NCBI GenBank assembly: GCA_017610265.1
Contig: JAFCCH010000003.1
Coordinates: 1 to 40,291, forward strand
Length of the DNA: 40,291 bases
Reading direction: 5' to 3'
Origin: Nitrososphaerota archaeon
GTDB lineage: Archaea > Iainarchaeota > Iainarchaeia > Iainarchaeales > GCA-2688035
The notes below the pieces were generated by a model. It saw only the letters and a program-made list of their open reading frames with translations. It made no database searches and was not told the DNA's origin. Positions within the stretch are counted from its first letter, which is position 1, and every line of letters starts with the position of its first letter. This document shows positions 1 through 40,291 of the stretch, one piece after another. A program made the position numbers and the translations under genes.

Positions 1-1
1 A

Positions 2-697
2 GACATTCAAACAAAATTCAAAAGGATTCAGCAAGGAGTTGATCCTGCGCCAAATGGCCTTGCACAAGACCGAATTGATTCAAAGCACAGGATGATTATT
101 CCAAAGGAAATGGCACTGCAGCTTTTGAAAGAAGCTAGGCGAAGAAAGAATCTTCCAAGGCTTTTGGAAAGAGGAACACTTATACCATTGTCAAAGGTTG
201 CATTAAGCCTTGGGCTTTCGGGAAGATCTTTGCATGGCAAGGCAGGAATTAACAGCATTAGAGTTGGCAACGGCCGCTATCTCTCAAGGGCTGAAGCGGT
301 AAGGGTTACGGAAACCTACAGGCAGAGCAGATTAAAAAAGAATGCAAGGGCAGAGAAGCCAAAGAAGCCTGCCAAAAAACCAAAGCCTGTTGAAAAAACT
401 GTTAGGAAGCCGATTGAAAAACCTCTTAAGAAACCGGTTGAGAAAAAGCCGGTGGTGAAAAAAGAATTGGTTGAAAAGCCTGTTGAGAAAAAGCCTGTTG
501 AAGAAAGAAAGCCCAAAAAGCCTGTTGTTGACACAGGCGAGAGGGCCGCAAGAAAATGGATTAAATTAAACGCACGCTTTGCAAGTGAGGGGCAAAAAAA
601 GTTTCTTGAAAGGGTTGCAAATCAGGCAAAAGGCCTTTCGCTAGAACAATATGAAAAAGAGATTCTTCCACTTCTTGAAAGAATCCTTTACAGATAA
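2..697 (+). CDS. Lys/Pro-rich basic protein, 5' end outside window
   Basis: The frame is open from base 2, so the first methionine at 92 is probably internal and the gene starts before the window. The visible part has an N-terminal globular section of about 130 residues with a helical stretch around IPKEMALQLLKEARRRK. A linker of about 60 residues follows, built of irregular KKPVEK/RKP repeats. It ends in a compact helical C-terminal domain of about 60 residues (ARKWIKLNARFASEGQ onward). I do not recognise the family. The two folded ends joined by a Lys/Pro linker suggest nucleic-acid or ribosome contact, which is inference. It is one of six small basic proteins scattered through the window with no visible similarity to each other. 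It ends 20 bases from the converging PEP carboxykinase gene. Confidence 0.7.
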   Translation, partial: DIQTKFKRIQQGVDPAPNGLAQDRIDSKHRMIIPKEMALQLLKEARRRKNLPRLLERGTLIPLSKVALSLGLSGRSLHGKAGINSIRVGNGRYLSRAEAVRVTETYRQSRLKKNARAEKPKKPAKKPKPVEKTVRKPIEKPLKKPVEKKPVVKKELVEKPVEKKPVEERKPKKPVVDTGERAARKWIKLNARFASEGQKKFLERVANQAKGLSLEQYEKEILPLLERILYR

Positions 698-717
698 AAA
701 AAAGAAATTGGGAAGAG

Positions 718-2577
718 TTATTTTTCAAACTCTTCCGGCTGAACAACTGGCTTGCCGTGTTCTTTTCTAGCTTCCTGCAACCTTTTCTTCTGTTGCTCAA
801 AGTGATCCCAGAAAACCTGTGGAATGTCCTTTTCTTCCTTGAAGATTTTTTCAATCCTGTTCATCTTGTCAAGATATTTGTCAAGCCTTACCGAAAACTG
901 CTTGTTGTATGCCTGCTTTGAGTAATCTTCTTCATTGTTTTCTTTAAACAATGCTTCGAGATCCTCATACTTTGGAATAAGACCTATTGGAGTCTCTATT
1001 GCTGCATAGTTTCCGTGTACTCTCCCTTCCATCCAAAGAGCCCAGATCTTTTTGTCAAGCATTCCGTTAAGGTATTTGCCGTCCTCTTTTAGGAAGTAAT
1101 TTGTTGAAAATATTTTTATTGGCTTGTCAAGGTGGTCTCCGAAACGAAGGTGACTGTTGATATATGTTGACAACGGCACGGTTAGGAAATCAATATTTGC
1201 CATTGGGTTGTGCACAAGCTTTCCCTCTGCTCCAAGAGTTGCAGCAGTTGTTTCGCTTTCAAGGATTACTCCAAGGAAAACACCGTGTGCCCAGCTAAGA
1301 GATTCTGCTACAGGAACACTTGTGTCAGAATTTCTGCCACCGTAAATAAATCCACTTACAGGAACCCCTTTTGGATCGTCTGCGTGCGGGTCAGCATTTT
1401 CAAGGTCACTTATTCTGATGGTGTATCTGGCATTCTTGTGAGCAAGAGGAATTTCTTTTCGGTCCTTTCCCTTTTTGCCCTCAGTCCATTCGCCTAAAAA
1501 GTTTACTCCATCTTTTGGAGTTTCGGTTCCCATTCCAAGCCAGAAGGGCTTTCCGTCCTTAATTAAAACATTTGAAAAGATTATTTCCCTCGGCGTTGTT
1601 AGAACCTTTTGAATTATTGGATCGTTCTTTTTGTTAACATCCCTTATAATTCCAAAAATCCCCTGCTCGATGTTTACTGCATGGGCAATTCCTGCTTCAT
1701 TAATTCTAATGTAAGCAATATCGTCTCCGATAATTGTCTGCCCTGACATCATTGCAGTGCTTGTCTTTCCACAAGCTGAAGGGAATGCCCCTGTAAAGTA
1801 TGTAACTCTGTCCTTTCCCTTTGGATGAATTCCCATTACAAACATGTGTTCTGTCAGCCAGTTTTCCTGGCTTGCCTTCTTGATTGCAAGCCTTAAAGCA
1901 AGCTTTTTTAGGCCAACGCTGTTTCCTGCATACTGGTTGTTAACAGTTAGAACACGGTTTTCCTGTAAGTCAACGTAGATTCTTCTTTTGTCAACATTTT
2001 TTGTGACACTGCCTTCCATTTCCCCTGCAGAGTGAACAAAGTAAAAGAAGTTCTTTGGATCCTTCAATTTCTTAAATTGTGAGAAGCCCTGCCTGTAAAG
2101 AATGTCTTCTGAGTGGCAGACATATGTTGAATCAGTCAACTGCAAAGCGGCAATTGAGAATTTGCTGTCTAGTGGGCCAAGGCAGAAAAACCTTACAAAC
2201 AGTTCCTTGCCTTTCATGCACCCGTTCATTATGTCAAGAACCTCTTTTAGGCCCTCTTCTCTTGCAACAGTGTTAATCTTCTTTGAAATTTCCGTTCCTT
2301 TCGGAAGTAAAATCTTTGTGTTTGCCTTGTCTCTTGCCTGGTCCTTTGGCCCGTCAAAGTGAACAGTGTGACCTTCAAGCGCAAGCTTTGTTTCCTCTTT
2401 GTTTTCAATTGACTTATTTCTGATGTATTCAACATCTTCCTTGTTGTCAGACAAGACTGTTACCTTTTCAGGCTTACAGAGGCTAACAAACTGCTCAATT
2501 ACTTTCTCAACATTTTTGTTGTTTATTTCTTTTAGCGTATCTAAACTTTTTTTGTCCAAAATTTTTTCCAAACTCAT
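718..2577 (-). CDS. pckG: phosphoenolpyruvate carboxykinase (GTP)
   Basis: Cytosolic enzyme converting oxaloacetate and GTP to PEP, CO2 and GDP, the entry step of gluconeogenesis; it can also run toward oxaloacetate. About 619 residues, normal for the GTP family. Seen directly: the P-loop FPSACGKTSTAM at about residues 265-276, the metal-binding GDDIAYIR at about 284-291, the upstream FVRFFCLGP block, and ESLSWAHGVFLG near the C-terminal third. The longest frame opens at a GTG at 2586, but GGAG at 2586-2589 sits eight bases before the ATG at 2577, so I place the start there. It follows the aminotransferase by 47 bases on the same strand and probably shares its transcript. With enolase and PFOR in the same window, a gluconeogenic direction is the likely role. 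Confidence 0.97.
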   Translation of the reverse strand: MSLEKILDKKSLDTLKEINNKNVEKVIEQFVSLCKPEKVTVLSDNKEDVEYIRNKSIENKEETKLALEGHTVHFDGPKDQARDKANTKILLPKGTEISKKINTVAREEGLKEVLDIMNGCMKGKELFVRFFCLGPLDSKFSIAALQLTDSTYVCHSEDILYRQGFSQFKKLKDPKNFFYFVHSAGEMEGSVTKNVDKRRIYVDLQENRVLTVNNQYAGNSVGLKKLALRLAIKKASQENWLTEHMFVMGIHPKGKDRVTYFTGAFPSACGKTSTAMMSGQTIIGDDIAYIRINEAGIAHAVNIEQGIFGIIRDVNKKNDPIIQKVLTTPREIIFSNVLIKDGKPFWLGMGTETPKDGVNFLGEWTEGKKGKDRKEIPLAHKNARYTIRISDLENADPHADDPKGVPVSGFIYGGRNSDTSVPVAESLSWAHGVFLGVILESETTAATLGAEGKLVHNPMANIDFLTVPLSTYINSHLRFGDHLDKPIKIFSTNYFLKEDGKYLNGMLDKKIWALWMEGRVHGNYAAIETPIGLIPKYEDLEALFKENNEEDYSKQAYNKQFSVRLDKYLDKMNRIEKIFKEEKDIPQVFWDHFEQQKKRLQEARKEHGKPVVQPEEFEK

Positions 2578-2624
2578 TTTCATCACTCCTTTTTTAAAAT
2601 TCGATCCAATTTTTCATCGGACCT

Positions 2625-3911
2625 TTATTTGCCCTTACATGCTTTGTAGACATTGTCAAACAATTCGTCCAGCAAAGGGAACGGCGTTGAAGAGAAAGCA
2701 ATTCTAAGAAGCTTTCCCATTGCAATAAGGCCTGTGTTGTACTCTTTCAAAAGAGTTTGCCTTACTTCTTCTGCTTCCAGGTCCTTTAACTCAAGGCACA
2801 TAAAATAGCCTGAGTTGAATGGCAGTGGCTCAAAGAAGTCATTGTATTCAGGGTGCTTTTCCAGAATTTCCTTAACTTTGTCATACCTTTTTTTCAAAGT
2901 GCCAAATTTCTCAGCCTTTTGCGCCTGGTAATCCGGATCGTTGAAGGATTTCAAAATCAATGACTGGGAAATATGAGGAGCATTGGAAATGTTTCCTCTT
3001 ACAGCTCCTGATGTCTTGTCAGCCAAGGCATTGTACAATTCTGCATTGCCTCCCTTTATTGCAAAAGTAATAAATCCAACCCTAAAGCCCCAAACATAGT
3101 CTTCTTTTGTGGCTCCGTCAACCTTTACTGCCAAAACATTTTCGTGAATGTCGGCAAGCTTTGAGAAAAGGGATTCTTTGAAGATCCCTCCTTTGTAAAC
3201 AAGGCCAAAATAGGCGTCGTCAACCAAAACAATAATCTTTTTTCCGTTTTCAGCAGCTTCTTTGACAACAGAGACTATTTCCTTTACCTCTTTCTCTATA
3301 GGAGTATAGCCTGTTGGATTATTAGGAAAATTCAGGAGAACAACTTTTTTCTCACCCTCTGAATTAAACTTTTCCTTCAAACCCTCAAGGTTAAAGCCCT
3401 TATCTTTGAACAAGGGAAAGCCAGCTATCTTGGCTCCAAAACCGTTTATAAAAATCAACTTGTAATTTTCCCAAAATGGTTCTGGGACAATCAGCTCTTC
3501 TCCCTCGTCAAGGAATAAGTAAGCATTTATTGAAAGTGCATGGGTTAATGCATTAGCAACAACAGGCAAACTTGTTTCAGCCTTTAGAGAAGGATTCTTT
3601 TCAAAAATTAGTTTCTTCCAGGCTTCCCTCAATTCTTTCTTGCCGTAACTTGGTGCATAATTAAAAGCATCTTTTTTGTCCAGCTGAACAAGTTTTGAAA
3701 TTGTGTTAAGGGCAAGGGGGCTTCCATCGTCCTCTAAAGCCATTCCAATTGACGCATTTATTTTTTTGCCCCTGGCATCTGCAGCCTGGGCTAAAATCCC
3801 CTTTTTTGGGAAAAAAATGGCTTTGCCTTTCTTTGAAAGCAAATCTGCCACTGTTTTAGAATTCTTTGAAATTGTTTCATTAAGCTCTTCAGCTTGTGCA
3901 TTTAACTGCAT
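2625..3911 (-). CDS. class I/II PLP-dependent aminotransferase
   Basis: Fold-type I aminotransferase of 428 residues, a typical length. Visible family marks are NFPNNPTGYTP (the NPTG substrate/cofactor loop), VLVDDAYFGLVY (Asp contacting the pyridine nitrogen and the following Tyr), the probable PLP lysine in DGATKEDYVWGFRVGF, and a downstream Arg-containing LLRIAFSS segment for the alpha-carboxylate. Substrate cannot be read from the sequence; aspartate or alanine type is likely. Aspartate or alanine transamination would feed oxaloacetate or pyruvate to the PEP carboxykinase encoded 47 bases downstream, which is inference from context. The start ATG has GGTGA seven bases upstream. The gene lies between prs (63 bases upstream) and pckG. 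Confidence 0.92.
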   Translation of the reverse strand: MQLNAQAEELNETISKNSKTVADLLSKKGKAIFFPKKGILAQAADARGKKINASIGMALEDDGSPLALNTISKLVQLDKKDAFNYAPSYGKKELREAWKKLIFEKNPSLKAETSLPVVANALTHALSINAYLFLDEGEELIVPEPFWENYKLIFINGFGAKIAGFPLFKDKGFNLEGLKEKFNSEGEKKVVLLNFPNNPTGYTPIEKEVKEIVSVVKEAAENGKKIIVLVDDAYFGLVYKGGIFKESLFSKLADIHENVLAVKVDGATKEDYVWGFRVGFITFAIKGGNAELYNALADKTSGAVRGNISNAPHISQSLILKSFNDPDYQAQKAEKFGTLKKRYDKVKEILEKHPEYNDFFEPLPFNSGYFMCLELKDLEAEEVRQTLLKEYNTGLIAMGKLLRIAFSSTPFPLLDELFDNVYKACKGK

Positions 3912-3974
3912 TTTTAACTCACCTAAAAAATTAGAAAGAATTTGTTTTTAAAACAAGAAGCCTTGAAGAAAACG

Positions 3975-4919
3975 TTAAATTCCGTCAAAAAGGCTGCTTA
4001 CAGACTCATTTGAGTGAATTCTATTAATTGCCTTGGCAAAAAGCCCTGCAACGGTCAAAATAGACATTTTTTTGCTCTTGCCGCCCTCTTGTGGAATGCT
4101 GTCTGTTACAACAACTGCGTCAATTCCGCTTTTTTCAATTCTTTCAAAGGCAGGGCCTGAGAAAAGACCGTGGGAGGCACAAACAAAGACTTTTTCGCTG
4201 CCATTTTCCTTCAAGGCATTTGCGGCGGCACAAATTGTTCCAGCTGTGTCAATCATGTCATCAAACATTACACAATTTTTTCCCTTTGCATCTCCAATTA
4301 CATGCATTGCCTCTGCAACACCTGCCTTTGGCCTTGCCTTGTTAATTATTGCAAGCTCTGTTCCAAGGGCCTTTGCAATCTTTGTACCGTTCTTTGCACT
4401 TCCAGCGTCTGGCGCAACAACAAGCAAATTTTCAAGGCCTTTTTCCTTAATGTGCTTTATTAGTATTACAGAACCTGTAAGGTTGTCAACAGGAATGTCA
4501 AAAAAGCCCTGAATTTGATCTGAGTGAAGGTCCATTGTCAGAACACGGTCTGCTCCTGCCTTTTCAATAAGGTTTGCAACAAGCTTTGCGCTGATAGGCT
4601 CACGCGACGCCGCCTTTCTGTCCTGCCTTGCATATCCAAAATAGGGCATTACGGCAGTAATTCTTGCAGCGCTTGACCTTTTGGCTGCGTCAATTAAAAT
4701 AAGCAATTCCATTAAATTTTCTGAAACAGGCTTGCAGGTGCTTTGCACAAGAAAAAGGTCTGTTCCGCGAACATCCTCCAAAAAGCGGACATATTGCTCC
4801 CCGTCGTTAAATCGCTTTAATTCAACCTTTCCCAAATCTGTTCCAATAAATGAAGCAATTTCCCTTGCAAGCGCCGGATTGCCACTTCCTCCAAATACCT
4901 TGAGATTGTGATTGTTCAA
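3975..4919 (-). CDS. prs: ribose-phosphate pyrophosphokinase
   Basis: Makes PRPP from ribose-5-phosphate and ATP for nucleotide, histidine and tryptophan synthesis. The 314 residues contain MPYFGYARQDRK (ATP-binding flexible loop), TMDLHSDQIQGFFDIPVDNL, a VAPDAGSAKNG stretch, and the PRPP-binding loop VMFDDMIDTAGT. Length and motifs fit the classical class I enzyme common in bacteria rather than the shorter form of many archaea. No ATG lies near the N-terminus. The start is a TTG at 4919 with GGGGG six bases upstream, which is a convincing ribosome site. It is first in a same-strand run followed by the aminotransferase and pckG, with modest gaps, so co-transcription is possible. Confidence 0.96.
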   Translation of the reverse strand: MNNHNLKVFGGSGNPALAREIASFIGTDLGKVELKRFNDGEQYVRFLEDVRGTDLFLVQSTCKPVSENLMELLILIDAAKRSSAARITAVMPYFGYARQDRKAASREPISAKLVANLIEKAGADRVLTMDLHSDQIQGFFDIPVDNLTGSVILIKHIKEKGLENLLVVAPDAGSAKNGTKIAKALGTELAIINKARPKAGVAEAMHVIGDAKGKNCVMFDDMIDTAGTICAAANALKENGSEKVFVCASHGLFSGPAFERIEKSGIDAVVVTDSIPQEGGKSKKMSILTVAGLFAKAINRIHSNESVSSLFDGI

Positions 4920-4992
4920 AAAAGACCCCCTATGCTAAAAAGGAAGCACATTGTTTTTAAAAAAAGAATTGAAGTTTAATTAATTGAAGCAA

Positions 4993-5454
4993 ATGGTAAA
5001 AGATTTGATTAAACAGCAGTTTAGAGCGCTTGAAGCAATTGTCGCAAACCCTAATTTGCCTGTTGTTGACAAAGTAAAAGCAATGAGGATGTATGAACGG
5101 TTTTTAAGCAGGCAAACAGGCATTACCCTAAGAGCATTAAAGGAAGCAGGCCATATTGTGAGATACAAAGGCCTTTCAAAAACACAGGTTTTGAACGAAT
5201 TAAGGGCTCTTGAAAATATTTTTGTTGAAGGCGCATTGAAAAGTGCAAGGGAAGTTGGAACACCCCTTACAAGGGCAGAATGCAGGGAAATGTTTTCAAA
5301 TTACGTAGACCAGCATTTTAAGATAAAAATTGGAAGGGAATTGAGGAAAAAAAGAATTGAAACCATTGCAAAAGCCAGAAAGGCAAAAACAGGGCAGGCA
5401 AAGGTCGCAAAAAAGGTTGTTAGAAAACCAAGACCAAGAAAATTAAGACCCTAG
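4993..5454 (+). CDS. small basic alpha-helical protein, unknown
   Basis: About 153 residues, mainly predicted helix (QQFRALEAIVANPNLP, KAMRMYERFLSRQ, LSKTQVLNELRALENIF), ending in a strongly basic tail of KAR, RKP and RPRK. I do not recognise the family. A TTG codon in frame at 4984 is an alternative start. A TATA-like run at 4953-4966 lies about 27 bases before 4984, so the transcript probably begins at or just before that codon and the ATG at 4993 would have almost no leader. It is divergent from prs and sits alone before enolase. The tail resembles those of the other small basic proteins here and could bind nucleic acid, but nothing shows this directly. Confidence 0.75.
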   Translation: MVKDLIKQQFRALEAIVANPNLPVVDKVKAMRMYERFLSRQTGITLRALKEAGHIVRYKGLSKTQVLNELRALENIFVEGALKSAREVGTPLTRAECREMFSNYVDQHFKIKIGRELRKKRIETIAKARKAKTGQAKVAKKVVRKPRPRKLRP

Positions 5455-5522
5455 AATAGATTTTTAAACTAGTTTAAGATTTAATAGAATTAAGAGATTT
5501 TTTTCAGTAGGAGGAAAAAGAA

Positions 5523-6749
5523 ATGGCAAGCGAAATTAAAAAAGTTTTTGGAAGGCAGGTTTTGGACAGCAGGGGAAATCCAACAGTTGAAGCTGAGATT
5601 CACATAGACAAGGGAATTTTTACAGGAATTGTTCCAAGCGGCGCAAGCACAGGCGCAAACGAGGCCCTTGAGTTAAGGGACAAAGGCAATTCATTTATGG
5701 GAAAGGCAGTAACAAAAGCCGTTTCAAATGTTAACAAAAAGATTGCAGGCAAGATTATTGGAATGGACTGCACCTGCCTAAAGGAAATTGACCAGGCGAT
5801 GCTTGAATTGGATGGAACAGACAACAAGGAAAACCTTGGCGCAAACGCAATTCTTGCCGTTAGCATGGCAGCATGCAGAGCAGGCGCGGCCGAAAATGGA
5901 TTGACACTTTACGAGTACATTGCAAGTGTAAGCAAGAACAAGGGAATTACTTTGCCAACTCCTCAAATGAACATAATGAACGGCGGAAAGCACGCAGGCC
6001 TTGAAGAAGACATTCAGGAACAGATGATTGTTGCAAGCGGGGCAAAAACTTACAGCGAGGCAGTGCAAGCAAGCGTTGAAACCTATCATACTTTGAAAAA
6101 AATTCTTAAGAAAAAGTTTGGTTCACAGGCAACCCTTTTGGGAGACGAAGGCGGAGAAGAAGCAGGTTATGGCAACATAACAAACCTTGCGATTGACGCA
6201 GCTTCATCAGAATTTTTCTTAAACGGAAAATACAAGCTTTACGGCAAAGAATATTCGCCAGGAGAGCTTGTGGATTTTTACTCAGACCTGATTGGAACAT
6301 ACAAAAACATTATTTCTTTGGAAGACGGCATGGCTGAAGAAGACTGGGAGGGATGGCAAACCCTAACAAGAAAAATTGGCGGAAAAATCCAGATTGTTGG
6401 AGACGACCTTCTTGTAACAAACCCCAAAAGAATTGCAAAAGCGATTAAGGAAAAAAGCTGCAATGCTTTGCTTTTGAAAATAAACCAGATTGGCTCAATT
6501 ACAGAGTCAATTGAAGCAGCAAAGGCAAGCAAGGACGCAGAATGGGGAGTTGTAGTAAGCCATAGGTCAGGTGAAACAGAAGATTCGTTCATTGCAGATT
6601 TCCTGGTAGGAATTGACGCCGGGCAAAGCAAGCTTGGAGCACCTGCAAGAAGCGAAAGAAATGCCAAATACAACCAGCTGCTCAGAATAGAAGACAGTCT
6701 TGGGAAAAAAGCCGTTTATTATGGCAGAAACGCCGTTAGGAGCCAGTAA
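5523..6749 (+). CDS. eno: enolase (phosphopyruvate hydratase)
   Basis: Interconverts 2-phosphoglycerate and PEP in glycolysis and gluconeogenesis. The 408 residues are slightly shorter than the usual 420-430. The active-site set is intact: the PSGASTGANEALELRD loop, NGGKHAG, GDEGG, an Asp in LAIDAASSEFF, ISLEDGMAEEDW, GDDLLVTNP, the catalytic lysine in LLLKINQIGS, and SHRSGETED. The residue after GDEGG is Glu where most enolases have Phe, a minor variant. AGGAGG lies just upstream of the ATG. A TATA-like TTTTTAAAC at about 5461-5469 implies a leader of roughly 35 bases, unlike the leaderless genes around it. It supplies or uses the PEP made by PckG. Confidence 0.97.
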   Translation: MASEIKKVFGRQVLDSRGNPTVEAEIHIDKGIFTGIVPSGASTGANEALELRDKGNSFMGKAVTKAVSNVNKKIAGKIIGMDCTCLKEIDQAMLELDGTDNKENLGANAILAVSMAACRAGAAENGLTLYEYIASVSKNKGITLPTPQMNIMNGGKHAGLEEDIQEQMIVASGAKTYSEAVQASVETYHTLKKILKKKFGSQATLLGDEGGEEAGYGNITNLAIDAASSEFFLNGKYKLYGKEYSPGELVDFYSDLIGTYKNIISLEDGMAEEDWEGWQTLTRKIGGKIQIVGDDLLVTNPKRIAKAIKEKSCNALLLKINQIGSITESIEAAKASKDAEWGVVVSHRSGETEDSFIADFLVGIDAGQSKLGAPARSERNAKYNQLLRIEDSLGKKAVYYGRNAVRSQ

Positions 6750-6750
6750 A

Positions 6751-6762
6751 GGTTTAAAAACC
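6751..6762 (+). promoter_or_regulatory. TATA-like box for the CNNM-type gene
   Basis: GGTTTAAAAACC begins one base after the enolase stop and is centred about 27 bases before the ATG at 6783. There is no ribosome-binding motif between them. This spacing predicts a leaderless transcript, so the downstream gene has its own promoter despite following enolase by only 33 bases. Confidence 0.6.
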
Positions 6763-6782
6763 ACGAGAGCGTTATTTTTCTC

Positions 6783-8027
6783 ATGTTAGAGCTAGACTTG
6801 ATTTTTTTGGCAGTTCTTCTAGTATTAAGTGCATTCTTTTCAGGCACTGAAACAGCACTTGTTTCAGTCGAAAGAGTAAAAATAAGGCAGCTTGTAAAAA
6901 AGAACAACAAAAGCGCAAAGCTTGTTGAAGAATTTCAGTCAAACCCGCAAAAAATGCTGACAGCAATTCTTATTGGAAACAACCTTGTCAACATTGCAGG
7001 CGCGGCAATTGCAACAAACATTGCAACCCAAATGTTTCAAAACTTTGGAATTGGAATAGCAGTCGGAGTAATGACCTTTCTCGTCCTTGTACTGGGAGAA
7101 ATAACGCCAAAAAGCCTTGCTGTCCAAAACGCGGAAAAGGTTTCGCTCATTGTCATCAGGCCAATTAAATGGCTTACAATGGTTTTAAGCCCAATTATCT
7201 GGTTCCTAAACGGCTTTACCCATGTTATAATCAGAATAATTGGCACGACCGAAGTAGACGGCATGACAGAACAGGACATTAAAACAATGGTTACAATGGG
7301 AGCAGAGGCAGGGGCAATCCACGAAAAAGAAAAGCAAATGATTCACCGAATTTTTAAATTCAACGACATAAGCGTTGAAGACGTAATGACTCCGAGAAGT
7401 GAAATGAAAGCAATTCCTGAAACAAGCACTTTGGAAGACATAAGTGAAGTTCTTGCAGACACACCCTACAGCAGGCTTCCGGTTTACAGAAAAACACCTG
7501 ACGAAATAATTGGAATTTTTTACTCAAAGGATGCATGGGATTATTTGGCAGAAGGAAAAACAGGCACGCCTGTGAAAAAATTGATAAGACCTGTTTTCTA
7601 CGCCCACCAAACAAAAAAGATTGACAAGCTATTGGCAGAATTTCAACTGACAAGAAACAACATGGCAATTGTTGTAGACGACTACGGCGGAGTGCTTGGA
7701 ATCGCAACACTTGAAGACCTCTTGGAAGAGATTGTTGGAGAAATTGTTGACGAAACAGAAATTCCAAAGGTTACAGCTCTGGAAAACAATGTCTTTGAAG
7801 CAGACGGAAAGGCCTCCCTGAGCGAAGTCAACCAGGTTTTGAAAACCAAGTGGAAAAGCCAGGAGTTTAACACACTCAGCGGATTTATAATTGAAAAGCT
7901 TGACAGGCTTCCAATCCAAAACGAGGAAATAACGGTTGGACGATATATCCTAAAGGCAGTCAATGTAAAAGAGCCAAAGATTATCAGAATAAAAATAATG
8001 CGAAAGGAAAGCGCAAAAAAAACCTAA
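6783..8027 (+). CDS. CNNM/CorC-type membrane protein with CBS pair
   Basis: A 414-residue inner-membrane protein of the DUF21 (CNNM transmembrane)-CBS-CorC/HlyC architecture. The first roughly 160 residues hold several hydrophobic segments (LDLIFLAVLLVLSAFFS, then two more around residues 60-150) with GEITPKSLA, a conserved DUF21 motif. Two CBS motifs follow (VEDVMTPRSEM and the segment ending MAIVVDDYGGVLGIATLEDL). The final 90 residues form the transporter-associated domain (EADGKASLSEVNQVL). Family members act in Mg2+ or Co2+ efflux and homeostasis, and the CBS pair usually senses adenine nucleotides. The exact ion is not determinable here. The stop overlaps the converging basic-protein gene by four bases. 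Confidence 0.93.
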   Translation: MLELDLIFLAVLLVLSAFFSGTETALVSVERVKIRQLVKKNNKSAKLVEEFQSNPQKMLTAILIGNNLVNIAGAAIATNIATQMFQNFGIGIAVGVMTFLVLVLGEITPKSLAVQNAEKVSLIVIRPIKWLTMVLSPIIWFLNGFTHVIIRIIGTTEVDGMTEQDIKTMVTMGAEAGAIHEKEKQMIHRIFKFNDISVEDVMTPRSEMKAIPETSTLEDISEVLADTPYSRLPVYRKTPDEIIGIFYSKDAWDYLAEGKTGTPVKKLIRPVFYAHQTKKIDKLLAEFQLTRNNMAIVVDDYGGVLGIATLEDLLEEIVGEIVDETEIPKVTALENNVFEADGKASLSEVNQVLKTKWKSQEFNTLSGFIIEKLDRLPIQNEEITVGRYILKAVNVKEPKIIRIKIMRKESAKKT

Positions 8028-8671
8028 ATCCCATGCTGGCTTCTTGCCTTGAAAATGTCTGCAACCGTAATCATTTCCTCAGCCTTTTCAAAAAAGGCAG
8101 GGCCTCTTTTTCTGTAGAGTTCAGATGAAGCAGAATAAAGCTTTGAGATGGTTAGAGCATGGCTTGGATCAGGCATTTCATGCCTTAAGAATTTTAATTC
8201 CTGCTTGTTTGCAAGGGATTCAAGGCTACTGGCAATAATTCCGGAATGGCTTTTTGGAGTGTCGGTAACCAAGAGATGAATAAGTATTCCTGCATTTTTA
8301 AAATGCTGTTTTGAAATCTGTTTTGAAAGATTTTTAAAATTTGTTTCAGCCATTTGAGATGCATTGGAAAGATTGCGCTTTTGAGCAGGAGAAAGCTTTG
8401 TCTTAAACGGTTTTTCTCCTGGCCACTTTATTGTCTTTATGAGCTTGTTTCTCTCAGCAGAAACCATCCTAATGACCTCAGGATTAGGCCTTTTGCTTCC
8501 ATAGGCTCTGCTCAAAAGTCTTGAGTAAGCAACAAATCGTTCGTTGCCGCCTCTTGTAACCTTTAAAACAGCCGAAAGCTGGCGCCTTGCCCTGTCAACA
8601 GAAACCAATGACCTCTGACCACGCTTGCGAACAGGCCTTTTTCTAACAGGTTTTTTTGTTTTTACAGGCAT
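8024..8671 (-). CDS. basic protein of unknown function
   Basis: About 215 residues with an N-terminal run of KKPVRKRPVRKRGQR and a larger, mostly helical body. I do not recognise the family. The frame extends to a TTG at 8680, but the ATG at 8671 is preferred. A TATA-like GTATTTAAG at 8700-8708 on the opposite strand predicts transcription starting close to it. It ends four bases inside the converging CNNM-type gene. Its basic N-terminus matches the character of the other small basic proteins in the window, although no residue-level similarity to them is visible. A role on DNA, RNA or ribosomes is only a guess from charge. Confidence 0.75.
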   Translation of the reverse strand: MPVKTKKPVRKRPVRKRGQRSLVSVDRARRQLSAVLKVTRGGNERFVAYSRLLSRAYGSKRPNPEVIRMVSAERNKLIKTIKWPGEKPFKTKLSPAQKRNLSNASQMAETNFKNLSKQISKQHFKNAGILIHLLVTDTPKSHSGIIASSLESLANKQELKFLRHEMPDPSHALTISKLYSASSELYRKRGPAFFEKAEEMITVADIFKARSQHGI

Positions 8672-8719
8672 CTTAACCAATAAGAATTTGTTTTTCTAAG
8701 TATTTAAGCCTTGGCAATA

Positions 8720-9469
8720 CTAAAAGAACTGGTCAATGGTTTCCTGTTTTTTCTGCAAACCCTTTATCTTGGCTTTTGGATTTCCAATCTCAAAATCAAG
8801 TCTGAAAAATTCACAGCCATTTCTCTCCAGCAATTCATAGGCATTTTTTCCAATTGATGGGGCAACAAGCAAACCCCTGGTCTCTTTTCCCTTAATTTTT
8901 TCAACCTGCTGCATATAACGCTTCAACTGCATTACTGCATTGTAGTCAGCCTGCCTTCGCTTAAGTTCTATTACAACAAGCTGCCCTTTGGCGTCCTCTG
9001 CAAGAATGTCAACAACCCCTTTTCTGAAAACATCTTCCTGCTTCAATGGCTTTAAGCCTGGCTCAAGGAAGGAAAGATCCTGCATTAGTTCGTCACTCAG
9101 CTCCTTTTCCGAACCAAAGAGACGAATGTCAGCGCTTTCATCCATTGGATAAGAATGAATTCCTTCAACAGAGTAAAGTGAAACATTAATTGTTTCTTTT
9201 GGCTTAAGCTTGCGGGCACTCAAAAGGATTGCGCCGTCCTTTATTTCAGCACCGATTCTTGCACCCATCATATAATTAGTTGGCTTAAGCAACCTGTTTT
9301 GGTGAATTGCAAAAGAACTGTCTCCCTTTATCAAAAGAAGCCTTTTGCCACGAGGAAGTTTGCTTGCAGCCCGCCCCCAGTATTCAACATAGCAGTTTCC
9401 AACAACCATTATCAAATCTTTTCTGCCGATGGCGGCTTTTATTTGAGAGAGAGCCTGCTTTAATTGCAT
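8720..9469 (-). CDS. nucS: endonuclease NucS (EndoMS)
   Basis: Mismatch- and branched-DNA endonuclease of archaea and actinobacteria that stands in for MutS/MutL repair. From the ATG at 9469 the product is 249 residues, the family length. The catalytic RecB-like core is seen as GVVDILAEDAKGQLVVIELKRRQ split over residues 151-173, with Asp154, Glu168 and Lys170 in the expected D-x13-E-x-K spacing. The N-terminal DNA-binding half contains NCYVEYWGRAAS and IKGDSSFAIH. The last eight residues, QETIDQFF, match a PCNA-interacting PIP box, as known for archaeal NucS. The frame stays open another 75 codons upstream, but that is the antisense-phase reading of the mazG repeats. Its promoter lies inside the 3' end of mazG. 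Confidence 0.94.
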   Translation of the reverse strand: MQLKQALSQIKAAIGRKDLIMVVGNCYVEYWGRAASKLPRGKRLLLIKGDSSFAIHQNRLLKPTNYMMGARIGAEIKDGAILLSARKLKPKETINVSLYSVEGIHSYPMDESADIRLFGSEKELSDELMQDLSFLEPGLKPLKQEDVFRKGVVDILAEDAKGQLVVIELKRRQADYNAVMQLKRYMQQVEKIKGKETRGLLVAPSIGKNAYELLERNGCEFFRLDFEIGNPKAKIKGLQKKQETIDQFF

Positions 9470-9492
9470 GATAAAAAAAGAGTGCAAAATTG

Positions 9493-9500
9493 TTTTAAGC
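9493..9500 (-). promoter_or_regulatory. TATA-like box for nucS inside mazG
   Basis: On the minus strand CTTAAAAC is centred about 27 bases before the nucS ATG at 9469 and covers the mazG stop codon. No Shine-Dalgarno motif separates it from the ATG, consistent with a leaderless nucS transcript that can be made independently of mazG. Confidence 0.5.
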
Positions 9501-9986
9501 CTGCTTTTTTTCAGCTTGCTCTTTCTCAGCCTGCTTTTTTTCAGCCTGCTCTTTTTTGGCCTGCTTTTTTTCAGCCTGCTCTTTTTTGGCCTGCTTTTTT
9601 TCAGCTTGCTCTTTTTTGGCCTTTTTTTCCTCGGCCTTAATTTCGTTCCATCTTTTGACAACTTCTTCAGGGCTTGAAACAACTTCGTCGCCAAAAACCC
9701 AGGGACTTCTTCTCTTCAGCTTTGTACTTGCTTCCTCAATAGCCTCTTTGATGGTAAAAAGGCCTTTTTCTTCAGCAATAAGGCCAATGAAAAGGGCATC
9801 CCACAAAACGTCTCCAAATTCTTCGCGCATGTTTTCAACGTCGTTTTTTTCAATGGCTTCCCTTAGCTCTCGAACCTCATCCTCTAGTTCAGGCAACTGG
9901 GCTTCAATTGTCCTGCTTTTGGCCCAAGGGCACTTTTTCCTCTTCAAAATAAGGGCATTAATAAATTCCTTCACTGCTTTGTCCAT
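9495..9986 (-). CDS. mazG: MazG-type nucleotide pyrophosphohydrolase with repeat tail
   Basis: All-alpha NTP pyrophosphatase that removes noncanonical or excess nucleoside triphosphates. The visible MazG core runs over roughly residues 15-120: KCPWAKSRTIEAQLPELEDE, the acidic metal-binding pair in EVRELREAI, and EEFGDVLWDALF. The remaining 45 residues are a tail of KKEQAEKKQA units encoded by a 30-base tandem repeat. Such a tail is not part of the family and is probably a flexible or coiled helix. The frame extends upstream to 10055, but the ATG at 9986 starts right before the conserved core. It lies directly upstream of nucS, so pool cleaning and mismatch cleavage are encoded together. Confidence 0.88.
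   Translation of the reverse strand: MDKAVKEFINALILKRKKCPWAKSRTIEAQLPELEDEVRELREAIEKNDVENMREEFGDVLWDALFIGLIAEEKGLFTIKEAIEEASTKLKRRSPWVFGDEVVSSPEEVVKRWNEIKAEEKKAKKEQAEKKQAKKEQAEKKQAKKEQAEKKQAEKEQAEKKQA
9511..9630. repeat. four 30-base tandem units coding the MazG tail
   Basis: Two identical 30-base units occupy 9541-9570 and 9571-9600, with degenerate copies at 9511-9540 and 9601-9630. Each unit encodes ten residues of the type KKQAKKEQAE on the minus strand. Because the unit length is a multiple of three, the shifted minus frame is also open and reads as a Lys/Arg/Ser repeat that appears to extend nucS upstream. Copy number is a likely site of strain variation by slippage. Confidence 0.9.
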
Positions 9987-10017
9987 AAGAAGAATGCAAT
10001 GCGAAAGCAATAAAAAA

Positions 10018-10028
10018 CATTTAAATAG
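10018..10028. promoter_or_regulatory. shared palindromic TATA-like box, mazG / 10050 gene
   Basis: CATTTAAATAG contains the palindrome ATTTAAAT. Its centre lies about 28 bases before the ATG at 10050 on the plus strand and about 36 bases before the mazG ATG at 9986 on the minus strand, so one box could serve both directions. Expected products are a leaderless plus-strand transcript and a short-leader mazG transcript. Confidence 0.5.
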
Positions 10029-10049
10029 TCGCATAACCTTATTGTTTTC

Positions 10050-10328
10050 ATGCAAGTAGCTGACATAATCCTTGGATTGTTAATTATTCTTTTGACAGCA
10101 TGGGCTGTTATGATGGCGGTGCAATTGCATTCAGTGAACTTGAGTCTGCAGGCCCTTGAAGCCAAGCAGGTTGCCCAAGGAATTCAAATATCGCCAAACA
10201 AATGCAATGCAATGCAGGAATACAGGCTTGCAGACGCAACAGAGATAGTGGAAGGGCAATATCTTACAACCGTTGGATTTGACCATGACAGAAACCAGGT
10301 CTATTTCTGTTTTTACGAAAGCAAATAA
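10050..10328 (+). CDS. single-helix membrane protein, unknown
   Basis: A 92-residue protein with one N-terminal membrane helix (IILGLLIILLTAWAVMMAV, about residues 6-24). A 65-residue soluble part follows, probably outside the cell, beginning as a short helix (NLSLQALEAKQVA) and ending in a small beta-rich stretch (YLTTVGFDHDRNQVYFCFYE). Two cysteines are present (positions about 51 and 88). I do not recognise the family. It has its own leaderless promoter, is divergent from mazG and precedes the agmatinase gene by 35 bases, which again has its own TATA-like box. Confidence 0.75.
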   Translation: MQVADIILGLLIILLTAWAVMMAVQLHSVNLSLQALEAKQVAQGIQISPNKCNAMQEYRLADATEIVEGQYLTTVGFDHDRNQVYFCFYESK

Positions 10329-10363
10329 TTGTTTTATAAATTTGTTTAGGGAAAGGAAATAAT

Positions 10364-11281
10364 ATGGCAAAAGGCAATGAAACCCTTTTTTTCGTTGAAG
10401 GAAACCCAAAATTTGAATATGCTGACGCAGCACTCTTAGGAGTTGCTTTTGACAAGAATGCGGCTTTTGGAAAGGGGGCAGCAGACGCTCCTGAAGCAAT
10501 AATTAAAGCTTCACACCAAATTGACATAGAGCAGCCGCTCACAGGCAAGCTCTTGGAAACCGCAATCCACAATTACGGCGTAATAAAGCCAAAAAATGTA
10601 GTAGAAATGGTTAAGGGAATTGAGGGCAAGGCCAAGGCATGCATTGCCGCAAAAAAGACATTTATTTTGCTTGGAGGAGACCACAGTGTGGTAAACGGAT
10701 TGCTGGACGCCGTACCAAGCGACTGCACTTTTGTAAACTTTGACGCACACCTTGACTTAAGAGAGGAATGGCAGGGCAAAAAGCAAAGCCATTTTGCAGT
10801 TTCAAGGAGAATCTTTGACAAGGGCTTTGAACAAGTCTGGATTGGAATCAGAGACACAATAAATGAGGAAGAAATTGACTTTGTTACAAACCAGGTTTTG
10901 GGAAACAGAATCTTTTACTGCCCGACAATGCCTGAAGCATTCTACAAAAAAGAGTCTTTTCCCGAATGGATATACAAAAAGAACATGCTTTTCGACAAAA
11001 AGATTGGAGTAAAACAAACGCGAGAAATTGTTGAAAAGATTAAGACAGACAAAGTCTGGATAAACATTGACATTGACTGCCTTGACCCAAGCCAGGGCAT
11101 TGAAACAGGAGTTCCCTTGCCATTTGGAATGACTCTCGACGCCATGAACGAAATAATCTACGAGGTAAGCCAGAAAAAGCACATTCTTGGATTCAACATA
11201 TGTGAACTGATTCCAGACAAGCACGGCAAAGGCCAGGCAATTGCAGCATCTCTTTGCTTCAACATCCTAAACTGGGTTTAG
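10364..11281 (+). CDS. speB: ureohydrolase, probable agmatinase
   Basis: Binuclear manganese hydrolase of the arginase/agmatinase family, 305 residues. Metal ligands are all visible: GGDHS (His107), FDAHLDL (Asp127, His129, Asp131) and NIDIDCLDP (Asp236, Asp238). The substrate loop around GIETGVPLPFGM is also present. In archaea such enzymes usually split agmatine into putrescine and urea for polyamine synthesis. Arginase or formimidoylglutamase activity cannot be excluded from motifs alone. A TATA-like TTTATAAAT at 10333-10341 lies about 27 bases upstream, and GGGAAAGGA also precedes the ATG, so either leaderless or leadered initiation is possible. No other polyamine gene is nearby. Confidence 0.88.
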   Translation: MAKGNETLFFVEGNPKFEYADAALLGVAFDKNAAFGKGAADAPEAIIKASHQIDIEQPLTGKLLETAIHNYGVIKPKNVVEMVKGIEGKAKACIAAKKTFILLGGDHSVVNGLLDAVPSDCTFVNFDAHLDLREEWQGKKQSHFAVSRRIFDKGFEQVWIGIRDTINEEEIDFVTNQVLGNRIFYCPTMPEAFYKKESFPEWIYKKNMLFDKKIGVKQTREIVEKIKTDKVWINIDIDCLDPSQGIETGVPLPFGMTLDAMNEIIYEVSQKKHILGFNICELIPDKHGKGQAIAASLCFNILNWV

Positions 11282-11317
11282 AAACAATAAAATACAAGGT
11301 CGAACCTAGTAAATTGG

Positions 11318-13087
11318 ATGAAAAAGGCCTTTCTAATTGTATTAATTGTTTTTGCCGTTTTGTTAAGCGGCTGCGTTGAGCCACCTGAACCAACAGGCAA
11401 ATGCGGAGACGGAACATGCGACCCAAAAGAAATAGCAAACCCTAATTTGTGTCCACAGGACTGCGAACAAACTCAAAATGAGGAAACAATTGGATTCATT
11501 GGCTGTTCGATTACACACAACGCTGTTGACGGCTACATTGCCCTTGGAGGAAACAAGTTTTGGACCTGGGATCAGACACATCCAAACAGTTTTGGCGGAG
11601 CAGGAATAATCACTTATTACAGGCAGTTAATGGATGGAGTTGAAGAAGGTGAAAAAGATTATTGGGGACTTTTTAAAACACAAGTAAAAGAGCATCCAAA
11701 CACCAAGAAAATTTGGCTGGAAACCTGTGCAAACGAAGCATCAAAAGAATTGACTTATGAGAACTTACTCGCCATAAAAAATGAAATTAAAAGAATTGCT
11801 CCAAACACAGAACTTTATGTTACGCCAATGCCAATATTTGTTGACACAGTGGACAAAATGTGTGTAAACAAGGAAGCAGTTGAAACAATAAACAATCACG
11901 TTAAAAAAATGGTTAGGGAAGAAAACGATGTCAAATCAGGACCAAAGCTAACTAATTTGCGGGAAGCACAAACCAGGGAAGACGGCTGCCATGCAACCGA
12001 AGCAGGCCAGGCAATCTGGGGACAGGACTTGATGAACTTTTTTGACGAAGGAAACAGCAGGGAACTGGAATTAAAACAAGCTATAGCAGAAACAAATGTT
12101 ACTCCAGGAAACGGGGGATACAAACGCGCTGAATTGATTGTTGTTGGTAATGAATTGTGGTTTGGATTTGAAGTAGGTGGAAAATTTAAGCTTGTTGAGT
12201 TAAACGAGGATTTGTCTTACAGAGGGCAGGTTTTCGAAGTTTTTTCCGGCCCAAATGAAAGAGACTCACACGACATTAGGCTGGCAACAGACGGAACAAA
12301 TTTATGGTATGCTTTTGAAACAGTGATCAAAGGAGCAGAAAAAAACACTTGTGACGGACACTTTTTGAATATAGCAAAATATGACATCTCAGGCAATGAG
12401 CCTAGATTGGAAAGTTCAAAAATAGACATTGCAAAAGGATGCCCTTTCAGCAACGCACCTCCAAATCTATCAACACCTGTAAATCCGGAATTGGTTGATG
12501 ACCCAAGCCCAATTTTTTACAACGGCGAATATGTTGTTTTAACCAGAGCATGGTGGGGCCACACAGTTCATCATATTAGAACATTTGATGAAGAATTTAA
12601 TCAGTTAAGAAATTTAACTCTTGACCTTGGACCACTTACCAATAACAAGACATTGACTCAAAATGCGCTTGTAAACATTGACGGAAAAGTTTACATCATA
12701 GGCGGCTTGGCAAATAACCCCCCCAGCACTTCCAGCATTTATGCCATCCCTTTATCAAGCGATTTAACTTCTGTTGAAGGAGAAATTGTCTCCTTAGTCA
12801 ATAAGCCTGGTGGGCCTTCTAAGAAAACCACTGCTGCAAGATATGTTGACGGAAAGCTCTACATCAATTACGGGCAAATAGTTAACGGCGAAAATTTACA
12901 CCATCTCGGAGTTTTCGATGTGGAAAACAATTTTGATTCAATTGAACAAATTCAATTCCAAGATGAAGGATTTCAATTCAATCATTCAAGCATTGAAGTT
13001 TTTGAAAACAAGGTTTATGCCCTTTACAATAAAGGCGAAATAAGCCTGCCCTTTGATATTTTGGGACAAATGTTTGAATGGCAGTAA
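11318..13087 (+). CDS. secreted lipoprotein: SGNH hydrolase-like plus beta-propeller-like
   Basis: A 589-residue exported protein. Residues 1-18 are a signal peptide ending in the lipobox LLSGC, with Cys19 the likely lipid anchor. Residues 29-49 form a short disulfide-type knot (CGDGTCDPKE and CPQDC), common in surface proteins of small archaea. Residues 57-245 look like an SGNH/GDSL hydrolase: GCSIT with Ser64 as nucleophile, CANE with Asn139, and DGCH with Asp222 and His225 in the DxxH block. The last 330 residues are repetitive beta-strand sequence resembling a propeller (LATDGTNLWYAFE, LVNIDGKVYIIGGLAN, YVDGKLYINYGQ). A role in deacylating an extracellular glycan is inference. An AATAAAATAC box lies about 27 bases upstream. 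It abuts the converging peptidase gene with no gap. Confidence 0.8.
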   Translation: MKKAFLIVLIVFAVLLSGCVEPPEPTGKCGDGTCDPKEIANPNLCPQDCEQTQNEETIGFIGCSITHNAVDGYIALGGNKFWTWDQTHPNSFGGAGIITYYRQLMDGVEEGEKDYWGLFKTQVKEHPNTKKIWLETCANEASKELTYENLLAIKNEIKRIAPNTELYVTPMPIFVDTVDKMCVNKEAVETINNHVKKMVREENDVKSGPKLTNLREAQTREDGCHATEAGQAIWGQDLMNFFDEGNSRELELKQAIAETNVTPGNGGYKRAELIVVGNELWFGFEVGGKFKLVELNEDLSYRGQVFEVFSGPNERDSHDIRLATDGTNLWYAFETVIKGAEKNTCDGHFLNIAKYDISGNEPRLESSKIDIAKGCPFSNAPPNLSTPVNPELVDDPSPIFYNGEYVVLTRAWWGHTVHHIRTFDEEFNQLRNLTLDLGPLTNNKTLTQNALVNIDGKVYIIGGLANNPPSTSSIYAIPLSSDLTSVEGEIVSLVNKPGGPSKKTTAARYVDGKLYINYGQIVNGENLHHLGVFDVENNFDSIEQIQFQDEGFQFNHSSIEVFENKVYALYNKGEISLPFDILGQMFEWQ

Positions 13088-14167
13088 TCAACGCAGCCTG
13101 ATTAAAGAAGTTGGTGCCTTTGTCAAAGACTTTGCTCCCTTGGCTGTTACAACAACGTCGTCCTCTATTCTAATGCCGCCGAACTTGCCGTAAATGCCTG
13201 GCTCAACTGTTAGAACCATGTTCTTCTGCAATTTTTCCTTGTTGCCATGCACAAAGCCCATTGGAAAGTCGTGGGCGTCAACTCCAAGGCCGTGTCCAAG
13301 ACCGTGAATCAGTTCAATGCCTGTTTGTTCTTTCAGAAATTTGTCAGCCTTGTCAAAAATTGGGCCACAAACCTCTCCCTGCCTTACAAGCGCCTGGGAA
13401 TACTGCTTTGTTGCAAAAACACCTGCATAAAGCTGCTCCTGTTTCTTAGTTGGCTTTCCCACACAGAAGACACGAGTAATGTCAGAACAATAGTTTTGGT
13501 AATAAGCGCCGAAGTCAAACAAGAGAAGGCCCTTGAAAATCTTTTTGTCAGTCAAAACATTGTGGGGAAATGAACTATTTTCGTCAGAGGCAACAATTAC
13601 AGGAAAGGGCAGGATATTGTCTCCTTTTTCCCTAAGCATTATTTCAATTTCGAGGCCAAGCTGCTTTTCAGTAACGCCTTTCCTGAACAGTCCTGGAATT
13701 GCAGCAGCAACCTTTTCAGCAATCTTGCAGGCCTTGGTTATTTTTGAGAGTTCGTCATCAGATTTTATTGCACGAATAATGCCAAGCTGCTTTGAGGCGT
13801 CAATAAGTTTCTTTTTTCCAGTAATTTTTCTAAGTGCGGAAAGGGAAGCGCTTGTGTACAAGGGCTTGTTCAAAGCAATTGTCTTAGTTCCCTTTAATTC
13901 CTTTTTGAGAACGCCTTTCAGCTGCTTTCTCCTGTTAATGTTTTGAGTACGAAGGCCTTTCACCTTAATCTTTGGCTCAAGCAATGATTTTAGAAGAAGA
14001 GGACTTTTACCTGGCTTTAAAATCATTATATTACTTGAAAGAAAATGCTGCTGCAGACCGGCAAAATACCTTACATTTGAGTCAACCATAAAACTGTTTG
14101 TTTTGAGGATGACTGCGTCTGCATTAACTTTTCCAAAAAGGGCTTTGTTTTTTTGAGCAACATTCAT
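13088..14167 (-). CDS. M24B Xaa-Pro aminopeptidase/dipeptidase
   Basis: Cytosolic metallopeptidase of 359 residues releasing N-terminal residues before proline or cleaving Xaa-Pro dipeptides. A creatinase-like N-terminal domain is followed by the pita-bread catalytic domain. Its five ligands are visible: DFGAYYQNYCSDITR (two Asp), HGLGHGLGVDAHD (His), LTVEPGIYG (Glu) and IRIEDDVVV (Glu). The start ATG overlaps the stop of the upstream M29-like gene as ATGA (14164-14167), so the two are translationally coupled. The pair probably completes degradation of peptides produced by the proteasome or taken up. Dipeptidase and aminopeptidase activities cannot be told apart here. Confidence 0.93.
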   Translation of the reverse strand: MNVAQKNKALFGKVNADAVILKTNSFMVDSNVRYFAGLQQHFLSSNIMILKPGKSPLLLKSLLEPKIKVKGLRTQNINRRKQLKGVLKKELKGTKTIALNKPLYTSASLSALRKITGKKKLIDASKQLGIIRAIKSDDELSKITKACKIAEKVAAAIPGLFRKGVTEKQLGLEIEIMLREKGDNILPFPVIVASDENSSFPHNVLTDKKIFKGLLLFDFGAYYQNYCSDITRVFCVGKPTKKQEQLYAGVFATKQYSQALVRQGEVCGPIFDKADKFLKEQTGIELIHGLGHGLGVDAHDFPMGFVHGNKEKLQKNMVLTVEPGIYGKFGGIRIEDDVVVTAKGAKSLTKAPTSLIRLR

Positions 14168-15951
14168 ACAACGAACTTTCCTTTCTTAATTATCCAGTGT
14201 TCCTTGCCTTTTGGATCAATTCCCCACAAGTCCATTTTTTGCCTTGGAGCATTTATTACAATGTCGCAGTGGTAGGTTGTTTCCCTGCCTGGCTCGTAAC
14301 CTGAACCAAGAGCAATATGCATCATCTTTGCAAGCTTCTCTGTTTCAATTAAGTAACGGGAAAGCCTTGCCTTTGGATTTGTGTTTACCGCAAATTCTCC
14401 AACGCGATCAAAGTTTTTCCTCAAGCCATTAATTATATTCTTTGGAGAGCTCTTGTTTTTTTCAAGAATGTCAATTAATTTCCAGGAATCCTTCTTGCGC
14501 TTGTTGAAAGCTTTTCTGATTATCTTGCTTGCCTTCAAAATCTTGTAATGGCCGTTTTTCACAGAAACAACCATTGGATCTGAATTAGGAATTATGTAAC
14601 TTTTGTCAATACTTATTACAACGTCTCCAACAAAGGTTCCATCCATTTTGTAAGGAGTAAAGAAAACCTCTCCACCTGGGAAATTACCATATCTTCCAGA
14701 CTTGGTCTTGAAGATTTTTGCAGCCTCAGGAGGAGTCTTTGGATTAACCTCAATGTCTGATGCAAGAATTGGGCCTTTGCCGTAATAAATATGGCTTGTG
14801 TCAAGCTCTAATTTTGTCTGACCCTGTGGAAGTTTCCTGCCAACGGCAAAGAGTTTAACGCATTTTCTTATTTCAGTCCTAATTTGGTCATTTCTTTTTC
14901 TCAAAGCAAAATAATCAATATTGCAGGTTCTGACATAGTTTTCCAATGGAAGGGTGTCAGTAATTGCATATCTTCTAAGAGCTGGTCTTTTGTCAATCTT
15001 TGACTGCTCATACCAATATGGCTTCAAAAACATTGCTCCAGGAGACTGCCATCTGCTTTTCCTGTTAGGGGTTGGATATCCAATTTTCATTCCAAAAAAG
15101 TGCTTTCCGCCATATCCCTGGCCGTGAATGCCAAAGGATGCCTGAACCCTTTTGAGCTTATCAGAGCCAATAATAGGACTTAGCTTCTTGAATGCCTTGA
15201 ACCAGGGCTCATTAATGTTTTTTTCATACTCACAGCCTGAAATTGTTGCTGCAAGGTCATCAATTTTCACCATTGGAAGAAGTTGCGCAGTTCTGCTTGT
15301 GCTGCTCCCCATAGAAATCCTTTTGCACAATTCTCTTGCCTTCAAAGCAAAGGTATAGGAAATGCTAAGGCTTCCAAGGTAATCATCCAAGGGCATTTCA
15401 AGATCTTTTGCTGTAGGAATAAGTTCAAAGCCAACAGACATTCTCTCACTTTTCTTAAGGCCATAACCCTGAATGAGAATTTTTTCTGCTGTTTCAAGCA
15501 ATTTGTTCCAAAGCCTTTTCCTGAACCAGCCTGTCTTAAAGGAAAGGGTTTTTTCCCTAATGACAAAGCCCTTATCAGTCGCTGTTATGTACAAATCAGG
15601 TGCGTTTAGCAGGTTTGTGAAATACTTGCTTTTAGTCTTTTTTTCAATGGTTTTCAAAAAATCGTTAAGTGCCTTTGTTTCCTTTGTGATTTTGCCCTTT
15701 TTGAGCACACGGTAAAGGCTCCAGCTCTTGTTCAACACTTTTAACATCTGACTTGGTTTGTCAGGCACAAAGACACTGATATCTCCACCCAATTCGTGCA
15801 CTGCACGGCTTAAAGGAGCCAGTGAAAAGAACGCCTTTTCGTTTGACAAAGGAACTTCGACAAGGCCTGCTTTGCCTTTGCCTAGCAATCCCTTAAGTTC
15901 TCTTCGATAATAAGAAACTTCTTTGTTGAACTGTTTTCTATTGAAAGTCAT
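14164..15951 (-). CDS. enlarged M29-family aminopeptidase
   Basis: A 595-residue protein whose last 170 residues carry the complete M29 (aminopeptidase T/PepS) metal site: NFPGGEVFF (Glu428), GEFAVNTNP (Glu519), MMHIALGSGYE (His545, Tyr552) and YHCDIVI (His561, Asp563). The His-to-Tyr spacing of seven and the H-x-D end match known M29 enzymes. Known members are about 400 residues, so about 190 extra residues lie in the N-terminal half, which has no recognised domain. One insert near residues 300-350 is rich in aromatic residues (HFFGMKIGYPTPN, PGAMFLKPYWYEQ). GGTGA lies six bases before the ATG. It is coupled to the M24 peptidase by ATGA overlap. Confidence 0.82.
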   Translation of the reverse strand: MTFNRKQFNKEVSYYRRELKGLLGKGKAGLVEVPLSNEKAFFSLAPLSRAVHELGGDISVFVPDKPSQMLKVLNKSWSLYRVLKKGKITKETKALNDFLKTIEKKTKSKYFTNLLNAPDLYITATDKGFVIREKTLSFKTGWFRKRLWNKLLETAEKILIQGYGLKKSERMSVGFELIPTAKDLEMPLDDYLGSLSISYTFALKARELCKRISMGSSTSRTAQLLPMVKIDDLAATISGCEYEKNINEPWFKAFKKLSPIIGSDKLKRVQASFGIHGQGYGGKHFFGMKIGYPTPNRKSRWQSPGAMFLKPYWYEQSKIDKRPALRRYAITDTLPLENYVRTCNIDYFALRKRNDQIRTEIRKCVKLFAVGRKLPQGQTKLELDTSHIYYGKGPILASDIEVNPKTPPEAAKIFKTKSGRYGNFPGGEVFFTPYKMDGTFVGDVVISIDKSYIIPNSDPMVVSVKNGHYKILKASKIIRKAFNKRKKDSWKLIDILEKNKSSPKNIINGLRKNFDRVGEFAVNTNPKARLSRYLIETEKLAKMMHIALGSGYEPGRETTYHCDIVINAPRQKMDLWGIDPKGKEHWIIKKGKFVV

Positions 15952-16001
15952 TGTATATCACCTGCTAATTTTTTTTTAAATAAAAAAGAATTTTCAAAAG
16001 A

Positions 16002-16166
16002 TTATTTTCTTTTCAGCATAGGCAAGCCTGTTCGCTGATTTTCCACCACAATAAAACCCTCGGGCAAGTCAATTCCATCCTCTGGTTTTTTGCTGAAGAA
16101 AAAAAGCTTTCCCCTGTTATGAAGGAAGTATTTCTGACCCCTGCTGTTTTCGTGTTCGTAACCCAT
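16002..16166 (-). CDS. 54-residue conserved small protein
   Basis: A short gene reading MGYEHENSRGQKYFLHNRGK at its start and ending LPEGFIVVENQRTGLPMLKRK. GGGGGG lies six bases before the ATG, and a TATA-like stretch is at about 16208-16221. The compact alternating strand pattern (KYFLHN, KLFFFS, FIVVEN) suggests a small beta protein. I believe near-identical proteins recur as hypotheticals in small-genome archaea, but I know of no function. A longer frame on the same strand (16013-16231) reads a different phase and looks non-coding. Frame, ribosome site and codon use all favour this reading. Confidence 0.8.
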   Translation of the reverse strand: MGYEHENSRGQKYFLHNRGKLFFFSKKPEDGIDLPEGFIVVENQRTGLPMLKRK

Positions 16167-16285
16167 TGAATCCCCCCTTTTTTGCTTTCTAATATTAACG
16201 GAATCCCCATTATTAAATGTAATCTATTCAAAAAAAAGCCTGAAAGCGATTTATTATTATTAAGTTTTTGTTATAATTTAATAGT

Positions 16286-17383
16286 ATGGAAAAGCTTGAT
16301 AGCAATAAATTAGAGGCAAGATTTAAGGAATTTTGCAAAAACCTTTCCAAGGAAGACAAGGTTGCAATAATTCACCATTCCGATGCAGACGGGATCTGTT
16401 CAGCCGTAATAACAGGAAAAGCGATTGAAAAGCTTACAGGCAACAAGCCGGTTGTGGTAAGGCCTTATGAATACGGAAACAGAAGTCAGGTGAGAAAAGC
16501 AACTGAATTAATGAAGAAAGAGAAGGTAAACAAGGCAATCTTTGTTGACATCGGCATTGACGGTGCACCTCACGGCCTGGAAGACTTTTGCCCGTTTGAA
16601 AAATGCCTTGTGATTGACCACCACAAAATGTACAAGGATTTGAACGACGAAAAGGTTGTTTTTCTTAAATCACAATTTTTTACTGACATGGATTCAAGCA
16701 ACTATGTTGCAAGCAAATTTGCATTTGATCTCTTTGGCAAAGTTACCGATATGGAAGAATTTGACTGGCTTGCATGTGTTGGCATTTTGGGCGACATGAG
16801 TTTTAAGGCCTGGAAAGACTTTGTCAAAAAAACCATTGAAAAAAGAAATGTTTCAATGACCTGGCTTTACAGGTTCCTTGACTTGATTGCATCAGTGGAA
16901 GTTGTTGCAAAAGACAGGCTGCCAGAACTTTACTGGGAACTTTATGATGCAAAAAACCCAGCAGATGTTTTAGAAAGTTCGTTCCAGAAATATTTAAAAA
17001 TTTTCAAGGAAGAAAAAGATTCTCTTGTAGAAGAATTTGACAAAAAGTCAGAGAAATTTCCCAAAATAGAACTTTGCATTTATCCATTCAGGGCCAAGCA
17101 TGAAAACATCAAAAGCTATGTCATAAATGAGATAAGCGAAATGAAGCCAAACAAAACAATTATCCTAATTCAATATCTTGAAACAGGAATTGTAAGGTTT
17201 AGCGCAAGAAGGCAGGATGGAAAGGTTAAGGTAAACGATTTGTTAACAGAGGCAGTGAAAGGAATTCCAAGGGGGAGTGCAGGCGGTCACGCTCCTGCAG
17301 CCGCAGGATCTGTTCCAAGGCAGCATCTTTCAAAATTTAAGAAAAATGTTGTGACAATTCTTGAAAAGCAGTATGAAAAATAA
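16286..17383 (+). CDS. DHH/DHHA1 family phosphoesterase (RecJ-like)
   Basis: A 365-residue manganese-dependent phosphoesterase. The DHH domain shows HHSDADG at 30-36, IFVDIGID, IDHHKMY (the DHH motif) and GILGDMS. The C-terminal DHHA1 domain shows VRFSARRQDGKV and the glycine-rich GGHAPAAAGSVP. The family includes RecJ-type 5' exonucleases and nanoRNA or cyclic-dinucleotide hydrolases. This one lacks the OB domain of bacterial RecJ and is shorter than the replisome nuclease GAN. It converges with polX, the stops touching with no intervening base, which fits but does not prove a repair role. Upstream is a TTATTATTA-type box at about 16251-16262. Confidence 0.88.
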   Translation: MEKLDSNKLEARFKEFCKNLSKEDKVAIIHHSDADGICSAVITGKAIEKLTGNKPVVVRPYEYGNRSQVRKATELMKKEKVNKAIFVDIGIDGAPHGLEDFCPFEKCLVIDHHKMYKDLNDEKVVFLKSQFFTDMDSSNYVASKFAFDLFGKVTDMEEFDWLACVGILGDMSFKAWKDFVKKTIEKRNVSMTWLYRFLDLIASVEVVAKDRLPELYWELYDAKNPADVLESSFQKYLKIFKEEKDSLVEEFDKKSEKFPKIELCIYPFRAKHENIKSYVINEISEMKPNKTIILIQYLETGIVRFSARRQDGKVKVNDLLTEAVKGIPRGSAGGHAPAAAGSVPRQHLSKFKKNVVTILEKQYEK

Positions 17384-18382
17384 TTATTTTGCATTAAAGG
17401 ATTTAATTGCAGCCTCTATCTCTCCCTTATTCTCCCTCAACTCTGGTTCGATATAAGAAAGGCCAAGTGCGTTGTAAACATCTTTTTCAGTCTTGCTTGC
17501 AACAACCTCTTCCCCCTTGAAAACACCGTACTCACTTAGCTTTAAGCCCTTCTTAATTGCAATTTTTCTCAAGGTAATTGAATGGCTTTTGCTCCCGGTA
17601 AAGTACTGCATTGCAGAACCCCATTGCTCAAGTTTTACAACACGAAAATCAACCTGAAGACCTGTTTTTAGAACAATGCTTGTCTTTTTTGGACCGGAAG
17701 CCAAAACTTTTTTCACAGAAGGGATTGAAACAATTGCACTTACAATAGACATTGGAACTTTTGAAGCAACAAGAATGTCAATGTCTCCAATGGTTGGCTT
17801 TTTTCTTCTAATGGAACCAGCCACTTCAACCATTTCAACGCCTTTAACCTTCTTTATTCTGGCCGCAAGCTTTTTTGCAACAGGCAAAACCTCAGACAAA
17901 GGAATTCTGTCAGTCTTTACTCCGTTTTCCAAAGCCTTCAGAATTTCCTGCTCTGTCTTCTCAGCAAAACCTGCCAACTTAACAATTTGATGCTTTTCAG
18001 CTGCCTTCTTTAAATCCTCCAAAGTAGCAATTGCCAATTCCTTATAGAGAACACGCAGCTTTTTGGGGCCAAGGCCTGGAACAATGTCTAACAAAGCCAG
18101 GTCCACAGGAGTAGTTTTCTTAAGCTTTTCAAAATAAGCAAGCTTGCCGGTTTTTAAAAACTCTTCAATTTTTTTCGAAATATGTTCTCCGACAGCCGGA
18201 ATTTCGTCCAATGCCTTTAGCCCGCCTTCCCTATAGACTTCTGCAAGGGGCTTTGGCATTGATTCAATGGCATTGGCAGCCGCCCTGTAAGCACGCGGCT
18301 TCCACTGCACATCCTGCATCTCAAGAAGGTCTGCAATTTTGTAGAAAATGTCAGCTATTTTCTGATTAGCAATTTTTGGCAT
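17384..18382 (-). CDS. polX: DNA polymerase family X without PHP domain
   Basis: A gap-filling DNA polymerase of 332 residues. An 8-kDa-like helical domain is followed by two helix-hairpin-helix motifs (IPAVGEHIS near 61-69 and VPGLGPKK near 101-108), then the nucleotidyltransferase palm: GSIRRKKPTIGDIDIL with Asp200 and Asp202, and LQVDFRVV with Asp245. YFTGSKSHSITLR and a C-terminal thumb remain. Most bacterial and archaeal PolX proteins are about 570 residues and carry a C-terminal PHP nuclease; here the protein ends after the thumb. It is five bases downstream of the zinc-finger gene and likely co-transcribed with it. Role: base-excision or end-joining repair synthesis. Confidence 0.93.
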   Translation of the reverse strand: MPKIANQKIADIFYKIADLLEMQDVQWKPRAYRAAANAIESMPKPLAEVYREGGLKALDEIPAVGEHISKKIEEFLKTGKLAYFEKLKKTTPVDLALLDIVPGLGPKKLRVLYKELAIATLEDLKKAAEKHQIVKLAGFAEKTEQEILKALENGVKTDRIPLSEVLPVAKKLAARIKKVKGVEMVEVAGSIRRKKPTIGDIDILVASKVPMSIVSAIVSIPSVKKVLASGPKKTSIVLKTGLQVDFRVVKLEQWGSAMQYFTGSKSHSITLRKIAIKKGLKLSEYGVFKGEEVVASKTEKDVYNALGLSYIEPELRENKGEIEAAIKSFNAK

Positions 18383-18387
18383 AAACC

Positions 18388-18648
18388 TTAGGCCTGATTT
18401 TCTTTCTCAAACTTGTCGGCACATTCCTGGCTGCAAAAGGTATAATTTGTACCATTAATTTCTCTTGAAACCGACTTTTCATAATCAAGCTGCTTTCCGC
18501 AGGAATTGCAGTTCACAAGCTTTGTGTCCTCATAACCTTCCATAAAAGCCGCTTCAGCAGGCTCTATTTCATCCTTTTCCAACTGCTCTTTCCTGTCTTC
18601 CTTGTTGTAAATATTTTCGTCCTCTTTTTCAATTTCTTGTCCAGTCAA
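18388..18648 (-). CDS. small TRASH-like zinc-finger protein
   Basis: About 86 residues. The first 45 are acidic and probably flexible (GQEIEKEDENIYNKEDRKEQ). The last 40 hold a Cys4 metal site, CNSCGKQLDYE followed by FCSQECADKF, the C-x2-C/C-x3-C pattern of TRASH/YHS-like treble clefs that bind Zn or sense metals. The start is TTG at 18648 because GGAGGTG stands six bases before it. The frame extends upstream to 18699 without a better signal. It is immediately upstream of polX, five bases away, so it may partner or regulate that polymerase. That link is inferred from position only. Confidence 0.75.
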   Translation of the reverse strand: MTGQEIEKEDENIYNKEDRKEQLEKDEIEPAEAAFMEGYEDTKLVNCNSCGKQLDYEKSVSREINGTNYTFCSQECADKFEKENQA

Positions 18649-18759
18649 ATGAAACACCTCCAATAAAAACAAGCGATTCTGCTTATTATATTTTTCCAAA
18701 CTACTGTAGAGAAAACAATCATAGTTATGTTTTTAATGGTTTAACCCTTAATTTTTAGC

Positions 18760-19674
18760 ATGTCAGAGAAAAGGGGTTTTCTACTGGTTTTATTGACAGC
18801 AATAGTCAGTGGAGTAAGCATTTTTGCAAACAGCTTTGCAGTAAAGGGATTTGACCCATTTGTGTTCACCTTCCTAAAAAATGCAATTGTGGCCCTGTTT
18901 CTTTTCTCACTGATTTTGCTCATTAAAGAGCTTCCAAGCATTAAAGAGCTTTCAAAAAGACAGTGGACAAAGCTTGTTGCAATAGGCCTTGTTGGAGGAA
19001 GCATTCCTTTCCTAATGTTCTTTTACGCCTTAAAACTTTCAACAGCAATCAATGCAGGATTTTTACACAAGACCCTTTTCCTTTGGGCTTCGGTCTTTGC
19101 ATTCTTTTTCCTCAAGGAAAAAATTGACAAAAGGTTTTTGGGAGCGGCTGTTTTGCTTCTTGCAGGCAACTTCCTGTTGTTCAGCATTTCCTCATTTGGA
19201 TTGCCCGAAATTCTTATCCTTGCGGCAACAATGCTTTGGGCAGGAGAAAATGTTTTGTCAAAACATGTGCTGGCCGAAACAAACGGAAGGGTTGTTGCAT
19301 TTGGAAGAATGTTCTTTGGCAGTGTTTTCATCCTGGCATTCCTTTTCTTCACAAACAATGTCGGACCAATCTTTGAACTTTCAATTGAACAATTTTACTG
19401 GAGCATTATTGCATCAGGATTCCTTTTCGCATATGTTGCAACATTCTACTCAGGCCTGAAACATTTGCCTGTTCACAAGGCAACATCTGTTTTATTGCTT
19501 GCCCAGCCAATAACAGCAATTCTTTCACTTGCTTTTTTGGGAAAAGTAGTTTCAGTTCAACAGTCATTTGGATTCCTTCTGATTATTGGAGGAGTCTGCC
19601 TCTTGTTTGGACTTGGCTTTGTGTTACAGATAGTAAAATCCAAGGGTTTTTCCATTGCAACAGCAAGAGATTAA
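18760..19674 (+). CDS. EamA/DMT-family transporter
   Basis: A 304-residue integral membrane protein with about ten hydrophobic segments arranged as two EamA repeats, e.g. FLLVLLTAIVSGVSIFANSF at the N-terminus and SFGFLLIIGGVCLLFGLGFV near the end. The small loops, Ala/Gly-rich helices and PITAIL late in the second repeat are typical of drug/metabolite exporters. Substrate is unknown. A TGTTTTTAAT box is centred about 27 bases before the ATG, so translation is probably leaderless. Its last 20 bases overlap the start of the DUF6390 gene, giving possible translational coupling. Confidence 0.9.
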   Translation: MSEKRGFLLVLLTAIVSGVSIFANSFAVKGFDPFVFTFLKNAIVALFLFSLILLIKELPSIKELSKRQWTKLVAIGLVGGSIPFLMFFYALKLSTAINAGFLHKTLFLWASVFAFFFLKEKIDKRFLGAAVLLLAGNFLLFSISSFGLPEILILAATMLWAGENVLSKHVLAETNGRVVAFGRMFFGSVFILAFLFFTNNVGPIFELSIEQFYWSIIASGFLFAYVATFYSGLKHLPVHKATSVLLLAQPITAILSLAFLGKVVSVQQSFGFLLIIGGVCLLFGLGFVLQIVKSKGFSIATARD

Positions 19675-20368
19675 CGCCCTGAAAAAAGCCTGCTTTTACT
19701 CTTTTCCGCCAAACAAGCTTGGCTATTGCGGGCCTGACGAAAGCTGGAAGACCTTTGACATATTTGTTTCAGGACAGAGCAATGAAAAAAGCCAGGAAGT
19801 AAAATTTCTTTTGGAAAAGTTTTACGGTCTGCACAATTACCTTGAAGCAATTGCAAGAGCAAACAGCCTTGACCCTTTTGACAAAGAAGTAATTGAAGCC
19901 TACTGGATTGGAAACAGGCTTTTGGAAAAGGTAAGCTTTGAGGAAACGCAGAACGCAATTATTTCACTGCAAAAACACGGCCTGCCAAAAAAGATTGCTG
20001 AAAAGAAAGCGGCTAAATTGCCAAGAGGAATGATACCCCACCACAGTATGCATGTACTTTATGTAAATTTTATCACGTCCAAATTGGAACCCATTGTGAA
20101 AAATCTTTCAAGCTGCATTGTGCAATGGGCAAAGGTTGAGAAAAACAGGGGAGACACAATTGCAATAAAAGGCATTGAACTGTTTTCAGAGGCAAACGAA
20201 TTAAAGATTAGGGAGAAAGAAAAAATTGTTGAAAACCCTTTTGGAGTTAAAGCAGAAAAGGGATTTGTTTCAACCCACTGGGGACGGGCAATTGAAGAAA
20301 TTTCAGAAGAAGAAATGAAAAATTTGAAAAAGTATACAATTAAGACAGTTGAATTAATGAACAAATAG
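19655..20368 (+). CDS. DUF6390-like protein, hydrogenase-associated
   Basis: About 237 residues from a TTG at 19655 preceded by AAGGG. I recognise the DUF6390 pattern: an N-terminal YSFPPNKLGYCGPDE, a central RGMIPHHSMHVLYV, then KNRGDTIAIKGIELF and FVSTHWGRAIEEI. In actinobacteria this family is encoded in [NiFe]-hydrogenase clusters; its function is not established. Here it converges on hypC with no gap, which supports the same association in this archaeon. The conserved Cys and paired His could bind metal, but that is inference. The start overlaps the EamA gene by 20 bases; an alternative start at a CTG near 19679 would remove the overlap. Confidence 0.75.
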   Translation: MQQQEINALKKACFYSFPPNKLGYCGPDESWKTFDIFVSGQSNEKSQEVKFLLEKFYGLHNYLEAIARANSLDPFDKEVIEAYWIGNRLLEKVSFEETQNAIISLQKHGLPKKIAEKKAAKLPRGMIPHHSMHVLYVNFITSKLEPIVKNLSSCIVQWAKVEKNRGDTIAIKGIELFSEANELKIREKEKIVENPFGVKAEKGFVSTHWGRAIEEISEEEMKNLKKYTIKTVELMNK

Positions 20369-20569
20369 CTATTCTTCGAGGCAGCCCCAAACCTCTTTTG
20401 CATCCTCTTCCGAAACCCTGTCAACGATAAAGCCCTGCTGCACAAGAACAAATTCACCTTCTTTTGCGTGAATCATCTTGTTCAAAACTTCTCTTTTCAG
20501 GCCAGGCATTTCAACAATTGCCTTTTCGCCTCTTACTTCAACAACCTTTGCAGGAAACGCCAAACACAT
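20369..20569 (-). CDS. hypC: hydrogenase assembly chaperone HypC/HupF
   Basis: A 66-residue protein beginning MCLAFPAKVVEV. Met1-Cys2 is the signature of HypC chaperones, which carry the Fe(CN)2CO group with HypD and deliver it to the large subunit of [NiFe]-hydrogenase. The small OB-like beta barrel is visible in KAIVEMPGLKREVL and GEFVLVQQGFIVDRVSEEDA. AGGAGG stands eight bases before the ATG. No other hyp gene or hydrogenase subunit is in the window, so either the rest lies elsewhere or this is a remnant. It is divergent from the nitroreductase gene and converges on the DUF6390 gene. Confidence 0.93.
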   Translation of the reverse strand: MCLAFPAKVVEVRGEKAIVEMPGLKREVLNKMIHAKEGEFVLVQQGFIVDRVSEEDAKEVWGCLEE

Positions 20570-20667
20570 CTTTTCAACCTCCTAGTGACAAAGTAATATT
20601 CTAACTTCTTTTTAATCTATTTATCACTAAAAAAAGGAATTTAAAGATTGCCACATTAAATATTGTT

Positions 20668-21240
20668 ATGGACGTTTACAATGCCATTTTGAAAAGGCGA
20701 ACAATTAGGCGGTTTCAAAAAAAAGCAATCCCATTCCCTGTTTTGGAGAAATGTGTTAATGCAGCTAGATTAAGCCCTACTGCAAGAAATGTGCAGCCTT
20801 TGGAATTTGTTGCAGTAAATGACACAACACAGGTTGCATTGCTTAACAAGGCTGTTCGTTTTGGCGGAGTTGTAGGACAAAAAGGTCGCGTGAAAGGAGA
20901 AGAACCAAAAGCATTTATTGCAATAATTGCAGAAAAAGAAAAAATAACTAGTTACACAAATACAGATATTGGAATTGCCGCAGAAGCAATTGTTTTAACC
21001 GCCTTGGAATCAGAAATTGCATCCTGTATGATGGGAGCAATTGAACGGGAAAAGATTAAGGAAACTCTTGGAATTCCAAACAATTTTGAGATTCCGCTTG
21101 TGGTTGCATTGGGTTACCCCCTGGAGAAATCAGTTGCACATGATGAAACAGAGGGCATTCCCTACGGCGCTGACGAAAAAGGAGTAATGCACATTCCAAA
21201 AAGACCCTTGGAAAAGGTTTTGCACAAAAACAAGTTTTGA
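20668..21240 (+). CDS. nitroreductase-family flavoprotein
   Basis: A 190-residue FMN-dependent oxidoreductase. The family start is clear: ILKRRTIRRFQ contacts the FMN phosphate and RLSPTARNVQPLEFVAV forms the second phosphate contact. IGIAAEAIVLTALESEIASCM is the dimer-interface helix, and ALGYPLE precedes the C-terminal tail. Natural substrates of such archaeal proteins are usually unknown; quinone, nitro-compound or flavin reduction are all possible. Its TATA-like AATTTAAAG at 20638-20646 is about 26 bases from the ATG. It shares the 98-base divergent intergenic region with hypC. The next basic-protein gene begins ten bases after its stop. Confidence 0.9.
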   Translation: MDVYNAILKRRTIRRFQKKAIPFPVLEKCVNAARLSPTARNVQPLEFVAVNDTTQVALLNKAVRFGGVVGQKGRVKGEEPKAFIAIIAEKEKITSYTNTDIGIAAEAIVLTALESEIASCMMGAIEREKIKETLGIPNNFEIPLVVALGYPLEKSVAHDETEGIPYGADEKGVMHIPKRPLEKVLHKNKF

Positions 21241-21249
21241 GTTGTTTGA

Positions 21250-21624
21250 ATGGTGAGAAAACCCATGAAAAAAATAGTGAAAAAGACCAAGCAGCCTGTT
21301 GTAAGAAGTGGAAACACAGCCAGGGGTTCAAAGAAAAGATTAACGCAAAGTGAACTTGACTTTTTAAAAAAGCTCATTGACCCAAAAGCAAGATTTGAAA
21401 CAATGAAAAGGAACGGATTTAGAACAGTTGGTTTTGGAAAAGACCTAAACAGAAAAACCCTTTCAGAAATGCATCCAAGAACATTGCAGGAAAGCTATAA
21501 AACACTTGACGATTTGTTAATAGGGCGAAAAAAGCCAACTTCGGAAGAGGCTGTAAAAATTGTTACAAGCCTTAGGGACAAGTTTGGCGCAGAAATCCTA
21601 AGAAGAAAAGGAATTAAGCCTTAG
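21250..21624 (+). CDS. small basic protein, unknown
   Basis: A 124-residue protein. The N-terminal 30 residues are strongly basic (MVRKPMKKIVKKTKQPVV), followed by a helical domain with LTQSELDFLKKLIDP and EEAVKIVTSLRDKFG. I do not recognise it. It begins ten bases after the nitroreductase stop on the same strand and probably shares its transcript. It ends with a four-base overlap of the converging porB gene. Lys/Arg content and the KKP-type N-terminus place it with the other basic orphans of the window. Confidence 0.72.
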   Translation: MVRKPMKKIVKKTKQPVVRSGNTARGSKKRLTQSELDFLKKLIDPKARFETMKRNGFRTVGFGKDLNRKTLSEMHPRTLQESYKTLDDLLIGRKKPTSEEAVKIVTSLRDKFGAEILRRKGIKP

Positions 21625-22535
21625 AAAAGAGTGTCAAATGCCTTCTTACCCTCTATTTCAAGCAAGAAATCATACCTTTTGTCAACATAGACCTGAATCT
21701 TTTCAACTTCATCAGGTTTCAAGTGTTTAAACCTACCCTGAACCTTCAAATAGTCAAGAACAGGGGTTGCCTTTTCTTTCTCAATCTTTTGAGTGAAGGT
21801 AAGGACACCGTCCTCAATCTCGTACAAAGGAAAAACCCTTGACTGCACTGCAATCCTTGAAAGCTCAACCGCAACATCGCTCTTGGTATGCCATCCAACA
21901 GGGCAAACGCTAAAAGCATGAATAAAAGAACCGTACGGAGTTGCCAACGCCTTCTTAACCTTTTTATGCAAATCATAAAGGTTTGCAGGAGTACATGTTG
22001 CAACATACTTTATGCCATGAGCTGCAACAATTAAAGGCAATGGCTTTTTTGGTTCTTGTTTTCCGTGAACTGCCTTTCCGACAGGGCTTGTTGTGGTGTT
22101 TGCAAGAAAAGGAGTTGCTCCACTTCTCTGAACACCTGTATTCATGTAAGCTTCGTTGTCAGTGCAAATATAAGTAAATTTGTTGCCCCTTTCAAGCGCT
22201 CCTGACAAAGCACCAAAGCCAATGTCAAAAGTTGAGCCATCCCCTCCAAAAACAAGCAAATTTGTCTCGTCTCTCTTACCCTGCATTCTCAAAGCAGCGT
22301 CAATTCCTGAAGCAATTGCTGAATTGTTTTCAAAAGCACCGTGAATCCAAGGAATTGTCCAACTGGTCTCAGGATAAGGGGTTGAAACAACCTCCATACA
22401 GCCAGTTGCCATTACAACAATTGAGTTAGGCCCAGCTGCCTTTACAACATGCCTTACTACAAGCGCTTCACCGCATCCGGCACAGGCTCTGTGGCCTGAA
22501 ACAAACCTTTCCTCATAAGATAAGCCTTTAATCAT
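21621..22535 (-). CDS. porB: pyruvate:ferredoxin oxidoreductase beta subunit
   Basis: Thiamine diphosphate-binding subunit of the oxygen-sensitive enzyme that converts pyruvate and CoA to acetyl-CoA, CO2 and reduced ferredoxin. It has 304 residues from the ATG at 22535, which lies four bases after the porA stop. Seen: HRACAGCGEAL and ATGCMEVV with Cys ligands of a [4Fe-4S] cluster, and the TPP-Mg motif GGDGSTFDIGFGAL followed by TDNEAYMNTGVQRSG. SVCPVGW appears near residue 205. Upstream in-frame ATGs at 22562 and 22601 would overlap porA and are less likely. It is last of the operon porG-porD-porA-porB, the usual archaeal order. Confidence 0.95.
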   Translation of the reverse strand: MIKGLSYEERFVSGHRACAGCGEALVVRHVVKAAGPNSIVVMATGCMEVVSTPYPETSWTIPWIHGAFENNSAIASGIDAALRMQGKRDETNLLVFGGDGSTFDIGFGALSGALERGNKFTYICTDNEAYMNTGVQRSGATPFLANTTTSPVGKAVHGKQEPKKPLPLIVAAHGIKYVATCTPANLYDLHKKVKKALATPYGSFIHAFSVCPVGWHTKSDVAVELSRIAVQSRVFPLYEIEDGVLTFTQKIEKEKATPVLDYLKVQGRFKHLKPDEVEKIQVYVDKRYDFLLEIEGKKAFDTLF

Positions 22536-22539
22536 TCTT

Positions 22540-23688
22540 TCAGTCAAACAACCAGCTCCCATTCTGCTTTCCCTTTTCAAGGTCTGAAAAAACCTTTTCA
22601 AAAAGTTTTACAGTAATGTCCATTCCACCAAGTCCAGCAATATAGCCGTTAACAGTAAGGTCATTGCAGTAAATTGCACTCCTTACATCAGTTACAAGCG
22701 GACCTTCCTGACCCAAAGAAATATGCCTGTCAATAACTGCCAAAGCCTTAAGATTTTTAACAGCAACCTGCAGTTCTTTTTCAGGGAAAGGCCTCAAAGA
22801 CCTAACTTTAATCATTCCAACTTTTTTGCCTTGCTTTCTTAATTTGTCAATTGTAACCCTTGCAGTTCCGCAAAGTGTTCCCATTCCAAGGACAGCATAA
22901 TCTGCGTCCCCCATTTTGTACAAGTCCAAAAGGCCAGAACCATAAGATCTTCCAAAAGATTTTTTGAAATCCTTGTTAACCTTTTTGATAACATCCAAAG
23001 AAGTAATCATTGCATCCTGCTGCTGCTTCTTAAAGTACATGTAACTATTTGGAAACCCAATTGGCCCAAAGGTCTTTGGATTCTTAATGTCAAGCTTGTG
23101 CTTTAAGCTGAATTTTGGAAGGAATTTGTCAACAGTTTTTTGATCAGGAACATCTACCTGTTCAAACACATGTGAAAGAGTAAATCCGTCAAAGCAAACC
23201 ATTAATGGAAGCATTACACCCTTGTCCTCACTTATCTTAACGCCCTGAATTACTGTATCAAGTGCTTCCTGGCTGCTTTCAACCCATAACTGAATCCAGC
23301 CCTGGTCTCTTGCAGAAACAGCGTCACTATGGTCGTTCCAAATGCTTATCGGCGCACTTACAGCACGATTTGCAACAGCCATTACTCCAGGCAGCCTCAT
23401 GCCGCTTACAATTGGCAAAACTTCGTACATTAATAAAAGACCCTGACTGCTTGTGGCAGTAAAAGTTCTGCTTCCAGCAGCAATAGAACCAAGGAACGCA
23501 GAAGCAGCGCTGTGCTCTGACTCAACATCAATCATTGCACATTTCATTTCGCCGTTGTTAATAAATTGAGCAAGATCTTCCACAACATGAGTTTGAGGTG
23601 TAATTGGATACATCGGAATTACATCTGGCCTTGTAAGCTTTGCCCCAATTGCAATGGCATGCGATGCCTCAATTACCCTTTTTGTCAT
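22540..23688 (-). CDS. porA: pyruvate:ferredoxin oxidoreductase alpha subunit
   Basis: A 382-residue subunit carrying the pyrimidine-binding half of the TPP site. It shows IPMYPITPQTHVVEDLA, the catalytic-type EHSAASAFLGSIAAG, and TATSSQGLLLMYEVLP, all standard for PorA. A C-terminal transketolase-like region contains AVLGMGTLCGTARV and VIDRHISLGQEGPL. GAGGTT lies upstream of the ATG. The ATG overlaps the porD stop by four bases (ATGA at 23685-23688), so translation is coupled. A 2-ketoisovalerate or other 2-oxoacid preference cannot be excluded without structural comparison, but the YPITPQT and beta-subunit motifs fit pyruvate. Confidence 0.95.
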   Translation of the reverse strand: MTKRVIEASHAIAIGAKLTRPDVIPMYPITPQTHVVEDLAQFINNGEMKCAMIDVESEHSAASAFLGSIAAGSRTFTATSSQGLLLMYEVLPIVSGMRLPGVMAVANRAVSAPISIWNDHSDAVSARDQGWIQLWVESSQEALDTVIQGVKISEDKGVMLPLMVCFDGFTLSHVFEQVDVPDQKTVDKFLPKFSLKHKLDIKNPKTFGPIGFPNSYMYFKKQQQDAMITSLDVIKKVNKDFKKSFGRSYGSGLLDLYKMGDADYAVLGMGTLCGTARVTIDKLRKQGKKVGMIKVRSLRPFPEKELQVAVKNLKALAVIDRHISLGQEGPLVTDVRSAIYCNDLTVNGYIAGLGGMDITVKLFEKVFSDLEKGKQNGSWLFD

Positions 23689-23966
23689 TTCTTTTCAACC
23701 TCTTTTGCAATGCATTTAACCGGACACTGCTTTACACAAATAAGGCAACCCTTGCAGTAATCATAATCAATCTCAACTCTTTCAGTCTTTTTGTCAATCC
23801 TTATGGCGGCATCAGGGCAAACCTGCCAGCACTGATAGCACTTTATGCACTTGCTTTGGTCAATAATCGGCCTGAAGACACGCCAGTCTCCTGTGTGATA
23901 ATTCTTGCTGCTTCCAGGTTTTGTTACAACAGCACCCTGCTCAAAATTTTGTTTCTTTTTTTTCAT
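23685..23966 (-). CDS. porD: pyruvate:ferredoxin oxidoreductase delta subunit
   Basis: A 93-residue 2[4Fe-4S] ferredoxin-like subunit that carries electrons from TPP toward external ferredoxin. Two cluster motifs are intact: CIKCYQCWQVCPD and CKGCLICVKQCPVKC. The N-terminal NYHTGDWRVFRPIID is typical of PorD. The start at 23966 is six bases downstream of the porG stop, and its stop overlaps porA. Confidence 0.96.
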   Translation of the reverse strand: MKKKKQNFEQGAVVTKPGSSKNYHTGDWRVFRPIIDQSKCIKCYQCWQVCPDAAIRIDKKTERVEIDYDYCKGCLICVKQCPVKCIAKEVEKK

Positions 23967-23972
23967 AAAAAA

Positions 23973-24530
23973 TCACTTACACTTATCTGCTACAGCCTTT
24001 GCAGCTTTTTTGTTCAATTGTGCAATTGCTGCCTTGCCCCTTGCAGTAAACAGCTCGTCAATGGCCTTGTCCAAAGCCTTTAATGAAACATCTTTACTCA
24101 AAGCACAGAATGCTCCAAGGGCGGCAACATTTACAAACGGCTTTCCGATTACTTCAAGTGCAATTTTTGTAATGTCAATTGCATGCACATTAAAGCCAGG
24201 CAATTTTTTCTTGAGTTCGGCCTCGGTCTTGTCGGTGTTAACAATAATAATGCCGTCCTTTTGCATGCCGCTTGTTACATCAACTGTATCAAGAAGCGAA
24301 CTGTCAAGGACAATAACATAATCGGGATCGTAAACATGTTGCCTTAGGTTAATTGGCTTTTTGTCAATTCTTACATAACTTTCAACAGGAGCTCCAGTCC
24401 TTTCAACGCCAAAATTTGGAAAGGCCTGGCTGTACATTCCGTCATAAAATGCGGCAATTGCAAGCACTTGCGTACTTGTTACAGCCCCTTGTCCGCCTCG
24501 GCCATGCAGCCTAATTTCTTTCAAAACCAT
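23973..24530 (-). CDS. porG: pyruvate:ferredoxin oxidoreductase gamma subunit
   Basis: A 185-residue CoA-binding subunit. Family motifs are IRLHGRGGQGAVTSTQVLA, SQAFPNFGVERTGAPVESYV, and VIVLDSSLL. The frame opens at a TTG at 24536, but the ATG at 24530 is preferred. A TATA-like AAGTTTATATTC (minus strand, 24563-24574) sits about 38 bases upstream, implying a leader of roughly ten bases for the whole porGDAB transcript. It is divergent from the acylphosphatase gene. Confidence 0.95.
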   Translation of the reverse strand: MVLKEIRLHGRGGQGAVTSTQVLAIAAFYDGMYSQAFPNFGVERTGAPVESYVRIDKKPINLRQHVYDPDYVIVLDSSLLDTVDVTSGMQKDGIIIVNTDKTEAELKKKLPGFNVHAIDITKIALEVIGKPFVNVAALGAFCALSKDVSLKALDKAIDELFTARGKAAIAQLNKKAAKAVADKCK

Positions 24531-24600
24531 TATCAAAACCTTAACCTAAGTGCTTAAGAAAAGAATATAAACTTTATTTTAATAAAGCTATTGGTTCAAA

Positions 24601-24873
24601 ATGCAACAGATTTATGTTATCATTTCAGGACACGTTCAGAACGTTGGTTTTAGATACAGCACAAGGCAAAGGGCTGAAAGCCTTGGCCTGACAGGCTTTG
24701 TAAGAAACCTTCCTGACAGAGATGTTGAAGTTGTTGCACAGGGCAAAAAAGAGGATTTGAAACAAATGGCTGAATGGCTTAAAAAAGGACCAAGCTCCGC
24801 GGTTGTAAGGGACTCAAAAATAGATTGGGTTAAACCCACCAAAACATATGAATGCTTTTCAATTGAATTTTAG
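24601..24873 (+). CDS. acyP: acylphosphatase
   Basis: A 90-residue enzyme hydrolysing carboxyl phosphates such as acetyl phosphate, 1,3-bisphosphoglycerate and carbamoyl phosphate. The active site is visible as GHVQNVGFRYST with Arg18 in the phosphate loop, and GFVRNLP with Asn36, the water-orienting residue. VQN replaces the usual VQG, a minor change. An ACTTTATTTT box at 24571-24580 is about 26 bases upstream with no ribosome site, so the message is probably leaderless. It stands alone, divergent from porGDAB. Confidence 0.95.
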   Translation: MQQIYVIISGHVQNVGFRYSTRQRAESLGLTGFVRNLPDRDVEVVAQGKKEDLKQMAEWLKKGPSSAVVRDSKIDWVKPTKTYECFSIEF

Positions 24874-24885
24874 GTCTTTAGAATA

Positions 24886-25374
24886 CTAGGCTTTTAGATC
24901 CAAAACAACGTCCTTTGAAAAAGACCTGCTGTTAATTGTGGTCTTAACAGTAAGGATGTAGGTGCCGCTGTAAACTTCTTTTGAGGGAGTTGGACTAATG
25001 ACAAAGGGACTTAATGTTCTTCTTTCAGACTTGCCCAAAGTAGCAATTACTCTTTCTCTTGGAAAAATGCTTATTGAAGCCTCATCAGATGTTTCAACCG
25101 AAATAGTTACATTGGAGGCTGTTGCATCTGTTATATTGTTTACAGTAACTGTTAGGTAAGAATCAATGTCCTTTGAAAGGTCCAAAGGATTTGGGTTAAG
25201 GCTGGCGTCCAATGGCTGGGGCTGAACCAGTGTAAAAATTGAAAAGATTATCAGGAGAAAAACAGCAACTGCTGTAGCTCCAAGAACAGGATACTTTGTT
25301 TTCTTCCAGTCAAAATCAAAATTGAATTCAGGAAGCTTCAAATTTATCTTATTGCCTTTGTCGTAAAGTCCCAT
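24886..25374 (-). CDS. membrane-anchored Ig-like domain protein
   Basis: A 162-residue protein. About 30 polar residues (MGLYDKGNKINLKLPEF...) precede one membrane helix, VLGATAVAVFLLIIFSIFTL (about 30-49). A 110-residue extracellular beta domain follows, with the alternating pattern of CARDB/NEW3-type domains (DSYLTVTVNNITDATASNV, TYILTVKTTINS). Several N-x-S/T sites (NNIT, SNVT, NNITDAT) could be N-glycosylated. Function is unknown; a cell-surface structural or binding role is inference. It ends twelve bases from the converging acylphosphatase gene and lies 66 bases downstream of DUF357. Confidence 0.75.
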   Translation of the reverse strand: MGLYDKGNKINLKLPEFNFDFDWKKTKYPVLGATAVAVFLLIIFSIFTLVQPQPLDASLNPNPLDLSKDIDSYLTVTVNNITDATASNVTISVETSDEASISIFPRERVIATLGKSERRTLSPFVISPTPSKEVYSGTYILTVKTTINSRSFSKDVVLDLKA

Positions 25375-25440
25375 TTTAATCGATAATAAATAGCTTTTTC
25401 AGGTTAATAAAAGTTGCGCCTAAGGCAAGTGCAGTGCAAT

Positions 25441-25728
25441 CTAAGGCAAAGTGAAAAGCCTGTTGTCCTCTTTTCCGTCCAAAAAACCGGCTCTTACCCC
25501 TGCATCAAGCCAGGCATGAGCATAGGAAAAAGCGGCTAATGCCATGGCAATTTCCCCTTTTTCCTGAAAATGCTTTCCGTCACTCAAATAGTTTTCAGCC
25601 ATTGAAAGAAAGTCCTTAGCCCTCTTGAAGTCAACGCTTCCCTCTTCAGCCTTTACACTAACCTTTTCCAAAGCCACTGCTGTAAGCTGTCTGTAACGAA
25701 CAGCTTTTTCTTCAATTGTTTCACTCAT
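25441..25728 (-). CDS. DUF357 family protein
   Basis: A 95-residue all-helical archaeal protein. The DUF357 pattern is recognisable: AENYLSDGKHFQEKGEIAMA and AFSYAHAWLDAGVRAGFL followed by a short tail with RLFTLP. Its start overlaps the end of dph5 by eight bases, and GGAGG six bases before the ATG lies inside dph5, so the two are co-translated. The family has no established function. Adjacency to dph5 hints at a link with translation or EF2 modification, but that is association only. Confidence 0.85.
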   Translation of the reverse strand: MSETIEEKAVRYRQLTAVALEKVSVKAEEGSVDFKRAKDFLSMAENYLSDGKHFQEKGEIAMALAAFSYAHAWLDAGVRAGFLDGKEDNRLFTLP

Positions 25729-26482
25729 TTAAAACCTCCAACGCCTCTTCTTCCTTCTCAGTTAATGGAGCCGCAATTATCAAAGACTGGGGAAAGTGTG
25801 CAAAGCTGCTTCTTCTCAAAACATTTAATGAGCCTGATTTAACAGTCTGATTGTCAGAACCCATTGCATAAAGCCCAATAAGGGTTGCTTTCTGCAAAAG
25901 ATCCTTTCCCCTCTTTTTCTCAATCTTTGCAAGAATATCAAGCGCCTCTGAAACAGACATTAGCTTGTTTTTCTCAACCTCAATATCCAAAAGGCAAAGG
26001 CTGTGAAGCCCTGCATTAAAGTTTGATTTAATTGTGTCATAAAAGGATTCAGGTGCATAATTTTCCTTTGGCGCAACAATTGTACAGGTTCTTCCAAACC
26101 TGTATTGGTCAAGGCCAATTGCCCCCAAAAAGCTGTAAATTGAAATTCCAGGAATTGCCTTTGACTTAATTCCAAGCTCTTTTGCGTCAATCAAAAGCTG
26201 AACATGGGTTGTGGCAGACAAAGCATTTCCAAAAACAAGCAAGGCAACATTTTCACCGCTTTTCTTGGCCTCTTTTAAAACAGGTTCAAATTCCTGTTCA
26301 ACGCCTGCCCTGCCAAGAGAAACAATCTTCTTTCCAATCATTTTCTCAAGCTCTTCAACAGAACCATGGCTGTAAATGCTTGTATAAGTCTCCAAAAAGA
26401 CCTTGTCGCATGCCTCAATTGCCTCTTTTGCCTCAATGGTCAAATGACCTGATCTGAGACCGATTCCAATAAGGTAAAACAT
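25721..26482 (-). CDS. dph5: diphthine synthase Dph5
   Basis: SAM-dependent methyltransferase of the tetrapyrrole-methylase fold that methylates the modified histidine of elongation factor 2 in diphthamide synthesis, a pathway restricted to archaea and eukaryotes. The 253 residues begin MFYLIGIGLRSGHLT, and IEACDKVFLETYTSI and IPGISIYSFLGAIGLDQYRFG are strong family marks. The SAM loop usually reads GDP-x2-ATTH; here residues 85-93 read GNALSATTH, a noticeable change. It is upstream of and overlaps DUF357. The 54-base gap to the next gene has a TTATTTAAAG run that could be its promoter. Confidence 0.94.
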   Translation of the reverse strand: MFYLIGIGLRSGHLTIEAKEAIEACDKVFLETYTSIYSHGSVEELEKMIGKKIVSLGRAGVEQEFEPVLKEAKKSGENVALLVFGNALSATTHVQLLIDAKELGIKSKAIPGISIYSFLGAIGLDQYRFGRTCTIVAPKENYAPESFYDTIKSNFNAGLHSLCLLDIEVEKNKLMSVSEALDILAKIEKKRGKDLLQKATLIGLYAMGSDNQTVKSGSLNVLRRSSFAHFPQSLIIAAPLTEKEEEALEVLNE

Positions 26483-26536
26483 AGAAAACTAGTTGTGGGA
26501 AAATTATTTAAAGAAAGCAAAAAGAAGAAAAAATAG

Positions 26537-26782
26537 CTATTTTCTCAAAAAATCCCTGACTTTCTTCAAACGCCTTCTCTGCTTTTTTAGGTGACCTGCT
26601 GTAAAATTAAGAAAACCGGCCTTTTCGTTAAGAGACCTCATTCTGGCAGTATCACTTCTAAGCCCTGCTTCTCCTGCAGCATCTGAAAACTTTTGGGCAG
26701 ACTTTTTCATTGAATTCGCAGCCCTGCCCTTCTTCTTCATATTCCTATTCAAGTTGGTTATAATCCTTTTCCTCAAAGCCAT
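26537..26782 (-). CDS. small basic helical protein, unknown
   Basis: About 81 residues from the ATG at 26782, almost entirely helix and rich in Lys/Arg (ALRKRIITNLNRNMKKKGR at the start, LKKQRRRLKKVRDFLRK at the end). I do not recognise it. GGTG stands upstream of the ATG, and a GTATTTAAAT box at 26824-26833 predicts a leader of about 19 bases. The stop codon lies in a perfect palindrome AAATAGCTATTT. It separates the dph5 group from the sugar-kinase fusion. Nucleic-acid binding is plausible from composition only. Confidence 0.7.
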   Translation of the reverse strand: MALRKRIITNLNRNMKKKGRAANSMKKSAQKFSDAAGEAGLRSDTARMRSLNEKAGFLNFTAGHLKKQRRRLKKVRDFLRK

Positions 26783-26841
26783 TTTTTCAAAACACCTTTC
26801 CAAATAGATTATACTTTTTTCAAGTATTTAAATTCAACTAA

Positions 26842-28482
26842 TTAAACAGCCGCTTTGTCAGCCAAAACAAGGGCATTCAAATGCCTTTGCAAAGAGGCCG
26901 CAGGGCAATTCAAACTCTTTGTTTTCTTAAGCATGCATGAAACAGCATTTTTCTTCTGCTTTCCTGAGGCAAGCATCAGAATTGCATCACTTTCAAGAAT
27001 TGTCTTAATGCCAACAGTCATTGCCCTCTCAGGAGCCAACCCACTCTTAAATGAAACTCCGTTAACCTTCCTCGTAGATTGCTTTAGTTTAATTACACGA
27101 GTTCTGCTAGTGAAAGAAGAGCCAGGCTCGTTAAATGCAATGTGCCCATTTTGCCCAATCCCAAGAAGGCATAAGTCAATTCCCTTTCTCTGAATTGCTT
27201 TTTCATGCTTTCCGCACTCAAGCCCTGGCTTTTTAGCAGAGCCATTCAATAAATGAATGTTTTTCTTCCTTGCATTAACCTTTCCCAAAAACCTGCTCAT
27301 TAAGAAAAATGAAAAGCTGTTCTTGTCCTCTGGAGAAAGTCCAACATACTCGTCTAAAGAAAAGAAAGAAGCCCTTGAAAAGTCTGCCTTGCCGTTTTTG
27401 TAAGCATTTGTAAGTAAAGAGTAAAGTCTTTTGGGAGTGCTACCTGTTGGCAAAGCAAAGCTTGCATTTGGCTTGCTTGAAAGAATATCAAGCACTGCCT
27501 GAGCAGCCTCCCTACTCATTTCCTCATGACTTTTTGTAACAATTACAGGCAAGCTTGCGCGTTTGGCAACAAATTTCTTTACAGCTGACGCCGAGGGAGC
27601 GGCAAGTCCATGCACTTTAATCTTTTGTCCTGCAACAAAGTTTCCCGCAATCATGCAATTGAACAAAGACCAATCGTTCACAAGGCCGAATACAAAGCCT
27701 GCGTTAAAGGCGTCACCTGCACCTGTTGTGTCAACAACCTTTCCAGCAACAGAAGAAAACGTCTTTGGCTTCAAACCGTTTACGAAAAGAGTTGAACCTG
27801 TTGAAGACTGCTTTACCGCAACACAAGTCGCGCCCTTCCTGAAAAGAAAGTCAACACGCTTTGCCATTGTATTTCCCTTTGCAATGTGTTTTAGTTCAAT
27901 ATCGTTTACGAAAAGGAAATCAATCAATGGAAGGAACTCTGATATGTTCCAGACATTGTAAGTGTCAAAGCAAGTGTCAAAGCAAACAAGGGCCTTGCGT
28001 TTTTTTATTTGTACAAGAAGCCTTCCAAAGCCAGGTCTAAACTTTTGCAAGTGGTAGAAACCGCCGAAGAAAACAATGTCTCCGGCCTTTAACTTAGAGA
28101 GTAATGCCTTTGCAACCCTGCTTGAAGTTATTTCACTAAGGCAATTCTTTACCGACTGAATTGAACGCTCGCCGCGCTTGTTCACAAGAATTATACTGAA
28201 GGCATTTGGCTTGCCACTCTTAATCAGCTTTGAGGGAACCTTTGCCTTTGCAAGCTCTTTCTTCAAAAACTTTGTTGAAAAGTCTTTACCTATCGCAGCA
28301 AGAAGCACTGGGTTAATGCCAAGCTTTGAACCAATCACTGCAAAATTTGCGGCATTGCCGCCGATTGAGAAATCAAGCTCTTTAAGGGAATGTTCTTCGC
28401 CAAACTCCACAGAATGTGAAATTTCCTGCAAAATGTCAACTCCAAGATCCCCTACTGAGAAAACCTGCCTTTTTCCTACCAT
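26842..28482 (-). CDS. fused PfkB sugar kinase and glucosamine-6-P deaminase
   Basis: A single 546-residue frame containing two whole enzymes. Residues 1-305 are a PfkB/ribokinase-type kinase: GGNAANFAVIGSKLG at 41-55 and the catalytic DTTGAGDAFNAGF at 251-263 with Asp257 as base. After a short linker, residues 315-546 are a NagB-type glucosamine-6-phosphate deaminase: phosphate loop ALPTGSTP at 343-350, FSLDEYVG with Asp377, and GIGQNGHIAFNEPG with Asn445, His447 and Glu452. Several Gram-positive NagB enzymes also have Asn in the first of these positions. The combined product would phosphorylate glucosamine and convert it to fructose-6-phosphate and ammonia. Sugar specificity of the kinase is inferred from the fusion. 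Start ATG at 28482; TATA-like box at 28509-28517 shared with the divergent deacetylase. Confidence 0.9.
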   Translation of the reverse strand: MVGKRQVFSVGDLGVDILQEISHSVEFGEEHSLKELDFSIGGNAANFAVIGSKLGINPVLLAAIGKDFSTKFLKKELAKAKVPSKLIKSGKPNAFSIILVNKRGERSIQSVKNCLSEITSSRVAKALLSKLKAGDIVFFGGFYHLQKFRPGFGRLLVQIKKRKALVCFDTCFDTYNVWNISEFLPLIDFLFVNDIELKHIAKGNTMAKRVDFLFRKGATCVAVKQSSTGSTLFVNGLKPKTFSSVAGKVVDTTGAGDAFNAGFVFGLVNDWSLFNCMIAGNFVAGQKIKVHGLAAPSASAVKKFVAKRASLPVIVTKSHEEMSREAAQAVLDILSSKPNASFALPTGSTPKRLYSLLTNAYKNGKADFSRASFFSLDEYVGLSPEDKNSFSFFLMSRFLGKVNARKKNIHLLNGSAKKPGLECGKHEKAIQRKGIDLCLLGIGQNGHIAFNEPGSSFTSRTRVIKLKQSTRKVNGVSFKSGLAPERAMTVGIKTILESDAILMLASGKQKKNAVSCMLKKTKSLNCPAASLQRHLNALVLADKAAV

Positions 28483-28508
28483 AATCACACTCTAATAGCA
28501 CTGAATTG

Positions 28509-28517
28509 GTATTTAAC
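28509..28517. promoter_or_regulatory. shared TATA-like box, kinase-deaminase / PIG-L
   Basis: GTATTTAAC reads GTTAAATAC on the other strand. Its centre is 29 bases before the PIG-L ATG at 28542 and 31 bases before the kinase-deaminase ATG at 28482. Only 59 bases separate the two start codons, and no second box is evident, so one element could set both divergent leaderless transcripts. Confidence 0.5.
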
Positions 28518-28541
28518 TTTTTGCACCCTCTATTTTGGGGT

Positions 28542-29192
28542 ATGGTAAAGGCATTAGTTATTGTAGCCCATCCAGATGACGAAACCATCTGGTGTGGAGG
28601 CACTATTTTAACGCATCCTGAATGGGATTGGACCATTTTAAGCCTTTGCAGGGCAAAAGACCGCGATAGGGCTCCTAAGTACAGAAAGGTCTGCAAAAAG
28701 CTTGGGGCAAAATGTGCAATTTCTGATTTGGAAGATGACAACCCTGAACAAAATCTGCAGTCTCTTGACGAGGTAAAAACAAGAGTTCGCAAGATGCTGC
28801 GCAAGTTGAAGGCAGGAAGAAAGTTTGACGCAGTGTTCACGCACGGTGTGCGTGGCGAGTACGGACACAAGCGACACAAAGAAGTCAATCGCGCAGTGCG
28901 CGAGATGATTGATAGCAATGAGCTGCGCGCGAAGAAAGTTTTCTTCTTTCGCTACGCGCTTGCGAAGCGCGGCTTCTTCTGCATGCCGAACGAGCGCGGC
29001 GCGAACGAAATCGCGCACTTGAACGCGCAAATCGCGCAATCGAAACGCTTATTAATCACTTCTGCGTACCAATTTAGTAAAGGAAGCTTCGAAGCGCGCA
29101 GTGCGCGTGCGATTGAAAGTTTCAAAGCGGAAGAGTACGAACATGAAGTCAATGATTCTCTATCCTTATCCGCCGGAACTCGACGGACTTAG
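28542..29192 (+). CDS. PIG-L/LmbE-type N-deacetylase
   Basis: A 216-residue zinc deacetylase of the PIG-L family, which includes GlcNAc-PI, N-acetylglucosaminyl-malate and diacetylchitobiose deacetylases. Zinc motifs are VAHPDDETIW (His10, Asp13) and HGVRGEYGHKRHKEV (His109 and His112 in GHxxH). The frame opens earlier, at 28506, but the ATG at 28542 is correctly spaced from the TATA-like box and begins right at the conserved strand. From about residue 82 to the end, codon use changes sharply: Arg becomes CGC and Ala GCG, unlike its first third. The last 50 bases overlap the glycosyltransferase gene. Substrate may be free GlcNAc, a chito-oligosaccharide or a glycolipid. Confidence 0.9.
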   Translation: MVKALVIVAHPDDETIWCGGTILTHPEWDWTILSLCRAKDRDRAPKYRKVCKKLGAKCAISDLEDDNPEQNLQSLDEVKTRVRKMLRKLKAGRKFDAVFTHGVRGEYGHKRHKEVNRAVREMIDSNELRAKKVFFFRYALAKRGFFCMPNERGANEIAHLNAQIAQSKRLLITSAYQFSKGSFEARSARAIESFKAEEYEHEVNDSLSLSAGTRRT

Positions 29193-29350
29193 CATTCAGG
29201 GCGACATGCTTTACAAAGGGATGCTTAAAAACGGATTAGAAGCAGTGCCATGTGACAGAGGCGCGGGCGCTGAAAAAGAGTTACTTTACAAAACCTTTAA
29301 GCCAGACGCAGTCATCGGCATTGGTTACTGGGCGGACGCGCAGCGAATCA
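28785..29350. other. GC-rich patch with foreign codon usage
   Basis: Within this stretch Arg is written mostly CGC/CGT/CGA, Ala often GCG, and GCGC tetranucleotides cluster densely (for example around 28890-29050 and 29090-29110). Flanking sequence of the same two genes uses AGA/AGG and GCA. The boundaries fall inside genes, at about residue 82 of the PIG-L protein and residue 70 of the glycosyltransferase, so the shift does not follow gene limits. Reading frames remain intact throughout. Confidence 0.65.
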
Positions 29351-30330
29351 TCGAAGACCCACTGCATTTTAGAGTACAACCTGTTCCATGGCTTAACGCA
29401 GACGGATGGGTTGCAAACTATCACGAACTTCTTAATTCCCTTCCATTGATTCTTACAACAAGTAACTGGGTAAAAGAGACTTATCACAGAGATGGCGTTA
29501 CAAACAAGAACATGTATGCAATGCCAATAGGCATAGATACAGAGCAAATGAGACCTATTCCAAGGGATGACCCGAGAATTCAGCAGGTCAGAAAAATGCT
29601 TGGAGTAGAGCCTGACGAAAAGATGATTCTTACATCCGGCGGAGACACCACAAGCAAGGGTTTCCAAGAGGTTTTACAGGCATTGGGAAAAATAAACGGC
29701 AAGTTCCCTGACTGGAAGTATATTGGAAAGACCTGGGAAAAAGGAAAGCCCTTGTACCACTACAGAAAAGAAATGGAGATCATGAAAGACTTTGATATCA
29801 GAAGAAAGGTTGATTTTATTGACGGCCCTCTTTCAAGGGAATTCATGTGCTATCTTTTGAACGCATGTGACATTTATGCAGCCCCAAGCAGAATCGAGGG
29901 CTTTGGAATGATTCAGGTTGAGGCAATGGCCTGCGGAAAGCCTGTTGTTTCAATTGACGCAATGGGAATGAAAGACACGATTATTCACAACGAGACAGGA
30001 CTTCTTGCAAAGGTTGGCGAAGAAATTAAGTTGGAAGAAGAGTGGGCTTACAAGTGGATGGGCTTTGAAAAAAAGCAAATCGTTCACTTTGACGAGCCAA
30101 AGACCTTTGCTTACAGGGCAGACATTGATGATTTGTCAGAACATTTATACAAGCTTCTCTCAGATGACGACTTAAGAGAGAAGTTGGGACAAAAGGCAAG
30201 GAAGCACGCTGTTAAGAACTTTGACTATTTGAAGACATCAAAGCAGTTGCATGACCTTGTTGCAAAAAAGCTTGGCGTAAACGGCAATTCTATTGCAGAA
30301 TCGGCAACCGTTTCTGTTCAAGAGAACTAA
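29143..30330 (+). CDS. GT4-type glycosyltransferase
   Basis: A 395-residue retaining glycosyltransferase with GT-B fold. The donor-binding half is clear: TSGGDTTSKGFQEVLQALG, the LLNACDIYAAPSR segment, and EGFGMIQVEAMACGKPVV with the E-x7-E pair. The N-terminal half starts MKSMILYPYPPELDGLS and contains LILTTSNWVKETYHRDGV. I place the start at ATG 29143; 29152 is an alternative. It overlaps the deacetylase by 50 bases, so the two are co-expressed. A GT4 enzyme with a PIG-L deacetylase also occurs in bacillithiol and GPI-type pathways, so the product could be a GlcNAc glycoside. The donor sugar is not determinable. Its 3' end overlaps the converging glycosidase gene by 41 bases. Confidence 0.88.
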   Translation: MKSMILYPYPPELDGLSIQGDMLYKGMLKNGLEAVPCDRGAGAEKELLYKTFKPDAVIGIGYWADAQRIIEDPLHFRVQPVPWLNADGWVANYHELLNSLPLILTTSNWVKETYHRDGVTNKNMYAMPIGIDTEQMRPIPRDDPRIQQVRKMLGVEPDEKMILTSGGDTTSKGFQEVLQALGKINGKFPDWKYIGKTWEKGKPLYHYRKEMEIMKDFDIRRKVDFIDGPLSREFMCYLLNACDIYAAPSRIEGFGMIQVEAMACGKPVVSIDAMGMKDTIIHNETGLLAKVGEEIKLEEEWAYKWMGFEKKQIVHFDEPKTFAYRADIDDLSEHLYKLLSDDDLREKLGQKARKHAVKNFDYLKTSKQLHDLVAKKLGVNGNSIAESATVSVQEN

Positions 30331-31432
30331 GGGCAAAAAGGAAAGCACCTGCACTCCACGCGTGATAGTCACTGCCCTCGGCCTTCTTTGTTAGAGGGTG
30401 AACCCATTCATTGAATTCCCACTTATATTTCTTGCCAAGTTTGTTGACTTCAATTAATGACTTAAGTGCTTTTTCTGCTTCGTTAAAGCGTTTGGCTTTT
30501 ACCAATGCAGCAACGTAAAATCCGCCAATGAAGGGCCAAATACCTCCGTTTAGATAGGAGTTTGGATCTTTTGCAAGGCACTTTGAAAAATAGCTGTGCC
30601 ATTCCTTGCTCCCCTTCTTAATCGGAGGATATATGCATCTTATTGGATAGGGTTTTGCAACCCCTTTCTTTTTGATAAAGTCAAGAATGCTGTTTGCCTG
30701 CTTTTTGGTTGCGAGGCCTGAGCAAATTGCAAGCAGGTTTCCAAGACTATCAAACCATGTTTCCTGCTCTATGTCTCCGTCGTGGTTTTTCCAAACCCAG
30801 GGATAAAAGTAACCTGCTTTCTTGTTAAACATATGGATTTTTGGACCTGTCTTTCCAGAAGATGCAAGCAAAACCTTTTCCTGTTCTTTTTTCTTGCCGT
30901 AAAGCCCTAGTGCACCATAGTATAATGCCAGGCTGTTAATTGTGTGACCATATTTGTGGGGAAACGCGTCCTGCCAATCGCTTGTTGGAAGCTGTTCAGG
31001 CAAATAATCTTCCCCCGCATCCTGGCTTCCAAGCCATTCAAATGCTCTTTTGGCATGGCGCCTGTGCCTTGAGAAAAGCCTTCTTCCATTGTAATTGTGC
31101 TTGTAAAATTGAAGACCCCAAAGATACCACAAAGAGCTGTCCATCGTTGCAAAAGTAACCTGTTTTGGCCTGTCTCCAAAGAGATCAACAGCGTTTGGAA
31201 TCTGGCCATGCTTGCTTTGGTACTTTGCAAGCGTGTTTAAAGTGGTTGCAAACTGTATTTTGAATTCCTTTTCCTTGTCGTAACAGCTTGTGCCAATAAG
31301 CCCAATCATGGAGTCACGGGCAAACACAATGTCATAACCGTCTTTTCCGCCTGATGCATGCATTCCATTGGGGGTAGAGCAAAACATCATTGTTTCCTTT
31401 GCCCTAAGCACTGCTTCTTCAACCAAAGTCAT
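30290..31432 (-). CDS. (alpha/alpha)6-barrel glycosidase, GH100/debranching-like
   Basis: A 380-residue cytosolic protein without signal peptide. The repeating paired-helix layout and several blocks resemble GH100 neutral invertases and the amylo-1,6-glucosidase domain of debranching enzymes: IVFARDSMIGLIG, TMDSSLWYLWGLQFY, LPTSDWQDAFPHKYGHTINS (with a candidate acid Asp), YLNGGIWPFIGGFYVAALV and SDYHAWSAGAFLFAL. GH15 or GH63-like activity cannot be excluded, so substrate is open (alpha-glucan end, trehalose, glucosylglycerate). The CATATTTAAAG box at 31454-31464 is about 27 bases upstream on this strand, giving a leaderless start. The 3' end lies on top of the glycosyltransferase end. Confidence 0.75.
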   Translation of the reverse strand: MTLVEEAVLRAKETMMFCSTPNGMHASGGKDGYDIVFARDSMIGLIGTSCYDKEKEFKIQFATTLNTLAKYQSKHGQIPNAVDLFGDRPKQVTFATMDSSLWYLWGLQFYKHNYNGRRLFSRHRRHAKRAFEWLGSQDAGEDYLPEQLPTSDWQDAFPHKYGHTINSLALYYGALGLYGKKKEQEKVLLASSGKTGPKIHMFNKKAGYFYPWVWKNHDGDIEQETWFDSLGNLLAICSGLATKKQANSILDFIKKKGVAKPYPIRCIYPPIKKGSKEWHSYFSKCLAKDPNSYLNGGIWPFIGGFYVAALVKAKRFNEAEKALKSLIEVNKLGKKYKWEFNEWVHPLTKKAEGSDYHAWSAGAFLFALSSLEQKRLPILQ

Positions 31433-31453
31433 GTTTGAAATAAGGCATTAACT

Positions 31454-31464
31454 CATATTTAAAG
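31454..31464 (-). promoter_or_regulatory. TATA-like box for the glycosidase gene
   Basis: The minus strand reads CTTTAAATATG, centred about 27 bases before the ATG at 31432. No ribosome-binding motif lies between, so a leaderless transcript is expected. It sits in the 60-base gap behind the 31493-31987 gene. Confidence 0.55.
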
Positions 31465-31492
31465 GTGATTTTGCAAGCCTGTTTAGACTTGG

Positions 31493-31987
31493 TTAGGCTT
31501 TCTTTGAGGCAATAATCTTCAACGCATGCTCTTTCCATTGCGTGAAATATAAAATAGTTAGGATTATTGTCTGGAGTGCAATTACACTAAAGGCAAACCA
31601 AATGTTTTTGGTATAAAAATTTACCACAAGCGGCAAGGTTGTATAAGTACTTGCCATAAAAACACGAAACCAACCTGGCTTTAACTTTGTTACCTCAATT
31701 ATCAGACCACTTATTACTGCAACCGCCAGAATCCAAATAAGCAAATAACTTGGACTTTCAACTGTTTCAAAGCCAAGAACTGCCTTAACAGTTGGCTTTA
31801 CCCCTGGGTTAATTCCTGAAATAATTCCCAAAGATTTGTTTTCAGAGGAAGGCCCTAAAACTGGATTTTGGTTAGCAAATTCTTCTGATGCCTGAGAATA
31901 GCCTTGCCTTATTCCAATTGCGTAAAAGGCAGCGATTAGAACAAGCAAAATCAATGCAATTCCAAACTTTTCCTTACTGGGCAGCAT
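31493..31987 (-). CDS. multi-helix membrane protein, unknown
   Basis: A 164-residue protein with an N-terminal hydrophobic helix (FGIALILLVLIAAFYAIGI). An approximately 50-residue polar loop follows, and then three more helices (YLLIWILAVAVISGLII, VFMASTYTTLPLVVNFY, FAFSVIALQTIILTILYF). The polar loop is probably extracellular. The two inner helices and the TTLPLVV segment recall Yip1-like membrane domains, but similarity is too weak to claim. It lies between tRNA-Pro and the glycosidase gene, 60 bases upstream of the latter. Confidence 0.75.
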   Translation of the reverse strand: MLPSKEKFGIALILLVLIAAFYAIGIRQGYSQASEEFANQNPVLGPSSENKSLGIISGINPGVKPTVKAVLGFETVESPSYLLIWILAVAVISGLIIEVTKLKPGWFRVFMASTYTTLPLVVNFYTKNIWFAFSVIALQTIILTILYFTQWKEHALKIIASKKA

Positions 31988-32090
31988 GTGCTAAAAGAAA
32001 GCATTTTGTTGTTATTAATTCTTTCCAATAACCTATTTGGATTAGCTTTAAATTACTGCTGTAACACATTTTCTTTAACAGAAACAGCCT

Positions 32091-32163
32091 GGGGCGTTAG
32101 TCTAGTCTGGTAGGATTCAGCGTTCGGGACGCTGTGGCAGGAGTTCGAATCTTCTACGCCCCA
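32091..32163 (+). tRNA. tRNA-Pro (anticodon CGG)
   Basis: A full cloverleaf folds: acceptor GGGGCGT with ACGCCCC, D stem GTCT/GGAT, anticodon stem CAGCG/CGCTG around the loop TTCGGGA (anticodon at 32125-32127), and T stem AGGAG/CTTCT around TTCGAAT. The discriminator is A and no CCA is encoded. There is no intron. A CTTTAAATTA box at about 32046-32055 lies some 40 bases upstream, implying a short 5' leader removed by RNase P. Confidence 0.95.
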
Positions 32164-32248
32164 ATTAAACTATTTGCCATTTTTCTTATCGCAGATGCAA
32201 TATACTTTAATGTTACGCATTCTCATTTAAGGCAGGAAAATTAATTAT

Positions 32249-33046
32249 TTATTTCCAAAGCCACCCAAATAATCCTTTGTTTTGCTTTTCTGCTTGTGCC
32301 AATTGCTGCAGCCTGTTTTGTTCTTGTTCAATGTTTTGTATTTGCTCTTGCAGCATTGTTTTTACTTGGGAATCACAATCACAGTCTTCCCTTAACTGCT
32401 CCAGGGTCTGTATTCGTTGCCTGTTTACATTTACCTCTTGCTCAAGCTCTCCCGCGGCTATTTCATCTCCACCGAAGAAAAATCGCATAAACCCTGTTCT
32501 TTCCTGTGTCTTTTCTTCTGCCCTTATGGTCACTTTAACAGAGTTGTTGAAATCTCTTGCAAGTTTCCTAATTTGTGGACCAAACCCCCCAACAAGATCC
32601 TCCATAGCAAATAAAGAGTGAACTGCTAATCTCACTTGGTTTTGATTTTGATAAATGTTTTGTGAACCTGTTCCAAGTCCTTGAAGTTCTTGGTTCATTT
32701 CCTGCTGCTTTTGTTGTATCATTTGCCCCAATTCCACCGGATTGCTGGCCCTTACTTGTTCCCTTTGTTGAATTGTTATTAATTGTTCATCGCCATTGTT
32801 TTGCGTGTTCTGCTGTATTTGTTGCATTGGGTCATCTTCTATCAGTGGGTTATTTCCCATCGGTGAGTCAACCCCCATTAGAGGGTCATTTTCAATCAGT
32901 GGGTCATCCCCCATCACGGGCTGGTTTAGATAAATACTGCCTTTTTCCTGTCCATTAGCTAGCCCTTGTTTTTCCGCAAAAACACCAGTGCTTCCAACAG
33001 ACAACACAAAAAATGCTAATAAAATAATAATAATCATTTTTCTCAT
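32249..33046 (-). CDS. secreted Gln-rich coiled-coil protein
   Basis: A 265-residue exported protein with a signal peptide (MIIIILLAFFVLSVGSTGVFA). Residues about 40-75 contain four to five short degenerate units of the type GDDPLIEN/DPLMGVD/SPMGNNPLIEDD. The rest is Gln-rich and strongly helical, probably coiled coil (QMIQQKQQEMNQELQGLG; RQRIQTLEQLRED). The segment RTGFMRFFFGGDEIAAGELE and a pair of Cys in DCDCDS are the most distinctive marks. It ends in an aromatic GLFGWLWK, which may contact the membrane. Function is unknown. GAGGTGG lies just before the ATG. The 227-base AT-rich region between it and pyrG holds both divergent promoters. Confidence 0.75.
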   Translation of the reverse strand: MRKMIIIILLAFFVLSVGSTGVFAEKQGLANGQEKGSIYLNQPVMGDDPLIENDPLMGVDSPMGNNPLIEDDPMQQIQQNTQNNGDEQLITIQQREQVRASNPVELGQMIQQKQQEMNQELQGLGTGSQNIYQNQNQVRLAVHSLFAMEDLVGGFGPQIRKLARDFNNSVKVTIRAEEKTQERTGFMRFFFGGDEIAAGELEQEVNVNRQRIQTLEQLREDCDCDSQVKTMLQEQIQNIEQEQNRLQQLAQAEKQNKGLFGWLWK

Positions 33047-33230
33047 TTTGCCACCTCTTATTTCAATTATTTTGGTTTATTTATAGTATTATAATTAATC
33101 TATCTTTGTTTAAATCTTTGTTTAAAAATTCCTTTTCTTTTTCTTTAGAAACCCCCCAAACCCTATTTACCCAACAAAGCGATATTTCACTTTGTTCAAT
33201 GGTTTGAATTAACAAATTTATCAGCATAGA

Positions 33231-33239
33231 TTTTTAAAG
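33231..33239 (+). promoter_or_regulatory. TATA-like box for pyrG
   Basis: TTTTTAAAG is centred about 39 bases before the GTG start at 33274. Transcription would begin near 33261, giving a leader of about 13 bases that carries the AGGTGGG motif at 33259-33265. This pairing supports the GTG and thus the long N-terminus of PyrG. The rest of the 33047-33230 spacer is AT-rich with no other element that I can name. Confidence 0.5.
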
Positions 33240-33273
33240 AAAAGTAGCGTAATCATTTAGGTGGGTTTTTTCA

Positions 33274-34974
33274 GTGGATGGCCAAAGCATTTTGAACGAG
33301 ATTGCTTCTACTAGCAGCGGAGAATTCTATACACCTCTGCCAAAAGGCTACAAAGCAGGAAAAACCAAGTATGTTGTAATAACAGGCTCGGTGATAAGCG
33401 GAGTCGGAAAGGGAACTATTTCAAGCAGTTTATGCAGGCTTTTGCAGGACAGAGGCATGAATGTTGAGCCAATAAAACTTGAAGCCTACTTAAACGTTGA
33501 TTCCGGAACACTAAACCCGTTCAGGCACGGCGAAGTCTTTGTTTTAGACGATGGCAGTGAAACTGACCTTGACCTTGGAACCTATGAAAGAGCATTAGAC
33601 AAAAATTTGCAAGGCGGCAATTTTGTCACATCAGGAAAGATTTACCAAAAGATTATTGAAAAGGAACGAGCTGGAAAGTATTTGGGTCGGGATGTTCAAT
33701 TTATTCCACATGTTACAGGCGAAATAAAACTTGTTTTAAGAAATCTTGCAGTTGACACCAAAGCAGATGTTATAGTTATTGAAATTGGAGGAACTGTTGG
33801 AGATTATGAAAATATGTTTGCATTGGAAGCATTAAGGGAATTAAAATATGAAGAAGGCGCTGAAAATGTTTGCTTTCTTAATATCACTTATATTCTTGAA
33901 CCAAATTCTTTGGGAGAGCAGAAAAGCAAGGCAGCACAGCTTGGAATTAAAAGATTGCTTGCGATGGGAATCCAGCCATCTGTTATTGTTTGCAGAAGCC
34001 AAACAAAGCTCCAAGAAAGCATTAGGGAAAAAATGAGTCTTTACATTAATATTGCAAAAGAAAATGTTTTTGGAGTGCATGACGTAAGCAACATTTACGG
34101 CCTTCCACTTAAGCTAAGGGAAAAAGGTTTTGATGAAGCAATCCTAAAAATATTGGGAATTGCAAAAAAATTCAAGGCAAACGGAAATACTGCACTAAAG
34201 GAATGGACAAAAAAAACAAGCACGGACGGAAAAGGAAAACCTGTTATGATTGCAATTGCAGGAAAATACACCGGTTCCTCAGATGCTTATATCAGTATCC
34301 TAAAAGCACTGGAACACTGCAGCTTTAAACTTAACAAGACAGTAACAGCCAAGTGGATTGACACAACAAACCTTGAAGGAAAAAAAGATTTGCTAAAAAA
34401 GCAAATGGAGGGAGTTGACGGAGTAATTGTACCAGGCGGCTTTGGAACAAGAGGAGTTGAAGGCAAGATTGCTATGGCAAAATACTGCAGGGAAAACAAT
34501 ATTCCCTATCTTGGACTATGCCTTGGATTCCAAATTGCATTAATTGAATTTTCAAGAAATGTTCTTGGATTAAAAGAGGCAAACAGCACAGAGTTTGCGC
34601 CAAAGACACCTGAACCAGTTGTCTGCCTTCTCCCAGAGCAAAGAAAGATAGAGGGCTTGGGTGGAAACATGAGGCTTGGAGGCCACGATGTTCAGCTAAA
34701 AGAGGGAACAATTGCCGCAAAGCTTCATGGAAACGCTAAAAAGATCAGAAGAAGGTTTAGGCACAGGTTTGAATGTAATCCAGAATACATTAAAAGGTTT
34801 GAAGAAAAAGGCATTGTCTTTTCAGGAAAGGCTGCAAAAGTCCCAATTATGCAAATTCTTGAACTGCCAAAACACAAGTTTTTGATGGCATCACAATATC
34901 ATCCAGAACTAACAAGCAGACCAACAAATCCAGACCCACTGTTTTTAGAATTTGTTAAAAAGAGCGCAAAGTAA
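33274..34974 (+). CDS. pyrG: CTP synthase
   Basis: Makes CTP from UTP, ATP and glutamine. The 566-residue protein has the amidoligase domain (ITGSVISGVGKG P-loop, HGEVFVLDDGSETDLDLGTY, EIGGTVGDYE) and a class I glutaminase (PGGFGTRGVEGK, nucleophile in GLCLGFQ, and QYHPELTSRP). Two oddities are visible. About 31 residues precede the conserved start, and the substrate loop reads AYLNVDSGTLNPFRHGEV where the family normally has a PY-N-DPGTM-P-QHGEV pattern. The start is GTG at 33274, supported by AGGTGGG eight bases upstream. No in-frame alternative lies nearer the conserved block. It abuts the converging basic-protein gene. Confidence 0.95.
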   Translation: MDGQSILNEIASTSSGEFYTPLPKGYKAGKTKYVVITGSVISGVGKGTISSSLCRLLQDRGMNVEPIKLEAYLNVDSGTLNPFRHGEVFVLDDGSETDLDLGTYERALDKNLQGGNFVTSGKIYQKIIEKERAGKYLGRDVQFIPHVTGEIKLVLRNLAVDTKADVIVIEIGGTVGDYENMFALEALRELKYEEGAENVCFLNITYILEPNSLGEQKSKAAQLGIKRLLAMGIQPSVIVCRSQTKLQESIREKMSLYINIAKENVFGVHDVSNIYGLPLKLREKGFDEAILKILGIAKKFKANGNTALKEWTKKTSTDGKGKPVMIAIAGKYTGSSDAYISILKALEHCSFKLNKTVTAKWIDTTNLEGKKDLLKKQMEGVDGVIVPGGFGTRGVEGKIAMAKYCRENNIPYLGLCLGFQIALIEFSRNVLGLKEANSTEFAPKTPEPVVCLLPEQRKIEGLGGNMRLGGHDVQLKEGTIAAKLHGNAKKIRRRFRHRFECNPEYIKRFEEKGIVFSGKAAKVPIMQILELPKHKFLMASQYHPELTSRPTNPDPLFLEFVKKSAK

Positions 34975-34975
34975 A

Positions 34976-35581
34976 TTAGATAATGTCAATCAATGGCATG
35001 AAAACCATTCTTTTGCCCTCAATCCCCAGAATAAGAATATTGGAGGGCTTTATGCCAGTTCTGTTCCAAAATTCCTCTCCAATAAAATTAAGCTCACTGC
35101 GCTTAAGACCAAGCTCGTTCTTTATTTCTCTAAACATTGCCCTCCCCTTGGAAGTCTTTGAATTTAAAACTTCATCAAGCTCAGGAGCATTTATTTTGGA
35201 CATTGCCACAAGGCCCTTGCCGATTGCGTAAGCCTTTGGAGAAACAAGCTTATAATGTCTGGGCCTGAACTTTTTATTGTGCTTTTTCACTTTTGAAAGA
35301 ATCACAGAAATTGTTTTTCTTGCAGTGGCATCATGCACTTTTTTGATTACAAGTTCTGTTCCAGGAAAGGTTCTTGAAACATTCATTTGCCTAACCCTTA
35401 AGCCCCAATGTTTTATGTTTGTTTTTGGCACCTGCACAAAAGAGTTTTTTCTATAATCAAGAACAGACATTTTTCCAAGAGCAGTGTGAGCTCTTGAAAG
35501 CTTTTTTCCGCGTTTGTTGCTTTTCTTTACAGCTAACTTCAGCCTTGCAACAAGCTTTTGAAGCAAAGGTTTTCTTGGCAT
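34976..35581 (-). CDS. basic protein of unknown function
   Basis: A 201-residue protein with a strongly basic, helical N-terminus (PRKPLLQKLVARLKLAVKKS, then KRGKKLSRAHTALG). A more compact remainder with strands follows (SFVQVPKTNIKHWGLRVRQM, GTELVIKKVHDATAR). The very end, SNILILGIEGKRMVFMPLID, is hydrophobic and probably buried. No family recognised. An ACTATAAAAG box at 35602-35611 is about 25 bases upstream, so the ATG is probably leaderless. It converges with pyrG, one base between stops, and follows the Trm112-like gene on the same strand. Confidence 0.75.
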   Translation of the reverse strand: MPRKPLLQKLVARLKLAVKKSNKRGKKLSRAHTALGKMSVLDYRKNSFVQVPKTNIKHWGLRVRQMNVSRTFPGTELVIKKVHDATARKTISVILSKVKKHNKKFRPRHYKLVSPKAYAIGKGLVAMSKINAPELDEVLNSKTSKGRAMFREIKNELGLKRSELNFIGEEFWNRTGIKPSNILILGIEGKRMVFMPLIDII

Positions 35582-35619
35582 AAATAAAAGTGTTTACCGG
35601 AACTATAAAAGAGCTTCAC

Positions 35620-35790
35620 TTAAAGCTTTTCAGCTTCTTCAATCAGCATTATTGGAATGCTGTCCTCTATTCTAAAAGAAAGCCTGCATTTGCCGCATTC
35701 AAGCTTGTTTTTGGCCTTTTCGTACTTTAAATCGCCCTTGCATTTTGGGCAAGCCAAAACATCCAAAAGTTTCTTGCTTAATTCAGTCAT
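35620..35790 (-). CDS. Trm112/UPF0434-like zinc-binding protein
   Basis: A 56-residue protein starting MTELSKKLLDVLACPKCKGD and containing a second CGKC, so four cysteines can hold one zinc. The closing RLSFRIEDSIPIMLIEEAEK is the family signature of Trm112/YcaR proteins. In eukaryotes and archaea Trm112 activates several tRNA, rRNA and release-factor methyltransferases. GGTG stands five bases before the ATG. The gene fills what would otherwise be a 285-base gap between the basic protein and the traB region. The bacterial YcaR-like subgroup cannot be separated from Trm112 by eye. Confidence 0.87.
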   Translation of the reverse strand: MTELSKKLLDVLACPKCKGDLKYEKAKNKLECGKCRLSFRIEDSIPIMLIEEAEKL

Positions 35791-35866
35791 TAAGACACCT
35801 TAGGAGAACTCCTGTCCAAAACAGTTTTTAATTAAATGTTTTGTTCTTCTAAATTAAAGTGGTTTA

Positions 35867-36367
35867 ATGCTTGTTCAAAAAATAAAGCTAAAAGACAAAA
35901 GCGTTGTTCTTGTTGGAACAGCCCATGTAAGCAAGGAAAGCGTTGCCCTGGTAAAAGAAACCATTGAAAAGGAAGAGCCAGACGTTGTAGGCGTTGAATT
36001 AGACTACCAAAGGCTTCACCAGCTGCAGCACGGCAAAAAATGGAAGCAGATGGATTTGGGACAAGTTATCAAGGAAGGGAAGACCCATCTTTTTCTTTTA
36101 AACATTCTTTTGTCAAACCTTCAAAGGCAAATAGGCGAAGGATTTGGAGTAAAGCCAGGAAGCGAAATGCTTGCCGCAGTAAAGATTGCCGCAGAAAAAA
36201 AGCTACCAATTGCCTTGCTTGACAGGGACGTAAGCATAACCCTGAAAAGAGCCTTGAACAAGACAAGCTTTATTGAAAAAGGAAAGCTTGCCTACAGCCT
36301 TCTTTCAGGATTTCTTGATTTCTTGGAATGGGACAGCAGCTTGACGAAAAAACTATTGAAGACTTGA
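35867..36367 (+). CDS. traB: TraB family protein, N-terminal part (frame-disrupted)
   Basis: The first 150 or so residues match the start of TraB/PrgY-type proteins: VVLVGTAHVSKESVALVKETI, VVGVELDYQRLHQL, IGEGFGVKPGSEMLAAVKIA and IALLDRDVSITLKRA. The family is usually about 390-400 residues and continues into a catalytic-like second half plus membrane helices. Here the frame ends at 36367, while the expected continuation is read from 36328 in the minus-one frame. A single missing G at 36325-36326 would join them as a continuous protein. TraB proteins are thought to be membrane proteases or pheromone inhibitors; function in archaea is unknown. Confidence 0.8.
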   Translation: MLVQKIKLKDKSVVLVGTAHVSKESVALVKETIEKEEPDVVGVELDYQRLHQLQHGKKWKQMDLGQVIKEGKTHLFLLNILLSNLQRQIGEGFGVKPGSEMLAAVKIAAEKKLPIALLDRDVSITLKRALNKTSFIEKGKLAYSLLSGFLDFLEWDSSLTKKLLKT

Positions 36368-37029
36368 AAGAAAAGGATGCTTTGAATGCTTTGATGCAGC
36401 AGCTTGGAAAAGAAATGCCTTCTATAAAAAGAACACTTGTAGATGAAAGAGACATCTTTATTGCAAACAGAATAATGCAAGCCCCTGCCAAAAAGATTGT
36501 TGCGGTTGTGGGAGCAGGCCACCTTGAAGGAATTAAAAAAAATCTTGGAAAGCCCCGTGATATTAAACATTTGATGAAAGTTGAAAAAAAGAGGAGCGCA
36601 CTCTCATATTTGAAGTACGGCATTCCACTGCTTTTCTTTGTGTTTATTGCATATGGCTTTTACTCAAAGGGAAGCGACATAGCCATAAATCTAATGCTTA
36701 CATGGTTCCTGATAAACGGAACACTTTCGGCTTTGGGAGCTGCAATTGCAAGAGCACATCCTTTGTCTATTGCAGCCGCATTCCTTGCAGCTCCAATCAC
36801 CTCATTACATCCTGCACTTGCAGCAGGATGGTTTGCAGGCCTTGTTGAATTAAAAATGAGATCTCCAAAAGTGCAGGATTTTGAGGACTTGCCAAATCTT
36901 GACAACCTTTCGGCTGTTGCCTCAAACAAGGTTACAAAGATTCTTGTGGTTACAGCCCTTGCAAATTTGGGAAGCAGCTCAATAGGAACAATTGTTGCAC
37001 TGCCCTATATTGCTTCAATCTTGTTGTAA
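36328..37029 (+). CDS. traB: TraB family protein, C-terminal part (frame-disrupted)
   Basis: A 233-residue frame continuing the TraB homology: LDEKTIEDLKEKDALNALMQ, PSIKRTLVDERDIFIANRI, VAVVGAGHLEGI. Three to four membrane helices follow (YGIPLLFFVFIAYGFY; INLMLTWFLINGTLSALGAA; ILVVTALANLGSSSIGTIVA). It overlaps the upstream part by 40 bases in another frame. The ATG at 36328 lacks a convincing ribosome site, so independent translation is doubtful, though it is possible. The gene converges on the tRNA-binding protein gene, with a 12-base gap. Confidence 0.8.
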   Translation: MGQQLDEKTIEDLKEKDALNALMQQLGKEMPSIKRTLVDERDIFIANRIMQAPAKKIVAVVGAGHLEGIKKNLGKPRDIKHLMKVEKKRSALSYLKYGIPLLFFVFIAYGFYSKGSDIAINLMLTWFLINGTLSALGAAIARAHPLSIAAAFLAAPITSLHPALAAGWFAGLVELKMRSPKVQDFEDLPNLDNLSAVASNKVTKILVVTALANLGSSSIGTIVALPYIASILL

Positions 37030-37041
37030 AGCTAGTAGGAA

Positions 37042-37365
37042 TTATTCCAAGGCCGTGCCTGGCGCAACGCTTTCGTCAACAGTTGCAAGAACATACTTAC
37101 CTTCATTGCTTTTAGCCGCAAGAAGCATTGCCTGACTTTCAATTCCGGCAATTTTTGCATGTTCAAGATTTGCAATAACGATTATGTTCTTGCCTTCAAG
37201 CTCTTTCTTTTTATAAAATTGCTTTAGGCCTGCAACAATCTGCCTTTTTTCGCTCCCAAGGTCAATCTGCATCTTGTAGAGCCTGTCTTTCCCCTCAATG
37301 TCTTCAACTGAAAGAATTTTTGCAGCCTTCAGTTCTACTTTTTCCCAATCCTGAAATGAAATCAT
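37042..37365 (-). CDS. EMAP/MetRS-beta-type tRNA-binding OB protein
   Basis: A 107-residue free-standing OB-fold domain like the C-terminal dimerisation/tRNA-binding part of methionyl-tRNA synthetase, CsaA and Arc1/EMAP-II. Seen: ELKAAKILSVEDIEGKDRLYKM, KRQIVAGLKQFY, GKNIIVIANLEHAKIAGIES, and AMLLAA. It probably binds tRNA elbows and enhances aminoacylation as a trans-acting subunit. AGGAGG lies seven bases before the ATG, immediately after the PHP gene stop (11-base gap), so it is the second gene of that transcript. Confidence 0.92.
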   Translation of the reverse strand: MISFQDWEKVELKAAKILSVEDIEGKDRLYKMQIDLGSEKRQIVAGLKQFYKKKELEGKNIIVIANLEHAKIAGIESQAMLLAAKSNEGKYVLATVDESVAPGTALE

Positions 37366-37376
37366 CTCAAAACCTC

Positions 37377-38042
37377 CTATTTTTTTAATCCAAGTTTTGC
37401 CATAGTTGAATAAGAATGAACGATGAAAGAAGACTTGTGGCAGTGCAGCCTTGTCCTTCCCGCAAGAATTTCAGCCTTTGCCTCGTCAAGGTTTTTTGCC
37501 TTTACCTCAGTTAAAGAAGCGCCAAGCTCTTTCAAGGTATGGGCATCTGATCCGCAAATCATTGGCATTTTGTTTTCTTTTGCAAAACGCTTTGCCCTTG
37601 CATCAAACTTTTTCACAATTGTCCTGCTGTTAAAGACTTCTATTGCATCAAAGTGCTTCCTAAGGCGAGGCAGTTCGTCAAAACCCCGCATGAAAGGCTT
37701 TCTCATTAAGTCAAAGGGATGTGCTGCCGCAACAATGCCACCTTGCTCGTGAATCAAGGTCACGGCTTCAAAGAAATCGTGTGTTTCAACAGGCTTTTTC
37801 AGGAAAAGGCCAAGGATTTCTCCCAAAAACTTCTTGCCCTTAAAGACCTTTATTTCAGTACCAAGGATTATCGGCACCTTAAATTCCTTTCCAAGCTTTT
37901 TGAAGTCGCTCCAGGAATCGCAGTTATTGTGCTCTGTTGTAGCAAAGCCAAATCCCTTTGCTGCAGCCTTTTTTACAAGATCAATTGACTTTGTAATAGA
38001 GTCCTCGCTATACTGACTGTGAACGTGCAAATCCAGAAGCAT
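37377..38042 (-). CDS. PHP-domain phosphoesterase
   Basis: A 221-residue metal-dependent phosphoesterase of the PHP superfamily. The four motifs are intact: DLHVHSQYS, ATTEHN, LGTEIKV with AAAHPFD, and GSDAHTL. It resembles the RNase AM/TrpH-like group or the PHP domains attached to PolX and PolIII. A stand-alone member might supply the nuclease lacking in the short PolX encoded at 17384, but PHP proteins are diverse and this is only a suggestion. A TTTTAAAAAC-type box at about 38062-38073 lies some 25 bases upstream. The OB-fold gene follows after 11 bases. Confidence 0.9.
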   Translation of the reverse strand: MLLDLHVHSQYSEDSITKSIDLVKKAAAKGFGFATTEHNNCDSWSDFKKLGKEFKVPIILGTEIKVFKGKKFLGEILGLFLKKPVETHDFFEAVTLIHEQGGIVAAAHPFDLMRKPFMRGFDELPRLRKHFDAIEVFNSRTIVKKFDARAKRFAKENKMPMICGSDAHTLKELGASLTEVKAKNLDEAKAEILAGRTRLHCHKSSFIVHSYSTMAKLGLKK

Positions 38043-38072
38043 GATAAAGAATAGGTTAATTTGTTTTAAAAA

Positions 38073-38471
38073 CTAAAGCGTTATATCTGCTTCTAATGAG
38101 TCTTCATTTTCCAAAAGAATGTCTTTTGGAAGCATTTCAAGGGTTTTTTCATCTCCAATAATGCATCTTACCTTGAAGGCCTTTGCAACCTTGGAATCCA
38201 AAACAACCTTTACCCCATAAACAGAGATTGGTGGCAGGAATTTGGCAGAATAGCCTGTAATGTCCTCAACATCCAGTATAGAAGTTTGTTCAAAAGGAGA
38301 AGCATCTACTGCCTCTTCAAGCTTTTCAATTGAAATTTTTTCTCCAACAAAAACAAGTGCAACAACGTTAATCGGGCCGGAAAAAAGCACGCATTTAACG
38401 AGCTTGCCCTTGGCCGCATATGGAAGAATTTTTGCCTCAATTTCGTTTACTTGAATAAAATCCTCAAGCAT
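38073..38471 (-). CDS. YbaK-like aminoacyl-tRNA deacylase-related domain
   Basis: A 132-residue single-domain protein. The C-terminal half fits the YbaK/ProX editing fold in outline: GYSAKFLPPISVYGVKVVLD followed by CIIGDEKTLEMLPKDILLEN, matching the usual Gly-Pro loop, invariant Asp-containing strand and late Leu/Pro segment. The lysine near the active site of true deacylases is not obvious, so activity is uncertain. A close set of ATATATA boxes lies at about 38485-38506 and GGGGG seven bases before the ATG. It lies 30 bases upstream of the PHP gene, next to tRNA-related functions. Confidence 0.6.
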   Translation of the reverse strand: MLEDFIQVNEIEAKILPYAAKGKLVKCVLFSGPINVVALVFVGEKISIEKLEEAVDASPFEQTSILDVEDITGYSAKFLPPISVYGVKVVLDSKVAKAFKVRCIIGDEKTLEMLPKDILLENEDSLEADITL

Positions 38472-38541
38472 CTTTTTGCCCCCAATATACTATACTATAT
38501 ATAAAAGAAAATAATATAAAAGAAAAAAGAAAAGAGGGGCC

Positions 38542-39705
38542 TTAAAGCCCGCACTCTTTCTTTAGAATATCTGCCTTATCGGTTTTTTCCCAGGTGAAGA
38601 TTTCGTCTTCGTGCCCGAAGTGTCCGTAGACACAGGCTTTTCTGAAGATTGGCTTTCTCAAGTCCAAGTACTTGATTATTTCGCTTGGCCTTAAGTCAAA
38701 GATTTTCTTTACTGCTTTGTAAACCTTTTGTGACTCAACCTTTCCTGTGCCGTGCAAATCTATGAACAGGCTTGTTGGGTCTCTTCCGCCAATTGCGTAA
38801 GAAATTTGGACCTCTGCCCTGTCTGCCAGACCGGCTTTGACAATATTTTTGGCAATATGCCTTGCCATATATGCAGCTGACCTGTCAACCTTGGTTGGGT
38901 CCTTTCCTGAGAAAGCTCCTCCACCGTGGTTTCCAACTCCGCCGTATGTGTCAACAATTATTTTCCTTCCAGTACATCCTGCGTCGGCAACTGGGCCTCC
39001 AAGAACAAACCTTCCAGTATTGTTGATAAAGTATTCTGTTGTGTCGTCTGTAAGCTTTCCGCAAACAGGGTCAATGACCTTTTCTCTGAGATCTTTTCTT
39101 AGGTCATCAAGTTCCACGTCAGCGTCGTGTTGTGCAGCAACAACAATTGCAGTAATTCTCTTTACCTTGCCTGCTTCATATTCAACGGTTACCTGAGTCT
39201 TTCCATCAGGTCTGAGATATGGCAATGTGCCGTCCTTTCTTACATCAGTAAGCTTTTTTGCAAGCTTGTGAGCGTACATGATTGGAGCAGGCATTAACTC
39301 AGGTGTTTCGTTTGAAGCATAACCAGACATCATCCCCTGGTCTCCGGCGCCGCCTTCTCCTTCCTTTTCGTTAACACCCATTGCAATGTCAGCACTTTGC
39401 TCGTGAATTGAGGTCAGAATTCCAACACTCTGGTAGTCAAAGCCGTATTCCGGCTTGTCATATCCAATTTCTTTGATTACTTCTCTTGCAATCTTTTGAA
39501 CGTTTATATAACTCTTGGTTGTTATTTCTCCTGTTACAATAATAAAGCCCATTCCGGCCATTGTCTCACAGGCAACTCTCGCATATGGATCATTCTTAAT
39601 TATTTCGTCAAGTATTGCGTCACTAATCTGGTCGCAGACTTTGTCAGGATGCCCCTCAGTCATTGCCTCAGATGTGAACAGATAGTTTCCGTTTCCGGTT
39701 CTCAT
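38542..39705 (-). CDS. metK: S-adenosylmethionine synthetase, bacterial type
   Basis: Makes SAM from methionine and ATP. The 387-residue protein is the bacterial/eukaryotic MetK (three-domain) form and not the archaeal MAT family. It shows [20 protein letters not shown], the loop [19 protein letters not shown], the phosphate loop [19 protein letters not shown], and [12 protein letters not shown]. Archaea normally use an unrelated-in-sequence MAT, so this is a replacement seen in some small-genome lineages. GGAG stands 11 bases before the ATG, and a CTTAAAAAC box at about 39759-39770 predicts a leader of roughly 30 bases. It is divergent from an XRE-CBS regulator gene. Nothing resembling a SAM riboswitch fits in the short leader. 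Confidence 0.96.
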
Positions 39706-39806
39706 TGATTCATCAACTCCAATTAAGTTAATTTGATTTATTGAAGAAAAGCAAGGTCATGTTTTTAAGTAATTGCAAAATGACTCAATTATTCTGATTG
39801 GAATAA

Positions 39807-39816
39807 GGTTAAAAAC
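39807..39816 (+). promoter_or_regulatory. TATA-like box for the XRE-CBS gene
   Basis: GGTTAAAAAC is centred about 29 bases before the ATG at 39840, with no ribosome motif between. The divergent metK box is about 45 bases away on the other strand, so one bound repressor could cover both. Confidence 0.5.
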
Positions 39817-39839
39817 TCTTTTGGTGCACTTGTAGTACT

Positions 39840-40291
39840 ATGCTTCCAGACCTAAGAGAGATAAAAGCAAAGAGGGTAAGCGAAGGACTTACCCAAAGCC
39901 AGCTTGCCCAGCAAAGCGGAGTTTCCCAAAGCCTTATTGCAAAAGTTGAAACAGGAAACATTGAGCCCTCTTACTCCAAGACAAAAAAGTTGTTTGACTG
40001 TTTAAACCAACTTCACGCAGGCAAGGAAAAACAGGCCAATGAATTAATGACAAAACCAGTAATGTTTGTCAAAGCAGAAGAAAACCTGAAAAAGACAATT
40101 AAGGAACTTGAAAAATACGGCCTTAGCCAGCTTCCAGTAATAAGCAATGGCAAGCAGCTTGGAAGCATTAGTGAGAAAAGCATTCTTTTAAAGATTAATA
40201 AAAGCCCTGGAATAGACATTGAAAAAACAAAAGCAGAAGAGGTTATGGAAGAGGCTTTGCCCACAATTCAGCCAAATACCCCTCTTTCAGT
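39840..40291 (+). CDS. XRE-type HTH regulator with CBS domains (3' end outside window)
   Basis: The visible 150 residues begin with an HTH_3 domain (LREIKAKRVSEGLTQSQLA, SGVSQSLIAKVETGNIEPSY) of about 55 residues. A CBS pair starts at VMFVKAEENLKKTIKEL and LPVISNGKQLGSISEKSIL and continues past the window end. HTH-CBS proteins are archaeal regulators whose CBS pair commonly binds adenosyl ligands such as SAM, AMP or ATP. Being divergent from metK, it is a reasonable candidate to control metK in response to SAM or a related adenosyl ligand. That is inference. The start fits a leaderless transcript from the box at 39807. Confidence 0.9.
   Translation, partial: MLPDLREIKAKRVSEGLTQSQLAQQSGVSQSLIAKVETGNIEPSYSKTKKLFDCLNQLHAGKEKQANELMTKPVMFVKAEENLKKTIKELEKYGLSQLPVISNGKQLGSISEKSILLKINKSPGIDIEKTKAEEVMEEALPTIQPNTPLS

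Follow-up and report, generated by a model that had tools for sequence, protein, structure and literature searches.

A conserved PfkB-NagB fusion protein of Candidatus Diapherotrites, probably a bifunctional glucosamine kinase and glucosamine-6-phosphate deaminase

Does an archaeal reading frame that joins a PfkB-family sugar kinase to a NagB-type deaminase represent a genuine gene and, if so, which reactions would its product catalyze? The locus lies in the window, the whole 40,291-nucleotide stretch of DNA analyzed here, in which a first-pass annotation had placed one polypeptide with two complete catalytic halves at 26842–28482. A single uninterrupted open reading frame is present there, on the minus strand, which the annotation had left unstated; the plus strand carries 27 stops across the same coordinates. 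The most likely start is ATG 28482, which matches the annotated coordinate and the point at which homologues begin, and a GTG six bases upstream is the alternative. The gene and its parts are as follows:

26842..28482, minus strand: PfkB-NagB fusion gene, 546 aa from ATG 28482 to the stop at 26842, or 548 aa from GTG 28488
27595..28464, minus strand: PfkB/ribokinase-family kinase domain, residues ~7–296 (ATG numbering), Pfam PF00294
27712..27732, minus strand: DTTGAGD motif, residues 251–257, with the predicted catalytic base D257
27547..27594, minus strand: linker of ~16 residues without an extra domain
26848..27546, minus strand: NagB-type deaminase domain, residues ~313–545

Both Pfam domains are covered nearly in full (PF00294, PfkB: 2e-38, 132.9 bits against a cut-off of 25.8, 290 aligned residues, profile positions 4–298 of 302; PF01182, Glucosamine_iso: 1.2e-23, 84.6 bits against a cut-off of 27). 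DTTGAGD lies at the residues given in the first-pass annotation, and the deaminase motifs listed with it, ALPTGSTP, SLDEY and GIGQNGHIAFNEP, were all found. With the catalytic residues conserved, both halves appear competent, judging by sequence. The deaminase half scored 212.8 bits (5.1e-63) with the NCBIfam nagB model TIGR00502, below the equivalog cut-off of 236.9, and the NagB-PIG-L protein of another genome, G026, likewise fell below it (209.5 bits). A 6-phosphogluconolactonase identity was rejected for this half (TIGR01198, 64.1 bits against a cut-off of 124.45). The kinase half reached no NCBIfam equivalog cut-off, its best score being for ribokinase, with 85.7 of 299.65 bits.

A frameshift or an assembly join between two genes, which the annotation had named as what could undo its reading, was ruled out by 11 further genomes whose orthologues are full length and free of stops. 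The search covered 87 genomes, all those of the phylum in the dataset, for which we use the name Candidatus Diapherotrites taken from locus L061. Including that of the window, 12 genomes from two families carry the full-length fusion without internal stops, at 36–65% identity: seven further fusions belong to the family of the window (57–65%) and four to a second family of the same order (36–43%). Additional copies were cut by contig ends in two cases and broken in one. The same two-domain order, for which an archaeal search had been suggested, was not found in ~820 genomes sampled from three further archaeal phyla (371, 156, and 295 genomes); in one of these, Pacearchaeota, NagB occurs in 25 of 371 genomes and the fusion in 0 of 371. 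When genome contigs were scanned with a single sequence, no match was obtained, and an alignment-based scan kept 80 loci, of which L060 and L061 were fusions and the remainder NagB only. Since relatives keep the same full-length frame without an internal stop, and the linker is short and of constant length among them, the fusion is a conserved gene and not an artefact. The PfkB-NagB domain architecture is thus real and conserved. We found no published account of it in the open-access literature (subscription papers lay outside the search), in agreement with the earlier remark that it is not known as an established enzyme; the architecture appears undescribed so far, and the individual reactions are already known.

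Kinases without a fused NagB (solo kinases) fall inside the fused clades of the kinase tree, those of G003 and G005 in the first family and that of G055 in the second. In G003, another gene directly follows the solo kinase. No NagB remnant was found near the solo kinases of G003 and G005, and in both genomes NagB is encoded at another place, as a fusion with a PIG-L domain. The simplest reading is secondary loss of the fused NagB; recurrent fusion may be the explanation instead. The fused NagBs of both families and the solo cluster NagBs of G034 and G055 form one clade (support 94/89). Members of the sister group of the fusion kinase clade (support 87/90) adjoin glycogen synthase or GH15-type amylase genes, and one of these kinase genes shares an 8-base overlap with its GH15-like gene.

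The gene order at the locus is the fusion (or, in relatives, the solo kinase), a divergent PIG-L gene, then GT4, then the GH100-like gene:

28509..28516, minus strand: predicted archaeal TATA box TTAAATAC, 27–34 bases upstream of the fusion ATG
28542..29192, plus strand: PIG-L/LmbE-family de-N-acetylase (PF02585, 1.4e-13), likely start ATG 28542, reading frame opening at TTG 28506
29143..30330, plus strand: GT4 glycosyltransferase (PF00534, 7e-26), likely start ATG 29143, reading frame opening at GTG 29101
30290..31432, minus strand: (alpha/alpha)6 glycosidase, GH100/GDE_C-like (Pfam GH100, 2.4e-14)

A gap of 59 bp separates the PIG-L gene from the divergently oriented fusion, and PIG-L orthologues adjoin the kinase in relatives. 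Read by eye, the TATA box (TTAAATA) or a close variant occurs in the divergent gap of the window and 10 relatives; it is near-palindromic and so possibly shared with the PIG-L gene, and its distance from the ATG would suit a nearly leaderless archaeal transcript. The GT4 protein is distant from MshA, BshA, and GlgM. Foldseek matched the glycosidase to invertases, and as the model is poor (mean pLDDT 63), the GH100 assignment is a lead. The presence of GT4 and PIG-L together raised the possibility of a mycothiol- or bacillithiol-like thiol pathway, which was rejected: the GT4 score is far below the MshA and BshA cut-offs, and no cysteine-ligase gene was recognized within the clusters. Elsewhere in the same genome, GH130 is encoded on another contig and glmS is present. 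Full-length glmS was not found in five genomes of the same genus (G001–G005), possibly reflecting another source of glucosamine-6-phosphate or incompleteness. Just downstream of the fusion, at 26537–26803 (minus strand), lies a basic 88-aa open reading frame with no Pfam or NCBIfam match, and some relatives have small open reading frames at its position. Farther away, at 9495–9694 (minus strand), low-complexity lysine-rich repeats (KKSRLKKSRPKK, KKEQAEKKQA) end two overlapping reading frames.

In nearly all Diapherotrites clusters with enough sequence, PIG-L lies next to the fusion or to the solo kinase. The cluster, often including GH130, is found again in other DPANN archaea, and there NagB usually either neighbors PIG-L or is joined to it; locus L086 of the Pacearchaeota, for example, combines NagB, PIG-L, GT4, GH130, and GH100-like genes. 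Among 18 NagB loci read in that phylum, PIG-L was in the cluster in 10, fused to NagB in 5, and neither in 3. A ~730-aa GT4/GH127-like protein accompanies NagB, PIG-L, GT4, GH100-like, and GH130 genes at L175, L178, L183, L187, L188, L191, and L086. NagB with a C-terminal PIG-L domain (~485 aa) is found in many Diapherotrites and Pacearchaeota genomes, often besides PfkB-NagB (L046 4395–5852, L048, L050, L051, L052, L053, L054, and others). Clusters outside Diapherotrites mostly have no kinase nearby. Within the 87 Diapherotrites genomes, kinase and NagB occur together in 22, the kinase only in 2, NagB only in 1, and neither in 62; counted for unfused genomes alone, these numbers are 7, 2, 1, and 62 (Fisher 2e-7, a statistic that ignores kinship). 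The sole NagB-bearing Diapherotrites genome without the PfkB kinase is G026 (Diapherotrites AR10), in which a ROK kinase gene (L053, 3869–4867) overlaps the NagB-PIG-L gene (4780–6219). A hexose/hexosamine 6-kinase of the ROK family in this position fits a glucosamine substrate. ROK kinases were also seen in two further clusters of the Pacearchaeota. Beside the solo kinase of G034 (L045, 3427–6382) are genes for glucosyl-3-phosphoglycerate synthase (GpgS), an MPGP-family phosphatase, and a GH15-like protein, suggesting a glucosylglycerate cycle; the solo kinase was rejected as part of that cycle, being convergent with and not co-directional to these genes.

We propose that the fusion protein is probably a bifunctional glucosamine kinase/glucosamine-6-phosphate deaminase. 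The N-terminal PfkB domain would use ATP to phosphorylate the 6-hydroxyl of glucosamine, and the C-terminal NagB domain would isomerize and deaminate the resulting glucosamine-6-phosphate to fructose-6-phosphate and ammonia. Glucosamine would be supplied by the divergently encoded PIG-L deacetylase acting on N-acetylglucosamine or on a GlcNAc glycoside, the latter handled by the neighboring GT4 and glycosidase and by the GH130 phosphorylase encoded elsewhere in the genome. The order would be deacetylation, phosphorylation, and deamination, as in Thermococcales; in bacteria, it is phosphorylation, deacetylation, and deamination. The neighborhood genes (PIG-L, GT4, GH100-like) support the glucosamine route. 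As suggested in the first-pass annotation, the sequence glucosamine, glucosamine-6-phosphate, fructose-6-phosphate stands as the best-supported pathway, on gene context, kinase–NagB co-occurrence, replacement by ROK, and the lack of the Pfk-2 basic residues, whereas we infer the substrates, that of the kinase included, the order of the reactions, the use of ATP as phosphate donor, and any advantage gained by joining the two enzymes. Against a bifunctional reading, the kinase is separable, with G003 and G005 keeping it without a fused NagB.

The substrate specificity of PfkB kinases is hard to predict, and two other readings of the kinase half were weighed. By sequence search, its closest solved structure is E. 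coli YdjH (3h49, 6e-19), with ribokinases also close. Foldseek likewise returned ribokinases, although the AlphaFold model of this half, which rested on three kinase sequences only, had low confidence. The motifs GGNAAN and DTTGAGD are conserved in orthologues, some having AAGD, and D257 corresponds to Pfk-2 D256, an Asp found at this position in each of the ten E. coli PfkB-family proteins compared. The kinase could act downstream of the deaminase as a PfkB-type 6-phosphofructokinase, leading from glucosamine-6-phosphate through fructose-6-phosphate to fructose-1,6-bisphosphate. The steps would be equally consecutive, PfkB-type phosphofructokinases exist, and two close kinase relatives (G584, G586) adjoin genes judged by sight to be for triosephosphate isomerase and FBP aldolase/phosphatase, without NagB. 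We nevertheless regard this reading as quite unlikely. Positions 27 and 90 of Pfk-2, which we take to be substrate contacts with a role in fructose-6-phosphate binding, are K27 and R90; the window protein, with E and P, lacks both basic residues, and the aligned clade has an invariant Glu at 27 and P/G/M/Q/L/A at 90. Within the E. coli K-12 PfkB family, position 90 is basic only in pfkB, fruK, and yihV, which have anionic substrates. Phosphofructokinase models also scored far under the ribokinase model, pfkB and fruK lie on other branches of the kinase trees, and the enzyme that substitutes beside NagB-PIG-L in G026 is of the ROK hexokinase type. The missing basic residues at the two aligned positions and the nearest relatives in glycogen clusters favor a glucose-type 6-kinase, and an ancestral glucose kinase activity that later shifted to glucosamine is plausible. 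In the other reading, a general glucose/hexose kinase with glucosamine among several substrates is joined to a true glucosamine-6-phosphate deaminase mainly for co-expression. The sister kinases have glycogen/GH15/GH57 gene neighborhoods, neither a ROK kinase nor an ADP-dependent glucokinase was found in the window's own genome, and the ADP-dependent kinase of T. kodakarensis is about equally active on glucose and glucosamine (PMC6520443). What makes this reading unlikely is that the fusion kinases, unlike their glycogen-linked relatives, are tightly paired with NagB and PIG-L; the D-x3-D-x4-W motif, constant in Diapherotrites kinases and absent from the glycogen-linked ones, also speaks against it. 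The motif is a candidate specificity element and also occurs in two near relatives outside the phylum with no NagB nearby.

A third alternative concerns the deaminase half, whose substrate may have shifted to some other amino-sugar phosphate or to an amino sugar without the phosphate; the kinase would then work on what the deaminase produces, for instance as a fructokinase. The position equivalent to the lid Arg172 of E. coli NagB is V in the window protein and K/G/V/Q in every one of the 12 fusions, whose lid loop is also shorter; the cluster-type solo NagBs of G034 and G055 have also lost the arginine and shortened the loop, and the NagB of L086 is likewise without it, whereas all nine NagB-PIG-L paralogues keep it. 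As the residue is R in 8 of 10 bacterial NagBs and K or E in the remaining 2, it is not strictly defining for NagB. The catalytic residues D377, H447, E452, and K510, equivalent to E. coli D72, H143, E148, and K208, are invariant in 12 of 12 fusions, and E. coli Asp141 is replaced by Asn, as in all other compared NagBs save that of E. coli. The nearest protein by sequence is B. subtilis NagB (E 1.4e-48), and the same enzyme is the closest structure (2bkv, TMt 0.95) to an AlphaFold model that, for this half, is very good (pLDDT mostly above 90). The equivalents of the phosphate-loop Thr44 and of Lys208 are also invariant. In simulations of S. mutans NagB, their counterparts Thr38 and Lys194 dominate phosphate binding, and the lid Arg159, which by numbering offset probably corresponds to Arg172, has its role in the entry step (PMC8369159). 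Read against these simulations, the invariant Thr and Lys and the lost lid arginine suggest that phosphate binding is likely retained and that the entry step may differ from that of Arg-bearing NagBs. We consider drift to another substrate very unlikely.

Returning to the bifunctional glucosamine reading, a broader extension of it is tentative and, in our view, rather doubtful: that the fusion supplies the central kinase and deaminase of a DPANN pathway so far undescribed (GT4, PIG-L, GH100-like, GH130, NagB, and an interchangeable PfkB or ROK kinase) that would make and recycle a glucosamine-containing glycan or solute, with the PfkB half as a further, independently evolved glucosamine kinase family. 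Confirmation of the bifunctional reading would yield a glucosamine kinase of a new kind and a compact enzyme for two steps, in which transfer of the intermediate is measurable; the gene would also mark an amino-sugar pathway common to several uncultured DPANN groups, whose carbohydrate metabolism is poorly known.

Compared with known systems, the deaminase half most resembles the monomeric B. subtilis NagB (2bkv): the Foldseek alignment spans the whole domain at ~39% identity, and both proteins have Asn at E. coli position 141. It differs from that enzyme in its fusion to a kinase, the replaced lid arginine, and the shorter lid loop. The kinase half shares its fold, GGNAAN, and DTTGAGD with E. 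coli YdjH and ribokinase, but the fusion kinases form a separate clade with conserved residues of their own, in which the kinase trees identified no characterized member. Known glucosamine kinases, from V. cholerae, T. kodakarensis (ADP-dependent), and actinobacteria (SjGlcNK), are non-homologous and belong to three families (PMC6520443); they catalyze the reaction proposed here, the ADP-dependent type was not found in these genomes, and a PfkB-type enzyme would add a further family. NagB-PIG-L fusions of the NCBIfam NF002557 type similarly tie the NagB superfamily to a neighboring pathway step, but the partner is a deacetylase rather than a kinase and the lid arginine is kept. Chitin catabolism in Thermococcales employs a deacetylase, glucosaminidase, kinase, and deaminase, the deaminase TK1755 being of a novel type (PMC6579819). 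The likeness to that pathway drawn in the first-pass annotation holds at the level of function, in the proposed deacetylation before phosphorylation, and does not extend to the proteins: the kinase and glycosidase families are different, no ADP-dependent glucokinase was found in these genomes, and the fusion deaminase is NagB-type.
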